Positions 1 to 64,000 of a stretch of DNA of 64,000 nt are shown here, piece by piece. Both the position numbers and the translations under genes were made by a program. This DNA comes from an uncultured Dehalococcoidia bacterium (GTDB lineage: Bacteria; Chloroflexota; Dehalococcoidia; Lucifugimonadales; UBA3495). The notes under the pieces are model-generated. The model did not search any database, was not told the DNA's origin, and saw only the letters and a list, made by a program, of their open reading frames with translations. Each line of letters starts with the position of its first letter. Position 1 is the first letter of the stretch. Location of the stretch: contig OY282494.1 of the NCBI GenBank assembly GCA_958296385.1, forward strand, positions 1,471,416 through 1,535,415. The letters are read 5' to 3'.

Positions 1-52
1 GCGTGTTCGCGAGGCAGCGTTCCGTTTCAGATGGTCTAGTTTGCCCAACGCC

Positions 53-130
53 GGCCATTTTGCCATCCCTGATGTCATTCTGAGCGCAGCGATGAATCTC
101 GACAGCGTAGCAACGGCGTTGCCCCAAAGC
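53..130. repeat. 78-bp insertion containing the dispersed CATTCTGAGCGCAGCG repeat
   Basis: This segment interrupts the first copy of the tandem duplication. The second copy reads straight from ttgcccaacgcc into gtatggactt (725), so it is the empty version. From base 76 the insert reads cattctgagcgcagcg, then a gaatctcga-like stretch and gtagcaac, and ends in ttgccccaaag. The same order of motifs recurs at 15556-15612. Insertion in copy one and loss from copy two are both possible. Confidence 0.75.
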
Positions 131-174
131 GTATGGACTTTTACGCCCGGCACTTATCCATCTCTCCCACCGGC

Positions 175-585
175 TTACTGCGGGATGGTAAATACGATGC
201 GCCCGTCGGCGTCGTGGCCGTGATTGGCCAGCGCCGCCAGCGTCCGGTTGCTTTGCTGAATTTCCGCGCGCAACGCCGCCATATCATCGGCCATCCGGTC
301 AAACTTAGCGTCAACCCTATCAGCCAACGCGTCAATTTTCGCGTCAAACTTCCTGTCCATCGCATCAAACTTCGCATCAACCTTATCGGCCAGCGCGTCA
401 ATTTTCGCGTCAACCCCGTCAACCCTTTTGTCCAGCCCGTCAAACCTTACATTCAGGTTGTTAACGTTGTTGGACAGGGTGCCCAGCATAAAGCCGCCTC
501 TGACCAGCAGCACTATCAACGTGATGCCGACACCGGCTACGGTGGCGATGGCAATGGCGATGGCAATGGCGGTTGGGGCGTCCAT
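175..585 (-). CDS. Small membrane-anchored coiled-coil protein, copy 1
   Basis: A 136-residue protein of unknown function. Residues about 5 to 32 form one hydrophobic membrane segment rich in Ala, Ile and Val. Residues about 40 to 105 are an Asp/Lys-rich coiled coil made of short repeats such as VDAKIDALAD and VDAKFDAMDR; the tail is soluble. The start is supported by AGGAG seven bases before the ATG. The likely topology is an N-terminal anchor with a soluble rod, but the side of the membrane is not clear. It differs from its neighbour copy by an extra 7-residue and an extra 11-residue block, both in phase with coiled-coil periods. Confidence 0.75.
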   Translation of the reverse strand: MDAPTAIAIAIAIATVAGVGITLIVLLVRGGFMLGTLSNNVNNLNVRFDGLDKRVDGVDAKIDALADKVDAKFDAMDRKFDAKIDALADRVDAKFDRMADDMAALRAEIQQSNRTLAALANHGHDADGRIVFTIPQ

Positions 586-768
586 AAAGTTCTCCTGGCG
601 TAACGGCGGATGCTTTGTGTCGGGTCAGCCGTAGGCACAGGCTACATTTGCCCTTTATCCGCTGTCAAGGATTCGTGTTCGCGAGGCAGCGTTGCGTTTC
701 AGATGGTTTAGTTTGCCCAACGCCGTATGGACTTTTACACCCGGAGCGTATCACCATCGCCCACCGGC

Positions 769-1125
769 CTACTGCGGGATGGTAAATACGATACGCCCGT
801 CGGCGTCGTGGCCGTGATTGGCCAGCGCCGCCAGCGTCCGGTTGCTTTGCTGAATTTCTGCGCGCAACGCCGCCATATCGTCGGCCATCCGGTCAAACTT
901 AGCGTCAAACTTCCTGTCCATCGCATCAAACTTAGCGTCAACCCTGTCGGCCAGTGCGTCAATTTTCGCGTCAACCCCGTCAACCCTTACATTCAGGTTG
1001 CTAACGTTGTTGGACAGGGTGCCCAGCGTAAAGCCGCCTCTGACCAGCAGCACTATCAACGTGATGCCGACACCGGCTACGGTGGCGATGGCAATGGCGA
1101 TGGCGATGGCAATAGGGGCGTCCAT
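769..1125 (-). CDS. Small membrane-anchored coiled-coil protein, copy 2
   Basis: A 118-residue paralogue of the gene at 175-585, nearly identical at both ends, with the same N-terminal membrane segment and C-terminal tail ending DGRIVFTIPQ. The coiled-coil rod is 18 residues shorter: one heptad (FDGLDKR) and one 11-residue unit (AKIDALADRVD) are absent. GGGAG precedes the ATG at good spacing. The open frame is conserved despite silent and missense changes, which argues that both copies are or recently were functional. No function can be assigned. Confidence 0.75.
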   Translation of the reverse strand: MDAPIAIAIAIAIATVAGVGITLIVLLVRGGFTLGTLSNNVSNLNVRVDGVDAKIDALADRVDAKFDAMDRKFDAKFDRMADDMAALRAEIQQSNRTLAALANHGHDADGRIVFTIPQ

Positions 1126-1235
1126 AAAGTTCTCCCGGCGTAACGGCGGATGCTTTGTGTCGGGTCAGCCGTAGGCACAGGCTACATTTGCCTTTCAACC
1201 GCTGTCAAGGCTGCATCCGCATTGGTTGGGGGGTG

Positions 1236-1244
1236 TGCTATATT
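1236..1244 (+). promoter_or_regulatory. Putative extended -10 promoter of guaA
   Basis: TGcTATATT lies 36 bases before the guaA start. No good -35 is seen, so this is a motif-level call. It matches the TGnTAnAAT pattern found before several other genes here. Confidence 0.4.
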
Positions 1245-1280
1245 GGGGTGGCGATTTTTGCTGATGTTTGGCAGGAGTTT

Positions 1281-2834
1281 ATGAGCAGCGCTGCGCCGCC
1301 TGACGCTATTGTTGTCGTCGATTTTGGCTCTCAGTACACCCATCTTATCGCGCGACGGGTTCGGGAACTTAACGTGTATTCCGAAATTATCCCGGCGTCG
1401 GCGGGCCGGGAGGCGGTGCGGCATCTGAACCCTAAGGGCATCATCCTGTCGGGCGGGCCGGCCAGCGTTTATGATGCCGGGGCGCCGGTTATTCAGGACT
1501 GGATTATGCGCAGCGGCCGGCCGGTGCTGGGGATTTGCTACGGGATGCAGGCGCTGGTGCAGCGGTTGGGCGGCGTGGTGACGGCGGGCGCGCGGCGGGA
1601 GTACGGCCACGCCGATTTGCAAATCGGCGAGCATGACGCCGGCTTGCTGGCCGGCCTGCCCGATTGCATCCCGGTCTGGATGAGCCACGGCGACCGGGTG
1701 GACCAGCTGCCGCCGGGCGTCCGCCGGCTGGCCGGCACTGAGAACACCGACTGCGCGGCCATCACCGACGGCCGGCGCTGGTACGGCTTGCAGTTTCACC
1801 CCGAAGTGCAGCACACGCCCGACGGTATGGCCATCCTGCGCAACTTTGTCCGGGATGCCTGCGGGTGCGCCGGGGACTGGACGCCGGGCAATTTCGTATC
1901 CGATACGGTCGCGCAGATTCGGGAGCAGGTGGGCAGCGACCGGGTAATCTGCGGATTGAGCGGCGGCGTGGATTCGTCGGTGGCGGCGGTTTTGCTGCAA
2001 AAGGCCATCGGCGCGCAGCTGACCTGCATCTTTGTCAACAACGGCCTGCTGCGGCACGGCGAGGCGGCGCAGGTGCAGGATACTTTCCGCAGCAACTTTG
2101 GCATCGACCTGCGCTACGTGGACGCCGAAACCAGGTTCGTCAACCGTCTGGCCGGCGTCATTGATCCGGAGACGAAACGCAAGGCCATCGGCGAGGAATT
2201 CATCCGGGTCTTTGAGGACGCCGCCGCCGAGCTGGACGACGCCAAGTGGCTGGCGCAAGGCACGCTGTACCCCGACGTTATTGAAAGCGAAACCCCGGAG
2301 AACCGGGCCTCGGCGCGCATCAAAACGCATCACAACGTGGGCGGCCTGCCCGAAAAGATGGACTTCCAATTGGTGGAGCCGCTGCGCTATCTGTTCAAGG
2401 ACGAAGTGCGCGCGGTGGGCTTGGAGCTGGGCCTGCCGGAGGATATTGTCTATCGGCAGCCGTTCCCCGGCCCCGGCCTGGCCATCCGCATCATCGGCGA
2501 AGTGACGCGGGAACGGCTGGACTTGCTGCGGAACTGCGACCGCATCGTGCTGGAGGAAATCAGCGACGCCGGCCTGTACCGCGACATCTGGCAGAGTTTT
2601 GCGGTGCTTACCGACAACCGCACGGTGGGCGTGATGGGCGATTACCGCACCTACGGCTACGCCTGCGCCATCCGCGCCGTCAATTCCGACGACGCAATGA
2701 CCGCCGATTGGGTGCGGCTGCCCTACGACGTGCTGGCCCGCATCAGCAGCCGCATCGTCAACGAAGTGGACGGCGTGAACCGGGTGGTTTATGACATCAC
2801 CAGCAAACCGCCCGGCACGATTGAATGGGAGTAA
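1281..2834 (+). CDS. guaA: GMP synthase (glutamine-hydrolysing)
   Basis: Converts XMP to GMP using glutamine and ATP, the last step of GMP synthesis. The 517-residue protein has the full two-part layout. The N-terminal class I glutamine amidotransferase carries the nucleophile Cys86 in GICYGMQ and His173/Glu175 in FHPEV. The ATP-pyrophosphatase domain has the P-loop GLSGGVDSS near 225-233, and the dimerisation domain ends with the family-typical KPPGTIEWE. The frame is open further upstream, but AGGAG directly before ATG 1281 and the normal family length support this start. purD follows after 21 bases, consistent with an operon. Confidence 0.97.
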
Positions 2835-2855
2835 TCTGATGGGAGTAGTCAGGCC

Positions 2856-4169
2856 GTGCGCGTTCTGATTGTCGGCTCCGGAGGGCGGGAGCACGCCCTG
2901 GCCTGGCGGCTGTCGCAATCCGGCCGGATAACCGAACTGCTGGCGGCGCCAGGCAATTCGGGTACGGCGCTGCTGGGCGAGAATCTGCCCATCGCCGACA
3001 CCGACGTTGCCGGGCTGGTGGCGGCGGCCCAAAGCCGTACCGTCAATCTGGCGGTCATCGGGCCGGAGGTTCCGCTGGCCATGGGGCTGGCCGACCGTCT
3101 GGCCGATGCCGGCATCGCCGCCTTTGGCCCCAGCCAGGCGGCATCCCAACTGGAATCCAGCAAGAGTTTTGCGCGGGACATAATGGCGGCGGCCGGCGTT
3201 CCCGGCCCCGATTACCGGGTCTTTCAGAGCGCCGGCATCGCCCTGGATTACGTCGCAACGCACGACCGGCCGGTGGTGGTCAAGGCTGACGGTTTGGCCG
3301 CCGGCAAGGGCGTCATTATGTGCAGCACCCGCGAGGCCGCCCGCGCCGCCGTGCGGGACTGCATGGAGGGCCGGGTGTTCGGCGCATCCGGCGCTACGGT
3401 GGTCATTGAGGACTGGATTGACGGCCCGGAGGTCAGCGTGTTCGGGTTCACCGACGGCGATGACCTGTCCCCGGTGGCGGCGGCTACGGATTACAAGCGC
3501 GTTGGCGATGGCGGCGCCGGCGCCAACACCGGCGGCATGGGCAGCTACGGCCCGCCCTACTTTTGGAACGACGACCTGGCCGCGCAAATCCGCGCCGAGT
3601 ATATGCTGCCCGTGCTGCGGGAAATGTCCCGGCGGGGCAATCCCTACCGGGGCGCGCTGTACTGCGGGCTGATGCTTACCAACGACGGGCCGCGCGTGCT
3701 GGAGTTCAACTGCCGGTTCGGTGACCCGGAAACGCAGGTGATTATGCCGCAGCTGGTCAGCGACCCGGTGGAGGCGATGCTGGCCTGCGCCGCCGGCAGC
3801 CTGTCCGATGCGCCGCCGGTAGAGTGGTCAAGCAGGCCGGCGGTGGGCGTGGTAATGGTGTCCGGGGGCTATCCGGGGCCATACGAAACCGGCTATCCGA
3901 TTGATGGTCTGGTTGATGGTCTGGACGCAGTGGGCGCTGCGGAATCGCTGGTGTTTCACGCCGGCGCTGCGCCGGATGCCAACGGCAGCGTCTTGACGGC
4001 CGGCGGGCGGGTGCTGACTTGCGTTGGCATCGGCGATAGCATCGCTGCGGCCCGCCGGCGGGCCTACGCACGGGCGGCGTCCATCAGTTTTGCCAACGCC
4101 TATTACCGCCGGGATATTGCGGACGTTGCGGCGGAAAGCGTCCATGATATACAGGTCACTTTGCCATGA
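2856..4169 (+). CDS. purD: Phosphoribosylamine-glycine ligase (GAR synthetase)
   Basis: Joins phosphoribosylamine and glycine with ATP in de novo purine synthesis. The 437-residue protein begins with MRVLIVGSGGREHALAWRL, the N-terminal signature of PurD. It contains the ATP-grasp features KADGLAAGKGV near 140-150 and LEFNCRFGDPETQ near 290. It starts at GTG 2856, a few bases after a GGGAG-like site. Length and domain order are normal. It follows guaA closely and its stop overlaps the ATG of the next gene, so these genes are probably co-transcribed. Confidence 0.96.
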   Translation: MRVLIVGSGGREHALAWRLSQSGRITELLAAPGNSGTALLGENLPIADTDVAGLVAAAQSRTVNLAVIGPEVPLAMGLADRLADAGIAAFGPSQAASQLESSKSFARDIMAAAGVPGPDYRVFQSAGIALDYVATHDRPVVVKADGLAAGKGVIMCSTREAARAAVRDCMEGRVFGASGATVVIEDWIDGPEVSVFGFTDGDDLSPVAAATDYKRVGDGGAGANTGGMGSYGPPYFWNDDLAAQIRAEYMLPVLREMSRRGNPYRGALYCGLMLTNDGPRVLEFNCRFGDPETQVIMPQLVSDPVEAMLACAAGSLSDAPPVEWSSRPAVGVVMVSGGYPGPYETGYPIDGLVDGLDAVGAAESLVFHAGAAPDANGSVLTAGGRVLTCVGIGDSIAAARRRAYARAASISFANAYYRRDIADVAAESVHDIQVTLP

Positions 4170-4777
4170 CTGCGGCAACTGCAACGGCAATCCGCTCCGC
4201 GCCCGATTGGGCCGGTCTGGCGTCCGCGTATCAGCAGGCGGCGGCATCGGACTTGCTGGACAAGTTCCGGCGCCAGCGTTGGGGCGGCGCGGCGGCGGCG
4301 GCTTGGCTGCAACCGGAATATCTGCCGTCGCTAACCGAACCGCAGGCGTTGACGCTTTACCGGACGGCCGGCGGGCGCCGGGCCGCCGAGTTCCGGTCTA
4401 ACGCCATCGCCGACGTGCGGGATGCCATTGATTTTCTGCTGTACGACACCATCAAGCTGGAAAGCCGGTTTGACGAGTGCGCCGCGCCGGACGGCGGGTT
4501 TGGGCTGGCCGGCGCCGGGCGGGAATGGCCGTCGTTCCTGCTGGCACAGCGGGAGCCAACGCTGTTCGCCCCCTGGCGCCCGCACACCGAACGGGGGCTG
4601 CGCCGCCTGGGGTTATTCCCGCCCCGGCTCAAACAGGGCCACGTCGGGTTGTGCTACCTGGAATTGCTGGATATTCTGGAATACGTCCGGGCGCGCCTGC
4701 ACCTGCCCGACTTGCGCGCCGTTGACGAATTCTGCTACCTCACCGGCCGCCCGGCGGAGCGCCAGCCGGCCGTCTAA
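4166..4777 (+). CDS. Conserved hypothetical protein, coupled to purD
   Basis: A 203-residue soluble protein whose ATG overlaps the purD stop codon (ATGA), so translation is likely coupled. I do not recognise a family. It is Ala/Arg/Leu-rich with no membrane segment or signal peptide. Conserved-looking features are a Trp-rich stretch near 40-50 (RRQRWGGAA), a central DAIDFLLYDTIKLESRFDE helix and a C-terminal YLELLDILEYVRARLHLPD helix. The position inside a purine cluster does not by itself show a role in purine metabolism. Confidence 0.7.
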   Translation: MTAATATAIRSAPDWAGLASAYQQAAASDLLDKFRRQRWGGAAAAAWLQPEYLPSLTEPQALTLYRTAGGRRAAEFRSNAIADVRDAIDFLLYDTIKLESRFDECAAPDGGFGLAGAGREWPSFLLAQREPTLFAPWRPHTERGLRRLGLFPPRLKQGHVGLCYLELLDILEYVRARLHLPDLRAVDEFCYLTGRPAERQPAV

Positions 4778-4786
4778 TCTTTGCTG

Positions 4787-4792
4787 TACAAT
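4787..4792 (+). promoter_or_regulatory. Putative -10 element before the acidic-protein gene
   Basis: TACAAT preceded by TG lies 31 bases upstream of the ATG at 4823, and GGGAGG is present in between. No clear -35 is visible. Confidence 0.3.
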
Positions 4793-4822
4793 CGTGTAGC
4801 GATACCACGGGAGGAACGTTAA

Positions 4823-5293
4823 ATGCCCTGGCAGGATGAACTTAAGGAATTGCGGGCCAGCATCGAAGGCGAAGGCGGTTATCTGGACCAGATGGCCGAA
4901 GTAGCGGAACGCCGCCGACTGCTGGAACGGTTCGCCGTTGAAATGGAGGCGGAAAGCCTGCTGACGCAGATGAACGCCGTCTTGCTGGACGGCGGCGGCC
5001 GCATCATCATCAGCCGCTCCTGGGAGTACGAGTTTTCCGACGACGACGATGATGATGACGACGATGGCGACGAGGCCAACGAAATCAGGTATATCCTCTA
5101 CTGGCACGATGGGGAGCCCATGGAGCTTGAAGTCCGGGTTGGCATCGACGAGGAATATGACGGGTACGTGCTGGTGGGAATCGACGGCGTCGAGGAAGAC
5201 GACGAAGTGGAAGACCCCAGCGTGGCGGGGATTCAAGAGGCCCTGCTGGACGCTTTCCGCGACATTATCGACCTGGAAGACGACGATGACTGA
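4823..5293 (+). CDS. Acidic hypothetical protein with a poly-Asp run
   Basis: A 156-residue, strongly acidic cytosolic protein of unknown function. The first 50 residues look helical (MPWQDELKELRASIEGEGG onward). Around residues 73-82 there is a run of nine Asp encoded by mixed GAC and GAT codons, so it is not a simple trinucleotide slip. The C-terminal half alternates beta-like strands (YILYWHDGEPMELEVRVGI) with acidic stretches and ends in four Asp. GGGAGG precedes the ATG. It sits between the purD-linked unknown gene and purE. Confidence 0.7.
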   Translation: MPWQDELKELRASIEGEGGYLDQMAEVAERRRLLERFAVEMEAESLLTQMNAVLLDGGGRIIISRSWEYEFSDDDDDDDDDGDEANEIRYILYWHDGEPMELEVRVGIDEEYDGYVLVGIDGVEEDDEVEDPSVAGIQEALLDAFRDIIDLEDDDD

Positions 5294-5357
5294 CTGATTC
5301 CGCGGGAATTGCCGCACATCAAATCCGATACCGAACCAGCTAAAAGGAGAAAGAACC

Positions 5358-5816
5358 TTGCCCCTAGTAGGAGTAGTAATGGGCAGCGCTTCCGATGAGG
5401 CGGCCGTCCAACCAACCATCAGTACCCTGGAATCGCTGGGCGTGGATTACGAGGTGCGCGTGATGTCGGCGCACCGCACGCCGGAGCGGGTTCACGAATA
5501 CGCGTCAACGGCCCGGGAGCGGGGCCTTGAAGTTCTGATTGCCGCCGCCGGCGGTTCCGCCGCTTTGGGCGGCGCCCTGGCGGCCCAGACCACGCTGCCC
5601 GTCATCGGCATACCCCTCACCTCCAGCGAACTCAACGGCTGGGATGCGCTGCTGTCCACCGCCCAAATGCCGCCGGGCATCCCCGTCGCTGCAATGGCGG
5701 TGGGCAGTTGGGGCGCGCGCAACGCCGCCTATTACGCCGCCCAGATTCTGGCGCTGAAACACGACGGCATCCGCCAGGCCGTCGAGCAGTACCGGCAGTC
5801 CCTCCGTGAGCGTTAG
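5358..5816 (+). CDS. purE: N5-carboxyaminoimidazole ribonucleotide mutase
   Basis: Rearranges N5-CAIR to CAIR in purine synthesis. The 152-residue protein is normal length for bacterial class I PurE. GVVMGSASD near 5-13 and SAHRTPERV near 37-45 (with the catalytic His) are the diagnostic motifs, and the glycine-rich AAAGGSAALGG loop follows. The start is TTG 5358 after a purine-rich AAAAGGAGAAAG stretch. No purK is present in the window; it may lie elsewhere. The end overlaps the next gene by 11 bases. Confidence 0.95.
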   Translation: MPLVGVVMGSASDEAAVQPTISTLESLGVDYEVRVMSAHRTPERVHEYASTARERGLEVLIAAAGGSAALGGALAAQTTLPVIGIPLTSSELNGWDALLSTAQMPPGIPVAAMAVGSWGARNAAYYAAQILALKHDGIRQAVEQYRQSLRER

Positions 5817-6507
5817 CGCCCACAACCCGCCGCCGGCCGCCGCCCGCCAGCCGGCGGTGCTGACCGATTTTGACGACACCGCCGCCGTCCAGAACGTGGC
5901 GGAGCTGCTGCTGGAACGCTTTGGCCGCCCCGACTGGACGGCGGTGCGCCAGCGTTTCCGGGATGGCGCGCTGTCGTTAAAGGAATATCAGGAAATCACG
6001 TTCCTGGACATCCGGGCCGACAAAATCGCGATGCAGGAATACGTGCGGAGCCGGGCCTGCTTTCGCCCCGGTTTCGCCGCGCTGTGGCAGTACTGTCAGG
6101 CTAACGGCTTGCCCATGTGCGTCGTCAGCCAGGGGCTGGACTTTTACGTTCAAGCCCTGCTGGACGGCATCGGCCTGCCCGGCGTGCCGGTGTACGCCGT
6201 TGACACCACCTTTGACGACAACGGGCGCATCGCCGGCTACGCCTACGCCTTTACCAATCCGGACGCTCCGGAGCTGGGCAACAGCAAGGCCGTGCTGGTG
6301 CAGCGCTTTCAGCAGCAGGGGCATCACGTGTTCTTTATGGGCGATGGCCGCTCCGACTTTGAGGCCGGCACGGTAGCCGATACCGTGTTCGCCCATCGCC
6401 AGATGGCCGCCATGTGCGACGACGCCGGCGTAGCGTACATTCCTTTTACCGACTTTGCGCCGGTGCTGGATGCCGTCAAGCGGCACATGGCGGGGGTTTT
6501 AGCGTAG
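5806..6507 (+). CDS. HAD-superfamily phosphatase, MtnX-like
   Basis: A 233-residue haloacid-dehalogenase fold hydrolase. Motif I is DFDDT at residues 21-25 (nucleophile Asp21, acid/base Asp23); a conserved Lys follows near 161 and motif IV is GDGRSD near 179-184. An alpha-helical cap lies between. The layout resembles 2-hydroxy-3-keto-5-methylthiopentenyl-1-phosphate phosphatase and phosphoserine-phosphatase relatives, but the substrate cannot be told from sequence. It starts at GTG 5806 inside the end of purE, so it is translationally coupled. Confidence 0.8.
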   Translation: MSVSAHNPPPAAARQPAVLTDFDDTAAVQNVAELLLERFGRPDWTAVRQRFRDGALSLKEYQEITFLDIRADKIAMQEYVRSRACFRPGFAALWQYCQANGLPMCVVSQGLDFYVQALLDGIGLPGVPVYAVDTTFDDNGRIAGYAYAFTNPDAPELGNSKAVLVQRFQQQGHHVFFMGDGRSDFEAGTVADTVFAHRQMAAMCDDAGVAYIPFTDFAPVLDAVKRHMAGVLA

Positions 6508-6508
6508 C

Positions 6509-6545
6509 GTGTGCCCGGGCTAGTGTGCCCGGGCTATGGTAAAAT
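6509..6545 (+). promoter_or_regulatory. purB promoter with two direct repeats (candidate operator)
   Basis: The 14-mer gtgtgcccgggcta occurs twice back to back at 6509-6522 and 6523-6536; each holds the palindrome GCCCGGGC. The extended -10 TGgTAAAAT (6537-6545) follows directly, 37 bases before the purB start. Repeats at the -35 position suggest a regulator or activator site. Confidence 0.45.
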
Positions 6546-6581
6546 ATCTGCCGCTGATGCAGTTTTGGGGAGGCTCCCGAC

Positions 6582-7895
6582 GTGATTGATCGGTATTCCA
6601 GGCCGGAGATGCAACGGGTCTGGTCGGATGAGAATAAGTACCGCAGGTGGCTGGACGTGGAGCTGGCGGTTTGCGAGGCTTGGGCGGAGGCCGGCGTCAT
6701 TCCGGCCGACGATATGCCGCCCCTGCGCGCCGCCGCCTACAACCATCAGCGGATGCTGGAAATCTTTGAGACCACCCGCCACGACGTCACCGCCTTTCTG
6801 CGTTCCATCACCGAAACGCTGGGCCCGGAGGGCCGCTGGCTGCATCTGGGTATGACGTCATCGGATATGCTGGACACCGGCCAGGCTTTGCAGATGGTGG
6901 CGGCGGCCGACATCCTGCTGGCCGATCTGGACGCCGCCGTTGACGCCGTGCGGGAGCAGGCGGTGCGGCACAAGGACACGATGATGATGGGCCGCACCCA
7001 CGGCGTCCACGCCGAGCCGATGACTTTCGGCCTCAAGCTGGCGCTGTGGTGGGACGAACTGCGCCGGCAGCGGGAGCGGCTGGCGGCGGCCCGCGCTACC
7101 GTCTGCGTGGGCAAAGTCTCCGGCGCCGTCGGCACCCACGCCACCATCCCGCCGCACATTGAGGAGCGCGTCTGCCACCATCTGGGGCTGGCCGTCGCGC
7201 CCGTGTCCAATCAGGTGGTGCAGCGCGACCGGCACGCCCACTTTATCACCACCATGGCGCTGGTCGCCGCATCGCTGGAGAAATTCGCCACCGAGATACG
7301 GGGGATGCAGCGTACCGAAGTGCATGAGGTGGAGGAACCTTTTGGCGCCGGCCAGACGGGTTCGTCGTCCATGCCCCACAAGCGCAACCCGGAGCTTACC
7401 GAACGCATCTGCGGCCTGGCCCGCACCATCCGGGGCAACGCCATCCCCGCGCTGGAGAACGTGGCCCTGTGGGGCGAGCGGGACATCAGCCACTCATCGT
7501 CGGAGCGCATCATCCTGCCCGACACCTGCCTGATGCTGGATTACATTTTGAGCATCTTTACCCACGTGGTCAGCGGGCTGCGGGTGGACACCGGCCGGAT
7601 GTGGCACAACCTGGAAAGCAGCCGGGGGCTGATTTTCAGCCAGCGGGTGCTGCTGGCACTGATTGAGGAGAAAGGACTGGCCCGCGAAACGGCCTACGAC
7701 ATCGTGCAGCGCAACGCAATGCGGGCGTGGGACGAGGGCGACGACTTTCGCCGGCTGCTGAAAGCCGACGCGCAGGCCGCCGAACACCTTACCGGCGCCG
7801 AGCTGGACGCGCTGTTTGACTATTCCTATTACACCCGCTACGTGGACGACAATTTCCGGCGCATCGGCCTGCTGCCCGCGCCGGTTGCCGTGTAA
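6582..7895 (+). CDS. purB: Adenylosuccinate lyase
   Basis: Cleaves SAICAR to AICAR and adenylosuccinate to AMP, both with release of fumarate. The 437-residue protein has the fumarase/aspartase signature SSSMPHKRNP at 261-270, where the mobile-loop serine lies, and the His-containing MMGRTHGVHAEP near 135-146. The start is GTG 6582, giving MIDRYSRPEMQRVWSDENKY, the usual PurB N terminus. It has its own predicted promoter with repeats just upstream and is followed by purC after 69 bases. Confidence 0.96.
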   Translation: MIDRYSRPEMQRVWSDENKYRRWLDVELAVCEAWAEAGVIPADDMPPLRAAAYNHQRMLEIFETTRHDVTAFLRSITETLGPEGRWLHLGMTSSDMLDTGQALQMVAAADILLADLDAAVDAVREQAVRHKDTMMMGRTHGVHAEPMTFGLKLALWWDELRRQRERLAAARATVCVGKVSGAVGTHATIPPHIEERVCHHLGLAVAPVSNQVVQRDRHAHFITTMALVAASLEKFATEIRGMQRTEVHEVEEPFGAGQTGSSSMPHKRNPELTERICGLARTIRGNAIPALENVALWGERDISHSSSERIILPDTCLMLDYILSIFTHVVSGLRVDTGRMWHNLESSRGLIFSQRVLLALIEEKGLARETAYDIVQRNAMRAWDEGDDFRRLLKADAQAAEHLTGAELDALFDYSYYTRYVDDNFRRIGLLPAPVAV

Positions 7896-7964
7896 AACAA
7901 GACTTACCCGGACGTATCCGGCCGCCGGGCCAGGGTACTAAAGGGAATTAAATCAGGATTTGCC

Positions 7965-8867
7965 ATGCTTATTGAAACCCGAATGCCCAACCGCCTCCAC
8001 CAGGGCAAAGTACGCGATACCTACCAGCTTACCGACGACACGCTGCTGATGGTGGCCACCGACCGCATCTCCGCGTTTGACGTGGTGCTGCCCACCGGCA
8101 TCCCCGACAAGGGGGCGGTGCTGAACCGGATGTCCGCTTTCTGGTTCGGATTGACCGGCCACATCGTGCCCAACCATCTGATTGCGCTGGCCGATTCCCC
8201 GGAGGCCGCCGCCTACGCCGGCAACCCCGCGCTCACCCATCCGGCCTACGCCGCGGACAACGTAGCCCGGCAGGCGATGGTGGTCAAGCAAGCCGAGCGC
8301 ATTGACATTGAGTGCATCGTGCGTGGCTACATCACCGGCTCCGCGTGGGGCGAGTACCGCCGGCAGGGCACGGTTTCCGGCCAGCCGATGCCGGCCGGTA
8401 TGGTAGAGGGCGACCTGTTCCCCGAACCGCTGTTCACGCCCACCACCAAGGCCGAGGAAGGCCACGACGAGAACATGAGCAATCAGGAAGTCATCGACAT
8501 GGTGGGCGCAGAGCTGGCCCAGCGGCTGGCCGACACCAGCAAAGCGGTCTATCTCCACGCCCACGACTACGCCCGTTCCCGGGGCATCGTGCTGGCCGAC
8601 ACCAAGATGGAGTTTGGCCTGCTCAACGGCGAGCTGATTCTCATTGACGAACTGCTGACGCCCGACTCCAGCCGGTTCTGGGACGCCGAGGGCTACGCCC
8701 CCGGCAAGTCGCAGCCCAACTACGACAAGCAGTTCGTCCGGGATTGGCTGTCGGCGCAAGGCTGGAACCAGGAACCGCCGGCGCCCGAACTGCCCGATGA
8801 CGTGGTCGCGCGCACCACGGAGCGTTACCTGCAAGCCTACCAACAGCTAACCGGCCAGTCGCTCTAA
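7965..8867 (+). CDS. purC: SAICAR synthetase
   Basis: Condenses CAIR with aspartate using ATP, the step before PurB. The 300-residue protein is of the longer PurC type. It has the N-terminal GKVRDTYQL nucleotide-binding loop, ATDRISAFDVVLPTGIPDKG near 28-47, the signature ADTKMEFG near 212-219 and IDELLTPDSSRFW near 226-238. The start at ATG 7965 is the first suitable in-frame start. It belongs to the same rightward cluster as purB and purE. Confidence 0.96.
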   Translation: MLIETRMPNRLHQGKVRDTYQLTDDTLLMVATDRISAFDVVLPTGIPDKGAVLNRMSAFWFGLTGHIVPNHLIALADSPEAAAYAGNPALTHPAYAADNVARQAMVVKQAERIDIECIVRGYITGSAWGEYRRQGTVSGQPMPAGMVEGDLFPEPLFTPTTKAEEGHDENMSNQEVIDMVGAELAQRLADTSKAVYLHAHDYARSRGIVLADTKMEFGLLNGELILIDELLTPDSSRFWDAEGYAPGKSQPNYDKQFVRDWLSAQGWNQEPPAPELPDDVVARTTERYLQAYQQLTGQSL

Positions 8868-8922
8868 CCCGAAATCACTAACCCGGAACGACCCGACATC
8901 CGACAGCGAGCATAGCAAGCAA

Positions 8923-9663
8923 ATGCCTCCCTCCCGACATCGCCGGCGTTCGGCGGCCCGGCGTTCGGCCCGGCGGACGCCGCCCATCACCACCGGGGCG
9001 AATCGCAGCCGGGTGCGCCGCTGGCTGTACATCAGCGCGTCCTCGCTAATCGCCATTCTGGTCATCGCCGGTTTCGCCATCGGCGGCATCCCCCTGGGCG
9101 GCGGCGGCGGCAGCCAGCAGGGCCGGGCCACCGGGTATATTCCGGGCATCGGGCTTCAAGTGGACGTGATGGATGACGTCACCCACTTTTCCGAAGAGTT
9201 CACCATCACCGACATCGTTGACGGCGGCTACTCCACCATACCGCCCACGTCCGGCCGGCACTGGGGCCGCTGGGCATCCTGCGGCTTCTATCGGGATGGC
9301 ATCCAGCCCGACACCGAGCCGGTGCCCGATGAGGTCATCGTGCACAACATGGAACACGGCAACATCATATTGAGCTACAACATCACGGACGAGGCCCAGG
9401 TGGACGCGCTGGAGGCTGATTTCAACTCCATCGACGATACCCGACTGTGGGGCGTGGCGCGCTATTACGACAAGATACCGGAGGGGCAGGTTGTGCTGGC
9501 GACGTGGGGCGTGGTTGACCAGTGGAACCTGACCGACGTTGCGGACACTGCCGTTGACCCCAGGACGCGCATGGGGCGCTTCTTTGACGCCTACTCCGGA
9601 GCGCTGGGCCCGGAGTTTCCCAACGGCTCGCCGTGCACCAGCGGCGGCTCGATGAACCCCTAG
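8923..9663 (+). CDS. DUF3105 membrane protein
   Basis: A 246-residue protein with a very basic N-terminal tail (about residues 1-33, Arg-rich), one membrane helix near 34-56, a Gly-rich linker and an extracytoplasmic DUF3105 domain. Domain marks are PPTSGRHWGRWASCGFY near 103-119 and HNMEHGNIILSYN near 137-149, with conserved His and Cys that could bind metal. The biochemical function of the family is unknown. It is the first of two adjacent DUF3105 genes lying between purC and purS. Confidence 0.8.
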   Translation: MPPSRHRRRSAARRSARRTPPITTGANRSRVRRWLYISASSLIAILVIAGFAIGGIPLGGGGGSQQGRATGYIPGIGLQVDVMDDVTHFSEEFTITDIVDGGYSTIPPTSGRHWGRWASCGFYRDGIQPDTEPVPDEVIVHNMEHGNIILSYNITDEAQVDALEADFNSIDDTRLWGVARYYDKIPEGQVVLATWGVVDQWNLTDVADTAVDPRTRMGRFFDAYSGALGPEFPNGSPCTSGGSMNP

Positions 9664-9675
9664 CCAACGCCGGAG

Positions 9676-10485
9676 ATGACGCGTGCCTGGATGCCGTTGC
9701 TGGCGCTGGCGGCCCTGCTTGCCGCCGGGGTAGCCGGCTGCCAATCGCCGCCCGCTCAACCCCCGGCAACCGCAACCGTCCCAACGGCAGCGGCCCCGGC
9801 CGCCACGGCCCCCGTCCCAGCAAACGCCGCCCCTGCGCTGCCGCCTACATTCAACCCCACCATCAGCCCGGCCCCCGCCAGCGCAACGTCAACCCCGCCG
9901 CCAACGCCGGCGCCCACGGTGATTGCGCTAGCCACGGCGACGGTTGCCCCGCCGACGCCAACCCAATCCTCGCCCACGCTGCTGGAAGTGCCGGTTACCG
10001 ATGCGCCGCTGCCGGTTCCGATTATGCCCAGCCGGGACCATTTCCCGCCGGGCGCGCGGATCCAGGACGTGGCGCCGGACGGGTACAGCACCGTACCGCC
10101 CACCTCCGGCCGGCACTGGCCGGCGTGGAGCGCGTGCGGCTTTTTCAATCACCCGCTGCCCGACGAGCTGCTGGTGCACAACCTGGAACACGGCAACATC
10201 ATCGTAAGCTACAACCTGCCCGACGCCGCCTCGGTTGCCGCGCTGCGGGCGGCGGTAGCAAACATCCCGCTGGCCGCCGAGTTCGCCATCATCCGCCGCT
10301 ACCCGGCCATCCCGGAGGGAATGGTAGCCATCACCGCGTGGGGCGTAGTGGACCGGATGCTGGGCGTAGAGCCGGAGCGCATCGCCCGTTTCTTTACCGC
10401 CTACCCCGGCAACACCGGCCCCGAATTCGCCAACGGCTACCCCTGCACCACCGGCATCGACTTCATGCGGTCAACCGGCGGCTAA
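9676..10485 (+). CDS. DUF3105 lipoprotein
   Basis: A 269-residue predicted lipoprotein: hydrophobic leader ending in the lipobox VAGC (Cys22), then a long Pro/Thr/Ala-rich linker (about 23-115) and a DUF3105 domain with PPTSGRHWPAWSACGFF and HNLEHGNIIVSYN. It is a paralogue of the upstream gene with a different anchor (lipid instead of a membrane helix). The GGAG site abuts ATG 9676, so the start at ATG 9691 (M6) is an alternative that keeps the leader. The function is unknown; attachment to the cell envelope is inferred from the leader. Confidence 0.8.
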   Translation: MTRAWMPLLALAALLAAGVAGCQSPPAQPPATATVPTAAAPAATAPVPANAAPALPPTFNPTISPAPASATSTPPPTPAPTVIALATATVAPPTPTQSSPTLLEVPVTDAPLPVPIMPSRDHFPPGARIQDVAPDGYSTVPPTSGRHWPAWSACGFFNHPLPDELLVHNLEHGNIIVSYNLPDAASVAALRAAVANIPLAAEFAIIRRYPAIPEGMVAITAWGVVDRMLGVEPERIARFFTAYPGNTGPEFANGYPCTTGIDFMRSTGG

Positions 10486-10512
10486 CCGACAGCAGCACAG
10501 GAAACGACCATC

Positions 10513-10767
10513 GTGTTTTTGGCCCGCATCTACATCACCCTGAAACCCGCCGTCAACGACCCGCAGGGCTTGACCGTGCAAAACGGCCTGCACAGCCTGG
10601 GCTACGCCAGCGTTGCCGACGTTCGCATCGGCAAGTACCTGGAGCTGCGGGTGGCCGGAGACGACGCCGGGCAAGCCGAAGCCGACGTTGCCCGGATGTG
10701 CGACCAGCTGCTGGCCAACCCGGTCATCGAGGAGTTCCGGTTCAGCCTGGAGGCGGTAGCGGAATAG
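10513..10767 (+). CDS. purS: FGAM synthase subunit PurS
   Basis: Small bridging subunit of the three-part PurL-PurQ-PurS formylglycinamidine ribonucleotide synthase. The 84-residue protein fits the family: a beta strand LARIYITLKPAVNDPQG, then GLHSLGYASVADVRIGKYLEL, and a C-terminal acidic tail after LLANPVIEEFRF. It starts at GTG 10513. purQ and purL do not follow; the next gene is convergent and ends seven bases away, so the purine cluster stops here and those partners must be elsewhere. Confidence 0.9.
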   Translation: MFLARIYITLKPAVNDPQGLTVQNGLHSLGYASVADVRIGKYLELRVAGDDAGQAEADVARMCDQLLANPVIEEFRFSLEAVAE

Positions 10768-10774
10768 CGGCCGC

Positions 10775-11359
10775 CTAGTGCTGGTGGCCCTGGAGCATCT
10801 CCACCAGCTCATCTACGGTGGCCTTTTGCCAGTCCCCGGCGCGGGCGGCGGTGCGGGCGCGGCGCTGGCGGCCAAAGTCCTGGTCGTTGATGTCGGGCTG
10901 CTCGGCGCGGATGGCGGCCTCAATCTCGCCCTGCTCCCGGTTGGCGGCGGCGGAGCGTTCAATCCAGTGGCAGATGTAATCGTGGTCTTTGCTGTAAAAG
11001 ACCGCCACCGGGATGGACATATACAGACCCTCTTTGAGGAACTCGTTCATGATGTCGTGGTTCTCGTCGCGGGGAAAAATCCGCAGCTCCAACCCGGCGG
11101 CCTCTGCCACGCGGGCCAGCACCGGCAGCTCGCGCACCACGTCGCCGCACCAGTCCTCGCCGACAATCATCATGTGATTGGGGCCGCCGTCAGCCTCGGC
11201 CAGCGCGCGGAGGGCCTCAGTCTGGCCGGGTTCCAGCTTGACGTTGGCGTAGTATTCCTCAAACCGGGCCTTGTTCACCTTGATGCCGGCCATATACTCG
11301 TCGTAGGTCATCCCCTGCGCATAACGCTCCGGGGTTACCACGCTGCTTTGCTGCACCAT
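10775..11359 (-). CDS. Thioredoxin-like protein with a single active-site Cys
   Basis: A 194-residue protein of the thioredoxin_9 type. The motif is GEDWCGDVVRELP, where the second Cys of a CxxC pair is replaced by Val, so ordinary dithiol chemistry is unlikely. The N-terminal region (MTYDEYMAGIKVNKARFEEYY) is the helical extension typical of this group. ATG 11359 is preferred over an upstream start because GAGAGG lies seven bases before it. It is co-oriented with the small glutaredoxin-like gene upstream (11649). Confidence 0.75.
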   Translation of the reverse strand: MVQQSSVVTPERYAQGMTYDEYMAGIKVNKARFEEYYANVKLEPGQTEALRALAEADGGPNHMMIVGEDWCGDVVRELPVLARVAEAAGLELRIFPRDENHDIMNEFLKEGLYMSIPVAVFYSKDHDYICHWIERSAAANREQGEIEAAIRAEQPDINDQDFGRQRRARTAARAGDWQKATVDELVEMLQGHQH

Positions 11360-11427
11360 ATTTGCACCTCTCAAACCGGGATGATAGGAACGGGCTCAAA
11401 ACGGACGACCGTCCGTCAGCCGATTTC

Positions 11428-11649
11428 TCAACCGCGCGCGCCGCGGAATCCCGTCTCCACCCGGCCATCGGGCCAGACGATGATGGGAACGGTATCGCCG
11501 TAGTCCAGGGCCTCGTCCAGCGTATCCTGGCTCTGGTCAACCCGGCGTTCCTCGTACTCCACGCCCTCCCGCCGCCAGGCGTTGCGCAGCGAGTCGCAGG
11601 CCGGGCACACGGTCAGGGTATAGACAATCGGTATAGCGGCCATCAGCAA
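11428..11649 (-). CDS. Glutaredoxin-like protein
   Basis: A 73-residue glutaredoxin/NrdH-sized protein with CPAC near residues 15-18 (YTLTVCPACDSLRNAW) and the TVPIIV strand-Pro feature (cis-Pro loop) near 53-58, both expected of the fold. Probably a thiol-disulphide reductant in the cytosol. AGGAGG lies five bases before TTG 11649 and eleven before ATG 11643; either may be the start. It lies upstream of the single-Cys thioredoxin-like gene on the same strand. Confidence 0.75.
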   Translation of the reverse strand: MLMAAIPIVYTLTVCPACDSLRNAWRREGVEYEERRVDQSQDTLDEALDYGDTVPIIVWPDGRVETGFRGARG

Positions 11650-11737
11650 TCAATCCTCCTGCGGCGCGGGGGCGCGCAACCTACCGGCATTCTACAACCG
11701 CGCGGCGCATACCGCTACCCCAACGCCCAATGCCCGG

Positions 11738-11746
11738 TGCTATAAT
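11738..11746 (+). promoter_or_regulatory. Extended -10 promoter of the ABM-domain gene
   Basis: TGcTATAAT, a perfect extended -10, lies 41 bases before the ATG at 11787. There is no recognisable -35. Confidence 0.55.
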
Positions 11747-11786
11747 CTCTGCCAGCAACTACCCTTTTGCTTTCAAGGAGATGAGC

Positions 11787-12116
11787 ATGATAGCGCTGAT
11801 TGTGGAAATCAACATCAAGCCGGGCTTCAAGGACCAGTTCATGGCCTCGATGCTGGGCGATGCGCGGGGTTCCAACAACGACGAGCCGGGCTGCCTGCGC
11901 TTTGACGTGTTGCAGGACAACGAGGACGAGAACCGGCTGCACCTGTTTGAGGTGTACGAGGACGAGGCCGCCCTGGACGCCCACCGCAACGCCCCCCACT
12001 TCGTAAAGTGGCGCGCGGAATGCGCCGACTGGTTCGCCACCGAAAACATCCGCAAAATCGCCACCCCCGTATATCCCGCCCCCGAACAATGGGAAAAACG
12101 CCCCCCGGTGGACTGA
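11787..12116 (+). CDS. ABM-domain (antibiotic biosynthesis monooxygenase-like) protein
   Basis: A 109-residue protein of the dimeric alpha/beta-barrel ABM family. Motifs are ALIVEINIKPGFKDQFMAS at the N terminus, EPGCLRFDVLQD in the middle and the LFEVYEDEAALDAHR element near 50-65. Relatives include quinol monooxygenases and LsrG-like isomerases, so the substrate is open. AAGGAG six bases before ATG 11787 sets the start. The gene is monocistronic, with its own extended -10 and a terminator at 12148. Confidence 0.85.
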   Translation: MIALIVEINIKPGFKDQFMASMLGDARGSNNDEPGCLRFDVLQDNEDENRLHLFEVYEDEAALDAHRNAPHFVKWRAECADWFATENIRKIATPVYPAPEQWEKRPPVD

Positions 12117-12147
12117 TGCCGGCGGAACACGCACCAGGAAATCCAAG

Positions 12148-12175
12148 CGCCGTCCTAACGATAGGGCGGCGTTTT
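12148..12175 (+). terminator. Rho-independent terminator after the ABM gene
   Basis: Nine-base stem (12148-12156 with 12163-12171, one G-T pair), six-base loop, then TTTTA. It lies 31 bases after the stop. Confidence 0.7.
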
Positions 12176-12201
12176 ACAAATGGCGCATCGCTTGGTATAG
12201 T
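12173..12201 (+). promoter_or_regulatory. Promoter of the 44-residue small protein
   Basis: TTTACA (12173-12178), a 17-base spacer and TATAGT (12196-12201) with an upstream TG (extended -10). It is one of the best -35/-10 pairs in the window and overlaps the preceding terminator's T tract. Confidence 0.6.
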
Positions 12202-12297
12202 CGTGTGGGGGCAAACATAAACGCCAACCTGTCTGGCTGTAACTGCATTTTGTGGTCGGGACGGCGTAGCCCTACATCACTCTGAGGAGGTGTTGCT

Positions 12298-12432
12298 TTG
12301 CCTACGAAAAGCGACTCCGGTCAGGACAATCGGTCAAATCAACTTAACCCCAACAACGATGCCTTTTGGCGAGTGCGGGGGTTCCCGAAGCGACCGCCTG
12401 ACTGGAGAAAACGGCTAAAGCGCGGGGAGTAA
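12298..12432 (+). CDS. Small basic protein with an NQLNPNN motif
   Basis: A 44-residue open frame starting at TTG 12298 with GAGGAGG seven bases upstream and ending at TAA 12430. The protein begins MPTKSDSGQDNR, has the core SNQLNPNNDAFWRVRGF and ends in a basic tail PDWRKRLKRGE. It has its own promoter (12173-12201), a leader of about 90 bases and a strong terminator at 12484, so it is a complete single-gene unit. The core resembles a motif I have seen in short uncharacterised bacterial proteins, but that cannot be checked here. The function is unknown. Confidence 0.6.
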   Translation: MPTKSDSGQDNRSNQLNPNNDAFWRVRGFPKRPPDWRKRLKRGE

Positions 12433-12483
12433 CCGTCAGTTTGTGGGCCGCCGGCTCACACTGGCAACCTCACGTGAAAGCGC

Positions 12484-12518
12484 GGCGGGGGCGATGTGCA
12501 GTTCGCCCCCGCCGTTTT
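12484..12518 (+). terminator. Strong, probably bidirectional terminator
   Basis: A perfect 11-bp stem (12484-12494 with 12503-12513), eight-base loop, then GTTTTAT. It sits between the small-protein gene and the convergent aminotransferase gene and can serve both, with the better T tract on the + strand. Confidence 0.75.
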
Positions 12519-13839
12519 ATCTTTGCCGCAGCAATGCCCGCCGGAACGCCCGCACAAAGGCGTCCACCTCCACCTCGCCCAGGGCCATTGACATTGCGCC
12601 TACCAGGTTGGGCGCCAGCAGGAACCCTTCGTTCAGCATCCCGATGAACATTTGCTCCGCCAGCGTTTTGTCGGCGGCGGCGATGTCCCGGTAGTTGCGC
12701 AGGGGCCGGTCGGTGAAGTGGATGCCGAACAGGGAGCCGGCCCCGGTTACCGTTACCGGCTGCTCCAGCTCGGCGCAGATTGTCCGCACCCCCTGCCGCA
12801 GCATCTCGGTTAGCTCCGCCAGCCGGCGATAGACGTTGGGCGTCAGCTCCTGCATCGTGGCGGCGCCGGCGGCCATAGTTACCGGATTCGCATTAAAAGT
12901 GCCGGCGTGGGCTACCACCGGCCCGGTCAGCGGGCTGTACAGGCTCATAACATCGCTGCGCCCGCCGAAAGCGCCTACCGGAAAACCGCCGCCGATTATC
13001 TTGCCCAGCGAGGTCAAGTCGGGCGTTACGCCGAAGTATTCCTGCGAACCGCCGGGCGCAACTCTAAAGCTGATTACTTCGTCAAAGATGAGCAGCGCGC
13101 CGCTGGCGTTGGTGAAATCGCGCAGCATTTGCAGGTACTCCGGCTCGGCCGGCAGCATCCCCACCGACCCCATCACCGGCTCCACGATTACCGCCGCCAG
13201 TTCGTCCCGGTGCGCCTCCAGGATGCTGCGGGCCGTGTCAACGTCGTTGTAAGGAATGATGACGGCCTGCTCCAGCGTGCCGGGGGCCAGCCCGGCGCTG
13301 GACGCTACCGGCTGCGGGTTGTCATAGTCGCCGCCGGCGCCGGCGGGGATGCGCAGGCTGACCATCACGGCGTCGTGCGTGCCGTGATAGCCCCCCTCAA
13401 CTTTGGCGAACTTGTGCCGGCCGGTAAAAGCCCGGGCGGCCCTTATCGTGTTCAGCGTCGCCTCGGTGCCGGAGTTGGTGAACCGCACCTGCTGGAACGA
13501 CGGCACCCGCTCGCACAGTATCCGGGCCAAGTCCACCTGATGGCGGTTGGGCGAGTTGTAGGCCAGCCCGCAGTCAATCTGCTGCCGCACCGCATCCAGC
13601 ACCGGCTCCGGGCCGTGGCCCAAAATCATCGTGGTCATCGTGTTGATGAAGTCCAGCCGCTCCACGCCGTCGGCGTCGGTCACCACCGCGCCTTGCGCCG
13701 ACTCCGTGAATATCGGATAAGGCTTCCAGAAAATGGAATTGCGGCTGTCCCCGTCGGGCAGGTAGCGGCAGGCTTCCTCCCAGATGGCCCGCGACTTGGC
13801 CGTCGTTTCCAGATATTTGGACAGTTCATCGGACGGCAT
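12517..13839 (-). CDS. Class III PLP aminotransferase, glutamate-1-semialdehyde aminomutase-like
   Basis: A 440-residue fold-type I PLP enzyme. SGTEA near 123-127 binds the phosphate, FDEV near 252-255 carries the Asp that holds the PLP nitrogen, and Lys280 in TSLGKIIGGGFPVGAFGG is the Schiff-base lysine. The overall pattern is closest to glutamate-1-semialdehyde 2,1-aminomutase. No other haem genes are nearby and the family has side branches acting on other amino acids, so the substrate is not certain. It is leftward, transcribed toward the terminator at 12484. Confidence 0.85.
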   Translation of the reverse strand: MPSDELSKYLETTAKSRAIWEEACRYLPDGDSRNSIFWKPYPIFTESAQGAVVTDADGVERLDFINTMTTMILGHGPEPVLDAVRQQIDCGLAYNSPNRHQVDLARILCERVPSFQQVRFTNSGTEATLNTIRAARAFTGRHKFAKVEGGYHGTHDAVMVSLRIPAGAGGDYDNPQPVASSAGLAPGTLEQAVIIPYNDVDTARSILEAHRDELAAVIVEPVMGSVGMLPAEPEYLQMLRDFTNASGALLIFDEVISFRVAPGGSQEYFGVTPDLTSLGKIIGGGFPVGAFGGRSDVMSLYSPLTGPVVAHAGTFNANPVTMAAGAATMQELTPNVYRRLAELTEMLRQGVRTICAELEQPVTVTGAGSLFGIHFTDRPLRNYRDIAAADKTLAEQMFIGMLNEGFLLAPNLVGAMSMALGEVEVDAFVRAFRRALLRQR

Positions 13840-13904
13840 ACTTGCACCCCGGCGTTTGGATTAGCCATTCATTGCTTGGCTGTTCAGTCGTATCAGGCAT
13901 TGAT

Positions 13905-13950
13905 TGTCGTAGCAGAGCTAATCGTAGCAGAGCTAGTCGTAGCGGCGTTA
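13905..13950. repeat. Short tandem repeat between aminotransferase and MFS genes
   Basis: Three imperfect units based on tcgtagcagagctaa run between the two leftward genes and reach the stop codon of the MFS gene. No stem or promoter is evident in them. Confidence 0.6.
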
Positions 13951-15357
13951 ATCGCCGGCGCCGGCGGGGCTGGTGGCGGCGGCTACCGGGCGGGCCTCGC
14001 CCCGGAAGTAGATGCCGCGCCAGAACCCGCTGCCGATAACCGTGCCCACCACTACCAGCGTAAAGGCCGCGCCCACCACCGCCATAATCTGGCCGGCGGG
14101 CAGGCCGTCCGACAGCACGCCGTACAGCAGGTTGGCAAAGGCCATGCTGCCGCCCACGTGCATCGAATAAACGGAGGCCACCCGCCCGCGTATCTCGTCC
14201 GGCACCACCGACTGGATGATGGTGTGCGTGATGGTCATAAACCCGGCGGTGCCCAGGCCCATCATCACGGCGGCAATCAGCGATATGCCCGTCTGCGTGG
14301 ACAATCCCAGGCCGATGGGCGTCAGGCTGCTGGCGAACCCCAGCAGCAGAAACACCCGCCCTCTCGTCAGATGGCTCACGATGCCGCCCACGAATATCGA
14401 CGAGAACAACGCGCCCACCCCCAGCGCCGTCATCAGGGCGTACAGGTCGTTCTGATTAAAGGTAACTCCATCCGGCGACAGTTTCTCTCTGGCCAGCGGC
14501 GGCAGCATCGACTCAAAGGACATCACCAGCACGCAGTGGGCCAGGGCCATCAGGATGATGCCAAAGACCAGCGGGGTTTTGTACGAGTAGGTGAAACCGG
14601 CGAAGGTGTTGGCCCAAAAGTTGCGCCGCCGGTCGATGACGCCGCTGGACGCCGTGCGGATGCTGAGGGCGGCCACCAGCGCCACCAGGTAAAAGGCCGC
14701 GCAAACCCAGAATACGATGGCCGACGTGCCCAGGGTGAATACCAGATTCTGGAGGCTGAACGAGGCGCCGCCGCTGCTGCCGAGTATCGCCTGGCCGCCC
14801 ACAATGGACGCAACGGCCAGCAGGATAACCGGCCCGATGGCGCGGGAACCCTGCTGCATCGCCTCGTTCAGCGCAACCGCGTTGGGCAGCCGCTCCCGGT
14901 CAACCAGATTGGGCGCGATGGACTGCGCCGCTGTCTGCTGCGTCGCCCGCAGCGTGCCGTTCACCACCGCCAGCGCCACCACGTACCACGGATTATCCAC
15001 GCCCAGCATCACCAGCACGGCCATTATGGAGGCTTGCGTAAGTTGCAGCGCGTACACCCATTGCAGCAGCCGCTTGCGGGTAACCTTGTCGGCCAGGTAG
15101 CCGATAAAAGGCGTCGCAAAAAACCGGGGCGACATCGCCGCAAAGGTAATCAGCCCCACCCACAGCCCCCAGGAATCCTCCAGCCCCGGTATGTTGTACA
15201 CCCACGCGCCCCGCGCCACGATGAGCGCCCACGCGCCGCTGCCGCTGCACAGCGCCGCCACCGCCAGCAGCCGGAAATCGCGGAATACCAGCGCCGCCAG
15301 AAAGCGATGCGCTTTCCGGGCAAAATAACTGCGTTCCGGTGCGGGAGCCGTGGCCAT
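13948..15357 (-). CDS. Major facilitator superfamily transporter
   Basis: A 469-residue integral membrane protein with about 12 hydrophobic segments. The loop 2-3 signature GYLADKVTRKRL near residues 88-100 matches MFS motif A. The N-terminal FRDFRLLAVAALCSGSGAW and overall pattern resemble the MFS_3/enterobactin-exporter-like group of drug and metabolite exporters. ATG 15357 is preferred over an upstream GTG because AGGGG lies seven bases before it. A good promoter (TTGACC-N16-TATAAT) sits at 15504-15531 on the same strand. Confidence 0.85.
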   Translation of the reverse strand: MATAPAPERSYFARKAHRFLAALVFRDFRLLAVAALCSGSGAWALIVARGAWVYNIPGLEDSWGLWVGLITFAAMSPRFFATPFIGYLADKVTRKRLLQWVYALQLTQASIMAVLVMLGVDNPWYVVALAVVNGTLRATQQTAAQSIAPNLVDRERLPNAVALNEAMQQGSRAIGPVILLAVASIVGGQAILGSSGGASFSLQNLVFTLGTSAIVFWVCAAFYLVALVAALSIRTASSGVIDRRRNFWANTFAGFTYSYKTPLVFGIILMALAHCVLVMSFESMLPPLAREKLSPDGVTFNQNDLYALMTALGVGALFSSIFVGGIVSHLTRGRVFLLLGFASSLTPIGLGLSTQTGISLIAAVMMGLGTAGFMTITHTIIQSVVPDEIRGRVASVYSMHVGGSMAFANLLYGVLSDGLPAGQIMAVVGAAFTLVVVGTVIGSGFWRGIYFRGEARPVAAATSPAGAGD

Positions 15358-15503
15358 ACTGCTACCCCTTTTTGCCGACACTGCACCGCCGGAGCGGGCC
15401 GCCCCAACGACTGCCGTTCAGCAGCGTCAAACCGGGCCCGGCGGCGGCGCAATGTAAGGCGACGTCAACGCCGCCGCCAGTTTTGCGTTGGTCAATAGGC
15501 AGC

Positions 15504-15531
15504 ATTATAACCCAACTGCCCGCCCGGTCAA
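15504..15531 (-). promoter_or_regulatory. Promoter of the MFS gene
   Basis: On the minus strand TTGACC (15531-15526), a 16-base spacer and TATAAT (15509-15504). The predicted leader to ATG 15357 is about 140 bases. Confidence 0.55.
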
Positions 15532-15555
15532 CGCACCAAACGTCACCCCCCCAAC

Positions 15556-15600
15556 GCCATTCTGAGCGCAGCGAAGAATCTCGATGACGTAGCAACAGCC
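15556..15600. repeat. CATTCTGAGCGCAGCG dispersed repeat
   Basis: Reads cattctgagcgcagcg, then a gaatctcga stretch and gtagcaac, and runs into the 536-bp repeat. The same motif order occurs at 76-130, with partial versions near 44341, 48824 and 61362. Confidence 0.7.
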
Positions 15601-16136
15601 TTGCCCCCAAAGACACCCCGAGGGGGTCTGGGGGAAATGATTTCCCCCAGCGTCACCCCCTCCCGTCAAATCCCAAAAAATCAATGACACCCCCCTACTT
15701 GCAACCGCACATCAGTTCGTGTAGGATAAATCCATCGGGCAAATCAACCAACCCCGCTACCAGCCGTTTCTCATATAGAGGGCGCACCTGGGAAATCGGG
15801 GACACCGCACCATCGCATCGTCGGAGATTCAAGTCAAAACGGCCAGTCAGCAAAAACCGCAATCGGCAAGGGTAGTCCCATCCCCGCTTACACGGCGTGG
15901 GCTGCCTCCGCTGGGTATCGAGCTTCAGCCCGCGTGCAGCCCCTAAAAAGGTAGGACACGTAAAATGAAGGTCCAAAATAGTTGCGTAACCACCTCCGGC
16001 CGTAGGGCTGACAACGACTTGAATCTCCGACAACAAACCAAACCAACCGAACCCACCGCCCGATACGATAGCCCGATACCGACAACCGCAAACTCGATCG
16101 CAAAGGATTGACCGATTATGACTTGACCAAGCCACC
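15601..16136. repeat. 536-bp dispersed repeat, copy A
   Basis: This intergenic block matches 55062-55597 over its whole length, including the palindrome at its left end (15628-15650), gggcaaatcaaccaacccc, the run around gagattcaagtcaaaacgg, cgagcttcagcccgcgtg, and atgacttgaccaagccacc at the right end. The right end stops four bases from the minE stop codon. Open frames inside are not conserved: copy B has one extra A in a run (15852-15856 versus 55312-55317), which shifts every frame. It is therefore more likely a non-coding mobile or RNA-encoding repeat than a gene. Immediately to its left (15556-15600) is the CATTCTGAGCGCAGCG repeat. Confidence 0.8.
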
Positions 16137-16139
16137 CTG

Positions 16140-16397
16140 TTACTGGCGCTCGCGTAAGCGCACGCGGGATACGAGGAACACGTCCTCCCCGTCGTGGTGC
16201 AGGCCGAATTCGGCGAAGTCGGCGGCTACGGGCAGGTGCTCGTTGATAGTGGACAGCAGGTTGACCCGCAGCTCGGACAGCTGGGGCGTTGACACCTCCA
16301 GCCGGTCCTGCCGGATGGTGGCCTGCAACCGCTGGCGGGCTGCCTGGCGCGGGCTGCCGGCTTTGCTGCCCCTTTTGGCGCGCAGTAAATCAAACAT
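16140..16397 (-). CDS. minE: Cell division topological specificity factor MinE
   Basis: An 85-residue MinE. The N-terminal amphipathic/anti-MinCD segment (MFDLLRAKRGSKAGSPRQAA) is followed by RLQATIRQDRLEVSTPQLSE, which matches the MinE core AKERLQ...R, and a C-terminal dimerisation region. It stimulates MinD ATPase and drives pole-to-pole patterning of the MinCD inhibitor. The start overlaps the end of minD by 8 bases, so minC-minD-minE is one operon. Its stop lies right beside the 536-bp repeat. Confidence 0.9.
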   Translation of the reverse strand: MFDLLRAKRGSKAGSPRQAARQRLQATIRQDRLEVSTPQLSELRVNLLSTINEHLPVAADFAEFGLHHDGEDVFLVSRVRLRERQ

Positions 16398-17214
16398 TGG
16401 CCGACGCTCTCCGGTTCATCCCCATCAGCTGCCGCACTTTGTCCATTATGGAGTCGCTGCGTTCCTCCTCCGGCTCAAACATCGGAATGTGCTCGCCGTC
16501 CAGCCGGGCCGCAATCCGCACAAACTCCCGCCCGGACGGAGACTGCGGGTCATACGCCACCGGGGTGCCGCTGTTGGTGGAGGTGATTACCCGGTCATCC
16601 GACGGCACCAGGCCCACCGCCTCAATGCCCAGCATATCCAGCACGTCGTCCGACGACAGCATATCGCCCTGCCGCACCATCTCCGGCTTGATGCGGTTGA
16701 TGATGACCCGCGCCTTGCGGACGTCGTTAGCGTGCAGCAGCCCAATCACCCGGTCGGCGTCCCGGATGGCCGAAACCTCCGGCGTAGTCACCACCAGCGC
16801 CTCCCGGGCGGCGGCGATGGCGTTGCGAAAGCCCTGCTCAATCCCCGCCGGGCAGTCAATCACCACGTAGTCAAAATCCAGCTCCAGCCGCCGGCATAAG
16901 TTCTGCAACTGTTCGGCGGAAACGCAGTCCTTGTCGCGGGTTTGCGCGGCGGCAATCAGGTACAGCTCCCCGGCGTGCTTGTCCCGTATCAGCGCCTGCT
17001 CAATCCGGCACCGCTCCTCCATCACGTCCACCAGGTCATACACGATGCGGTTCTCCAGCCCCATCACCACGTCCAGGTTGCGCAGCCCGATGTCGGTATC
17101 AACGACCACCACCCGATTGGAACGCAGGGCTAACCCGGTTCCCACGTTGGCCGTGGCCGTTGTCTTGCCCACGCCTCCTTTACCGGATGTCATTACGATA
17201 GTCCTACCGCTCAT
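16390..17214 (-). CDS. minD: Septum site-determining ATPase MinD
   Basis: A 274-residue deviant Walker-type ATPase that binds membrane when ATP-loaded and recruits MinC to block division near the poles. The deviant Walker A SGKGGVGKTT is at residues 10-19, followed by DTDIGLRNLDVVMGLENR and DCPAGIEQGF. The C terminus has the amphipathic membrane-targeting helix (SIMDKVRQLMGMNRR). Length and motifs are normal. It overlaps minC upstream and minE downstream. Confidence 0.96.
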   Translation of the reverse strand: MSGRTIVMTSGKGGVGKTTATANVGTGLALRSNRVVVVDTDIGLRNLDVVMGLENRIVYDLVDVMEERCRIEQALIRDKHAGELYLIAAAQTRDKDCVSAEQLQNLCRRLELDFDYVVIDCPAGIEQGFRNAIAAAREALVVTTPEVSAIRDADRVIGLLHANDVRKARVIINRIKPEMVRQGDMLSSDDVLDMLGIEAVGLVPSDDRVITSTNSGTPVAYDPQSPSGREFVRIAARLDGEHIPMFEPEEERSDSIMDKVRQLMGMNRRASANV

Positions 17215-18226
17215 TGGGGTTTCCTCCGTGGTTTATCCCGTGATTTTTCAGATAGGGCGACACCTGCACCGCACGATTACGCACCTGTGCGATGATGGCC
17301 GCGCTGCCAACCCGCCCCGGCCGGCCCAAGTCCGGCGCCGCATCAGGAGCGTTCCACCCGTCCGGAGCCTCCCAGCGATAGCCGGCGATGCGCAGAATAG
17401 GCTGGGCCGCCGACATCGCGGTAATCGTAGCGGTAGCATCGCCGGCCGCCCCGGCATGGGCCAGCCCCCGCAAAGCGCCCACCACCACCACGTCCCCATC
17501 AGCCACCACCGCAGCCGCCGGATTAACGTTGCCCAGAATAACCACGCTGCCCGGAATATGCGCCGCCTCGCCGGCCCGGAAAGTACCCCGCACAATCCAG
17601 GCCGGCGCCCCGGTGCGGTCATCCTCCGGCGCCAACCCCCCCAACCGCAGCAGCCCATCAGCGGGAACATCCGGCTCCGGCGCATCATCATCAGGGACAT
17701 CAGCGGCAAGGTCATCAGCAGCAGGGCAATCAGCAGCGGGGCAATCGGCAATCGGGCTACCGTCAATCGGGCTATCCTCATCGCGCGAACCCTGGTCCAT
17801 CTGCGAACCCTGGTCCAATCGACCGCCGGCAATCCAGGATTGCCCGGCAATCAGCTCGGCGATACGCGTCCGCTCGGCCTCAAGGATTGCCGGGTCGCAC
17901 CAGAATTGCCGCACCGACAGCCCGGATTCCGACTGTATAACCTTCTGGATACGCTGGCGCTGCCGGTCGGACAGCAGGCGGCGGCCGATGTTCACCGTAA
18001 CCGCACCGCTGGCGAACAAATCGGAGAACCGCCCCAGATGCTCCCGCAGCGCGCGGCACGCCACCTCCAGCGAAACGCCGTCGTCAATGTCAAAATTGAC
18101 CAGCGTTCCCCGGTTGGAAACCGTAACTACGGACGGGGTTTCAACAGTTTGAGCGTTAGCGTTCACAAATAGCTCGCCAGCTCGTATGCCGGCCGGAGCA
18201 TCGGAACTTGGAACATTCCGGCGCAA
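17204..18226 (-). CDS. minC: Septum site-determining protein MinC with a long acidic linker
   Basis: A 340-residue FtsZ-assembly inhibitor. The N-terminal domain covers about 30-110 (VSNRGTLVNFDIDDG to QKVIQSESGLSV). The C-terminal beta-helix covers about 215-300, with GTFRAGEAAHIPGSVVILG, GDVVVVGALRGLAHAGA and ILRIAGYRW. Between them lies an unusual Asp/Ala/Pro-rich linker of roughly 80 residues with short repeats such as PAADCPAAD. The listed start is TTG 18226. GTG 18166, with GGCGAG six bases upstream, fits the promoter at 18249 better and would give 320 residues. Confidence 0.9.
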   Translation of the reverse strand: MRRNVPSSDAPAGIRAGELFVNANAQTVETPSVVTVSNRGTLVNFDIDDGVSLEVACRALREHLGRFSDLFASGAVTVNIGRRLLSDRQRQRIQKVIQSESGLSVRQFWCDPAILEAERTRIAELIAGQSWIAGGRLDQGSQMDQGSRDEDSPIDGSPIADCPAADCPAADDLAADVPDDDAPEPDVPADGLLRLGGLAPEDDRTGAPAWIVRGTFRAGEAAHIPGSVVILGNVNPAAAVVADGDVVVVGALRGLAHAGAAGDATATITAMSAAQPILRIAGYRWEAPDGWNAPDAAPDLGRPGRVGSAAIIAQVRNRAVQVSPYLKNHGINHGGNPNER

Positions 18227-18248
18227 CGGCAGGCGCGCTGACGGAGCA

Positions 18249-18257
18249 TTTATAGCA
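18249..18257 (-). promoter_or_regulatory. Putative extended -10 promoter of the min operon
   Basis: TGcTATAAA on the minus strand. Transcription would begin near 18242, too close to TTG 18226 for a ribosome site but about 75 bases before GTG 18166, so it favours the shorter MinC. Confidence 0.4.
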
Positions 18258-18340
18258 ACGGCGGCCTATCGGTTGCCCTTATGACAACTTGCAACTTTAG
18301 GCGAATTCAAAAAACCCGGCAACTGCATCGGGCCACGCAA

Positions 18341-19936
18341 TCAAGCCTCATAAACGGTGCTGCCGCCCAGGATGGTACGGGTTACAGCGATGTCCTTGAT
18401 GGCGAACGGGTCAACTGCGGTAGGATCAGATTCCAATACTACCAAATCGGCCAGTTTGCCCACCTCCACGCTGCCCTTCTGACTTTCCTCAAAGGATGCG
18501 TAGGCGCCGTTCAGCGTGTAGATACGCAGGGCGTCCTCAACCGATATGCGCTGATTGACGCCCCACTCCCGGCCCGTGCTGTCGGTGCGAGTTACGCAGC
18601 TCTGTATGCCCATCAGCGGCTCAAAGGGGCCGGGCGGGTAGTCGGTGGCGCCGGTCGCAACCACGCCGTAGTCCATAAACGAGCGCTGCGCAAACATCCA
18701 CTCCAGCCGCTGCGCCCCGTAAAACTGCATCTTTTCGCCGTGATAATAAACGTAGGTGCAAAACGGCGTGGCGATGGCGCCCAGCCGGTGCATCCGCCCC
18801 AGCAAGTCCGGGTTGACCAGGGTGCAATGCTCCACCCGATGCCGGGGATCCGGGCGCGGATGGGCCGCCTGCGCCTGCTCGTAAGCCCGCAAAACCAGGT
18901 CAATCGTAGAGTCGCCGTTGGCGTGGATGCACACCTGAAACCCGGCGGCGTGCATCTCCATAACGTGCCCGGCAATCTCATCCTCGGTCATCGTCAAAAT
19001 CCCGTGGTCGCAGCAGCTCCCCACGTAAGGCTCCGACAGATAAGCGGTGCGCGATGCGATAGCCCCGTCGGCCACCATCTTGATGCCGCCGATACGCAGC
19101 CGCGCGTCGCCCAGCCCGGAGCGGATACCGGCGTCGCGCAGAGCGGGAAAGTAGCGATAAAACATCAAGGCGTACACCCGCAGACTCAAGTCGCCGGCGT
19201 CGCGCCCCTCCTGATAGGTACGCAGCTCGTAATCCGTAACGCGGGCATCGTGCACGCTGGTCAACCCAACCCGATTCAGCATCTTGCAGATAGTACGCAG
19301 CCCCTCCCGCCGCGTTTCAGCAGACTCCACCGGCAGCTGATGCTCGCGCAATTCGTCCGCCGCCCGCTCGTAAATCACCCCATCCAGCCGGCCGGTATCC
19401 GGATTGCGCCCCAGCCGGCCGCCGGGCGGGTCCGGCGTTTCGTCATTAAACCCGGCCCGCTCCAAAGCCAGCGAGTTGCCAAAATAAACGTGTCCGGCCC
19501 GATGCGCCACCAAAATAGGATGCTCGGTACTAACCGCATCCAAATCCTCCCGCCGCAAAAACCGATTCTCCGCCGTCTTGGTATCATCAAACTTAAACCC
19601 CTGCACCCACTCCCCAGCCGCCGCCGTCACCACCCGCTCCCGCAAAGCCCCCTGAATCTCCCCAACAGACGGCAAAGCACAATCCGCCGCCATAACGTGC
19701 CGAGTGCCACTGCTAAGCACATGAATATGAGCATCAACAAACCCCGGCAAAACCGTCCCCCCGCCCAAATCCAGCACAGCAGTGCCCGGCCCAATAAGCA
19801 TCTCCACGTCAGCATCACTGCCAACGCCGATAAAGCGGCCGGCGCGTATGGCGACAGCGGAGGCGCGGGGTTGCGCCGGGTCAATAGTGATGACGTTGGC
19901 GCGGCGGATAACGGTATCAGCATGGTGAGTGGGCAT
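18341..19936 (-). CDS. Amidohydrolase family 3 protein (YtcJ-like)
   Basis: A 531-residue metal-dependent hydrolase. After a small beta domain, GFVDAHIHV (His70, His72) gives the first metal ligands. Later elements are KMVADGAIASRTAYL, CIHANGDSTIDLV and HRVEHCTLV, all typical of the YtcJ/PF07969 group. These enzymes deacylate or hydrolyse amide-type substrates; the substrate is unknown. ATG 19936 is chosen over an upstream in-frame start because AGGAG lies eight bases before it and the protein then begins at the family's usual point. Confidence 0.88.
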   Translation of the reverse strand: MPTHHADTVIRRANVITIDPAQPRASAVAIRAGRFIGVGSDADVEMLIGPGTAVLDLGGGTVLPGFVDAHIHVLSSGTRHVMAADCALPSVGEIQGALRERVVTAAAGEWVQGFKFDDTKTAENRFLRREDLDAVSTEHPILVAHRAGHVYFGNSLALERAGFNDETPDPPGGRLGRNPDTGRLDGVIYERAADELREHQLPVESAETRREGLRTICKMLNRVGLTSVHDARVTDYELRTYQEGRDAGDLSLRVYALMFYRYFPALRDAGIRSGLGDARLRIGGIKMVADGAIASRTAYLSEPYVGSCCDHGILTMTEDEIAGHVMEMHAAGFQVCIHANGDSTIDLVLRAYEQAQAAHPRPDPRHRVEHCTLVNPDLLGRMHRLGAIATPFCTYVYYHGEKMQFYGAQRLEWMFAQRSFMDYGVVATGATDYPPGPFEPLMGIQSCVTRTDSTGREWGVNQRISVEDALRIYTLNGAYASFEESQKGSVEVGKLADLVVLESDPTAVDPFAIKDIAVTRTILGGSTVYEA

Positions 19937-20132
19937 AGTGAAAACTCCTGAAAGATGAACTTTTGATTCAGAGACGCAAGCCGGGGCGCTGGTGCTACAA
20001 TCCGCAAGGCGTCGTGCCAAATAGGGATTTTACAGTATGCGCCGCATATTCCAGCTGCGATGTTACGGTGTTAGGTGGTCTGCCATTGCTCGCCCCCGGC
20101 ACGATGGCTGCGTGGATACATTGCGTAGTTCC

Positions 20133-20672
20133 TCATAGTATCAAGCCGATCAGCAACAGCACTGCCGCCACTGCCGCAACCGCTGCGATGCCCAGCAGCC
20201 CAAACAGCCCGCAGCCCCGGCGTTGAGCATCATCCGAGGCATGGCGGTTAGATTTGTCCAAGTGGAACGGTAGGGGTTCTGCTCCGGTTATTTCGTGGAA
20301 TCGTTCTGATTGGCGGTCGCGCAGTGATTTTAGCGCTGCTTCAAAGCGGGCGGCCTCGGCGCGGGTGGGCAGGGGGTAGGATGTCCAGATTAGTTCGGGG
20401 GCGCTGCCGGCTGTGGAATATACTGCGTCGGCGACGTGGGCGCCCAGTCTGGCCTGCACGTTGGCGGTGTGGCCTACGTAGTGGCCGTAGTCGGTTTCCA
20501 GTACATAGACGTAAAACTCGCTGCGGCCCAGCTCCGCATCCCGTTCATCCTGGCCGTCCAGCCGCTCCGGGTCGTGCCAGCTGCCCCGCTGCCGGCGCCG
20601 GTTGCAACGGTAGCAGCGGGTATAGCGGCCACGTATCCGCCGGCCGCAGTCCTGACAAGAGCCGAACCGCAT
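20133..20672 (-). CDS. Zinc-ribbon/GIY-YIG protein with a C-terminal membrane helix
   Basis: A 179-residue protein with three parts. Residues 6-24 hold two Cys pairs (CQDC and CYRC), a likely zinc ribbon. Residues about 52-130 form a GIY-YIG domain: FYVYVLETDYGHYVGHT, a following Arg (QARL) and a Glu in RFEAALKSL as candidate catalytic residues. The last 25 residues are a hydrophobic helix (LLGIAAVAAVAAVLLLIGLI). A membrane-tethered nuclease of this layout is unusual; many stand-alone GIY-YIG (YhbQ/UPF0213-like) proteins are cytosolic and poorly understood. Confidence 0.75.
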   Translation of the reverse strand: MRFGSCQDCGRRIRGRYTRCYRCNRRRQRGSWHDPERLDGQDERDAELGRSEFYVYVLETDYGHYVGHTANVQARLGAHVADAVYSTAGSAPELIWTSYPLPTRAEAARFEAALKSLRDRQSERFHEITGAEPLPFHLDKSNRHASDDAQRRGCGLFGLLGIAAVAAVAAVLLLIGLIL

Positions 20673-20679
20673 CGCCAGC

Positions 20680-21018
20680 CTACGCCCCCGGCACGATAGC
20701 GACGTGGATGCTGGGTACGCCGGCCTCTCCGCTCAGCGTGGCCAGGGCTTGTTCCGCTTCGGCGATGGGGAAGCTGTGGGTGTGGAGGCGGGCCAGGGGG
20801 TATTTGCGGGCGTGGATGGTGTCCACGGCGCGACGAAATGCCGGCATCCGCAACCGGATTGCGCCATAATGAGTGGTGATGGTACTGGCGTACCAATGAT
20901 GCCGGTGCATCGCCAACCCGCAGTCCGGGCAGAGCGGTTGGCAATCACCCAAAGCCTGCTGCAACCGGACGGGCATCTGCTGCTCCAACCGGGTTTCCAA
21001 ATCATAAAGCAGTCCCAT
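20680..21018 (-). pseudogene. Chimeric remnant: transposase N terminus joined to alcohol-dehydrogenase C terminus
   Basis: A 112-residue frame made of two unrelated halves. Residues 1 to about 63 (MGLLYDLETRLEQQMP onward, with CPDCGLAMHRHH and the TTHYGAIRLRMPAF strand) resemble the N terminus of ISKra4/UPF0236-like transposases. Residues from about 64 (AVDTIHARKYPLARLHTHSF to HVAIVP) match the end of zinc-type (MDR) alcohol/threonine dehydrogenases. The catalytic parts of both families are missing. GGGAGG lies ten bases before ATG 21018. It is most likely a deletion junction left after an insertion event; expression is uncertain. Confidence 0.7.
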
Positions 21019-21201
21019 AACAGCGCCCCTCCCACCGACGTCAGACCAGGCATTTACACCCATCCTACAACCAAACCACCTAAAACGAAACGCTGCCAAT
21101 CCCGGGCTGCGGATGACAGCGCGCCGGAAACGCAGTAAAATGCAGTAACGAACCGGATTGAAACGGCGTCCTTTCCGCAATCAAGCGCCAGGAGGAAAGC
21201 T

Positions 21202-21423
21202 ATGCCCATCAGAAAATACGTGGTAATGCGCTACCAGCGCGCTGAGATCGACCCGCGCACCAAGCAAATCAAACCCCGATTCGCATACAGCTCCGACCCC
21301 GACAAGCGCAAAGAAGAGTACAAGGAACACCCGGCCGATGGGCCGTTGCTCGAAGGCGCCATAGCCGGGATCTACCATCCCACCAAAGGCCGGCGCGATG
21401 CTGACGGTGAAGGCAGCTTATGA
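21202..21423 (+). CDS. Small basic hypothetical protein upstream of the FRG gene
   Basis: A 73-residue protein starting MPIRKYVVMRYQRAEIDPRT with AGGAGG seven bases before the ATG. It is charged, soluble and of no recognised family. The stop codon lies within a hairpin (21410-21417 pairing with 21427-21434) that has no T run, so it is a weak terminator or attenuator. The FRG-TPR gene begins 50 bases later on the same strand, and both are AT-richer than their neighbours. Confidence 0.6.
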   Translation: MPIRKYVVMRYQRAEIDPRTKQIKPRFAYSSDPDKRKEEYKEHPADGPLLEGAIAGIYHPTKGRRDADGEGSL

Positions 21424-21473
21424 TGGGCTGCCTTTACAAATTTCTCCCTTAGCCGAACAAGCAGGAATTTAAC

Positions 21474-22715
21474 GTGTCGGAACAAGATGTTCACCAGAGC
21501 GTCCAGGACTTGCTGCACGTCCTGACCGTCCCATCAGAACTCGCGTACATATATCGCGGGGAAAGCAGAGCAGATTACGGCGAGGTATCGTCTAACCTGT
21601 ATCGAGAATATAAAGATACCGTTACCATCAGCCACATCAGCATCGGCCAGATTGAGTTCTTTGAACTTGAAGCCGCCGCCAAGCATGATGCGTCTAACAT
21701 GGACGATGCGAGACTGCGCTCGCTGGTTCAGCACTATCACGGCAAGACCAATGCTATCGACTTCACGGGCGATATAAATGTCGCTCTGTTTTTTGCGTGC
21801 GATGGCGATTTTGATAAAGATGGCCGGGTCATACGACTCGACCCGCAATCTACCGTCTGCGAAATAACGGAGCCTGCCGAGCCGCAGCACCGAATTATCG
21901 TGCAGAAAAGCATCTTTGTGACGCCGCCTAATGGGTACGTCCCCTCTGGAGAATATCAGGATGCGACTGTCATTGTGCCGGCAAAACTGAAACTTCCCAT
22001 ACTGGCATACCTCCGACGCTACCATGGGATTTCCAGCAGGACAATCTACAACGACCTCCACGGCTTCGTTCACTATCGTGCCAACCATAAAGCTACTATC
22101 GAGATGAACTTCTCAGCGATTAACCGGGACGCATCGGGTGAATACCAAGAGGCTATTGAACTGCTTAACGAATCAATAGCACGCGACCCTGATGCCAGCG
22201 TCACGCACTTGCTTAAGGGGATGGTCAACCAAGGCGCCGGTCATATTCCGGAGGCTATCGAAAATTTCAACGCCGCTATCGCTCTCAATCCCAACAACGC
22301 CAATGCTTACAACTACCGGGGCATATGCCATTATTGGCAAGGCGACAACGACCAAGCACGCGCCGATTACAGCGAAACCTTAGCCATTAATCCAAATCAC
22401 AGCTCAGCCTTAACCAACCGTGGCCTACTCCGCCACGAGAACGGAAACCGGCGCGGCGCCATGCGCGATTACGACCGGGCGCTGCGCATAGACTCTACCC
22501 TGGTCATCGCACTTAACAATCGAGGATTACTCCATCTGGCAAGCGACGACCCAGATGCGGCCATCGCGGACTTGGATGCGGCTATCAGGCTACAGCCCCG
22601 TTGGGCACTCCCCTATCTGAATCGTGGTTACGCTTACCATGCCAAAGGGGATGCTGAGCAGGGGGATGCTGACATACGCCGGGCAATTGCTTTGGAGCCT
22701 GGTATAGAATTGTAG
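21474..22715 (+). CDS. FRG-domain protein with C-terminal TPR repeats
   Basis: A 413-residue soluble protein. Residues about 22-210 form an FRG domain: YRGE at 27-30, LVQHYHGKTNAIDFT at 84-98 with the invariant His and Asp, and then VALFFACDGDFDKDG. Residues about 220-413 contain roughly six tetratricopeptide repeats (for example AYNYRGICHYWQGD and ALNNRGLLHLASDD), a protein-interaction surface. The molecular role of FRG is not established here; the family occurs in accessory and phage-linked loci. It starts at GTG 21474. AT-richer sequence and the neighbouring chimeric remnant suggest acquisition by transfer. Confidence 0.8.
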   Translation: MSEQDVHQSVQDLLHVLTVPSELAYIYRGESRADYGEVSSNLYREYKDTVTISHISIGQIEFFELEAAAKHDASNMDDARLRSLVQHYHGKTNAIDFTGDINVALFFACDGDFDKDGRVIRLDPQSTVCEITEPAEPQHRIIVQKSIFVTPPNGYVPSGEYQDATVIVPAKLKLPILAYLRRYHGISSRTIYNDLHGFVHYRANHKATIEMNFSAINRDASGEYQEAIELLNESIARDPDASVTHLLKGMVNQGAGHIPEAIENFNAAIALNPNNANAYNYRGICHYWQGDNDQARADYSETLAINPNHSSALTNRGLLRHENGNRRGAMRDYDRALRIDSTLVIALNNRGLLHLASDDPDAAIADLDAAIRLQPRWALPYLNRGYAYHAKGDAEQGDADIRRAIALEPGIEL

Positions 22716-22750
22716 GCCGGTTGGCGGGGGCGGGGATTGGTGGCGGTTGG

Positions 22751-24715
22751 TTATTTTGGCGGTTGTTGGCCGAACCAATAGGCGCCGCTCCAAAGGTGGG
22801 CTTTGGCTGGATTGGGGGATATTTGTCCGGTTTTTAGCCAGAGGATGGGGTAGTTGGGCAGGTTTATTTGTGCGGTGCACTTGCCGTTGGAGTGGGTGCC
22901 GACATCCTGGAAGGTGAAGTCGTGGATGTCAAAGCCGTGCTGCCGACGCGGTTCCGGCAGGTCGTTCACGTTCACCGGGTGCAGATGCAGGAAGAAACCC
23001 GCCGCTGTGTCGGCCGGGGCGCAGGGTTCCTTGACGTAGAGCAGCCTGCCGTCGTTCAGACGCACCTCAAAATTACTCCGGATTAGCTGCGTTTCTCCGG
23101 CCGGCGCGCGCCGGTCGGTTATCAGCCAGAGGAATACGTGCTCGTGGCCGATGTGCGGTTGGACGGATAGTTGGGGGGCGGTGGATTCCCATTCTTGCCA
23201 AATCTGCTCTAATGGGGGACCGATTATCATCATTGCCCATAGCCGCCATTGGTCGTTTCCGGACTGTTGGAGGGGCTCTGCTATCTGGCGCAATTCGGCG
23301 ACGCAGGCGGGGAGGGGGTCCCAGAAACGGCATTGTCCATAGCGGTAGTTGTCCGGCGGGTTGGGGATGTAGAAATGCGCTACGCTGGCGGTCCAGGCGT
23401 CGATATAGACGGTGTCTGAGGGGACGGCTGCGGTGTCCAGGTAGGTTAAGATGCTTTGGAATTTGTGGTCGCGATCGGCGGCGTAGGCTTGCGGTATGAC
23501 GGGCAGGCTGGCGATGGCGATTCCGGCGGCGGACAGGGCCAGGGCGGTTGGGGCCAGCCAGCGGCGGCGGGTGACGTCGGACAGCAGGGCTGCGGTTGCG
23601 GTCAGCCCGATGGCGGCGGCCAGAAACAGTACCGGCCCCAGATACACGTTCTGCTGGGATGCGCCGTAGGGGTAGATGCCCAGCACGGCGGCAGCGCTGG
23701 CGATGGCCAGGCTGAGCGCGGCCAGCACGGGCAGGGGGCTGAACTGCCGCCGTATCACCAGCGTCGTCACCATCACGGCCAGCGCGACGAGGGCGGCGAC
23801 GGCTGCCGGCGGCGGTATATGGTAGGCCAGTAGTTCCCAGGTGCGGGTTGCGCTGAAACTGACGATGGCCAACGGGTCGTCAAGCCCGCCCTGGTAGTAA
23901 TAGTGGGCCAGGTAACCGTCGGGGCCGGACCAGGCGCGGGCGCCCTCTTGCCACTGGTAACGGGCGGTGGTGAACAGGCTGATGAGGCAGCCCGTCGCAA
24001 AGCAGCCGGCCGGCCAGAGCAGATTCAGCCGGGCCCGGGCCCAAGCGTCAATCCGGATGAGGCCGCGTCCGTTGCTGCGCTCCGGGCCGGGGCCGGATGG
24101 GGTGGTGATTAGGGCGGTGAGCAGGACGGCGATGCTGAACAGGGCCAGGCCGTATTGCAGCAGGGGGGCTAACAGCAGGGCGGCGCACAGCAGGAGCGGT
24201 TTGCCGTTTTGCAGGTAGCGGAGCAGGCCGGCGATTAGCAGTACGGCAAGCAGGGCGTCAACGGCATACTCGCGCGCGTCCTGGGCGTGCCAGATGGCGG
24301 GCAGCGACAGGGCGGCCAGCAGTCCGGCCAGCAGCGCGGCGGGGCGGCTTACGCTTGCCCGGTCAGACTTCTCTCTCCCCCCCCCCCCGACTTTGGGCAG
24401 CGCAATCAACGCCGCCACCGTCAGCACGCTGGCCAGGGCGGGGATGATGCGGATGGTGAACGGGGTGCTGGCGATTTTCTGAATGACCCACAGGGCCAGC
24501 GGGTATAGAATCGGCGCGGTGTTGTTCGCGCGGGTTTGCTCCTGAACCACCGCGAATTCCGCGCGGGAGTTCAGAGCGGCCAGGGCTTCGTCGTGCGTCA
24601 CCGAATGTTCGGTGATGTTGTAGAACCGGAGTACGGCGGCCAGCAGGACTAGCAGCAGGCCGGCGGCAATCCACAGGGTGGCGCCGTTCCGCAGGGGGAA
24701 CCGGGGGATGCTCAT
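22751..24715 (-). CDS. Integral membrane glycosyltransferase (GT39/PMT_2-like)
   Basis: A 654-residue polytopic protein. It opens with a membrane helix and the acidic loop TEHSVTHDEALAAL, matching the catalytic first-loop signature of PMT/ArnT-like lipid-phosphate-sugar transferases, followed by about ten more hydrophobic segments and a C-terminal soluble domain. It probably transfers a polyprenyl-linked sugar at the membrane; donor and acceptor are unknown. Codons for VGGGGR near residues 108-113 are a run of 12 G on the coding strand (24377-24388), so length slippage there would shift the frame. Confidence 0.8.
   Translation of the reverse strand: MSIPRFPLRNGATLWIAAGLLLVLLAAVLRFYNITEHSVTHDEALAALNSRAEFAVVQEQTRANNTAPILYPLALWVIQKIASTPFTIRIIPALASVLTVAALIALPKVGGGGREKSDRASVSRPAALLAGLLAALSLPAIWHAQDAREYAVDALLAVLLIAGLLRYLQNGKPLLLCAALLLAPLLQYGLALFSIAVLLTALITTPSGPGPERSNGRGLIRIDAWARARLNLLWPAGCFATGCLISLFTTARYQWQEGARAWSGPDGYLAHYYYQGGLDDPLAIVSFSATRTWELLAYHIPPPAAVAALVALAVMVTTLVIRRQFSPLPVLAALSLAIASAAAVLGIYPYGASQQNVYLGPVLFLAAAIGLTATAALLSDVTRRRWLAPTALALSAAGIAIASLPVIPQAYAADRDHKFQSILTYLDTAAVPSDTVYIDAWTASVAHFYIPNPPDNYRYGQCRFWDPLPACVAELRQIAEPLQQSGNDQWRLWAMMIIGPPLEQIWQEWESTAPQLSVQPHIGHEHVFLWLITDRRAPAGETQLIRSNFEVRLNDGRLLYVKEPCAPADTAAGFFLHLHPVNVNDLPEPRRQHGFDIHDFTFQDVGTHSNGKCTAQINLPNYPILWLKTGQISPNPAKAHLWSGAYWFGQQPPK
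24377..24388. repeat. 12-base homopolymer in a glycosyltransferase gene
   Basis: An uninterrupted run of twelve C on the + strand (G on the coding strand) within the coding region, followed by alternating CT (24371-24376). Such tracts are prone to slipped-strand mispairing; an assembly error is the main alternative. Confidence 0.85.
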
Positions 24716-24751
24716 TCCGGACTAGTCGGGACTGGGTTAGTTGGCGCCGGG

Positions 24752-26680
24752 CTAGTCGGCGGCGGCGGGGGACAGGCCGTCGGCGCCGATTACTTCGCCG
24801 CCGGTGGGGGCTACGTCGATGCTGGGGCCGGAGAGGCCGTAGTTGATGGCGTAGAGCTGGGCGTACACGCCGCCGGATTCGAGCAGTTCGTCGTGGGTGC
24901 CTACTTCGGCTACTTCGCCCCGGTTCAGCACTACGATTTTGTCGGCGTTGCGGATGGTGGACAGGCGGTGGGCGATTACTATGGAGGTGCGGCCATCCAG
25001 GATGCGGCGCAGCGCCTGCTGGATGAGCAGTTCGGTGTGGGTGTCAATGTTGGCGGTGGCCTCGTCCAGCACGAGGATGCGGGGGTTGCCGACGATGGCG
25101 CGGGCAAAGCTGATGAGCTGGCGCTGGCCGATGCTCAAGTTGACGCCGCGCTCGGCAAGTTCGGCATCGTAGGCGCCGTTTAGTTCGCTGATGAAATCGT
25201 GGGCGCCGACGGCGCGGGCGGCGGCTTCGACTTCGGCGTGGGTGGCGGTTTCGTTCAGATAGCTGATGTTCTCGCGGACGGTGCCGGAGAATAGATAGGG
25301 TTCCTGCAAGACCATGCTCATCTGGTGAACCAGCGATTCCCGCTTGACGTCGCGCAGGTCGTGTCCGTCAACTTCAATGGCGCCGTCGGTTACGTCGGCG
25401 GAGCGGTGCAGCAGGTTGACCAGCGTGCTTTTGCCGGCGCCGGTGGAACCGACCAGGGCCACGTTCTCGCCGGCCTTGATGTGGAGGTTGACGTTCTTAA
25501 GGACGTCAATGCCCTCAACGTAATGGAAGTTGACGCTGCGATAGCGGATGTCGCCCTGCACCTGGGGCAGGGTTACGGCGTCGGGCTTGTCAACGATGTC
25601 GGGTTCCAGGTCGAGCACCTCAAAGATGCGGACGCCGGCGGCCATGGCGCGCTGGAGCTGGCTGTACTGCATGGTCAACTGGCGGATGGGCTCAAAGAAC
25701 CGCTGAATCCAAAAGGCAAAGGCAACCAGCGTGCCGACTTCCAGGCTGCCGCGCTGCAAGAGGAAACCGCCGAAAATCACTACGCCCAAGCCGATGCCGA
25801 GGCCAATCAGCAGCTCGACGACGGGTTGCAGCATCCCGGAGTAACGGGCGGCTTCCAGGTTGGCGTCGAGGTATTCGCTGTTGAGGCCGCGGAAGTGGGC
25901 CAGGTTCTCGTCCTGCCGGTTGAGGCTCTGGACGACGCGGACGCCGGTTATGTTCTGGTTGTACTCGCCGTTGACCATGGCGATGGCGCGGCGGATGCGC
26001 ATGAAGGAATGGCGGGCGAAACGCTGCCAGTACATCATGATGACCGTTAGCACGGGGACGACGAACATACAGACCAGGGCCAGCTGCCAGTCCACCAGCA
26101 GCATCAGGGCGATGATGGCGCCGACGGTTACCAGTTCGGCCAGGGCCAGGGCCAGCAGCTCAAAGGTTTCCTGCAATTGCAGGATGTCGGACTGCATCCG
26201 GGACATGATGCGCCCGATGGGGGTGCGGTGGTAAAAGGCGTTGGACTGGTTTTGCAGGTGGCTGAACATCCCGGAACGCAGGTCGTAGAGGATGTGCTGG
26301 CCGGTGCGGGAGATAAAGATGAATTGCAGGCGGTTGGACAGGAAGTGAATGGCGGTAACGAGCATGAACCCGGCGCCAATGATATGGATGCGATTGACGC
26401 TGCCATCGGCGATGGCCCAGTCGATGCCGAACTTGATGAGCAGGGGGATGGTGGCGTTCATCGCCGCGTAGAGCAGCAGGGAAACCAGCGCAATCAGGGC
26501 GAAAGTGCGGTAGGGCTTGATGTAGCCCATAAAGCGGGTGACAACCTTGTTGTCGTACACGCGGCCAACGACGTCCTCATCGGTAAGGCTGTCGTTGGAG
26601 GGGGCAAACATACTGTCGGCGGAGGTGCCGCGCATCCCCCGCATCATGCCGCCGCCGATACCGCCGCCGCCGCGCATCAT
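24752..26680 (-). CDS. ABC exporter half-transporter, second subunit
   Basis: A 642-residue half-transporter with a Gly/Met-rich tail at the N terminus, six membrane helices (about 55-350) and a nucleotide-binding domain. Walker A is GSTGAGKST, Walker B ILVLDEATANID with the catalytic Glu, and the signature is LSIGQRQ in place of LSGGQ. It overlaps the upstream exporter gene by four bases (ATGA). The two are probably a heterodimer with one canonical and one degenerate ATP site. The cargo is unknown; multidrug or lipid export is typical. Confidence 0.9.
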   Translation of the reverse strand: MMRGGGGIGGGMMRGMRGTSADSMFAPSNDSLTDEDVVGRVYDNKVVTRFMGYIKPYRTFALIALVSLLLYAAMNATIPLLIKFGIDWAIADGSVNRIHIIGAGFMLVTAIHFLSNRLQFIFISRTGQHILYDLRSGMFSHLQNQSNAFYHRTPIGRIMSRMQSDILQLQETFELLALALAELVTVGAIIALMLLVDWQLALVCMFVVPVLTVIMMYWQRFARHSFMRIRRAIAMVNGEYNQNITGVRVVQSLNRQDENLAHFRGLNSEYLDANLEAARYSGMLQPVVELLIGLGIGLGVVIFGGFLLQRGSLEVGTLVAFAFWIQRFFEPIRQLTMQYSQLQRAMAAGVRIFEVLDLEPDIVDKPDAVTLPQVQGDIRYRSVNFHYVEGIDVLKNVNLHIKAGENVALVGSTGAGKSTLVNLLHRSADVTDGAIEVDGHDLRDVKRESLVHQMSMVLQEPYLFSGTVRENISYLNETATHAEVEAAARAVGAHDFISELNGAYDAELAERGVNLSIGQRQLISFARAIVGNPRILVLDEATANIDTHTELLIQQALRRILDGRTSIVIAHRLSTIRNADKIVVLNRGEVAEVGTHDELLESGGVYAQLYAINYGLSGPSIDVAPTGGEVIGADGLSPAAAD

Positions 26681-28503
26681 GCTGTTGCTCTCCCGTCAAT
26701 CATCGCCGGCAAGGCCGCCTCCAGCAGGACTTCCTCCTGCGGGCGCAGCTGCAACTCGTAGATGCTGTGGTAAATGCCGCCTTTGCCAATCAGCTCGCTG
26801 TGGGTGCCTTCCTCGGCGATGAGACCCTTGTCCAGCACGAGAATCTGGTCGGCTTCGCGGACGGTGCTCAGGCGGTGGGCGATGACGAAAGTGGTGCGGC
26901 CTTTCATCACTTCAACCATCGCGCGGTGGATTTGGCGTTCGGTTTCCACGTCAACGCTGGAGGTGGAGTCGTCAAGAATCAGCACCGGAGGGTCAAGCAG
27001 GATGGTGCGGGCGATGGAAAGGCGCTGGCGCTGGCCGCCGGAAAGGGTGGTGCCGCGTTCGCCAACCCAGGTATCGTAGCCGCCGGGCAGGGACATAATC
27101 TGGTCGTGGAGCTGGGCGACGCGGGCGGCCCGCTCCACGTCGGCGGGCGTGGCGCCGGTGACGCCGTAAGCGATGTTGTCGCGGATGGAGGCGCTGAACA
27201 GGTACACGTCCTGATGCACGATGCCGACGTTATGGCGGAGGGATTGCAGGGTGAAATCGCGGATGTCGTCGCCGTCAATGGTAATCTTGCCCCGGGTAAC
27301 GTCGTAGAAACGGGGCAGCAGGTTGACGACGGTAGTCTTGCCGCTGCCGGGGGCGCCGAGGATGGCGGTTACCTGGCCGGGTCGGGCGTCCAGGTCAACC
27401 TTGCGCAGTGCGGGGGAACGGGCCTCGTAGGCAAAGCCGACGTTCTCAAAGCGCACGTGGCCGTTGGCGCGGCCCAGCGCGGCGGCGTTAGGCTTCTCCA
27501 CGACGGGGGACACGGTGTCCAGCACGTTGAACAGGCGCTGGCCGGAGGATATGGCGCGGGAGAAGGTGTTGATAATCTGCGCCGAGGCACGGATGGGGAA
27601 GGTGAGCTGATTGAGGAACAGGAAGAACATGGCCAGTTCGCCGGGGGCCAGGCGCCCCTCAATGACCAGCCAGCCGCCGAGCCAGAGAATCAGGCCGAGG
27701 GCAAAGGTAAAGTACAGGGTCATCCACGAGCTGTTGGTGCCCTGCATCCGCTCGGCGTCGTAATACTCAACGCGCAGCTCCTCGGCCTTGCGGTTGTACT
27801 TGCGGCGTTCGTAGTTCTCGGAGGCGAAAGCCTTGACGACGTGGATGCCGGCCAGGTTCTCTTGCAGGACGGTAACCGACTCGCCCATGACTTCCTGAAC
27901 GTGGAGCCACTTGCGGCGCAGGGCGCGCATTACGAAGGTGGAGCGCAGGATGATGGCCGGCACGAAAATCATGCTGACCAGGGCGAGCTGCCAGTTGACG
28001 AGGAACAGGATGACGGGGATGGCCAGGATGCGCACTACGACGTCGAGGGAGCGAATCATGCCGAGGTTGACGAACCGGCGCATGGCCTCAACGTCGGCGG
28101 TGGCCCGGGACATCAAATCGCCGGTGTGTTCCTTATCATGGAAGGCAAAGCTGACGTTCTGCAACTTGTCGTAAAGCAGGTTGCGGCAGTCAAAGGAAAC
28201 CTTTTGGGACAGGGATTCGGTGGTATAAGTACGCCCAAAATCGCAGAAACCGCGCCCCAGGCTGACGGCCAGAATCCCGATGCCGAGGAACAGGACGGAA
28301 TCAAAGGACAGGCCAAAGGCGAGGTCAAAATCCCGGATTGACAGCCCATTGTCGTCGTGCACGACCATGGTATCGATGGCGCGCCCGAAAAGCTGGGGCA
28401 AGGCCAGCGAGAAGCCGATGGCGGCCAGCGCGGTAGCGTAAGCGAGGGTAAGCCGCACCGGGTAACGGCCAGCCATGCCGATGATGCGCCAAAGCTCAGC
28501 CAT
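26677..28503 (-). CDS. ABC exporter half-transporter, first subunit
   Basis: A 608-residue half-transporter: six membrane helices (about 15-320) and a nucleotide-binding domain with Walker A GAPGSGKTT, a canonical LSGGQRQ signature and Walker B VLILDDSTSSVD. Asp replaces the catalytic Glu, as in the inactive site of heterodimeric exporters such as TM287/288. Paired with the downstream subunit, whose signature motif is altered, the degenerate residues fall in the same composite site. The promoter is not clear; no good ribosome site is seen before ATG 28503. Confidence 0.9.
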   Translation of the reverse strand: MAELWRIIGMAGRYPVRLTLAYATALAAIGFSLALPQLFGRAIDTMVVHDDNGLSIRDFDLAFGLSFDSVLFLGIGILAVSLGRGFCDFGRTYTTESLSQKVSFDCRNLLYDKLQNVSFAFHDKEHTGDLMSRATADVEAMRRFVNLGMIRSLDVVVRILAIPVILFLVNWQLALVSMIFVPAIILRSTFVMRALRRKWLHVQEVMGESVTVLQENLAGIHVVKAFASENYERRKYNRKAEELRVEYYDAERMQGTNSSWMTLYFTFALGLILWLGGWLVIEGRLAPGELAMFFLFLNQLTFPIRASAQIINTFSRAISSGQRLFNVLDTVSPVVEKPNAAALGRANGHVRFENVGFAYEARSPALRKVDLDARPGQVTAILGAPGSGKTTVVNLLPRFYDVTRGKITIDGDDIRDFTLQSLRHNVGIVHQDVYLFSASIRDNIAYGVTGATPADVERAARVAQLHDQIMSLPGGYDTWVGERGTTLSGGQRQRLSIARTILLDPPVLILDDSTSSVDVETERQIHRAMVEVMKGRTTFVIAHRLSTVREADQILVLDKGLIAEEGTHSELIGKGGIYHSIYELQLRPQEEVLLEAALPAMIDGRATA

Positions 28504-28724
28504 GACTAGTCCATACCCCGGTCAAGGGGCAGACGACGGCCGGGGCGCGGCAAACGGCGGCGCAGTCGCAGTGAGTGATGGTGTTGGGCCGGTGCCGATG
28601 CTGGTGTACGAAAATCGCAGCTGCAAACGCGGAGCGCAACGAACCCGGCAAGCGTAAAACTACCTTGGAGCATAGGAACCGCACTATACACGCAATAAGC
28701 GGGTAAAACAATGCCGGCGGGCGT
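28504..28724. other. Intergenic stretch between ABC exporter and tRNA-Asp
   Basis: About 220 bases with no convincing coding frame; short open frames lack ribosome sites. It should hold the exporter promoter on the minus strand, but I see no clear one. It ends at the tRNA promoter. Confidence 0.5.
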
Positions 28725-28754
28725 TTGACAGAAATCGCCGGGGCCCACTACAAT
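28725..28754 (+). promoter_or_regulatory. Promoter of tRNA-Asp
   Basis: TTGACA (28725-28730), an 18-base spacer and TACAAT (28749-28754), 33 bases before the tRNA. A near-consensus vegetative promoter. Confidence 0.75.
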
Positions 28755-28786
28755 TGTTGCAGGTTGACCGAAAGGTCATACGGCGC

Positions 28787-28862
28787 GGCCCCGTGGTGTA
28801 GCGGTTAACATACTGCCCTGTCAAGGCAGAGATCGACGGTTCGAATCCGTTCGGGGTCGCCA
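28787..28862 (+). tRNA. tRNA-Asp (GTC anticodon)
   Basis: A full cloverleaf. The acceptor GGCCCCG pairs with CGGGGTC, the D arm has GTGTAGCGGTTAA, the anticodon stem CTGCC/GGCAG encloses loop CTGTCAA with GTC at 28820-28822, and the T arm has GGTTCGAATCC. The terminal CCA (28860-28862) is encoded. Confidence 0.96.
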
Positions 28863-28897
28863 TTCTTTCTAAAACAGCGCCTTTCCCGATTGCTTGA

Positions 28898-28922
28898 CGG
28901 CTCCGCAGCGAGCCGTTTTTTT
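28898..28922 (+). terminator. Rho-independent terminator of tRNA-Asp
   Basis: Six-base stem CGGCTC/GAGCCG (28898-28903, 28910-28915), six-base loop and seven T (28916-28922). Confidence 0.85.
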
Positions 28923-29019
28923 GTTGGTTGTCCGGTCGGGGCGGTATCTGGCCGGACGGCGGCGGCGTTGTATAGTTGGGCCATTCTAGCGTTGCGCCTG
29001 ATTGGCGCTGGGGGTGATT

Positions 29020-30270
29020 ATGTCTATGAGCTCATCTGCTGCGCCGGGCCGGCTGCCTTTGCCTTTGGAGGGGCTGCGCGTGCTCGATGCTACTCACATC
29101 GTGGCCGGGCCGTTCTGCTCGATGATTCTGGCGGATATGGGCGCGGAGGTTATCAAGATTGAGCGGCCCGGAACTGGTGACCGGGCCCGGGGCAACGATC
29201 CTTATATTGACGGGCCGGACGGCAGCCAGGTCAGCGCGCGCTATCTGGGCGTCAATCGGAACAAAAAGAGCGTGGCGCTGGACTTGCGCGACCCGGTGGC
29301 CAAGCGCGCTTTTGAGAATATGGTGCGCGTCTCCGATGTCCTGCTGGACAACTGGGGGCCGGGGGCGCTGGAACGGCTGGGGTTCGGCTACGGGCGGCTG
29401 TCGGAAATCAACCCCGGCCTGGTGTACGCCAGCATCACCGGCTATGGCGACAGCGACGGGCGGCGCGGGCCGTATTCCAACTGGCCGGCGAATAACCCAT
29501 GCGTGCAGGGCATGGGCGGCTGGATGGCGATGACGGGCGCGCCGGAGAGCGGGCCGCAGATGGTCGGCGACAACGTGGGCGATTCGGTGCCGGGGGTCTG
29601 GACGGCCCTGGGGGTGATGCTGGCGCTGGAATCGCGCCGCCAGACGGGCCGGGGGCAGCACGTGGATATGGCGATGTACGACTGCATGGCGGCGCACACC
29701 ACCAGCAGTATGCCGCTGTTCCAGGCCACCGGGCAGGTTACGACCACGGCGCGGGAGAATATGTTCTCGGCGCAACTGGCGCTGCGGGCGTCGGACGGCT
29801 ACGTGGTGCTGGCCGGCGCCGGCAACGCCGACGACAAGTGGCGGGCGCTGTGGCAGCTGGCCGGGCGTCCGGAGCTGGCCGACGACCCGCGCTACCTGGG
29901 ACGGGGCGTCACCGGGCCGTTCTATTTCAGCCACATCGTGCCGGCCATTGAGGAATGGTCGCAAAGGCTGCCCAAACGGGAGCTCAACGAACAGCTGCTG
30001 GGCTGCGGGTTCTCCATGGGCATCGTGCAGGACACCGCCGACCTGGACGCCTGCGCGCATCTGTCGGCCCGCAATATGTTCGTGGACAGCGGCGATACCT
30101 ACGGGCGTCCCTTTCGGACGGTGAACACGCCGGTGCAGCTCACCGGGTGCGTTGACACGCCGGCCAACCCGCCGCCCACGCTGGGCCAGCACAACCGGGA
30201 GGTGCTGTGCGACATCGGCGGGCTGACTGCCGCTGAGGTGCAGCGACTTGAAACCGAGGGCAAGGCGTAA
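29020..30270 (+). CDS. CaiB/BaiF family CoA-transferase (class III)
   Basis: A 416-residue family III CoA-transferase, which moves CoA between acyl-CoA donors and carboxylic acids in the cytosol. Family marks are LEGLRVLDATHIVAGPFCSM, GAEVIKIERP, NRNKKSVALDLRDP and the Asp within GDNVGDSVPG near 190 that forms the acyl intermediate. The substrate pair is unknown. ATG 29020 follows GGGGTGA closely and fits the family's N terminus; an upstream in-frame start exists. A second family member lies at 61487, but the two are not adjacent paralogues. Confidence 0.9.
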   Translation: MSMSSSAAPGRLPLPLEGLRVLDATHIVAGPFCSMILADMGAEVIKIERPGTGDRARGNDPYIDGPDGSQVSARYLGVNRNKKSVALDLRDPVAKRAFENMVRVSDVLLDNWGPGALERLGFGYGRLSEINPGLVYASITGYGDSDGRRGPYSNWPANNPCVQGMGGWMAMTGAPESGPQMVGDNVGDSVPGVWTALGVMLALESRRQTGRGQHVDMAMYDCMAAHTTSSMPLFQATGQVTTTARENMFSAQLALRASDGYVVLAGAGNADDKWRALWQLAGRPELADDPRYLGRGVTGPFYFSHIVPAIEEWSQRLPKRELNEQLLGCGFSMGIVQDTADLDACAHLSARNMFVDSGDTYGRPFRTVNTPVQLTGCVDTPANPPPTLGQHNREVLCDIGGLTAAEVQRLETEGKA

Positions 30271-30339
30271 CCGGGCCGTCCGGCAGTCGGTTGGGAAATC
30301 CGCAGAACAATCCGCAGCTCAATTCGGCGAGATGGTACA

Positions 30340-30774
30340 ATGATGAACAGCGACGGCAACAGGACGACGTGGCGCTTTCTGGACGGGTCAATATCCGTCA
30401 GCGCCAGCATTTTGCTTGCCAATGCGGTCAGCAAGTGCGACAGTTGCGGCGGCTTGCCGGTTATCGGGCTAATCAAGCGGTTGACCGAGCAGGACGACGG
30501 GGTGCTGATTGCGGGAACGGCGCTGCTGTTTCCCGTCGCGGTAATCCTCTATGGAGGCATCAATATGGTTTTTATGGCCTACGCTGAATACCGGAGAAAG
30601 CGGGACGCGCGGATTCGAGAGCGTGAAGCGCTGCTTGAAAAGGCAAGGAATGAGGGCGAGGAGGCGTTTCTAGAGCGCATTAGGCAGATGTCGCGGGAGC
30701 GCAATGTATCGCTTACCCCGGAAGTCGAGCAGCTTTTGTCTGACGCCAGCAACAGCCGTTCCTCAAAAGGTTGA
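30340..30774 (+). CDS. Small membrane/coiled-coil protein, tandem copy 1
   Basis: A 144-residue protein with one hydrophobic segment near 54-80 (GVLIAGTALLFPVAVILYGG onward) and a charged helix (RRKRDARIREREALLEKARN). Unknown function. A TACAAT -10 overlaps the listed ATG, so translation may really begin downstream; TTG 30480 gives a protein that aligns end to end with the next gene. The last codons overlap the start of the second copy (TTGA). Confidence 0.5.
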   Translation: MMNSDGNRTTWRFLDGSISVSASILLANAVSKCDSCGGLPVIGLIKRLTEQDDGVLIAGTALLFPVAVILYGGINMVFMAYAEYRRKRDARIREREALLEKARNEGEEAFLERIRQMSRERNVSLTPEVEQLLSDASNSRSSKG

Positions 30775-31091
30775 CCGAGCAGGACGACGGGGTGCTGATT
30801 GCGGGAACGGCGCCGCTGTTTCCCGTCATGGCAATTCTTTATGGAGGCATCAAGATGATTTTTCTGGCCTACGAGGAATACCGGAAAAGGCGGGACGCTC
30901 GGATTAGAGAGCGTGAAGCCCAGTTTGAAAAGGCGATGGACGAGGCCCGCAAGCAGGGCCGGACGGAGGCGCGCGCGGAAATCTATGCTAAGGAGCTTAT
31001 CCGCTTGCGGCCGATCTTGCGGGAGCACAATGTGTCGCTTACGCCGGGAATTGAGCGGCTTTTGTCTGACGACGGCGACGGCCTTTCCTGA
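30771..31091 (+). CDS. Small membrane/coiled-coil protein, tandem copy 2
   Basis: A 106-residue paralogue of the previous gene. The first 20 residues (MTEQDDGVLIAGTAPLFPVM) are almost identical to residues from 48 of copy 1, followed by the same membrane segment and charged helix with a longer middle. The start is TTG 30771, overlapping the stop of copy 1. The duplicated DNA begins at ggttgaccgagcaggacg (30479 and 30770). The function is not known. Confidence 0.55.
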   Translation: MTEQDDGVLIAGTAPLFPVMAILYGGIKMIFLAYEEYRKRRDARIREREAQFEKAMDEARKQGRTEARAEIYAKELIRLRPILREHNVSLTPGIERLLSDDGDGLS

Positions 31092-31136
31092 AATTGAGCG
31101 GGTTTTGATATTACGTCGGGAGCGTTAACTACCATC

Positions 31137-32405
31137 ATGCCTACGTTTCAAGCCCCCCGGGGCACTGCCGACCGGCTGCCGGCTGAGCAGAAGTACTGGC
31201 GTTACATTGAGGCCCATGCTGCCGACGTGGCCCGTCGGTTTGGCTATGGGCGTATTGACAGCCCGATGTTTGAGGACGCCGGCCTGTTTGTGCGCGGCGT
31301 TGGCGAAGGGACTGACATTGTTGAGAAAGAGATGTACGTCTTTGAGGACCGGGGCGGCGATTTGCTTACGCTGCGGGCCGAGGGGACGGCTCCGGTTTGC
31401 CGGGCCTATCTGCAACACGGGCTGCACAATGGGCCGCAGCCGGTGCGTCTCTATTATCTTTGCCCCGTGTTTCGCTACGAGCGGCCCCAGGCCGGGCGCT
31501 TTCGCCAGCACCATCAGTTTGGCGTGGAGGCCATTGGCGACCCGGATCCGTCGGTGGACGCCGAGGTTATTGAGCTGGCCTGGACGCTGATGCACGACAT
31601 CGGCTTGCAGGACATTACCCTGTTCACCAACAGCATCGGCGACGCCAACTGCCGGCCGGAGTACATCGCGGCTCTGCAATCCTATTACGAGAAATCCGCC
31701 GGGCATCTGTGCCCGGATTGCCGGGGGCGGCTGGAGCGCAACCCGCTGCGCCTGCTGGACTGCAAGGTGGCAACCTGCCGCGCGCTGGGCGAGGAGGCGC
31801 CCAAGTCGGTGGAGTGCCTGTGCGCCGATTGCCAGACGCACTGGGACCGGGTGCAGTCTTACCTGGCGGCCATCGGCGTGCCCAACCGGGTTGACCACCG
31901 GCTGGTGCGGGGGCTGGATTATTACACCCGCACGGTGTTTGAGATACAACCGGCGGTGGAGGGCGCGCAGTCCACCATCTGCGGCGGCGGGCGGTATGAC
32001 GCTTTGATGGAGCAGCTGGGCGGCCGGCCGACGCCGGGCATCGGGTTTGGCAGCGGCATCGAGCGGCTGGCGCTCAACCTGCAACGGGCCGCGGCCCCGG
32101 TGCCGGACGAACCGTCGCCGCGCTATCTGATTGCCACCATCGGCGCGGGCGCGCGGGTTGCCGGCGTTGGGCTGGCGCACCGGCTGCGGGCCGCCGGCGT
32201 GGGGGCGATTCTCGCCAACGGCGGCCGGGCGCTGCGGGGGCAGATGCGCCAGGCCAGCGCGCTGGGCGTGGACGCGGTGCTCATCCTGGGCGATGACGAA
32301 GTGCGCGACGGAACGGTGGCCGTGCGCAACATGGCCTCGTCCAGCCAGGACGTGCTGCCGCTGGAGCAGTTTGTGCGGGACGCCGCCGGCGTCAGTCCAT
32401 CGTAA
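31137..32405 (+). CDS. hisS: Histidyl-tRNA synthetase
   Basis: Charges tRNA-His. A 422-residue class II synthetase beginning FQAPRGTADRLP, with motif 1 around VARRFGYGRIDSPMFED, motif 2 at FRYERPQAGRFRQHHQFGVE, the histidine-specific LVRGLDYYTRTVFE near 257-270, and motif 3 at GIGFGSGIERL. A cysteine cluster (CPDC near 191-194, further Cys to about 226) suggests bound zinc. The C-terminal anticodon domain is present. Its stop overlaps the convergent monooxygenase gene by 14 bases. Confidence 0.96.
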   Translation: MPTFQAPRGTADRLPAEQKYWRYIEAHAADVARRFGYGRIDSPMFEDAGLFVRGVGEGTDIVEKEMYVFEDRGGDLLTLRAEGTAPVCRAYLQHGLHNGPQPVRLYYLCPVFRYERPQAGRFRQHHQFGVEAIGDPDPSVDAEVIELAWTLMHDIGLQDITLFTNSIGDANCRPEYIAALQSYYEKSAGHLCPDCRGRLERNPLRLLDCKVATCRALGEEAPKSVECLCADCQTHWDRVQSYLAAIGVPNRVDHRLVRGLDYYTRTVFEIQPAVEGAQSTICGGGRYDALMEQLGGRPTPGIGFGSGIERLALNLQRAAAPVPDEPSPRYLIATIGAGARVAGVGLAHRLRAAGVGAILANGGRALRGQMRQASALGVDAVLILGDDEVRDGTVAVRNMASSSQDVLPLEQFVRDAAGVSPS

Positions 32406-34026
32406 AGCCTTCGTAGCCGTTGGCGGCTACCTCGGCGCGGCGGGCGCGCATTACGGGGGCGCTGTCGGGGCTGGTCAGCAGCATCCGGGGCTTGCCGGGG
32501 ATGTTGGCGCCGACGAACCACGAGTTGGCCTGCGAGCGCAGGATATTCTGACTGGCCTCAATCACGTGTTCCCGCCAGCCGTCCTCGGCCTGCGGCGTGG
32601 GCTGGATGCGGATGTACTCGTGCTCCCGCATATAAGCGATGCAGTCGGTTACCCACTCCACGATGGACTCGGAGCCGCGCACGAAGTTGCCCACTGAGGC
32701 GGAGTTGATGGTGAAAAGGTTGGGGAATCCGGCGCTCTGGATGCCCATGTAGGAACGGGGGCCGTCGGCGTACTTGTCTTTCAGGGCCAGGCCGCTCTCG
32801 CCGATGATGTTGATGCGGTTCAGCGGGCCGGTTACGGCGTCAAAGCCGGTGGCAAAGATGATGACGTCCAGCTCGTACTCGGCGGCGGCGGTTTGCAGGC
32901 CGGCGGGCGTGACGCGCGCGATGGGCGCCGTTCGGACGTCCACCAGCAGGACGTTATCCCGATTGAAAACATCGTAGTAGCCGCTTTCCAGCGGGAGGCG
33001 CTTGGAGCCGAAAGGATGGTCTTTGGGCACCAGCAACTCGGCTACTTCGGGGTCGTGCACCCGCGCGCGGATTTTATCGCGCACGAACCGGGCGTAGTCC
33101 TCGTTGGCCGCGCCGGGCATCATAATGTCGTAGAAATTGGCCAGCCACTTCTTGAAACCCGGCTCAGCCCAAAGCGCTTCGTACTGCGACAGCCGCTCCT
33201 CCTCGGAAACGTCCCAGGCCGACCGGGGGTCGAACTGGTGGACGAATGCTCCGGGCGTTTCGCTGCACTTCCGAAAGATTTCGGGATAAGCGGCTTTGAT
33301 GCGACGCTGCCACTCGTCGTCAATCCGGGAGTTGCGCAGCGGGGCGCAGTAGTTGGCGGTGCGCTGAAAGACGGTGAGCTGGCCCACTTCATCCACGATT
33401 TCGGGGATGAGCTGGACGGCGCTGGCGCCGGTGCCAACCACGCCAACGCGCTTGCCGGCCAAGTCCATACCCTCTTTGGGCCAGCGTCCGGTATGGCACC
33501 AGCTGCCCTGGAAAGTGTCCAGCCCCTCAAAGGGCGGCAGGTAATGGGCCGACAGGATGCCCACCGCCGTCACCAGGAACCGGCCCCGGGAGCGGCGGCC
33601 ATCCTCGATATGCACTTCCCAACGCTTGTCGTGTTCGTCGTAAATCGCCGAGGCCACCCGCGCGTTGAACTGGACGTGCCGGCGCAGGTCAAACTTGTCG
33701 GCAACGTAGTTGAGATAGCGTTCGTTCTCCGGCTGGCCGGAGAAATGCTCTTTCCAGTCCCATTCTTCCAGCAGCTCTTTGGAGAAAGAATAGGCGTAGG
33801 AATAACTCTCGGAGTCAAAGCGGGCGCCGGGGTAGCGGTTCCAGTACCAGGTGCCGCCGACGCCGCTGGCGTCCTCAAACACCTGCACCGAGAAACCCAG
33901 CTCCCGCAGGCGGTACAGCTGATAGAGGCCGGTAACGCCGGCGCCGATGATGATTGCGTCAAACTCCGGCGCTGCGCCGTCGGATTGGGCGTCCGGCGCC
34001 GCCCGGCGATCCGTAAAACTGCTCAT
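32392..34026 (-). CDS. Baeyer-Villiger-type flavin monooxygenase
   Basis: A 544-residue FAD/NADPH enzyme of the cyclohexanone/phenylacetone monooxygenase group, inserting oxygen next to a ketone carbonyl. It shows the FAD site GAGVTG near 28-33, VGGTWYWNRYPGARFDSES, the Baeyer-Villiger fingerprint pattern FxGxxxHxxxW near 160-172 (FQGSWCHTGRWP), and the NADPH site GVVGTGASA. ATG 34026 follows GAGGGGGG; the upstream extension to 34167 has no support. The substrate is unknown. Confidence 0.9.
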   Translation of the reverse strand: MSSFTDRRAAPDAQSDGAAPEFDAIIIGAGVTGLYQLYRLRELGFSVQVFEDASGVGGTWYWNRYPGARFDSESYSYAYSFSKELLEEWDWKEHFSGQPENERYLNYVADKFDLRRHVQFNARVASAIYDEHDKRWEVHIEDGRRSRGRFLVTAVGILSAHYLPPFEGLDTFQGSWCHTGRWPKEGMDLAGKRVGVVGTGASAVQLIPEIVDEVGQLTVFQRTANYCAPLRNSRIDDEWQRRIKAAYPEIFRKCSETPGAFVHQFDPRSAWDVSEEERLSQYEALWAEPGFKKWLANFYDIMMPGAANEDYARFVRDKIRARVHDPEVAELLVPKDHPFGSKRLPLESGYYDVFNRDNVLLVDVRTAPIARVTPAGLQTAAAEYELDVIIFATGFDAVTGPLNRINIIGESGLALKDKYADGPRSYMGIQSAGFPNLFTINSASVGNFVRGSESIVEWVTDCIAYMREHEYIRIQPTPQAEDGWREHVIEASQNILRSQANSWFVGANIPGKPRMLLTSPDSAPVMRARRAEVAANGYEGFTMD

Positions 34027-34056
34027 TATGTCCCCCCTCAAACTTACAACGGATGG

Positions 34057-34062
34057 ATTATA
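34057..34062 (-). promoter_or_regulatory. Putative -10 of the monooxygenase gene
   Basis: TATAAT on the minus strand 31 bases before ATG 34026; no clear -35. Confidence 0.35.
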
Positions 34063-34187
34063 AACGATTTTGCGACTTGCGGGGTATCGGAGTGGCCGGG
34101 GTATCAATGATTGACCGGGGCGGTTAGGATGTTTAGAGTGATTTCGGACAGGCAGGATGGGGCGCAACGGGATGCAAGGAGGCGATG

Positions 34188-35210
34188 ATGCCGCATTATA
34201 TGTACGTAGCAGTTCAGGCGGACAACCGGATTGCGGTTTTTACCGCATCGCCGGACGACGGGGGGTTGACGCATCAGGCGGACGTAGCGGTTCCCGGCGG
34301 GCCGTTCACTATGGCTATCAGCCCGGATCGCCGGTATCTTTACGTTGGCTGCCGGGAGACGCCGCAAATCGTCAGCTTTCGGATTGACCAGTCTAACGGC
34401 AGTCTGGAGCAGAACGGTACGGTTCCGGTGGCGGCCTGGCCCACGTACATTGCCACCGACCGGCGGGGCAGGTTCGTGCTGTCGGCTTATTACCAGGGGG
34501 CGCACGTGGGGGTGCATCCGATTGGCGATGACGGTTCGGTGGGCGGCGCCCCGATTGAGTGGCTGGAAACGGCCACCGGCGCCCACGCGATGCAAACCGA
34601 TCCGACGAACCGCTACGCCTTTGTGCCGCACATCGCCGGCAACGGGCCTAATTCAATCTACCAGTTCCGGTTTGACGAGAACAGCGGGAACATCAGCTAC
34701 AACGCGCCGCCGTCGGTAGAACCGGCCGGGTTCTCCGGCCCCCGTCATTTCTGCTTTCACCCGTCGCTGGATGTGCTGTACTTCTCCGACGAGCAGGGTT
34801 GCAGCGTAACGGCCTATCGTCTGGACACCGGGGCCGGAACGCTGACGGAAATGCAGACGGTTACCACGCTGCCGGAGGATTATCCGGAACGCAACACCTG
34901 CTCGCAGATACAGATAACGGCCTCGGGGCGGTTCCTCTACGCGCCCAACCGGGGGCATGACAGCGTGGCCGCCTTTACCGTTGACGCCGCCACCGGCGCA
35001 CTGACGCCCAACGGAATCGTGCCCTCAGAGGCGCGCCCCAACGCATTGGGCCTGGGGCCCGGCGACCAGTATCTCTACTCCGCCGGCCAGGATTCGGGCC
35101 AGATGGCGGTGTTCCGAATCGACCAGCAGTCGGGCGAATTGACCCGGACGCACACCGTGCCGTTGGGGAACGGGCCCTGCTGGATTTCGGTGACCGAACT
35201 GGTCGGGTGA
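34188..35210 (+). CDS. Lactonase family beta-propeller protein (6-phosphogluconolactonase-like)
   Basis: A 340-residue seven-bladed propeller of the YbhE/Pgl type. Repeated blade marks are MAISPDRRYLYVGCRE, PRHFCFHPSLDVLYFSDE, ITASGRFLYAPNRG and PNALGLGPGDQYLYSAG. In E. coli this family hydrolyses 6-phosphogluconolactone, but many members act on other lactones. AAGGAGG lies five bases before ATG 34188, making it better than ATG 34185. It is divergent from the monooxygenase, whose ester/lactone product could be its substrate; that link is inference. Confidence 0.85.
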   Translation: MPHYMYVAVQADNRIAVFTASPDDGGLTHQADVAVPGGPFTMAISPDRRYLYVGCRETPQIVSFRIDQSNGSLEQNGTVPVAAWPTYIATDRRGRFVLSAYYQGAHVGVHPIGDDGSVGGAPIEWLETATGAHAMQTDPTNRYAFVPHIAGNGPNSIYQFRFDENSGNISYNAPPSVEPAGFSGPRHFCFHPSLDVLYFSDEQGCSVTAYRLDTGAGTLTEMQTVTTLPEDYPERNTCSQIQITASGRFLYAPNRGHDSVAAFTVDAATGALTPNGIVPSEARPNALGLGPGDQYLYSAGQDSGQMAVFRIDQQSGELTRTHTVPLGNGPCWISVTELVG

Positions 35211-35285
35211 GTTGGGCAATGCCGCAATACGGTATGCTGTGCCGGCGCAAGATTGGCGGCGATTGAATTGGTTGGAGGCGCAACG

Positions 35286-36221
35286 ATGGCGGATTTGGTA
35301 CTACGCACGGCGGTGGGCAACTACGGGCATACGGCCCCGTTAAAGGATGGCAGCGTAACCTCCGGTATGTTCGCTATGGAGCATATTGAGGTGTCGCCGG
35401 TTACCAGCATATTCCGGCGGATGGTGCGGGGGCTGGAGTTTGACGTTGCGGAGATGGCACTGTCCACCTATCTGTGCGCCCGCGCGCACGGCAAGCCTTT
35501 CACCGGCCTGCCCGTCTTTCTAACCCGCGCTTTTTATCACGGCGGCCTGCTGGTCAACACGCGCCGCGGCATTGCATCGCCCCGGGATTTGGAGGGCAAG
35601 CGGGTTGGCCTGCGCAGCTACACCCTCACCCCCGGCGTGTGGACGCGGGGGATTTTGCAGAGCGAGTACGGCGTTGACCTTGACGCCGTTACCTGGGTGC
35701 TGTCCGGGGACGAACACGTAGCCGAGTTTGTCGCTCCGGGCAACGTGGTTTCGTCGCCGAACAACGACCTGGCCGAGATGCTGCTATCCGGCGAAATTGA
35801 CGCCGCCATCGGCGCCGGCGCCGTCGATTCGCCGGACGTCAAGCCGCTGTTTGCGGAACCGGAGCAGTTGGACGCCGCCTGGCATCGCAAGACGGGCGTC
35901 TATCCCATCAGCCATCTGCTGGTCGCGCGGGATGCGGCGCTGGAATCCGAGTCGGGGCTGGCGCAGGAACTGTTTGACGTGTTCAAGGCGGCCAAAGGCC
36001 CGTACCTGGAACGGCTGCGCTCCGGAGAGGCCGCCGCCCCCGCAGACCGGGCGCTGCTGGATCTGGGCCAGGTGGTTGGCGATGACCCCATCCCCTACGG
36101 CTTTGCGAGTTCACGGCAAACGCTGGAAACCTTTATCGGTTTCAACGTTGCGCAGGGCGTGATTCCGCAGAAAGTTGACCCTGAGGAACTGTTCCCATCG
36201 TCCACGCTGGCGCTGGCGTGA
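35286..36221 (+). CDS. 4,5-dihydroxyphthalate decarboxylase-like protein (periplasmic-binding fold)
   Basis: A 311-residue protein matching the dihydroxyphthalate-decarboxylase branch of the periplasmic-binding fold: NYGHTAPLKDGSVTSGM near 10-26, FRRMVRGLEFDVAEMALSTY near 39-58, then GKPFTGLPVFLTRAF, the ASPRDLEGKRVGLRS element and GVWTRGILQSEYGVD. No signal peptide is present, so it is likely a cytosolic enzyme and not a transporter binding protein. ATG 35286 with GGAGG seven bases upstream is the start. It precedes an LLM oxidoreductase and an acyl-CoA-dehydrogenase-like gene. Confidence 0.8.
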   Translation: MADLVLRTAVGNYGHTAPLKDGSVTSGMFAMEHIEVSPVTSIFRRMVRGLEFDVAEMALSTYLCARAHGKPFTGLPVFLTRAFYHGGLLVNTRRGIASPRDLEGKRVGLRSYTLTPGVWTRGILQSEYGVDLDAVTWVLSGDEHVAEFVAPGNVVSSPNNDLAEMLLSGEIDAAIGAGAVDSPDVKPLFAEPEQLDAAWHRKTGVYPISHLLVARDAALESESGLAQELFDVFKAAKGPYLERLRSGEAAAPADRALLDLGQVVGDDPIPYGFASSRQTLETFIGFNVAQGVIPQKVDPEELFPSSTLALA

Positions 36222-36275
36222 CCGGGGGCCGTCACCACCAATCGCATCCCGCAATCGCATCCCGGAGGTGGTCTG

Positions 36276-37190
36276 GTGCAGTATTCGTTTCGGATTCCCA
36301 ATGCGGATTATCTGGGGTTTCCGGCAACGCCGGAGGCTATTGTTGAGTCGGCTGGCCAAGCGGAGGCGTTGGGCTTTGACGCCTTGTTTGTCAACGACCA
36401 CGTGATTGTGGACGACTCGCCGCGCAGCGAGCCGTGGCGGAACGTGTATGACCCGCTGATGGCGCTGTCATACGTAGCGGCGCGCACTTCCAAAGTGATG
36501 CTGGGAACGTCGGTGCTCATCATGCCGTACCGCAACCCGATTGTGACCGCCAAGATGGTAGCCACGCTGGACCAGATGTCGGGTGGCCGGGCCATCGCCG
36601 GCGTAGGTTCGGGGTGGAACGCCGCCGAGTACGCCGCTTTGGGCGTGCCGCACGGGGAGCGGGGCGCGCGCACCAACGAGTACCTGCGCCTGTGGCAGGC
36701 GTGCTGGGCGCCGGGGCCAACCACCTTTCACGGGCGGTTTTTCGCCTTTGCGGATATGCACGTGTACCCCAAGCCGCACCAGCAGCCGCACCCGCCCATC
36801 TGGATTGGCGGTTCCAGCCGGGCCTCGCTGCGCCGGACCGCGCGGTTCGCCCAAGTATGGCAGCCCACGCCCACGGCCCTGCCGGCCCTGATTGACAATC
36901 AGAACTATCTGCGAGAGGCGTGCGCCGAGCTGGGCCGGGATGACGTGCCCCGTACCCGGATGAGTTTCCGGGTCAACTTCAGCCGCATCACCGGCAGCGC
37001 CGGCTCCGCCGGCGACCGGCCCACCGGACAGGGCAGCGTAGCCGAAGTCATCTCGGACATGAAACGCTACCGGCAAGAGGCCGGTCTGGAGGAATTCCAA
37101 ATCAACTTCAACGGCTGCGGCAGTCTCCAGCAGCTTTTGGACTCGATGGACTTGCTGGTGCAAGAGGTGATTCCGAAAGTTGACGCTTAA
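36276..37190 (+). CDS. LLM class (luciferase-like) flavin/F420 oxidoreductase
   Basis: A 304-residue TIM-barrel enzyme of the bacterial luciferase-like family. Characteristic parts are EALGFDALFVNDHV near 31-44, PIVTAKMVATLDQMSGGR near 90-107, GVGSGWNAAEYAALGV near 111-126 and HPPIWIGGSS near 170-179. The cofactor may be FMN or F420 and the substrate is unknown. GTG 36276 follows GGAGG at eight bases. The short gaps around it suggest an operon with the neighbouring decarboxylase-like and dehydrogenase-like genes. Confidence 0.88.
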   Translation: MQYSFRIPNADYLGFPATPEAIVESAGQAEALGFDALFVNDHVIVDDSPRSEPWRNVYDPLMALSYVAARTSKVMLGTSVLIMPYRNPIVTAKMVATLDQMSGGRAIAGVGSGWNAAEYAALGVPHGERGARTNEYLRLWQACWAPGPTTFHGRFFAFADMHVYPKPHQQPHPPIWIGGSSRASLRRTARFAQVWQPTPTALPALIDNQNYLREACAELGRDDVPRTRMSFRVNFSRITGSAGSAGDRPTGQGSVAEVISDMKRYRQEAGLEEFQINFNGCGSLQQLLDSMDLLVQEVIPKVDA

Positions 37191-37215
37191 CGGCGGCGGC
37201 GGCCGGGTGATTGCT

Positions 37216-38400
37216 ATGGACAGACTGACGGCTTTCCCCGTGGCGCGGGCGGCAAAGCGGCGTGTTTTGATGGCTGCGGTGGCGGGCGTGCGGGCTACGC
37301 TGGAGGCTGGGGCAGCGGCCGCGGAAAAGGACGCCACACTGCCGCCGGCGTCGGTGGCAGCGCTTTACGATTCCGGGCTGCTGCGCCTCAAGATGCCCCA
37401 CGTGCTGGGCGGCGCCGAGGCCGACCCGGTTACGCAGCTTGACGTATTAGAGGAAGTCAGCCGGATTGACCCGGCGGCGGGCTGGTGCCTGATGATTGGC
37501 GCGGCCAGCCTGGGCAGCCTGGCCGCCTTTCTGCCGGATGACGCCATCGCCGAGCTATTCGCCGACGGCAGCCCGCCCCTAACCGCCGGCGCGTTTGCGC
37601 CTTTCGGCACGGCGGTTCCGGTGGACGGCGGCTATCGGCTCAGCGGACGCTGGCCCTTTGGCAGCGGCGTCCGGCACTCGCAATACGTATCGGCCGGCGC
37701 GCGGGTAGTCACCCAAGACGCCGGACATCCGCCCCAGCTCCGATGCGTAATGCCTACCGCCGCCGTGCGGATTCACGACAATTGGCAGGTGATGGGACTG
37801 CGCGGCACGGGGAGCTGCGATTTCTCGGTGGAGGATTTGTTCGTGCCGCAGCGGTTCGCCTGGGACGTGTCGCTAACCGAACCCAAGCGGGGCGGCGCCC
37901 TGTACCGCTTGGGCCGTCCGGGTTTCGTAACCAACGAACACTCCGCCTTTGCCCTGGGCGTGGGCCGCCGGGCTCTGGACGCACTGACCGAAACCGTGCA
38001 GTCAAAGACGCGGGGCTACAACTCGCGCAACCTGCTGGCGCAGCGTCCGGCGATTCAGCGGGCTTTGGGAGAATGCGACTTGCGCCTGCGGGCGGCGCGC
38101 GCGCTGAACGTGGCGGTATTAGAGGAGGCGTGGCAGTCGGTATGCGCCGGCCAAACACCAGAGCCGGCGCTACAAGCCCGGCTCCGCGGCTGTGCCACCT
38201 ACACCACCGACGTGGCCGCCGATATAACCGCGCAAGCGTTCCGCTACGGCGGCGGCACCGCGCTGTTCAGCAACGACGCCTTGCAGCAATGCTTGCGCGA
38301 CATCAACGCCGCCGCCCAGCACCAAATGGTAAGCGACACCGCCTACGAAAACCACGGCCAATTCCTGCTAAACCTGCCCGACGCGCGGGCGATGGAATAA
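37216..38400 (+). CDS. Acyl-CoA dehydrogenase-like flavin monooxygenase
   Basis: A 394-residue protein of the acyl-CoA dehydrogenase fold closest to the group-D flavin monooxygenases (HsaA, DszC and hydroxyphenylacetate-hydroxylase C2 types). Evidence: the N-terminal helix LPPASVAALYDSGLLRLKMP, then YRLSGRWPFGSGVRHSQYV, the GLRGTGSCDFSVEDLFVP flavin-region strand, and the C-terminal type 2 helical domain. ATG 37216 follows a weak GGGTGA site. The context supports oxidation of an aromatic or heterocyclic substrate by reduced flavin. Confidence 0.82.
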   Translation: MDRLTAFPVARAAKRRVLMAAVAGVRATLEAGAAAAEKDATLPPASVAALYDSGLLRLKMPHVLGGAEADPVTQLDVLEEVSRIDPAAGWCLMIGAASLGSLAAFLPDDAIAELFADGSPPLTAGAFAPFGTAVPVDGGYRLSGRWPFGSGVRHSQYVSAGARVVTQDAGHPPQLRCVMPTAAVRIHDNWQVMGLRGTGSCDFSVEDLFVPQRFAWDVSLTEPKRGGALYRLGRPGFVTNEHSAFALGVGRRALDALTETVQSKTRGYNSRNLLAQRPAIQRALGECDLRLRAARALNVAVLEEAWQSVCAGQTPEPALQARLRGCATYTTDVAADITAQAFRYGGGTALFSNDALQQCLRDINAAAQHQMVSDTAYENHGQFLLNLPDARAME

Positions 38401-38407
38401 CAGCAGC

Positions 38408-38444
38408 AAAAATCCCCGCTTGATTCAGTCGTCAAGCGGGGATT
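38408..38444 (-). terminator. Terminator of tRNA-Phe
   Basis: A 13-bp perfect stem (38411-38423 with 38432-38444), eight-base loop; read on the minus strand it ends in TTTTT. It follows the leftward tRNA-Phe and may also help stop the rightward dehydrogenase-like gene ending at 38400. Confidence 0.85.
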
Positions 38445-38461
38445 GGTTCGAATCAAAAGAA

Positions 38462-38538
38462 TGGTGCCGAGGGGCGGACTCGAACCACCGACACCGGCAT
38501 TTTCAGTGCCGTGCTCTACCAAGCTGAGCTACCTCGGC
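38462..38538 (-). tRNA. tRNA-Phe (GAA anticodon)
   Basis: Minus-strand cloverleaf: acceptor GCCGAGG pairs with CCTCGGC, D arm TAGCTCAGCTTGGTAGAGCA, anticodon stem CGGCA/TGCCG with loop CTGAAAA (GAA at 38504-38502), T arm GGTTCGAGTCC, discriminator A and an encoded CCA (38464-38462). Confidence 0.96.
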
Positions 38539-38550
38539 GGGATTAGGTTA

Positions 38551-38579
38551 AGCATACCGCTGACTTGGTGCGGTGTCAA
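38551..38579 (-). promoter_or_regulatory. Promoter of tRNA-Phe
   Basis: On the minus strand TTGACA (38579-38574), a 17-base spacer and TATGCT (38556-38551), 13 bases before the tRNA. Confidence 0.7.
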
Positions 38580-38652
38580 ATGCGGGGGGTGTTCGGCAGC
38601 GGTTCGTTTCAGGTGGTTTGGCCAGCCGACTGTACCGATGCGGTGTCGTTAA

Positions 38653-38661
38653 TGCTACAAT
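38653..38661 (+). promoter_or_regulatory. Putative extended -10 before the small-protein/DUF2335 pair
   Basis: TGcTACAAT, 138 bases upstream of the ATG at 38799. Nothing else is recognised in the 38580-38798 gap. Confidence 0.35.
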
Positions 38662-38798
38662 CACCCTACGCGCCTGTAGTGCGTAACCGGCCTGCGGCAA
38701 CACTGCCGTACATCAAACGCTGGCGATTGAATGTTTGACGTTCACGAAACCCCTAGCGCCGTGTACCGGGGCCGTCACAAATCTGGAGGCAATCCGAA

Positions 38799-39092
38799 AT
38801 GACACCGAAGCGCCGTCCTACCCTCATCAACTACGCCCGCCCATCCTTTGCAGAGGGGATGGCCCGTGTGCTGGACATCGGCGGTACGCTGAACCAGTAC
38901 GATGCGGATGACTTGATGGAGATTTACCACGAACTCCGCGCCCGCCGGCTGGCCCGCCCCTCCATTCCCGAAGCCGAAGCCGAAGCTACCCGGGATGTCT
39001 GGCTTGCCGTCGGGCAGAGCATCCGCGACGCTATGGGCTACTTCGAGGCCGATATGCGGGACAATCCGCAATCCGATGAGATGAGTAAGTGA
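38799..39092 (+). CDS. Small hypothetical protein paired with DUF2335 gene
   Basis: A 97-residue charged soluble protein (MTPKRRPTLINYARPSFAEG onward) without a family I can name. It looks helical and has no membrane segment. GGAGG is ten bases before the ATG. Its TGA overlaps the GTG of the next gene, so the two are translationally coupled and may act together. Confidence 0.65.
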   Translation: MTPKRRPTLINYARPSFAEGMARVLDIGGTLNQYDADDLMEIYHELRARRLARPSIPEAEAEATRDVWLAVGQSIRDAMGYFEADMRDNPQSDEMSK

Positions 39093-39583
39093 ACGAACCG
39101 GACGTTGACAGCCAGCCCGTCGCGAACCCGATGGTGCCATCGTCGCCGGACACCCCCGGTCAATCGGTTGCCCTTCTCGCATCTTCGTGGACTGGCCCGC
39201 TGCCGCCGCCGGACATCCTCCAGGAATACGATGCGGTGATACCCGGAGCGGCCAATCGTATCCTGGTGCTGGCCGAAAATCTACGGCAGCACAACATTGG
39301 CATGGCGAAAGCCGCCTCAGAAAGGGAAGATAAAGCCCTGTCATTGGTGGGCAAAACCCTCTCCGGAGACGCATCCCGGAGCAAGATTGGCCTGTGGCTC
39401 GGTTTTGTCCTTGCCCTGGTCGGAATGGGCATTGCCGCCTGGCTGGTATCAACCGGCAAAACGGGGTTTGGGCTGGCATTCCTCTTTACGCCGCTGGCCG
39501 GCCTGGCCGGTGTGTTCGTGTACGGCACACAAGCGCGCAACGCGGAACGCCGCCGCAACTCCGCAAACCAGCCGGATGAATGA
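39089..39583 (+). CDS. DUF2335 predicted membrane protein
   Basis: A 164-residue protein. The soluble half contains PPPDILQEYDAVIPGAANRI and LAENLRQHN, the typical DUF2335 opening, and is followed by two membrane helices near 101-119 and 124-144. DUF2335 proteins are common in accessory DNA; their role is not known, and a phage-holin-like guess has no direct support here. It starts at GTG 39089 and ends in a Rho-independent terminator at 39634. Confidence 0.75.
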   Translation: MNEPDVDSQPVANPMVPSSPDTPGQSVALLASSWTGPLPPPDILQEYDAVIPGAANRILVLAENLRQHNIGMAKAASEREDKALSLVGKTLSGDASRSKIGLWLGFVLALVGMGIAAWLVSTGKTGFGLAFLFTPLAGLAGVFVYGTQARNAERRRNSANQPDE

Positions 39584-39633
39584 ACGCTACGGAACCGCTC
39601 AATCCCGGTAACGCTCCCGCTATCGAACGGTCT

Positions 39634-39656
39634 GGTGCCTGTATAGGCACCTTTTT
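39634..39656 (+). terminator. Rho-independent terminator after the DUF2335 gene
   Basis: Stem GGTGCC/GGCACC (39634-39639, 39646-39651), six-base loop, five T. Confidence 0.85.
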
Positions 39657-39730
39657 GTTTGCCAGTTGGAGAGCATCCCGGCGGCTGTCGGAACGCGAGG
39701 TCACTATTGTTCACCGTGGAATTACACGAC

Positions 39731-39840
39731 GAATGTGCACAATGGAATGTGCACAACGAATGTGCACAACGGAATGTGCACAACGAATGTGCACAACGGA
39801 ATGTGCACAACGGAATGTGCACAACGGAATGTGCACAACG
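39731..39840. repeat. Eight-copy GAATGTGCACAA direct-repeat array
   Basis: GAATGTGCACAA begins at 39731, 39745, 39758, 39772, 39785, 39799, 39813 and 39827, a spacing of 13 or 14 bases, joined by C, CG or TG. Each unit holds the palindrome TGTGCACA. There are no unique spacers, so it is not a CRISPR. It lies between a terminator and a small-gene start, and open frames through it are low-complexity. It resembles iterons or a cluster of regulator sites. Confidence 0.85.
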
Positions 39841-39932
39841 AATACTATTACGCATTGGGGTAGTCACAGGTGCTTGACCAGAGCGCTAATATATGGTTAG
39901 ATAAGGTATCTAGTATAGGAGGGACGGCAACG

Positions 39933-40298
39933 ATGAAAAGACCTGAAACGCGCGGCCTGCCGCGTCAAGGCACAGAAAAGCCCCGACCGAGCGTCCAAAC
40001 TGAGCCGGGGCAACCACTCACCGCAACCAAGATTGGAGGGAATGGTATGACAACGATAAACGAAAACCCCCGCAATGGCAATCCCGCTCCGGACGGCGGC
40101 TCGCAATTTTGCCCGGCATGCCGACGTAAGGGCTGCCCCTGCTACATCAGGGGCCGTAGCACGACGCACCGCCATATGAGTAGCGATACGCGCGGCATTC
40201 GCGAATGGGTCTGGGCAGTAATGGGTTTTATACCCAGGCACGTCTGGCAGGAAATCGTGCGCATCCTCATAGGTTGGTTTGACGGAAAGTGGTGGTAA
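39933..40298 (+). CDS. Small Cys-rich protein downstream of the repeat array
   Basis: A 121-residue frame from ATG 39933 (AGGAGGG nine bases upstream); a second start at ATG 40047 with GGAGGG six bases upstream gives 83 residues, so two starts are plausible. The shared part has CPACRRKGCPC near 83-93 (a possible small zinc knuckle) and a Trp-rich amphipathic tail (GFIPRHVWQEIVRILIGWF). The N-terminal 38 residues are Pro/Lys/Thr-rich and look disordered. It is unrecognised. It lies about 90 bases after the GTGCAC array. Confidence 0.5.
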   Translation: MKRPETRGLPRQGTEKPRPSVQTEPGQPLTATKIGGNGMTTINENPRNGNPAPDGGSQFCPACRRKGCPCYIRGRSTTHRHMSSDTRGIREWVWAVMGFIPRHVWQEIVRILIGWFDGKWW

Positions 40299-40342
40299 CC
40301 ACCAACCCGCAATCCCGCCTACCACCCGCCCCGCTACCCCGG

Positions 40343-40348
40343 TATAAT
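40343..40348 (+). promoter_or_regulatory. Putative -10 of the LLM gene
   Basis: TATAAT 59 bases before ATG 40407; no good -35. Confidence 0.4.
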
Positions 40349-40406
40349 GGCTTGCAACCACTACCGGGGCGGCGGGGCCGCTTTCGTTTAACAGGGAGGT
40401 TTCACC

Positions 40407-41291
40407 ATGCAGATTGGCGTTTCGGTTCCTATCGTGGAGATTGGCGCTGATTTTGGCGCTTTGCGCGATTATATTCAGGCGGCTGAGGATTTGGGCTATT
40501 CGCACGTCCGCATCCTTGACCACGTGTTGGGGGCGGTGCCGGAGCAGCATCCGGAGGTGCCGCAGTTTCCTTACACTCACGAATCTTACATCCACGAGCC
40601 GTTCACGCTGATGGCGTATCTGGCCGCCGTTACCAAGACTATCGGCCTGACTACCGGCATCCTGATTCTGCCCCAGCGTCAGACGGCGCTGGTGGCCAAG
40701 CAGGCTGCTGAGGTTGACCTGCTTTCCGGCGGGCGGCTGCGTCTGGGCATTGGCGTGGGCTGGAACTCGGTGGAGTACGAGGCGTTGGGCGTGGATTTTG
40801 CCACCCGGGGCAGCCGCTGTGACGAGCAGATTGACGTCCTGCGCCGCCTCTGGACTGAGGACGTCATCGACTTTCACGGCAAGTATCACGACATCACCCA
40901 CGCCGGTATCAACCCGCTGCCGGTGCAGCGTCCTATCCCCATCTGGGTGGGCGCCGGGCGGGGCAACGCGCCCACGCCGCCCAACGCCGCCATCCGTCGC
41001 ATCGGCCGGCTGGCCGACGGCTACTTCCCGATGTTTGCCCCGGACTCCGACGGCGCCGCTATTCTGGCCCGGATCCGCGCGCAGGCCGCCGCCGCCGGAC
41101 GCGACCCGTCGGACGTGAACTTTGAGGGCCGCATCACCATCACCGCCGACAACAACCCGGAGGACTGGCTTACCGAGCTGCGTTCCTGGGAGGGCATCGG
41201 CGCCAGCCACGTCGCCGCCGGCCTGCGCGGCGCCGCCTCGCCCGACGACCACATCAACGCCATCCGCCGCCTGAAAGACGCCATCGGCTAG
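40407..41291 (+). CDS. LLM class F420-dependent oxidoreductase
   Basis: A 294-residue luciferase-like TIM barrel. Marks: AAEDLGYSHVRILDHVLG near 25-42, the TTGILILPQRQTALVAKQAAE barrel strand and helix, LSGGRLRLGIGVGWNSVEYEA near 107-127, and the C-terminal RITITADNNPEDWL. The motif set resembles F420-dependent members more than FMN ones, but that is not proof. GGGAGG is seven bases before the ATG. An ABC exporter and a signal-less NMT1-like protein follow on the same strand. Confidence 0.87.
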   Translation: MQIGVSVPIVEIGADFGALRDYIQAAEDLGYSHVRILDHVLGAVPEQHPEVPQFPYTHESYIHEPFTLMAYLAAVTKTIGLTTGILILPQRQTALVAKQAAEVDLLSGGRLRLGIGVGWNSVEYEALGVDFATRGSRCDEQIDVLRRLWTEDVIDFHGKYHDITHAGINPLPVQRPIPIWVGAGRGNAPTPPNAAIRRIGRLADGYFPMFAPDSDGAAILARIRAQAAAAGRDPSDVNFEGRITITADNNPEDWLTELRSWEGIGASHVAAGLRGAASPDDHINAIRRLKDAIG

Positions 41292-41324
41292 TCCGGTGCG
41301 GTCATAATCCGGTGCAGTGAGCTG

Positions 41325-43274
41325 ATGCGCGCGAATATGCCCATGGCGCCCCGCCATTCCCGCGTTGCGGCGGATGGCCGGCGGCGCACCCCGATGCGGG
41401 GCCTGAACCGGCGCATCGCCGCCTCGTTCCGGCCCTACTGGCCGAGTGTGCTGGCCATCGGCTCGCTCATTGTCGTTACCGCCGGGCTGGGCGTGGTCAA
41501 CCCGGTGCTGATCCAGGTGATGTTTGACTCGGCCCTTTTTGCGGACGGCGGCCCTGACCTGAACCTGGTTTGGACGATTGCCGCCATCATGGGCGCCGTC
41601 GTACTGGTCACCGGCACCCTGGGCGTGCTGCAAACCTGGCTGACGCAGCAGGTGGGCCAGCGCGTGATGCGCGACCTCCGCGACCGGCTGTACTCCCATC
41701 TGCAATCGCTGTCGCTGGGCTTTTTCACGTCCACCCGCACCGGCGAGATACAAAGCCGCGTCGCCAACGACGTCGCCGGCATCCGCGTCGTCGTCACCGG
41801 CACGGTCAGCAACATCCTGTCCAACGTCGTCATCCTGATTAGCACGCTGGTGGCGATGCTGTTTCTGTCGTGGGAATTGACGCTGGTGGCCGCCGGCGTA
41901 ACCCCGGTGTTCGGCGTGTTCAGCTATCTGGTGGGCAAACGCCGGCGGGCGATGTCGGCGCTGGTGCAGGAATCAACGGCCGAGATGACGGCCATCACGC
42001 AGGAAACGCTGTCGGTCTCCGGCGTAATGCTCACCCGCCTGTTCGGAGCGCAGCAGCGGGAGATTGACCGTTTTCGCCAGCAGAACGTCCGCTTGTCCGA
42101 CCTGGAAATCCGGCGGGAGATGACCGGACAGGCGGTATGGGCGGGCATCCAAATCTTTTTCTCCCTGTCCCCCGTCGTAATTTACGTGCTGGCCGGCTAC
42201 CTGCTCTACGGCTCGCTGGGGGCGGCCAGCGTATCGGCGGGCACGCTGGTGGCGTTCACCACGCTGCAAACCCGCCTCTACTTCCCCATCAGCACGCTGC
42301 TCCGCACCTCCGTTGAGCTGCAATCGTCCCTCGCCCTCTTTGAGCGCATCTTTGCCTATCTGGACATCCGCTCCGAGATAGTGGACGCTCCCGACGCCCG
42401 CGAACTGCCCGCCGAACAGGTTGCCGGCGCCATATCGTTCCGGGACGTGCGCGTCAATTACCAATCGCCGCTTTTGGATGATAAGGACAAGGCGGATGCG
42501 GCTAACGAGTCCGCTGCGGCGGCCTGGGCTTTGGACGGCGTCAGCTTTGACGTCAAGCCGGGGCAACTCGCCGCACTGGTCGGCCCCAGCGGCGCCGGCA
42601 AGACGACCATCTCCTATCTGATTCCCCGTCTGTACGATGCCACGTCGGGAACCGTCAGCATTGACGGGCTGGACGTGCGCCAAATCCGCTTGCAGAGCCT
42701 GGCCCGGATGATTGGCTACGTTTCGCAGGAAAGCTACCTGTTTCACGCCACCATACGGGAGAACCTGACCTACGGCCATCCTGATGCCAGCGATGCGGAG
42801 ATTCACGCCGCGGCGCAGGCGGCCTACATCCACGAGCGCATTATGCAGTTTCCCGACGGCTACGACACCATGGTTGGCGAGCGTGGCTACCGCTTGTCCG
42901 GCGGCGAGCGGCAGCGGCTGTCCATCGCCCGCGTCATTCTGCACCGCCCCCGGCTGCTGATTCTCGACGAGGCCACGTCGGCCCTGGACACCACCAGCGA
43001 GCGCTACGTGCAGGCCGCCCTCCAGCCGCTGATGCAGGGGCGCACCACCATCGCCATCGCCCACCGCCTGTCCACCATTATGGCCGCCGACATAATTTAC
43101 GTGGTGGACAAGGGCAAGATTGTGGAGCGGGGCACCCATGCGGAGCTGGTGGCCCGGCGCGGCCTGTACGCCGAGCTGTACGAGCAGCAGTACGAAAGCG
43201 GCGGCGTGGAGTGCGTCTGCGAGGACGGCGTGGTGCTGTCCGACGGCAACATCCGCCTGCCCCTGCCCGTCTAA
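41325..43274 (+). CDS. ABC exporter half-transporter (homodimer-type)
   Basis: A 649-residue half-transporter with six membrane helices (about 40-320) and a nucleotide-binding domain: Walker A GPSGAGKTT, signature LSGGERQ, Walker B LLILDEATSALD and the H-loop AIAHRLST, all canonical. It is therefore likely a homodimer, unlike the pair at 24752-28503. An acidic insert near 385-400 precedes the nucleotide-binding domain. The start at 41325 or 41337 is uncertain. The substrate is unknown. Confidence 0.88.
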   Translation: MRANMPMAPRHSRVAADGRRRTPMRGLNRRIAASFRPYWPSVLAIGSLIVVTAGLGVVNPVLIQVMFDSALFADGGPDLNLVWTIAAIMGAVVLVTGTLGVLQTWLTQQVGQRVMRDLRDRLYSHLQSLSLGFFTSTRTGEIQSRVANDVAGIRVVVTGTVSNILSNVVILISTLVAMLFLSWELTLVAAGVTPVFGVFSYLVGKRRRAMSALVQESTAEMTAITQETLSVSGVMLTRLFGAQQREIDRFRQQNVRLSDLEIRREMTGQAVWAGIQIFFSLSPVVIYVLAGYLLYGSLGAASVSAGTLVAFTTLQTRLYFPISTLLRTSVELQSSLALFERIFAYLDIRSEIVDAPDARELPAEQVAGAISFRDVRVNYQSPLLDDKDKADAANESAAAAWALDGVSFDVKPGQLAALVGPSGAGKTTISYLIPRLYDATSGTVSIDGLDVRQIRLQSLARMIGYVSQESYLFHATIRENLTYGHPDASDAEIHAAAQAAYIHERIMQFPDGYDTMVGERGYRLSGGERQRLSIARVILHRPRLLILDEATSALDTTSERYVQAALQPLMQGRTTIAIAHRLSTIMAADIIYVVDKGKIVERGTHAELVARRGLYAELYEQQYESGGVECVCEDGVVLSDGNIRLPLPV

Positions 43275-43345
43275 CCCGCTCCATTATATCTTTACTACTC
43301 TTTACTACACTACGCCAACATTACTCCAACACTACCGGAGGCTAT

Positions 43346-44272
43346 ATGAATCGCACCGGAGACACGGGGCGCGTGCGGCTGCGCGTTGCCTTTCGCAACC
43401 TGTTTTACACCACCATCTACACCGCCGTTGAGGGCGGGTTTCTGGCCGACGCGGGGCTGGACATCGACTTTGCCCACATCCCTACCGGGCAGGCCAGCAC
43501 CGAACTGCTGAAAGCCGGCGAGATTGACCTGACCCAAAGCGGCATCAGCCGCAGCCTGATGGACCTGGACACCGGCAGCGACGACCCGCCCCAGCACGTC
43601 GCCGAAATCAACCGGCGGGACGGTTTCTTTCTGCTGTCCCGGCAGCCCCGCGACGACTGGCAATGGTCAGACCTGAACGGCGCCACGCTAATCCCGGTAG
43701 GCTTTACGCCCGTCCCCTATATGACGCTGAAAGACGCCATGCGCCGCCACGACGTCAACCCCGCTGACGTCAGACTGCTCGACGGCCTGCCCGCCGAGGA
43801 GATGCTCGCCCGTTTCCGCAGCGGCGACGCCGACTATCTGCAAGTGCCCTGCCCCTTCACCGAGCAGCTGATTCAAGAGGGCACGGGCCATCTGGTAGCC
43901 ACGCTGGGCGCCGAGAGCGGCTACATCTGCTACAGCAGCATCGCCGCCACGCCCGAATACATCGCCAGCAACCCCGAAACAATCCAACGATTCGTCAACG
44001 GCTACTACCGCGCCCAACAATGGGTGCACGAAAGCGCCCCCGATGCCATAGCCGAACAAATCGCCCCCATCTTCCCCGACTACACCCCACAAATACTAAC
44101 CGCCAGCATCGCCCGCTACAAGGATGCCGGCGTCTGGGCCGTCAACCCAATGATAGGCCAGGACGGCTACGACCGGATGCGCGACATCCTAATAGCCGGC
44201 GGCCTGGTACAAAACAGCCACCCCTACCACCGCATAGTGCGCCCCGAATTCGCACAGCGGGCAATGAGCTGA
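43346..44272 (+). CDS. NMT1/THI5-like substrate-binding-fold protein without signal peptide
   Basis: A 308-residue protein of the NMT1/SsuA-like periplasmic-binding fold: VAFRNLFYTTIYTAVEGGFL near 14-33, STELLKAGEIDLTQSGISRS near 48-67 and then YMTLKDAMRRHDVNPADVRL. No signal peptide or lipobox and no ABC permease partner are present, so it could be a cytosolic enzyme or sensor; a role as a transporter binding protein is less likely. GGAG precedes ATG 43346 at five bases; an upstream in-frame extension has no support. Confidence 0.75.
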   Translation: MNRTGDTGRVRLRVAFRNLFYTTIYTAVEGGFLADAGLDIDFAHIPTGQASTELLKAGEIDLTQSGISRSLMDLDTGSDDPPQHVAEINRRDGFFLLSRQPRDDWQWSDLNGATLIPVGFTPVPYMTLKDAMRRHDVNPADVRLLDGLPAEEMLARFRSGDADYLQVPCPFTEQLIQEGTGHLVATLGAESGYICYSSIAATPEYIASNPETIQRFVNGYYRAQQWVHESAPDAIAEQIAPIFPDYTPQILTASIARYKDAGVWAVNPMIGQDGYDRMRDILIAGGLVQNSHPYHRIVRPEFAQRAMS

Positions 44273-44329
44273 TTGCAAAACCCCGTCCTGGCACCTGTCA
44301 CTCCGGACGCTCCCAATCCCTGTCATTCT

Positions 44330-44366
44330 AGCCCACTACTGTCATTCTGAGTGCAGCGCGAACGCG
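44330..44366. repeat. Partial dispersed repeat (gtcattctgag type)
   Basis: Two nearby tgtcattct starts (44324 and 44340), the second reading gtcattctgagtgcagcg, a variant of the CATTCTGAGCGCAGCG element. Confidence 0.5.
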
Positions 44367-45251
44367 TCACCCCCGCTCCAGAAAATCCCGCACCACTGCC
44401 GCCAGTTCCTCCGGTTTGTGGTAGCCGATGTCGTGGATGGTGTCGGCAATCCACCGGATTTCGCCGTCGCGCAGCGCCTTTCCCGCAGCGGCCACCATCA
44501 CCTCCCGCTGCCGGGAGAACTGCGAGTTTGCCCGGTCGGCCCGTGGCCCGGCGGCCACTACCAGCGTCGGGCAGGTCACTTGCGGCAAAATCACCGACGG
44601 CGGCTCGCCCCACATCGTCGCCAGCACCTGCGCGTGGTTGTCCGGCCTCAGAATGTCGTACATCTGCCCGTCGTCGCCCTCGTACACCATCGTCAGCGCA
44701 ATCTCCGCCAGGTCATCGCCCCAGCAAAACGACAGGTTAGCGGCCAGCATCGCCAGATATTCGTCCCGCGCCCCGGCAACCCGTCGTGGCGCCAGCCGCT
44801 GCCGGAACGCCTCCCACGTCGGTTCCGGCATCAGCCCGCCATCCTGAAACCCGCCGTCGATCAGCGCCAGCCGGCTCACCCGCTCCGGAAACCGGGCCGC
44901 CAGATTGCTGGCCACGTGCCCGCCCCACGAGTGGCCCAGCACTGCCGCCCGCTCAATCCCCAGGTAGTCCAGCAGCCCGACGGCATCCTCGGCCAGCGTC
45001 TGCCAGTCGTAACCCGCCGCCGCCTGCGTCGTCGCCCCGTGCCCCCGCTGGTCCGGCGCCACCACCCGGTAATCCCCCGCCAGCAGCGGCGCCGCCCGCC
45101 GGTACCAATGCCCCGACGACGCCAGCCCGTGCAGCGCCAAAACCGGCGGCCCAGCGCCCCCCCAATCCAGATAATGGACAGACAAATCCCCAATCTCAAC
45201 AGTGCCGGAAACCGGCTCCGCACCGGAGCGACCGGACATCAAACCAGACAT
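44367..45251 (-). CDS. Alpha/beta hydrolase
   Basis: A 294-residue alpha/beta-hydrolase fold enzyme. The nucleophile elbow is GHSWGG near 108-113, the oxyanion region LALHGLASSGHWYR is near 38-51, and the late His is in ADTIHDIGY near 275. Epoxide-hydrolase, haloalkane-dehalogenase and esterase relatives share this pattern; the substrate is not determinable. GAGGGGG precedes ATG 45251. It is divergent from pgi. Confidence 0.85.
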   Translation of the reverse strand: MSGLMSGRSGAEPVSGTVEIGDLSVHYLDWGGAGPPVLALHGLASSGHWYRRAAPLLAGDYRVVAPDQRGHGATTQAAAGYDWQTLAEDAVGLLDYLGIERAAVLGHSWGGHVASNLAARFPERVSRLALIDGGFQDGGLMPEPTWEAFRQRLAPRRVAGARDEYLAMLAANLSFCWGDDLAEIALTMVYEGDDGQMYDILRPDNHAQVLATMWGEPPSVILPQVTCPTLVVAAGPRADRANSQFSRQREVMVAAAGKALRDGEIRWIADTIHDIGYHKPEELAAVVRDFLERG

Positions 45252-45318
45252 CGCAACCCCCTCAAAAGCACCAACTTCGCACCGGATTATACCCCCTGTC
45301 CGATGCGCCCCGCCGCCG

Positions 45319-45327
45319 TGCTAAAAT
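45319..45327 (+). promoter_or_regulatory. Extended -10 promoter of pgi-gnd
   Basis: TGcTAAAAT 52 bases before ATG 45379 on the pgi strand. Confidence 0.5.
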
Positions 45328-45378
45328 TGCCCCATTGCCCGCCGACGCCGGCCGGCTCCGCGAGGATTAGGATTCCCG

Positions 45379-47007
45379 ATGAACGCACGATATTCCCTGG
45401 GCAGCTATGCCGCTGCCGTGGCCGCCGCCGCCGCCCGCCTGGACGCCGCCGCCGTGCTGCCCCGCCTGCACGCCCACGATTACACCCTGTGGAGCGACCG
45501 CCCAACCGAGATTGCCAACCGCCTGGACTGGCTGACTTCCCCCGCTGATACGCTGCCCGATGCTCCCGAACTGCGCCGCTTTGGGCAAACCGTCTGCGCC
45601 GAGGGCTGCCGCCACGTCGTGCTGCTCGGCATGGGCGGCAGCAGCCTGGGGCCGGAGGTCATCCGGCAAATCATCGGCAGCGCGCCCGGCTATCCCGAAA
45701 TGCTCACCCTCGACAGCACCGTGCCGGCCAGCGTAGCCCGCGCCACCGCCGCCATTGACCCGGCCCATTCCCTTTTTGTCGTTTCCTCCAAGTCCGGCGG
45801 CACCGTCGAACCCAACGCCTTCTACGCCCATTTCCGGCATCTCTTGACTGCTACGCTTGGCCCCGACGCCGCCGGCCGCCATTTCGTAGCCGTCACTGAT
45901 GCCGACACCGCCCTGCATCGCCTGGCCGCCCAGGACGGATTCCGCCGTTGTTTCCTGAACAACCCCAACATTGGCGGCCGCTACTCCGTCCTTTCCCACT
46001 TCGGCATGACCCCGGCCGCCCTGATTGGCGTTGACGTCGCCCGCCTGCTGGCCCCGGCCGTCGCGTTCCAAGAGCAGGCCGCCGCCAGCATCGGATGCGC
46101 CGCCGATAACCCCGCCGCCTGGCTCGGCGCCATCATCGGAACCCTGGCCCGGATGGGCCGCGATAAAGTCACCCTGGCCGCCTCCAACGGCGCCGCCGGC
46201 TTTGGCCTTTGGGTCGAGCAGCTGCTGGCCGAGAGCCTCGGCAAAAACGGCGCCGGCGTCATCCCCGTAACCGGCGAACCCCTGCTGCCCCCCGACTGCT
46301 ACGGCGCCGACCGCCTGTTCGTCCAAATCCGCCTCGATTCGGATGACAACTCCGGCGATGATGCCAAGCTGCGCCGCCTGCAAGCCGCCGGCCATCCCGT
46401 CGTAAGTTTCACCCTGTCCGACGCTTACGACCTGGGCGCCGAGTTCTACCGCTGGGAGTACGCCACCGTCATCGCCGGACACATCCTCGGCGTAAATCCC
46501 TTTGACCAACCCGACGTGCAGGGCGCCAAAGACCGCACCGTAACCCTGCTGGCGCAGTACGCCGCCGACGGACAATTGCCCAATCCAATCACCGGCAATC
46601 CCACCGACTTGGAGCGTCTGCTCGCCGCCAGCAAACCCGGCGATTATCTGGCGATAATGGCCTACCTGCCCGATTCCCCCGCGCTGGAAACCGCCCTGCT
46701 GGATTTGCGCCAGCGGGTGATGCGCAAGTACCGCATCGCCACCACCGCCGGCTACGGCCCCCGTTTCCTCCATTCCACCGGCCAGCTGCACAAAGGCGGC
46801 CCCAACACCGGCCTGTTCCTCCAGCTCACCCAACCCCACGGCCCGGACGTGCCCATCCCCGGCTGGCCCTACAGTTTCGGCATCCTCGCCGACGCCCAGG
46901 CCCAAAGCGACCTCCAGGCATTGCAGCACTTAGGCCGCCGCACCGCATCCCTCCGCATCGCCGGCGAACCCGCCGCAACGCTAAACCACCTAACCCAATC
47001 CATCTAA
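45379..47007 (+). CDS. pgi: Glucose-6-phosphate isomerase-family protein
   Basis: Interconverts glucose-6-phosphate and fructose-6-phosphate. The 542-residue protein has the sugar-isomerase motifs LLGMGGSSLGPEVIR near 82-96 and VVSSKSGGTVEPNAF near 134-148, then GGRYSVLSHFGMTPAAL and, near the end, HKGGPNTGLFLQL. The form resembles the isomerase half of bacterial transaldolase-isomerase fusions; here no transaldolase domain is attached. gnd follows after 25 bases, which supports a sugar-phosphate operon. Confidence 0.88.
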   Translation: MNARYSLGSYAAAVAAAAARLDAAAVLPRLHAHDYTLWSDRPTEIANRLDWLTSPADTLPDAPELRRFGQTVCAEGCRHVVLLGMGGSSLGPEVIRQIIGSAPGYPEMLTLDSTVPASVARATAAIDPAHSLFVVSSKSGGTVEPNAFYAHFRHLLTATLGPDAAGRHFVAVTDADTALHRLAAQDGFRRCFLNNPNIGGRYSVLSHFGMTPAALIGVDVARLLAPAVAFQEQAAASIGCAADNPAAWLGAIIGTLARMGRDKVTLAASNGAAGFGLWVEQLLAESLGKNGAGVIPVTGEPLLPPDCYGADRLFVQIRLDSDDNSGDDAKLRRLQAAGHPVVSFTLSDAYDLGAEFYRWEYATVIAGHILGVNPFDQPDVQGAKDRTVTLLAQYAADGQLPNPITGNPTDLERLLAASKPGDYLAIMAYLPDSPALETALLDLRQRVMRKYRIATTAGYGPRFLHSTGQLHKGGPNTGLFLQLTQPHGPDVPIPGWPYSFGILADAQAQSDLQALQHLGRRTASLRIAGEPAATLNHLTQSI

Positions 47008-47032
47008 TACCGCAAAGTCGGGAGAATCTGCC

Positions 47033-47947
47033 ATGGAAATCGGAATGATTGGCCTCGGTCGCATGGGCGGCAACATGGCCCAGCGCCTGCTGCTCGGCGG
47101 CCATCACGTCGTCGCCTACGACCAGAACCCCGACGCCATTGCCGCCAACGCCTCCAACGGCGCAACGCCCGCCGATTCCGTTGCCAATCTGATTGATCAA
47201 CTTTCCCCGCCCCGTGCCGTCTGGCTGATGCTGCCCGCCGGCGAAGTCACCGAGGCCGCCATCGCCCATCTCTCCGCATTGCTGTCCCCCGACGACGCCA
47301 TCATTGACGGCGGCAACGCCAACTACAAAGACACCATCCGTCGCGGCGCAACCCTGTCTGAACGCGGCATCCATCTGCTTGACGCCGGCACCAGCGGCGG
47401 CGTCTGGGGACTTGCCGAGGGCTACTCCCTGATGGTCGGCGGCGCTGCCGACGCCTTTCGCCGTCTGGAGCCCATTTTTCAGACCTTGGCCCCCGGCCCC
47501 GACCGGGGTTACAGCCGTGTCGGCCCCACCGGCGCCGGACACTTCACCAAAATGGTCCACAACGGCGTAGAGTACGGCCTGATGCAAGCCTACGCCGAGG
47601 GTTTCGAGCTGCTGCAAGCCAAACAGGACGACTTTGACCTCGACCTGCTGGCCATCGCCAAAACCTGGCAGCACGGCAGCGTAGTCCGTTCCTGGTTGCT
47701 GGACATGGCCGTGCGCGCCCTGGCAGCCGAGGGCGATTTGGCAAGCCTGGCATCCTACGTAGATGACTCCGGCGAAGGCCGCTGGACGGTGCAGGAATCC
47801 GTAGAGCTGGCCGTCCCCACCCCCGTAATCACGGCAGCGTTATACCAGCGATTCCGCTCCCGCCAGCCCGCCCCATTCAGCGGCAAAATGCTCGCCGCCC
47901 TCCGCAACCAATTCGGCGGCCACACCGTCCGCCCCTCCGAACCCTAA
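47033..47947 (+). CDS. gnd: 6-phosphogluconate dehydrogenase, decarboxylating (short type)
   Basis: Oxidises 6-phosphogluconate to ribulose-5-phosphate. The 304-residue protein is the short GndA/YqeC type: NAD(P) site IGMIGLGRMGGNMAQ near 2-17, DGGNANYKDT near 89-98, LDAGTSGGVWGLAEGYSLMV near 115-134, and the catalytic Lys in GHFTKMVHNGVEYG near 168-181. GGGAG precedes the ATG. Together with pgi and the distant lactonase it makes glucose-6-phosphate metabolism via the oxidative pentose pathway plausible; no zwf is in the window. Confidence 0.93.
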   Translation: MEIGMIGLGRMGGNMAQRLLLGGHHVVAYDQNPDAIAANASNGATPADSVANLIDQLSPPRAVWLMLPAGEVTEAAIAHLSALLSPDDAIIDGGNANYKDTIRRGATLSERGIHLLDAGTSGGVWGLAEGYSLMVGGAADAFRRLEPIFQTLAPGPDRGYSRVGPTGAGHFTKMVHNGVEYGLMQAYAEGFELLQAKQDDFDLDLLAIAKTWQHGSVVRSWLLDMAVRALAAEGDLASLASYVDDSGEGRWTVQESVELAVPTPVITAALYQRFRSRQPAPFSGKMLAALRNQFGGHTVRPSEP

Positions 47948-48726
47948 CCGTTGGCAAAGATGTCGTTAGCCACGTCCATCGCCCCCCGCGCAAACGGAAT
48001 ACCGGAGTACAGCGTCATGTGGCCGAACACCTCAATAATCTGGTCCTGCGTCAGCCCGATGTTCAGCGCCCCCCGGATGTGGCTCCGCAGCGGCCCCTCT
48101 CGGCCCAGCGTAGCCAGGCAAGTCATCGTGCAGATGCAACGGCTCGTCAAGTCCAGCCCCGGCCGCGTCCACGTCGCCCCCCAGTAGTATTCCCCCGTGA
48201 TGCGCCCCAGCTCCCGCTCCGCCTCCGTCGGCGGCGCCCCCCGTGCCGGCTGCGAACCCATGTAGTTGCGACGATACTCGTCCCCCCGCTGGAATAAACT
48301 GTCCGGGTCCTCGTTGCTGTCGTGGATGCGCGCCGGCGTAAAGTCGATGCCCCGCTCCTCAAATATCTCCTTGACGATGCTCAGCGAGTTGATGCCCGCC
48401 GGCGCCCCGCCGTACCAAGTATCGTGGATAATCAGCTCCACAATCTGCTCCGGCGTCAACCCCACGTTCAGCGCGTTGCCCAGATGCCGCCGCAGCTGAT
48501 TCTCCCGTTGCAGCACAATCAGCGACGACAGCGTAATCATCTCCCGCTGCACCGGCGTCAAAGCCGGCCGTCGCCAGACCGTCCCAAACAGCGCCTCGCC
48601 GAGTATCCGCTCCAGGTCCGGCGCAATCTCCCACGCCCCCGGCGCCGAGCCGCCCGTAATCTCCCCGCCGCCAAACATCCGCCGCGTTTCCAGCCCCCGC
48701 TCATAACGGGCATCCAACTCACTCAT
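47944..48726 (-). CDS. Double-domain carboxymuconolactone decarboxylase family protein
   Basis: A 260-residue protein with two CMD domains, one per half: LTPVQREMITLSSLIVLQRE then LRRHLGNALNVGLTPEQIVE near 50-90, and SRCICTMTCLATLGREGPLR then IRGALNIGLTQDQIIEVFGH near 180-225. Members act as decarboxylases or as AhpD-like peroxidase partners; the CICTMTC cluster lacks the AhpD CxxC-His layout, so the decarboxylase-like branch is more likely. ATG 48726 follows GGAGGG; upstream in-frame sequence is repeat DNA. The end overlaps gnd by four bases (convergent). Confidence 0.85.
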   Translation of the reverse strand: MSELDARYERGLETRRMFGGGEITGGSAPGAWEIAPDLERILGEALFGTVWRRPALTPVQREMITLSSLIVLQRENQLRRHLGNALNVGLTPEQIVELIIHDTWYGGAPAGINSLSIVKEIFEERGIDFTPARIHDSNEDPDSLFQRGDEYRRNYMGSQPARGAPPTEAERELGRITGEYYWGATWTRPGLDLTSRCICTMTCLATLGREGPLRSHIRGALNIGLTQDQIIEVFGHMTLYSGIPFARGAMDVANDIFANG

Positions 48727-48823
48727 AACGACCCTCCAAATCCCGGCCAAATTGAAACAACCGCAGTGTAAAACCCCACCCCCGCCAGCGCAACCGCCAA
48801 ATGTCACCCCCCCCGTCACTTTC

Positions 48824-48895
48824 TGAGCGCAGCAAAATCCCAAAGACACACCGAGGGGGTCTGGGGGAAATCATTTCCCCCAGCGTCACCCCACC
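48824..48895. repeat. Solo left end of the dispersed repeat
   Basis: Reads ttctgagcgcagc, skips most of the usual middle, and continues caaagacacaccgaggggg into the palindrome CTGGGGGAAAT-c-ATTTCCCCCAG (48861-48883) and cgtcacccc. It matches the left end of the 536-bp repeat at 15601 and no more, so it is a deleted or solo end. Confidence 0.7.
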
Positions 48896-48940
48896 ACCCG
48901 AACCCATCGCCCGGAGCCACCATGAAAACAACCACCCGGA

Positions 48941-50296
48941 TTAGAACCGATTGCGTAGTTCCTGCAACGCCGCGTCCGCCTCCCGCCGCAGTTCGCCGCT
49001 GTTGGCCCGTTCCCGGTCCAGAGCCTTAAAAGCATCGCTCGTGAACGGCTGCCACGTGTTGCGCAAAGTTCGGAAAGCGTTGGCTTCCCGTTCCGCCGCC
49101 TCAACCAGCAGCGTGTACATCGGCAGCAGGTAGCCCGCACGGGGCAAATCTGCCACGTCCCGGCCCAGCCGGCCCATGCGCAGACTGTACCCGTTCAGCG
49201 CCTGCGTCACCTCCGCCCGGTCGCATCCCCCCTCGGCCTTGCGCCAGGCGTTGTAGCCCCGGTGAAAGTCGTTCCATTCCCGCCGCAGACTGGCGTACTC
49301 GTCGTTAAAAACACCCACCGCCGCTATCACTTCTGCCGGGTTAACTTCGGACGGCTCCGCATCGCTGATTGCGCCGAGTGCGTCGTCCATTCCCGTCAGC
49401 GCGCTTTCGCTTTGCGCAACGCTGGCGTCCATCCCGCTAAAATCGGGCAGCGCCGGCGCGTCCGATGGCGCCATTACCACGCCGCTGAAAGCGGACACTT
49501 CCGCTTGCACCGCATCGACTAGCGCGCCCACGGCGTCCTCCGTGCCGGCCAGCGCCGGCAGTGCCTCCACTGCATCAGCGACGGACGCCAACTCCCCCGC
49601 CAGCCGCTCCAGTCCGTCATACACCTCACCGACTGCCATGCTTTCCGCGCCATCTCGCAAAGCCGCGTAATCGCTATGGATGTTCTCCAAATCGCCCTTG
49701 ATGCCGTCAAAAGATTCCGCAAAATCCCCCACTGCGTTCCCGCTGGCGCCGGCGTCATCCAGCTCTTCGAGTATCTCAATCGCCCGGTCTTCGGCGTCCT
49801 TTTGAGAGCGCGATGCCCGGGCCCGCGCCTGCTCCACGTTCTCAAAAAGCGACACGTTCCCCGGCTGCCAGCGATCCCGCAGCTCTCGCAGCGCCGCCTC
49901 CTCGTCCTCGGCCGCCGTTATCAGCAAGTCCGCCAGCTCCCCCGTGCTCTGCGTCCGGGATAGATTGCGTGCCTGTTCGGTTACGTCAATAAACGCGATG
50001 GCGTACTCGTTCAGCGATTCCCGCATCGCATTCGGTTCGCACGCCGCCAGCCCGCCGCTCCATTCGTCAAACGCATCGTGAATCTCGTCCCATTCCGCAT
50101 CAATCGCCTGGCGTTGTGCGATGAAAGCATCGTACTCTGCCTGCACGCTGGCCGGCAGGGGCGTCGCGCTTGCCGCCGGCGCGGTCGGCAGCGGCTCCGA
50201 ATCCAATACCTCCGGTTCGGTGCAGGCCGCCAGCAGCAGCAGCAGTAGCGGCAGCGCCAGAAACAGTAAAACGCCGGTGCCGAATCGTGCTTTCAT
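48941..50296 (-). CDS. Predicted lipoprotein with helical domains
   Basis: A 451-residue protein. The N terminus is a signal peptide with the lipobox LAAC (hydrophobic LLFLALPLLLLLLAAC), then a Pro/Ala/Thr linker and two long helical domains that resemble each other (each with a Trp-containing EWDEIHDAFDEW- or REWNDFHRGYNAW-like stretch and later a YAI/YSLRMG helix), separated by an Ala/Ser-rich coiled segment. Unknown function; anchored outside the cytoplasm. ATG 50296 follows AAGGGA. It is the last gene of the MoxR/DUF4350 operon. Confidence 0.75.
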   Translation of the reverse strand: MKARFGTGVLLFLALPLLLLLLAACTEPEVLDSEPLPTAPAASATPLPASVQAEYDAFIAQRQAIDAEWDEIHDAFDEWSGGLAACEPNAMRESLNEYAIAFIDVTEQARNLSRTQSTGELADLLITAAEDEEAALRELRDRWQPGNVSLFENVEQARARASRSQKDAEDRAIEILEELDDAGASGNAVGDFAESFDGIKGDLENIHSDYAALRDGAESMAVGEVYDGLERLAGELASVADAVEALPALAGTEDAVGALVDAVQAEVSAFSGVVMAPSDAPALPDFSGMDASVAQSESALTGMDDALGAISDAEPSEVNPAEVIAAVGVFNDEYASLRREWNDFHRGYNAWRKAEGGCDRAEVTQALNGYSLRMGRLGRDVADLPRAGYLLPMYTLLVEAAEREANAFRTLRNTWQPFTSDAFKALDRERANSGELRREADAALQELRNRF

Positions 50297-50303
50297 AAAT
50301 CCC

Positions 50304-51665
50304 TTACTCACCATTCCCAATGTCGCCCGCCGTAGTATCTGCGGTTGCGGCGGACAGCGTTACCGCCGCAAAGTCACTCACCAGGTCATCCCTGAATCCA
50401 CCGTCCAGCAGCCGGTTCACCGCACTGCTCAAAGCCTCCGGCGTATCCGCCAGCGCAATCAGCACGTGCCGCCCCTGCTGCCGGTCCAGCACGATAACCG
50501 TACTTCCCGCCAGCTCTGCCGCGTCATCAAACGGCGTCCCCAGCGTATCGTCAACCCGCACGCCGGCCCCTTGCAGATACCGGCTGACCTGCCCCGCATC
50601 CTCGTACAGCCCCAGAAACACCGTATCCCGGCTCACGTCCTCAACCCCCCGGATGCCGGCGTTGATGCCGTAACCCGACAGCCCGTTCTTGACGTCCGTT
50701 CCGCTGCTCAAAAGCGTCGCCCGCCCCAGCAGTATGTCCACGCCATCCGACGGCCCACTCTCAAAAAAGTGCGGATAATCCGCCAGGTCAAACTCCCGCC
50801 CGCCGTCCGTAAAGTAGTCCGCGATGTTTGACACCAGCCGCCCGTTGTCCAGCAGCGCATCCCGCGGCGGAATCATAAAGGTCAAGTCGCCTATCGACAG
50901 CACGTTCCGCGTATCGCCCCACGCCATCGGATAAAGCTCGTCGTCCGTTTCCGCTATCGATGATTTCGTATTGCTATCAATAAAGGCCAGCCCCGGCCCG
51001 GACGACCGGATTGACCCGGCGGTGTACAGCGCTATCGCCTCCAGCCCGGCCGTAATTTCCTCCGGCTGAAACTCCCGCACCATTATGTTCTGAAAGTTCA
51101 GGTCATATTCAACCTGATTGTAAAGATAATCCGGCTGGAAGCTCACCCCAAACCGCTGCGCCAGCGCGTTTATCCGCTGCGGCCGGGTCGGGTCGGATAT
51201 GAGCAGCAACTTGCCCCCCTTGCCCACGAACCGCTCCACCAAATCCGCCTCCGCGCCGCTGTATTCCTGGCGCGGCAGTATCACCAGAAAGCTGTCCGCC
51301 CGCCGCAGCTCCGCCTCCAGCCGGGGCAGCCGCTCCGATTCCGGCGTGATGCCAAAATCCCCCACAAACTCCACCTCGTACCCACGCTCCGCGATGCGCG
51401 CTTGCAGCGTAGCGATTTCGCTGGCCCGGAACGCGTTGGAGTGCAGCGCGTCCACCAGGAACAGCCCCTCCGACTTACCCCTGACGGCCGGCGCATCAAC
51501 CGGATTCGGCGCCACCCGCGGCGCGGTTATCCCGTCAAAAGTCGCCCGGGCCACCTCCGGCGGGACATACTCCGTCCCCTCGTAAAAGTAGTAATACCCG
51601 CCCCCCAAGCCAATGGCCACGCACACCATCAGCGCCGAGAATGCCGCTAGCAGTCTGTCAGTCAT
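50304..51665 (-). CDS. DUF4350 domain membrane protein
   Basis: A 453-residue protein with one N-terminal membrane helix (about 5-27) and a large extracytoplasmic DUF4350/glutamine-amidotransferase-like region: GLFLVDALHSNAFRASEI near 68-85, FLVILPRQEYSGAEADLVERF near 127-147 and GGKLLLISDPTRP near 150-162. DUF4350 genes usually sit with MoxR-type ATPases, as here. The start overlaps the end of the S49 peptidase gene (ATGA at 51662-51665), so the two are co-translated. The role is unknown; envelope assembly or quality control is a reasonable inference. Confidence 0.8.
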   Translation of the reverse strand: MTDRLLAAFSALMVCVAIGLGGGYYYFYEGTEYVPPEVARATFDGITAPRVAPNPVDAPAVRGKSEGLFLVDALHSNAFRASEIATLQARIAERGYEVEFVGDFGITPESERLPRLEAELRRADSFLVILPRQEYSGAEADLVERFVGKGGKLLLISDPTRPQRINALAQRFGVSFQPDYLYNQVEYDLNFQNIMVREFQPEEITAGLEAIALYTAGSIRSSGPGLAFIDSNTKSSIAETDDELYPMAWGDTRNVLSIGDLTFMIPPRDALLDNGRLVSNIADYFTDGGREFDLADYPHFFESGPSDGVDILLGRATLLSSGTDVKNGLSGYGINAGIRGVEDVSRDTVFLGLYEDAGQVSRYLQGAGVRVDDTLGTPFDDAAELAGSTVIVLDRQQGRHVLIALADTPEALSSAVNRLLDGGFRDDLVSDFAAVTLSAATADTTAGDIGNGE

Positions 51666-52738
51666 GGCCCGTAATCATAATCATGGCCCGTGTAATCGTG
51701 GCCCGTGTACAGATAATAAAGGTTCGGGCGCCCCACCTCAAACGGAAACTCCGGCAGCGCGTTCTCTTGATCCATCCCCCCGCCGTCCGCAGTCATCAGC
51801 CGCCGCCATTCCCCTATCCCCCCCGTCCATTCGCCGGAATCCAGCCCGATGCCCCCCGATGCCGGGTCGTCCCCCGTCGGATTCGTCACCACCACCGCCG
51901 GCGCATCGTGCCGCTCCGGCGCCGCCCGGTCGTACTCCGCGGCCAACACCCGCCGCGCCTTGAGGATGAACTCCCGCCGCACTTCAGCATTGACGTCCAC
52001 CAGCTCGTATCTATTAATACCCGCCAGTTCCGCCGCTTTCGCCAGCGCGTCGCTATCCCCGCCAATCTCGTCGGCCAGCCCCAGCTGCACCGCGCTCAGG
52101 CCGGAGTACAGCCGCCCCTCCACCAGCTCAGCCTCGCTAACCCCCAGCTTGTCGCCCCGCTCGCTGATTACGATTTCGGCAAACGTCTGCTTCAACTGGT
52201 CGGCCAGTTCCGTCCAATCCCGGCGGGAACCGCCACTCAACTTGTGCGGCCCGGTCACCGTGATAAAGTCCGGCGGCGCCTGCGGAATCAGCGGCCCCGT
52301 GAACGCAACTACGCCCACGTTGCCCACCAGCGACGACGTTTGCGCGTAGGTATGGTTCGCCCCCATCGCCATCATATACCCGCCGCTGGCCACCAGCCCG
52401 TTCATCACCAGCACCACCGGCTTCTCCTCCCGCAGCGCCCGCGTCTCCACGTACAGCCGCTCGCTGGCCGCCGCTCCCCCGCCGGGCGAGCCCAGCTTGA
52501 TGACCACCGCCTTGATGGAATCATCCTCACGGGCATAGCGCAGGTACTCGCTGATGACGAACGTCGAGTTGTCGGTAATCACCGCAAACGGCACGTCAAT
52601 AACCCCGATGTTCGGCTTGCCCGGAGCCACCTCAACCGCCACCAGCACGCCCGCCGTCAGGCCAATCGCAACCGCCAGCGGCACCGCGACGTACCAGCCG
52701 GTCAAAGCCCTGCAAAACCCCAAAAACCTGTCCACCAT
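51662..52738 (-). CDS. S49 family serine peptidase (SppA-like)
   Basis: A 358-residue membrane-anchored peptidase. After one N-terminal helix (about 15-36) comes the ClpP-like fold: GSPGGGAAAS near 83-92, the nucleophile Ser118 in GLVASGGYMMA and the probable general-base Lys166 in TGPHKLSGG, as in Bacillus SppA. It likely degrades signal peptides or membrane fragments. The C terminus is a low-complexity repeat YTGHDYTGHDYDYG, encoded by a short tandem DNA repeat (51668-51715). It lies in the MoxR-DUF4350 operon. Confidence 0.88.
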   Translation of the reverse strand: MVDRFLGFCRALTGWYVAVPLAVAIGLTAGVLVAVEVAPGKPNIGVIDVPFAVITDNSTFVISEYLRYAREDDSIKAVVIKLGSPGGGAAASERLYVETRALREEKPVVLVMNGLVASGGYMMAMGANHTYAQTSSLVGNVGVVAFTGPLIPQAPPDFITVTGPHKLSGGSRRDWTELADQLKQTFAEIVISERGDKLGVSEAELVEGRLYSGLSAVQLGLADEIGGDSDALAKAAELAGINRYELVDVNAEVRREFILKARRVLAAEYDRAAPERHDAPAVVVTNPTGDDPASGGIGLDSGEWTGGIGEWRRLMTADGGGMDQENALPEFPFEVGRPNLYYLYTGHDYTGHDYDYGP

Positions 52739-52825
52739 TCCCCTTATCTACCAGCGTCCCGGCGCCAAGTCCCCGCAATCATACCACACCAAACGCAACC
52801 GCACCGCCTAACGATGCCCCGCTCC

Positions 52826-54028
52826 CTAACGATGCCCTGCCCGCGGATGCGCCGTCGCCGCCGCCTGTTCCGCAGTAACCCCGGCAAATCGCTGCGGGCG
52901 ATACGGCCCCAGGACGGCATCCGCGGCCACGCCGTCGCAGATTTCCTGCGCCGCCAGCTGACTCAGCGCCGGCGCCAGCGTAACCCCGCTGTGCGTCAGC
53001 GCCACGTACAGATTAGGCGTTTCCGACGCAAACCCCAGCACCGGATACCCGTCCAGCGGCATCGGGCGCCAGCCCACCGGCACCGGCCGGGCCTGCGCCC
53101 CGGCCAGGCCCGGCAGATACCGCCGCGCCCGGGCCAGCAGGTCGTCGGCGTGCCCCTGGCTGTCGTCCTCGGCCAGACTTTCCTGGTCGCCCTCGCCAAT
53201 CATCATCCGCCCGTCGGCGCACTGCCGCAGGTGAATCTCCCGCCGCCCGTCCCCCAGCGGCGGCGCGTACACCACCGGCACGTTGTACAGCAGCGGCGGC
53301 AGCGGATTCGTGCGGATTACCACCCCCGGACTCTCCGCCTGCGGAACGTTCACCCCGGCCAGCGCCGCCAGCCCGGTAGTATCCGTGCCCGCCGCCAGCA
53401 CCACCGCATCCGGTTCCGCCGCCCCGCTTGACGTGTTCACCGCCGCGATGCTGCCGTCGTCCCGGCGCTCAAACCCTTGCACGCCGGTGTCGGAATAAAC
53501 CCGCCCGTCCAGTTCGCGCAGCCGCCGCAGGCAAGCGTCCACCACCATTTGCGGCTCCACCTGCCCCTCGTTCCCGCTGTACTCGGCGGCGGCCACCGGC
53601 CCGATGTCCAATGCCGGCTCCAGCCGGGCCAGTTCCCCGGCGTCAATCAATCGTGTCGGATAGCCCCACGATTGCAGCTGCCGCACCCGCGCCACCAGCG
53701 CGTCAGCCGCCGCCGGGTCGGATTCCCACGACACCTTGCCGCCCCAGCGCAGCCCGATTTCGTCAATCCGACCGCCCGGCGCCAGTTCCTCCGCAAAACG
53801 CGTCCACAGCTCCAGCGACCGCCGGTTCAGATTGTGATACCCGATTGGTTCCTTGGCCCCGGCGTTAATCCACGCAAAGCTGTGACTCGACGCCCCGCTG
53901 CCCGGCCCGGCTTTGTCGATGACCGTCACCCGCACCCCGCGTTGCGCGATGCGCCAGGCAATGGACGCCCCCAGGATGCCCGCGCCGATAACGACGACGT
54001 GGCCCGGCCTCTCCGTCGTTGCCATCAT
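52826..54028 (-). CDS. FAD-dependent amine/amino-acid oxidoreductase (DAO family)
   Basis: A 400-residue flavoenzyme of the DAO/glycine-oxidase/D-amino-acid-dehydrogenase type. The FAD fold starts at VVVIGAGILGASIAWRIAQ near 11-29 with VIDK at the strand 2 end; GSGASSHSFAWINAG follows near 43-57 and the C-terminal VGWRPMPLDGYPVLGF is the usual FAD-contact strand. The electron acceptor and substrate are unknown. The start overlaps the end of the MoxR gene by four bases, an odd metabolic insertion into an otherwise envelope-related operon. Confidence 0.85.
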   Translation of the reverse strand: MMATTERPGHVVVIGAGILGASIAWRIAQRGVRVTVIDKAGPGSGASSHSFAWINAGAKEPIGYHNLNRRSLELWTRFAEELAPGGRIDEIGLRWGGKVSWESDPAAADALVARVRQLQSWGYPTRLIDAGELARLEPALDIGPVAAAEYSGNEGQVEPQMVVDACLRRLRELDGRVYSDTGVQGFERRDDGSIAAVNTSSGAAEPDAVVLAAGTDTTGLAALAGVNVPQAESPGVVIRTNPLPPLLYNVPVVYAPPLGDGRREIHLRQCADGRMMIGEGDQESLAEDDSQGHADDLLARARRYLPGLAGAQARPVPVGWRPMPLDGYPVLGFASETPNLYVALTHSGVTLAPALSQLAAQEICDGVAADAVLGPYRPQRFAGVTAEQAAATAHPRAGHR

Positions 54029-55062
54029 CCCCGACGTCCTCCCCGGCGCGGCCCCCGGTTCCGGGAGCGTTCCAGCAGGGCGCGCACCGGCTCCCCCCGC
54101 ACCGCCTCAATATCATCCTGGTACTTCAGCATTATGCCCAGCGTGTCGTCAATCACATCCGCCTCCAGCTCCCGCATATTCAGCGCCATCAGCGCCGACG
54201 TCCAGTCCAGCGTTTCCGACACGCCGGGGATTTTGTACAGCTCCGTTTCCCGCAATTCCTGTATGAACGACGTAACCTGCTGCGCCAGTTGCCGCGGCGC
54301 CTCCGGCAGGCGTGCCGACACGATCTGCAACTCTTTCTGATGATCCGGATAGTCCACCCAGTAGTACAGACAGCGCCGTTTCAAGGCATCGTGCACCTCC
54401 CGCGTCCGGTTTGACGTGATGACCACGATGGGCGGGTGCGCGGCCTGAAACGTCCCCAGCTCCGGAATCGTTATCTGATAATCCGCCAGCAATTCCAGCA
54501 GAAACCCCTCAAACTCCTCGTCCGCCCGGTCCAGCTCGTCAATCAGCAGCACCGCCGGCCCGTCCCGTTCCGCGTCAATAGCCTCCAGCAGCGGACGCTT
54601 AATTAAGAACTGCGGCCCAAACACGTCAACGCCCGCATTATCAGCGCCATCCCCATCCCCATCACCCCGCCGGGCCTCCATCAGCCGGATTTCCAGCAGC
54701 TGACGGGTATGGTTCCACTCGTACACCGCATGATTAACGTCCAGCCCCTCGTAGCACTGCAAGCGGATGAGCTCAGTCTGCAAGCCCGACGCCAGCGCCC
54801 GCGCAATCTCCGTCTTGCCCACCCCGGCCTCGCCCTCCAGAAACAGCGGGCGTTGCAGCTTAAGCGCCAGAAAGATGGCAATCGCCAACCCCCGGTCGCT
54901 GATATAAGCCTGCTCCCGCAGCAAGTTCTGCACCTCCTCCACCGAGTCGGGCCTATTCACGGGCGTATCCACTTGATTGTCAATCCGAGTACTCAAAGCA
55001 AGCTCCGGCAGCCAGGTTACGGGCCAAGCATTGTAACCCAATTCACCACCCGGCGGCGCCAT
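54025..55062 (-). CDS. MoxR-type AAA ATPase
   Basis: A 345-residue (or 323-residue) AAA ATPase of the MoxR family. It has DSVEEVQNLLREQAYISDRG near 39-58, Walker A GEAGVGKTE near 77-85, Walker B AVLLIDELDRADEE and the sensor ITSNRTREVHDALKRRCLYY. MoxR proteins act as chaperone-like activators of partner proteins such as VWA-domain ones; no VWA gene is in the window. ATG 55062 lacks a good ribosome site, while TTG 54996 has GGAG six bases upstream, so the shorter form is possible. It heads the five-gene leftward operon. Confidence 0.88.
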   Translation of the reverse strand: MAPPGGELGYNAWPVTWLPELALSTRIDNQVDTPVNRPDSVEEVQNLLREQAYISDRGLAIAIFLALKLQRPLFLEGEAGVGKTEIARALASGLQTELIRLQCYEGLDVNHAVYEWNHTRQLLEIRLMEARRGDGDGDGADNAGVDVFGPQFLIKRPLLEAIDAERDGPAVLLIDELDRADEEFEGFLLELLADYQITIPELGTFQAAHPPIVVITSNRTREVHDALKRRCLYYWVDYPDHQKELQIVSARLPEAPRQLAQQVTSFIQELRETELYKIPGVSETLDWTSALMALNMRELEADVIDDTLGIMLKYQDDIEAVRGEPVRALLERSRNRGPRRGGRRG

Positions 55063-55597
55063 TGCCCCCAGGAATACTCCGAGGGGGTCTGGGGGAAATG
55101 ATTTCCCCCAGCGGCAACCCCCAAATCCAAAAAATCAATGACACCCCCCTATTGCCAAACGGTACACCCGTTCGCTACTATACATCCATCGGGCAAATCA
55201 ACCAACCCCCAATCCAGCCGTTCTCAGTAAGAGGCACCCCTGGAGAGCGGGGACATCACACCGCTAGCACCATCGCACCGTCGGAGATTCAAGTCAAAAC
55301 GGCCAGTCAGCAAAAAATCGCAATCGGCAAGGGTAGTCCCGACCCCGCTTTCACGGCGCGGGCTGCCTCCGCAGGGTATCGAGCTTCAGCCCGCGTGCTG
55401 CCTCTCATTAGGGCAGGACACGTAAAATGAAGGTCCAAAATAGTTGCGTACCAACCTCCGGCCGTAGGGCTGACAACGACTTGAATCTCCGACACCAAAC
55501 CAACCGAACCGAACCCACCGCCCGATAAACGCCCGATACCAGCCAATCCCAAAATCCACTCCCAAAGGATGACCCATCATGACTTGACCAAGCCACC
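55062..55597. repeat. 536-bp dispersed repeat, copy B
   Basis: Equivalent to 15601-16136 and of the same length. The left end is the palindrome CTGGGGGAAAT-g-ATTTCCCCCAG at 55089-55111; long identical stretches occur between about 55280 and 55490; the right end reads atgacttgaccaagccacc. It lies between the leftward MoxR gene and the rightward small membrane gene. Frame-shifting indels relative to copy A argue that it is not translated. The remaining gap 55598-55649 holds nothing I can identify. Confidence 0.8.
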
Positions 55598-55649
55598 TCA
55601 AACCGGACGCTGCCCGCCGGCAACGTCCAAATGACCGGGTTTCCTGCCA

Positions 55650-55679
55650 ATGACAAAAGGCGGTATTGAGGAGTACAAT
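55650..55679 (+). promoter_or_regulatory. Promoter of the small membrane gene (near-leaderless)
   Basis: ATGACA (55650-55655), an 18-base spacer and TACAAT (55674-55679). The predicted start of transcription is only a few bases before ATG 55688, so the message would be almost leaderless. Confidence 0.45.
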
Positions 55680-55687
55680 GTCGCCCT

Positions 55688-55996
55688 ATGGTAACCTTTG
55701 CCAAACGCAACGTGGCGATGCTCACCTCCGTAGGGGCGATGGCCTTTACGGTGCTGCTTGTCATATTCTTTGGCGCGTGGGCCGTGTCCGCCAGCAGCGG
55801 GCCCGGCGCCGGCGGCGTTGACGGCGTGTTGACTACCGCCACCTCCGGCTTTACCGGCGGCTACGCTCAGCCCTCCGTTCCCACGGCGTCCAACCCCAAT
55901 TTCAACCCCGACGCCGCCCCCCGGCTGGCCTCGGCCAATACCGCCGCCGACACCTGGTGGGGCAAGGCTTTTCTAACGGCCTGTCCGCTGCACTAA
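55688..55996 (+). CDS. Small single-pass membrane protein
   Basis: A 102-residue protein: a basic N terminus (MVTFAKRN), one membrane helix near 10-34, then an extracytoplasmic Gly/Ser/Ala-rich low-complexity tail ending TWWGKAFLTACPLH. I do not recognise a family. No ribosome site is seen, but the promoter is so close that leaderless initiation is possible. It lies 80 bases before the MFS gene on the same strand. Confidence 0.5.
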   Translation: MVTFAKRNVAMLTSVGAMAFTVLLVIFFGAWAVSASSGPGAGGVDGVLTTATSGFTGGYAQPSVPTASNPNFNPDAAPRLASANTAADTWWGKAFLTACPLH

Positions 55997-56076
55997 TGAC
56001 AACCCGCACGACAACCACCCCCGGCGGATTTGCCTCTGCATCGCAAATCGGCAAGCGCATCAGGAGGTCTCTCTGA

Positions 56077-57528
56077 ATGGCCGCATCTCTGGGAATCCGC
56101 CGGCCCCGCAGCCGGTTCCATTACGCCTGGGTAATTCTGGGCATCCTGGCAATCGTACAAGTCTTTGGCCAGTCCATCTCAATGTCGGCCGGCATCATGG
56201 TGCCGGAGCTGCAATCCCCGCTCAGCGAGGGCGGGCAGTTCGGCTGGCCGGTGGCCTGGATTGGCGCCGCCCTCGCCGGCTACTATCTGGTCGGCTCGCT
56301 CACTTCCCCCTTCAGCGGGCGCATGGGCGACACGCTGGGCGCGCGCAAACTGCTGATTGCCGGCGGCATCCTGTTCGGCGCCAGCATGATTCTGATTGGA
56401 TTCATCACCGAGATTTGGCAGTTCTTCCTCGTGTACAGCGTGATGCTGGCCCTAACGTCATCCATCACCATCGTGCCGCTGATGGCCGCCATCAACCCCT
56501 GGTTCAAGCGGCGCTTGGGCCTGGGCATCGGCCTCATGTGGGCCGCCGGCGGCCTCGGCGCCGCCCTGCTGGCCCCCGTCTATTCCGGCCTGCTGGAGCA
56601 GTTCGGCTGGACTGCCACCTTTGTCATCATCGGCGCCATCGGCGGCGGCACCACCCTGCTGCTGGCGCCGTTCTACCGCAACCACCCCACCGAGAAAGGC
56701 TTGACGGCCTACGGCTCCGGCCCCAACGACCGCCCGGAGCGCGTGTTCAGCCCCGACGCCGCCAAAGTGCGCTTGCAGGTCTTCCGGCGCCAGATGAAAC
56801 ACACCCGGGCCTTCTGGAACCTGCCCGTAATTCACGGCATGGGCTGCGCCGGCCACGGCATCGTACTGATTTTCGTAGTCGCCTTCGCCGTCAGCCGGGG
56901 CGTTGACTTCACCACCGGCGCGGTAATCCTCACCCTTACCCAGGTGTTCAGCATCGCCGGCCGCTTTGCCGTCCCCATCATCACCGAGCGCGTCGGCGGC
57001 AAGCCCATAATGGCCACCGCCCTGGCCATCCAGGCCCTGGCCGTTCTGATTCTCTTCCTGCCCGTGTCCATACTGGATTACAGCGTAACGACGCCAATTC
57101 TCGGATTGACCACCGTTGACATCCCGGTAGCCTTCTGGATATTCGGCGCCGTATTCGGCCTGGGCTTCGGCGGCGAGATGTCCGCCTACCCGGTAGTGAA
57201 CCGCCAGTACTTCGGCACCGGCCCGGTAGCGTCCATCTACGGACTGCAAATCTCCGGCGCAATGATGGGACACTGCGTCTCCACCCTGCTGGCCGGCGTC
57301 ATCATCTACTTCTGGGGCTACCTGCCGGCCTTCATCCTGTCCATGGCCTTCAGCGGCATGGGCGTCCTCATCATCCTCACCCTGGAAACCACAAAACGCC
57401 AACTGATACCCGATTGGGAGGAGCAGCTGCCCCCCGAAATACGCTCCGCCCCCGCCCCGGCAATAGTCCCGCCAGCCGCCGCCGCAACCGGCGTAGCCTT
57501 CGGCAACGTAGGCGGCGACGACGACTAA
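56077..57528 (+). CDS. MFS transporter, OFA/monocarboxylate-type
   Basis: A 483-residue transporter with about 12 membrane helices. SGRMGDTLGARKLLI near 75-89 is MFS motif A, and NPWFKRRLGLGIGLMWAAGG near 142-161 matches the oxalate/formate and monocarboxylate group. It probably moves an organic acid; the direction and substrate are unknown. AGGAGG is nine bases before the ATG. It is followed by a small gene and the NTP pyrophosphatase. Confidence 0.87.
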   Translation: MAASLGIRRPRSRFHYAWVILGILAIVQVFGQSISMSAGIMVPELQSPLSEGGQFGWPVAWIGAALAGYYLVGSLTSPFSGRMGDTLGARKLLIAGGILFGASMILIGFITEIWQFFLVYSVMLALTSSITIVPLMAAINPWFKRRLGLGIGLMWAAGGLGAALLAPVYSGLLEQFGWTATFVIIGAIGGGTTLLLAPFYRNHPTEKGLTAYGSGPNDRPERVFSPDAAKVRLQVFRRQMKHTRAFWNLPVIHGMGCAGHGIVLIFVVAFAVSRGVDFTTGAVILTLTQVFSIAGRFAVPIITERVGGKPIMATALAIQALAVLILFLPVSILDYSVTTPILGLTTVDIPVAFWIFGAVFGLGFGGEMSAYPVVNRQYFGTGPVASIYGLQISGAMMGHCVSTLLAGVIIYFWGYLPAFILSMAFSGMGVLIILTLETTKRQLIPDWEEQLPPEIRSAPAPAIVPPAAAATGVAFGNVGGDDD

Positions 57529-57570
57529 CCTGGCGGCCCACACCCTACCAAACCCGCCAAACCCGCCCCT

Positions 57571-57966
57571 ATGAACACCGAAGTTGCCTTCCTCTGCGAT
57601 TCGGCCCTGGAGGATCGGGGCAAACTCCACGCCCTGGGCATCGGCATTGACGGCCTGAGCGGAGCCGCCTTGCCGATAACCCATTCCCGCATCGTCGTCG
57701 TCTGCATCGTCCGCCATTCGACGGTTGAGGCCGGCGAGAAACGCCTTGAAATCCGCCTGCTCGACCCGGACGCGCAGGATGTCATCCCGGCCATCGAGCG
57801 CACCATCACTTTTGCCAGCCGTGAGGGTGTGTTTGACGGGCGGGCACGCATCATCGTAGAAGTCAACAACGTAACGTTCCCCAAAGCCGGCCCCTACGCC
57901 GTGTACGTAGTAATTGATGGCAACGAGATGGCCCGCCTCCCCCTCAGCGTAACCGCCCGCAACTGA
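57571..57966 (+). CDS. Conserved hypothetical protein (DUF6941-like)
   Basis: A 131-residue soluble beta-rich protein. The opening (EVAFLCDSALEDRGKLHALG) followed by RLEIRLLDPDAQDV and GPYAVYVVIDGNEMARLPL resembles DUF6941 proteins, which have no known function. The family call is from memory of this pattern and is moderate at best. It is tightly spaced with the following NTP pyrophosphatase gene (14 bases). Confidence 0.6.
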   Translation: MNTEVAFLCDSALEDRGKLHALGIGIDGLSGAALPITHSRIVVVCIVRHSTVEAGEKRLEIRLLDPDAQDVIPAIERTITFASREGVFDGRARIIVEVNNVTFPKAGPYAVYVVIDGNEMARLPLSVTARN

Positions 57967-57979
57967 CCGGCGGCCCACC

Positions 57980-58609
57980 GTGCCCACCCGTAAGATACTG
58001 CTGGCCACCGGCAACGCCGACAAGCAGCGTATGCTGCGCTGGCTGCTGGACGGGCTGCCCGTATCCCCGGTAACCCCAGCAGAGTTAGGCGTACACGCCG
58101 ACCCCGACGAATCGGCGGCAACCCACGAAGCCATCGCCCGCCGCAAGGCCCTCGAATGGGCAGACGCCGCCGGCATCCCGGCCATCGCCAGCGACGGCGG
58201 CCTGCTGGCCCCGGCGTTGGGCGCCCATTGGGAAAGCCGCCATACCCGCCGATTCGCCGGCCCCGCCGCCAACGACGCCGAGCGGCAGCGCCGCTTGCTG
58301 GAACTGCTAAAGCCCTACTACGGCGCCGACCGTCAGGCCGCATTCGTCGAGGGCCTGGCCATCGCCGCCGCCGGCCAAGTCCTGGCCTCATGGCAAGTAA
58401 CCGGCCCCACCGGCCAAATCGTAGATGACCTATCCGACGCCGGCAATCCCACCGACGGCAGCGGCTTCTGGGTATTCCCCCTCTGGCATTTCCCCCAATA
58501 CGGCCGCACCTACGACCGCCTGACCGAATCCGAACGCGCCAGCCTGGGCGACCATTGGAACACCCTGCGCGGCCTGGTGCGCGAGTTTGCGGCCGGCTGG
58601 CTGGCCTGA
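57980..58609 (+). CDS. Non-canonical purine NTP pyrophosphatase (RdgB/HAM1)
   Basis: Hydrolyses ITP, dITP and XTP to clean the nucleotide pool. The 209-residue protein has the [14 protein letters not shown] strand/loop near 6-19 (family form TxNxxK, here TGNADK), [13 protein letters not shown] near 68-80 with the catalytic Asp, and the late FWVFPL stretch. The Ham1-type core is intact but the sequence diverges from the E. coli enzyme, so a related specificity is possible. It starts at GTG 57980. Confidence 0.8.
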
Positions 58610-58635
58610 GCATCCGGGCGATGGCCCTCCCCCTA

Positions 58636-58644
58636 TGCTAAAAT
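58636..58644 (+). promoter_or_regulatory. Extended -10 promoter of asnS
   Basis: TGcTAAAAT 33 bases before ATG 58677. Confidence 0.5.
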
Positions 58645-58676
58645 CGCCCCACGCAACCCACCCTGCGAGGCCCGCC

Positions 58677-60098
58677 ATGCCTACCACCAAGCGTCCGCGC
58701 ACCCGCATCAAAGACCTGCTTGCCCTTGAGCAGCTGCCCGTTCCCAACGACCCGCTGGTCGTTATGGGCTGGGTCAAAACCGTCCGCTCCTCCGGCGCCG
58801 TCGCCTTCGTCCAGATCAACGACGGCTCCGCCTTTGCCGACCTCCAGATAGTCGTTGATGCCAACTGCCCCGATTACGCCCTGGTGCAGCGGCTCACCAC
58901 CGGATGCAGCGTCCGCGTTACCGGCATACTGCAAGAATCCCTCGGACGCGGCCAGCGCTACGAAATACTGGCCGACGCCGTAGCCCTGCTGGGCGATGCC
59001 GACCCTGAGGAATACCCCCTGCAAAAAAAGCGCCATACCCTCGAGTTTCTGCGCGAACTGGCCCATCTGCGTCCCCGCACCAACACCTTCGGCGCCATGG
59101 CCCGCGTCCGCAACGCAATGGCCTTCGGCATCCACCAGTTCTTCCAGCAGCGCGGCTTCCTCTACGTCCAAACCCCCATCATCACCGCCAGCGACGCCGA
59201 GGGCGCCGGCGCCATGTTCCGCGTCACCACCCTCAACATCAACGACCCGCCCACCCGCAACGGGGGCATTGACGATGGTCAGGATTTCTTCGGACGCCCC
59301 GCTTTCCTCACCGTCAGCGGCCAGCTGGAGGCCGAGATTTTCGCTCAATCCATGGCCGACGTGTACACCTTCGGCCCCACTTTCCGCGCCGAGAACTCCA
59401 ACACTTCGCGGCACTTGGCCGAGTTCTGGATGGTAGAGCCGGAGGTAGCCTTCTGCGACCTGGACGGCCTGGCCGATTTAGCCGAGGACTTCCTGCGCCA
59501 CATCTTCGCCCACGCCCTCCAGTCCTGCCCCGATGACATGGCGTTCTTCAACCGCTTTTACGACAAAGAACTTATCGCCACTTTGGAGAGCATCGTCGCC
59601 GCCGACTTCGAGCGCATGACTTACACCGAGGCCATCGCCGCCCTCCAATCCTCCGGCGAGCGTTTCGAGTTCCCCGTCGAGTGGGGACTTGACCTGCAAT
59701 CCGAGCACGAGCGTTATCTCACCGAGCGCAAAGTCGGCAAACCCGTCATCGTCACCGACTACCCCAGCTCCATCAAGGCGTTCTATATGCGCCTCAACGA
59801 GGACACCCCGGCCCACCGGCAGACCGTCCGCGCGATGGACGTACTGGTCCCCCGCATCGGCGAAATCATCGGCGGCAGCCAGCGCGAGGAACGCCTCAAC
59901 ATCCTGCAATCCCGCATGGCCGAAGCCGGCCTCGACCAGGCCCCCTACTGGTGGTATCTGGACCTGCGCCGCTACGGAACCGCCCCCCACGCCGGCTTCG
60001 GCCTCGGCTTCGAGCGCACCGTACAATTCGCCACCGGAATGCAAAACATCCGCGACGTAATAGCCTTCCCCAGAACCCCCCGCAACGCCGAGTTCTAG
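58677..60098 (+). CDS. asnS: Asparaginyl-tRNA synthetase
   Basis: Charges tRNA-Asn. A 473-residue class IIb enzyme: an N-terminal OB-fold anticodon domain ([20 protein letters not shown] near 29-48), motif 2 [21 protein letters not shown] and motif 3 [15 protein letters not shown] near 440-455, with the AsnRS-typical [10 protein letters not shown] end. ATG 58677 has GAGG six bases upstream; an open extension to 58587 overlaps the previous gene and is not needed. It is convergent with dnaN 22 bases away. Confidence 0.95.
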
Positions 60099-60120
60099 AC
60101 GGCAAACCGATGCGACGGTT

Positions 60121-61287
60121 TCACGACCATTGCACGTACATTGGCATAACGACGTGTACGTAGTTGTTGTCCGATTCGGCGGGGCGGAATACTCCGGGGC
60201 TGGATGAGTTGGTTACTTCTATTGCCACTTTGCCCCGGCCCAGCACGTTCACTATTTCTTGGAGATAGCGCACGTTGAAGGCGATTCGGGCGTCTTCGCC
60301 TTGCATCTCTGCAACGTCCAGCTCGTCCAGATTGTCGCCGACTTCTTCGCTGCGGGCCGATACTTTCAGGCGGCCGCCGTCGCTGGATTCCTGCGGTTCC
60401 ATTTCCAGCCGCACGATGTTGCTGCCGTCTCTGGCGAACACTGCGGCCGACTGCGTGGCCCGTTTGAGGTCGTCCAGCTCCATGACTATCCGGGTTTCGT
60501 AGCGGTCGGGTATCAGCTGCTCGTAGTTGGGGAAGGTGCCTTGCAGCAGCTGGGAAACCAGTTCTACGTTTTCCAGCTTGAACATCACCTGGCCCCGTTC
60601 CGGCGAGAGGGTGACCTGGACGGGCGCCGACTGCTCCCCGGCCAGCCGATGCACTTCCTGCATCGTGCGCGCCGGCACGATGACCTTGACCTCCTCCTCC
60701 AATTCCTGCGTCAGCTGGTCGGTGTACACCGCCAGCCGAAAGCCGTCGGCGGCGGCCATCACCAGGCTGGATTCGTGCAGTTTCAGTTCCACCCCGGTAA
60801 GCACCGGGCGGGATTCGTCGGCGGCGGCCGAGAATGCCACCAGGCCAATGCCCCGGCGCAGGACGCTGGGGGGGATGTTGGTGGCCAGGCCACTGTCAAC
60901 CTGCGGCACCGGCGGGAAATCGTCGGCGCTGGCCCCGTTGATGTGGGTTTTGGAACGGGCGCAGGACAGATGCAGCACCGTGCCGCCCGATGCCCCGCCG
61001 TCCTCGTCCGGCCCCTGCAAGTTCAGGTCGATGCGGTCGCTGGGCAGCGAGTTCACCAAATCGGCCAGCAGGCGATGGGGAACGGTAATCGCGCCCTCCT
61101 CCTCAATCATTGCGCCAATCCAGGTGGTAATGGCGATTTCCAGGTTGGTAGCCGACAGCATCAGCATCCCCTGGTCGGTTCGCATCATCACGTTCTGCGT
61201 TATCGGCAGCGTGGAGCGGCTGGCTACGGCACGGCCTACGGTCGCCAATCCGCGGGCCAGATTTTCCTGAAGGCACGACAGTCTCAT
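60121..61287 (-). CDS. dnaN: DNA polymerase III sliding clamp (beta subunit)
   Basis: Ring-shaped processivity clamp for DNA polymerase III. The 388-residue protein has three successive clamp domains of about 125 residues: QENLARGLATVGRAVASRST at the N terminus, RPVLTGVELKLHESSLVMAA near 155-174, and FNVRYLQEIVNVLGRGKV near 340-357, ending in the typical VVMPMYVQ. dnaA is not adjacent and no cluster of DnaA boxes is visible, so this is not an obvious origin region. An extended -10 lies at 61337. Confidence 0.95.
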   Translation of the reverse strand: MRLSCLQENLARGLATVGRAVASRSTLPITQNVMMRTDQGMLMLSATNLEIAITTWIGAMIEEEGAITVPHRLLADLVNSLPSDRIDLNLQGPDEDGGASGGTVLHLSCARSKTHINGASADDFPPVPQVDSGLATNIPPSVLRRGIGLVAFSAAADESRPVLTGVELKLHESSLVMAAADGFRLAVYTDQLTQELEEEVKVIVPARTMQEVHRLAGEQSAPVQVTLSPERGQVMFKLENVELVSQLLQGTFPNYEQLIPDRYETRIVMELDDLKRATQSAAVFARDGSNIVRLEMEPQESSDGGRLKVSARSEEVGDNLDELDVAEMQGEDARIAFNVRYLQEIVNVLGRGKVAIEVTNSSSPGVFRPAESDNNYVHVVMPMYVQWS

Positions 61288-61336
61288 CGTAGTTAAACCT
61301 GCTTCTGCAATCAGTGATTGTCAAATTGTGCAACGG

Positions 61337-61345
61337 ATTATAGCA
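61337..61345 (-). promoter_or_regulatory. Extended -10 promoter of dnaN
   Basis: TGcTATAAT on the minus strand, about 50 bases before ATG 61287. Confidence 0.55.
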
Positions 61346-61358
61346 CGTAGCAAACTGT

Positions 61359-61380
61359 CATTCTGAGTACAGCCGGGCGC
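61359..61380. repeat. Partial dispersed repeat
   Basis: ctgtcattctgagtacagcc, a diverged fragment of the CATTCTGAGCGCAGCG element, in the gap between dnaN and the CoA-transferase gene. Confidence 0.4.
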
Positions 61381-61486
61381 GCGTACCGGCGGGTTTTGAC
61401 ACGCCGGGCTGCCGGCGATACATTGACGCCCTGCGGCTCCGGGCCGCCAGCATACCAACCAGCATACCGACAGGGAGCCGGCGCAG

Positions 61487-62746
61487 ATGCCAAGTTTTGA
61501 CGATTATAATGGCGAAACCCTGATACCGCCTTACCGGATTTTGGACTTGACCGACCGGCGGGCCGCCTTTTGCGGGCGCCTGCTGGCCGATTACGGCGCC
61601 GACGTGGTGAAAGTGGAACCGCCGGCCGGCGACCCGTCACGCCGCCTTGGGCCGTATCCCGACGATGCTCCGCACACCGAGCGCAGTCTGGATTTCATGT
61701 TTTACAATACCAACAAGCGCTCCATCACGCTGGACTTGGAAAGCCCGGCGGGCCGGGAGCTGTTCCGTCGGCTGGCTGCTGACGCCGATGCCATCATTGA
61801 AAGTTTCGACCGCCGCTATCTTGATGACCGCGGCATCGGCTTTGACGCCCTGCGGGCCGTCAACCCCGGACTGGTGATGGCCTCGGTTACGCCTTTCGGC
61901 GGCGCGGGCGAATGGGCGGACTACCTGGGCGATGACCTGGTGGTGATGGCGGCCAGTGGGTATATGCAGATTACCGGCGAACCCGATGCGCCGCCGGTGC
62001 GCCAGGGCAACGAGCATAGCCACTACCCCGCCGCGCAGTATGCCGCCCTGGGCATCCTGGCCGCCCTGTATCACCGGGATTTTGGCGACGGCGACGGCGG
62101 TTCGGGAACCGGGCAGCACATTGACGTATCCGCGCAGGAGGCGCTGATTACCTACTATACCGATGCACACCCGGCCCTCTTGTGGCGGCGGCTGGGGCAG
62201 AACGTTACCCGCGTCGGCACCAACTCCACGCTGGTCATCCCGCTGGGCGCCTACCCCTGCAAGGACGGCTGGATTGCCGCCGGCGTCATCACGCCCCGGG
62301 AATGGGACGCTCTGGCGCAATGGATTCACGAAGTCACTGGCAACGACGAAGTGCTTAGCGACGCGTATCGCGGGGGCAATCAGGACCGGGCCGAACACAT
62401 TGACATCATAACCGCAATGTTTCTGGAGTTTGCCGAGAACTTTACCGTGCAGGAACTGTTCCACGAGGGGCAGCGGCGCAACCTGGTGTTTCTGCCGGTG
62501 AACGACGTTGCCGACTTGCTGGCCGACCCGCAGCTGGCCGAATCCGGGTTCTGGACCGACATTGAACATGAGGATGCGGCCATCGGCACGCTGCAATACC
62601 CGCTGGGCATCTTTCACAGCGACGAAGTTGCGCCCGGCAAGCGGCCGGCGCCGTCGCTGGGGGCCGACAATCTGGCGGTGTTCCGGGGTGAACTGGGGCT
62701 GAACAGCGCAGAACTGGCCGCCTTGCGCGCCGACGGCATAATCTGA
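61487..62746 (+). CDS. CaiB/BaiF family CoA-transferase (class III)
   Basis: A 419-residue class III CoA-transferase, with YRILDLTDRRAAFCGRLLAD near 16-35, GADVVKVEPPAGDPSRR near 38-54, NTNKRSITLDLESPAGREL near 79-97 and, later, the IDVSAQEALITYYTD helix. The catalytic Asp expected near 170 is not obvious in NEHSHYPAAQYAALG, where the aligned stretch lacks a clear Asp, so activity should be treated as uncertain. GGGAG lies before ATG 61487. It is distinct from the member at 29020. Confidence 0.85.
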   Translation: MPSFDDYNGETLIPPYRILDLTDRRAAFCGRLLADYGADVVKVEPPAGDPSRRLGPYPDDAPHTERSLDFMFYNTNKRSITLDLESPAGRELFRRLAADADAIIESFDRRYLDDRGIGFDALRAVNPGLVMASVTPFGGAGEWADYLGDDLVVMAASGYMQITGEPDAPPVRQGNEHSHYPAAQYAALGILAALYHRDFGDGDGGSGTGQHIDVSAQEALITYYTDAHPALLWRRLGQNVTRVGTNSTLVIPLGAYPCKDGWIAAGVITPREWDALAQWIHEVTGNDEVLSDAYRGGNQDRAEHIDIITAMFLEFAENFTVQELFHEGQRRNLVFLPVNDVADLLADPQLAESGFWTDIEHEDAAIGTLQYPLGIFHSDEVAPGKRPAPSLGADNLAVFRGELGLNSAELAALRADGII

Positions 62747-62786
62747 TATTCAACAAACCCGCAATCACAAACCGGGGGATTTTGCA

Positions 62787-63509
62787 ATGGTAACTGTCAA
62801 ACCGGAGCCTGCCGTTACACCGGAGATTACCACCAAGCCGGGGATTACCGACGGGGCCGACGAGGCCGAACCGGGGGTTGGGCTGCCGCTGGTGGGCGAG
62901 CTGCGCCTGAACCTGTCTGCGCTGGGGGTGGATGGCAGCGCGCCGGATTTTGGCGAGCGGCTGTGCCAGCTGTCCAGCGACAACCATCCTTACGATTTCC
63001 AGTACTCGGCGCAAGGAGAGTTAATCGTAATGCCTCCTACCGGCTTCGAAAGCAATATAGGCGAAACCGAAATCAACATCCAATTGGGAATATGGCGGTA
63101 CTCGAACGGCGGAATGAGCTCCTCTCAAACGTCGCTTTTCCGTCTGCCCAGCGGCGCGGCTTTTATGCCTGATGCTGCCTGGATTACGCAGGAACGCTTC
63201 GATAATCTGACTGATTTGGAGATGCGCGGCGGGGTTAACGGTGCGCCTGATTTTGTGGTGGAGGTGCGCTCGCGGAGTGACCGGCTGCCGCCTTTGCTGA
63301 CCAAGATGCAGGAATGGATGGACGGGGGGGCGCGGCTGGGGTGGCTGCTGGATTACCGCACCCGCCGCGTCCATATTTACCGCCCCGGCCAAGCAGTGGA
63401 GGTGTTGGAAAATCCGGAGACGCTCTCCGGAGAGGACGTGCTGCCCGGTTTTACCTTTGAGGTACGCCGTCTGATTTTTGACCGCCTGAATCCCGCTGCA
63501 TCTGAATAA
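62787..63509 (+). CDS. Uma2-family (DUF820) protein, tandem copy 1
   Basis: A 240-residue protein with a Pro/Thr/Glu-rich N terminus (about 1-45) and a Uma2 domain of the PD-(D/E)XK nuclease-like fold: YSAQGELIVMPPTGFESN near 73-90, then AAFMPDAAWITQERF with the Asp, and PDFVVEVRSRSDRLPPLLTK with E-x-R near 155-175. Uma2 proteins are numerous in Cyanobacteria and Chloroflexota and their biological role is unsettled. A near-identical copy follows. Confidence 0.8.
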   Translation: MVTVKPEPAVTPEITTKPGITDGADEAEPGVGLPLVGELRLNLSALGVDGSAPDFGERLCQLSSDNHPYDFQYSAQGELIVMPPTGFESNIGETEINIQLGIWRYSNGGMSSSQTSLFRLPSGAAFMPDAAWITQERFDNLTDLEMRGGVNGAPDFVVEVRSRSDRLPPLLTKMQEWMDGGARLGWLLDYRTRRVHIYRPGQAVEVLENPETLSGEDVLPGFTFEVRRLIFDRLNPAASE

Positions 63510-63554
63510 CGCTTGACGGCATAATCTGACAGTCAACAAACGGGGGGATTTGCA

Positions 63555-64000
63555 ATGGTTACCGTGAAACCGGAACGTACCGTAGAGCCGGAACGTACCG
63601 TCAAGCCGGGGCTTGACGACGGAGCCGACGAGGCTGAACCGGGGGTTGGGCTGCCGGTGGGGGGTGAGCTGCGCTTGGACCTGTCTGCGCTGGGGGTGGA
63701 TGGCAGCGCGCCAGATTTTGGCGAGCGGCTGTGCCGGTTGTCCAGCGACAACCACCCCTACGATTTCCAGTATTCGGCGCAAGGAGAGTTAATCGTAATG
63801 GCCCCTACCGGCCCCGACAGCAACATCGGTGAAAACGAAATCAACATATTCCTGGGAATGTGGCGGCATGGGTATGGCGGAATGAGCTACTCCCAAACGG
63901 TGCTGTTCCGTCTGCCCAGCGGTGCGGCGTATATGTCTGATGCTGCCTGGATTACGCAGGAACGCGACGATAATTTGACCGATTTGGAGCGGCGCGGTGG
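63555..64000 (+). CDS. Uma2-family protein, tandem copy 2 (cut by window edge)
   Basis: A frame from ATG 63555 that is open to the last base. Its translation (MVTVKPERTVEPERTVKPG onward) closely follows the first Uma2 copy, including ELRLDLSALGVDGSAPDFGE and ITQERDDNLTDLERRGG at the edge, but lacks one linker residue and has substitutions near GELIVMAPTGPDSN. The C-terminal half is outside the window. The promoter region before it repeats that of copy 1 (ggggg-atttgcaatggt). Confidence 0.75.
   Translation, partial: MVTVKPERTVEPERTVKPGLDDGADEAEPGVGLPVGGELRLDLSALGVDGSAPDFGERLCRLSSDNHPYDFQYSAQGELIVMAPTGPDSNIGENEINIFLGMWRHGYGGMSYSQTVLFRLPSGAAYMSDAAWITQERDDNLTDLERRG

What the first reader, a model, noticed from the sequence alone, without database searches (positions are those of the whole stretch)
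21202..22715. AT-richer island with a small basic protein and an FRG-TPR protein: candidate toxin or defence unit
FRG with a TPR array, preceded 50 bases away by a 73-residue protein, resembles two-gene effector/partner layouts. The base composition differs from the flanks and the site is next to mobile remnants. The short gene could be a partner or inhibitor.
Basis: inference. Interest (0 to 1): 0.62.

Follow-up and report, generated by a model that had tools for sequence, protein, structure and literature searches.

The report
Solitary FRG-TPR gene, probable phage-defence effector
A sponge-symbiont-type bacterium carries, at a spot where gene order breaks, an NAD-enzyme-like protein with a TPR protein-binding tail whose relatives repeatedly sit right behind DNA-restriction genes, so it is probably an anti-virus effector; the little gene in front of it is not a conserved partner.

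Summary
In detail: 21202-21423 encodes 73 aa and 21474-22715 encodes a 413-aa FRG + TPR protein, 50 bp apart, in a stretch of 53.9% GC against 63.7% for the window. The FRG-TPR gene is real, intact at all invariant FRG positions, and folds confidently as an FRG domain plus TPR superhelix.

The interpretation splits. The defence part is strengthened: FRG homologues in GTDB (79 loci, mostly Poribacteria plus Chloroflexota, Nitrospirota and Entotheonella) lie downstream of an Eco57I-type methylase gene of one restriction cassette in 19 cases, always on the same strand. The 'two-gene toxin/partner' part is not supported: the 73-aa gene has no detectable homologue in 393 class genomes, GTDB, plasmids, phages or viral contigs, and most FRG homologues lack any small gene.

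Two relatives and the genome's own paralogue do have a ~70-aa gene 17-85 bp upstream, but it is a different family: a minimal, partly degenerate GIY-YIG-like protein that also occurs without FRG. The window's small gene shows only twilight resemblance to it.

Best reading: a stand-alone member of a known candidate defence family (PADLOC PDC-S15; ART-superfamily Frg), probably NAD-consuming. Chemistry and phage protection are inferred, not shown.

The parts
21474..22715 (+). FRG-TPR gene, 413 aa (GTG start): FRG domain residues 25-115 within an alpha/beta domain of about 1-204, then TPR superhelix about 206-407
   Evidence: Pfam; PADLOC PDC-S15; AF2 model pLDDT 89.6, pTM 0.78; invariant FRG residues R28 G29 E30 R44 H87 D96 F97 A108 C109 R118 R140 Q144 across 56 homologues
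21202..21423 (+). 73-aa small gene, no family, no homologue found; partner status unproven
   Evidence: good SD and codon score; no homologue; AF2 single sequence pLDDT 55, uninformative
21113..21141 (+). promoter-like site (ATGACA-17-TAAAAT) 60 nt upstream of the small gene; could serve both genes
   Evidence: pattern scan only, 2 sites found against 1.4 expected by chance
20680..21180 (-). ORF with partial ISKra4-transposase-like stretch, probable mobile-element remnant bordering the pair
   Evidence: NCBIfam NF033572 E 0.0021, far under cut-off; four similar partial matches elsewhere in the genome
22751..23091 (-). 3' part of the 654-aa neighbouring gene; the edge of conserved synteny with G018 is at 23091
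   Evidence: blastn, window 23091-28494 aligned at 81% to G018

Best explanation
The FRG-TPR protein is a stand-alone candidate anti-phage effector. The FRG domain (ART superfamily) is proposed to consume or transfer ADP-ribose from NAD+ when activated, stopping growth of the infected cell. The TPR superhelix is proposed to be the part that senses a trigger or docks on a partner. In related loci the same gene is the downstream, same-strand companion of a PLD/Snf2-helicase + Eco57I-type methylase cassette and would act as a back-up effector there; in the window it has no such cassette next to it. The 73-aa gene is a co-directional neighbour of unknown role, not a demonstrated antitoxin. Shown: gene structure, domain content, fold confidence, genomic association. 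Inferred: NAD chemistry, trigger, toxicity, phage protection.
For: FRG and TPR domains by Pfam; PADLOC PDC-S15 models match residues 7-204 (E 2.1e-15). 79 FRG loci from GTDB genomes: 19 have a homologue of the same Eco57I/TaqI_C-type methylase (Pfam), all 19 upstream and same strand (p 4e-12 against equal chance of the four placements), across Poribacteria, Chloroflexota, Nitrospirota and Entotheonella. In G016 and G018 the order is helicase (PADLOC HKD+Snf2), methylase, ~70-aa gene, FRG-TPR. The genome's third FRG gene (pentapeptide-FRG) also neighbours an Eco57I-like methylase, a PIN gene and a DNA methylase. Low GC and synteny break. Frg assigned to ART superfamily and proposed as antiviral NADase (PMC9503650, citing Burroughs and Aravind 2020).
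Against: The window copy has no restriction cassette beside it and sits between ordinary chromosomal genes. Its FRG domain lies on a long branch (1.36 changes per column, median 0.14), so function may have drifted. The fold search was filled by TPR matches, so the ART fold of this domain was not tested here. I found no experiment on FRG-TPR in the papers searched. 60 of 79 loci show no such methylase within the DNA held.
Confidence: 0.52

Rival explanations
1. Toxin-antitoxin or effector-inhibitor pair: the 73-aa protein holds FRG-TPR inactive and is lost or titrated on infection.
For: Same strand, 50-bp gap, good SD and codon use. Three related FRG-TPR genes have a 69-72-aa gene 17, 29 and 85 bp upstream, on two separate FRG lineages.
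Against: The 73-aa protein has no homologue anywhere searched. The three upstream genes elsewhere are a different family, which also occurs without FRG. Most FRG homologues have no small gene.
Confidence: 0.15
2. Symbiosis factor: a TPR-bearing 'eukaryote-like repeat' protein that acts on the sponge host rather than on phage.
For: Homologues come mostly from lineages known as sponge symbionts (habitat from my own knowledge). Eukaryote-like repeat proteins are reported in sponge Chloroflexi (PMC6306507).
Against: No signal peptide is apparent at the N-terminus (by eye). FRG-only and pentapeptide-FRG versions exist alongside. The recurring neighbour is a restriction cassette. Sponge symbionts are also strongly enriched in restriction systems (PMC5649159), which can explain the taxonomic pattern.
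Confidence: 0.15
3. Decayed or orphaned defence remnant: FRG-TPR was carried here without its cassette and is no longer functional.
For: Long branch; no cassette in the window; neighbouring mobile remnant.
Against: Open 413-aa frame, all invariant FRG residues kept, six TPR matches, normal codon score, confident fold.
Confidence: 0.15

Closest known systems
FRG domain (Pfam PF08867) / Frg clade of the ART superfamily (Burroughs and Aravind 2020, as cited in PMC9503650)
   Same: FRG domain over the curated Pfam cut-off; conserved R-G-E, Q-H, D-F-T and Q-K-S motifs
   Different: Here fused to a long TPR array; the ART fold and NAD activity were not tested
PADLOC candidate single-gene defence family PDC-S15
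   Same: Several PDC-S15 models match residues 7-204 (best E 2.1e-15)
   Different: PADLOC models reach only the FRG half; the TPR tail lies outside them
HKD+Snf2 helicase (PADLOC C3a139) with Eco57I-like methylase, related to type IIG restriction and DISARM DrmD/DrmMI
   Same: In 19 of 79 related loci FRG genes follow this methylase on the same strand
   Different: The cassette is absent next to the window gene
GIY-YIG superfamily (PF01541), as the minimal ~70-aa proteins upstream of three related FRG-TPR genes
   Same: Short gene in the same position and size class as the window's 73-aa gene
   Different: Window protein is not detectably related (2.0 to 4.0 bits; 10 of 1000 shuffles score as high with the larger profile)

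Membership tests
FRG domain protein (PF08867) | Pfam match over curated cut-off | tested here: met
   48.6 bits against 25
FRG domain protein (PF08867) | family-invariant residues present | tested here: met
   R28 G29 E30 R44 H87 D96 F97 Q144 and others invariant over 56 homologues including this one
ART superfamily (Frg clade) | split beta-sheet ART fold | tested here: inconclusive
   AF2 gives a confident alpha/beta N-terminal domain, but structure searches were filled by TPR matches
ART superfamily (Frg clade) | NAD+ binding or hydrolysis | not testable with these tools
   needs an enzyme assay
PDC-S15 defence candidate | match to PADLOC models | tested here: met
   E 2.1e-15 and 7.1e-14
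PDC-S15 defence candidate | protects against phage | not testable with these tools
   no assay possible; the one paper found that names PDC-S15 was not read
Two-gene toxin-antitoxin/effector-partner pair | small gene conserved next to the large gene | tested here: not met
   no homologue of the 73-aa protein; absent from other FRG loci
Two-gene toxin-antitoxin/effector-partner pair | large protein toxic without the small one | not testable with these tools
   needs expression test
Minimal GIY-YIG-like family (for the 73-aa protein) | profile match above chance | tested here: inconclusive
   2.0 bits with 9-row profile, below many shuffles; 4.0 bits with 23 rows, 10 of 1000 shuffles as high; hhalign probability 1%
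Restriction cassette accessory | adjacent methylase/helicase genes | tested here: not met
   none seen among the genes next to the pair; present for relatives

The most novel reading that the evidence does not exclude
FRG-TPR proteins are the dedicated back-up effector of a PLD/Snf2-helicase + Eco57I-methylase restriction system of sponge-symbiont lineages, with a small (often degenerate GIY-YIG-like) protein between methylase and effector as a trigger or brake; the window holds a detached effector whose small gene is a diverged or replaced version of that part.
Probability: 0.2. Interest if true: 0.6.

Novelty: new member of a known kind. Interest (0 to 1): 0.4.

Why it matters
FRG domains are widespread in bacteria but I found no tested function in the papers searched. 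A recurrent, oriented link between FRG-TPR and one restriction cassette across several phyla makes the domain's role directly testable: the cassette with and without FRG can be put into a laboratory strain and challenged with phage.

Tried and rejected
Homology of the 73-aa protein: four weak class-level hits proved to be wrong-frame matches over other genes, two of them over ribosomal-protein-like ORFs. Membership of the 73-aa protein in the minimal GIY-YIG family: suggestive stretch YSSDPDKRKEEYKEH only, not significant. Single-sequence AF2 of the 73-aa protein: pLDDT 55. PDB sequence search with the FRG profile: one chance-level hit. Phages and plasmids: no phage hit, one Streptomyces plasmid FRG protein at 37%. 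Viral contigs: none.

Full report
What is there. The small one (21202-21423, +) has an AGGAGG about seven bases before its ATG and codon use typical of the window's genes (6th of 147 short ORFs), so it is probably a real gene, although it has no family in Pfam, NCBIfam or PADLOC. The large one (21474-22715, +; GTG start with AGGAA upstream) has an FRG domain and a TPR array. GC is 53.9% over the pair against 63.7% for the window. So the pair sits at a breakpoint, which agrees with acquisition but does not prove it.

The large protein. AlphaFold2 with 56 homologues gives pLDDT 89.6: an alpha/beta domain (1-204) followed by a regular TPR superhelix, the latter matching TPR structures with Z up to 26.8 (rmsd 1.8 over 207 residues). 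All positions invariant in the family are kept in the window copy. It branches alone and long within its family. PADLOC's candidate defence family PDC-S15 matches the FRG half. The literature places Frg in the ART superfamily and suggests a NADase-type antiviral effector (PMC9503650). I could not confirm the ART fold because the TPR part filled every structure search.

Relatives. The genome has three FRG genes: the window's, a paralogue 72 kb away (46% identity over most of the N-terminal half), and a pentapeptide-FRG gene. Among 250 genomes of the order, 12 have this FRG subfamily. A scan of GTDB genomes returned 79 loci, nearly all from Poribacteria, with some Dehalococcoidia and other Chloroflexota, Nitrospirota, Caldilineaceae and Entotheonella; these are lineages known to me as sponge associates, but only taxon and isolate names are in the titles.

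Neighbourhood. In 19 of the 79 loci a homologue of one Eco57I/TaqI_C-type methylase lies near the FRG gene; in all 19 it is upstream on the same strand. If orientation and side were random this would have probability about 4e-12, though the loci are not fully independent. They come from Poribacteria, Chloroflexota, Nitrospirota and Entotheonella, so one recent event does not explain them. In G016 and G018 the order is PLD/Snf2 helicase (1077-1079 aa), methylase (1158-1216 aa), ~70-aa gene, FRG-TPR; in G016 a metallophosphoesterase effector-like gene (PADLOC PDC-S60) follows. The genome's third FRG gene is also beside methylases and a PIN gene. The window copy has none of these neighbours.

The small partner question. 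Three relatives (G016, G018 and the genome's own paralogue) carry a 69-72-aa gene 85, 29 and 17 bp upstream of FRG-TPR. These are homologous to each other and to a family whose profile matches in 35 of 250 order genomes at E<=1e-3 (the weakest of these are ordinary GIY-YIG proteins or wrong-frame matches). Outlying members match Pfam GIY-YIG, some over the cut-off, so I read the family as a minimal GIY-YIG-like domain; the members next to FRG have HRG or SRE in place of YIG. Most family members are not near FRG, and most FRG genes have no such neighbour. The window's 73-aa protein has a similar size and place, and a stretch (YSSDPDKRKEEYKEH) that looks like the family's TNDLxRREREH motif, but neither HMM nor hhalign supports homology. 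No homologue of it was found in 393 genomes of the class, GTDB contigs, plasmids, phages or viral contigs. It is an orphan gene, and calling it an antitoxin would be a guess.

Judgement. Defence effector, stand-alone: about 0.5. The evidence is genomic association plus family assignment; toxicity, NAD chemistry and phage protection are untested. The pair hypothesis is possible (0.15) but not supported by conservation.

Noticed in passing
L032 6009-6218, L033 5679-5897, L034 6598-6813 (own-genome paralogue at G000:C1:1565.6k): A family of ~65-72-aa minimal GIY-YIG-like proteins, most of them below the Pfam cut-off, in up to 35 of 250 order genomes, sometimes next to toxin- or defence-like genes.
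   Followed up: partly
19 loci among L115-L193: One PLD/Snf2 helicase + Eco57I-type methylase cassette recurrently carries an FRG gene downstream on the same strand across several phyla.
   Followed up: partly
L034 9633-9818 (G000:C1:1568.6k): Second, shortened minimal GIY-YIG copy (ends at a TAG) beside an ImmA/IrrE-type (CapP-like) peptidase gene, 3 kb from the FRG paralogue.
   Followed up: no
L038 4888-11001 (G000:C1:2049k): Pentapeptide-repeat + FRG gene beside a PIN gene, an Eco57I-like methylase and an N6/N4 DNA methylase.
   Followed up: partly
window 20133-20672 (-): GIY-YIG domain gene (179 aa, E 2.2e-05, just over the Pfam cut-off) one gene away from the FRG pair; it does not match the minimal GIY-YIG profile.
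   Followed up: no
L108 1294-2823 and 2848 onward; L121 (OY282371.1): Two FRG genes in tandem, 24 bp apart.
   Followed up: no
window 22751-24715 (-): 654-aa neighbouring gene without any Pfam match belongs to a large paralogous family (36 matches in this genome, 34 in G018, none in the 12 other genomes of the genus searched).
   Followed up: no
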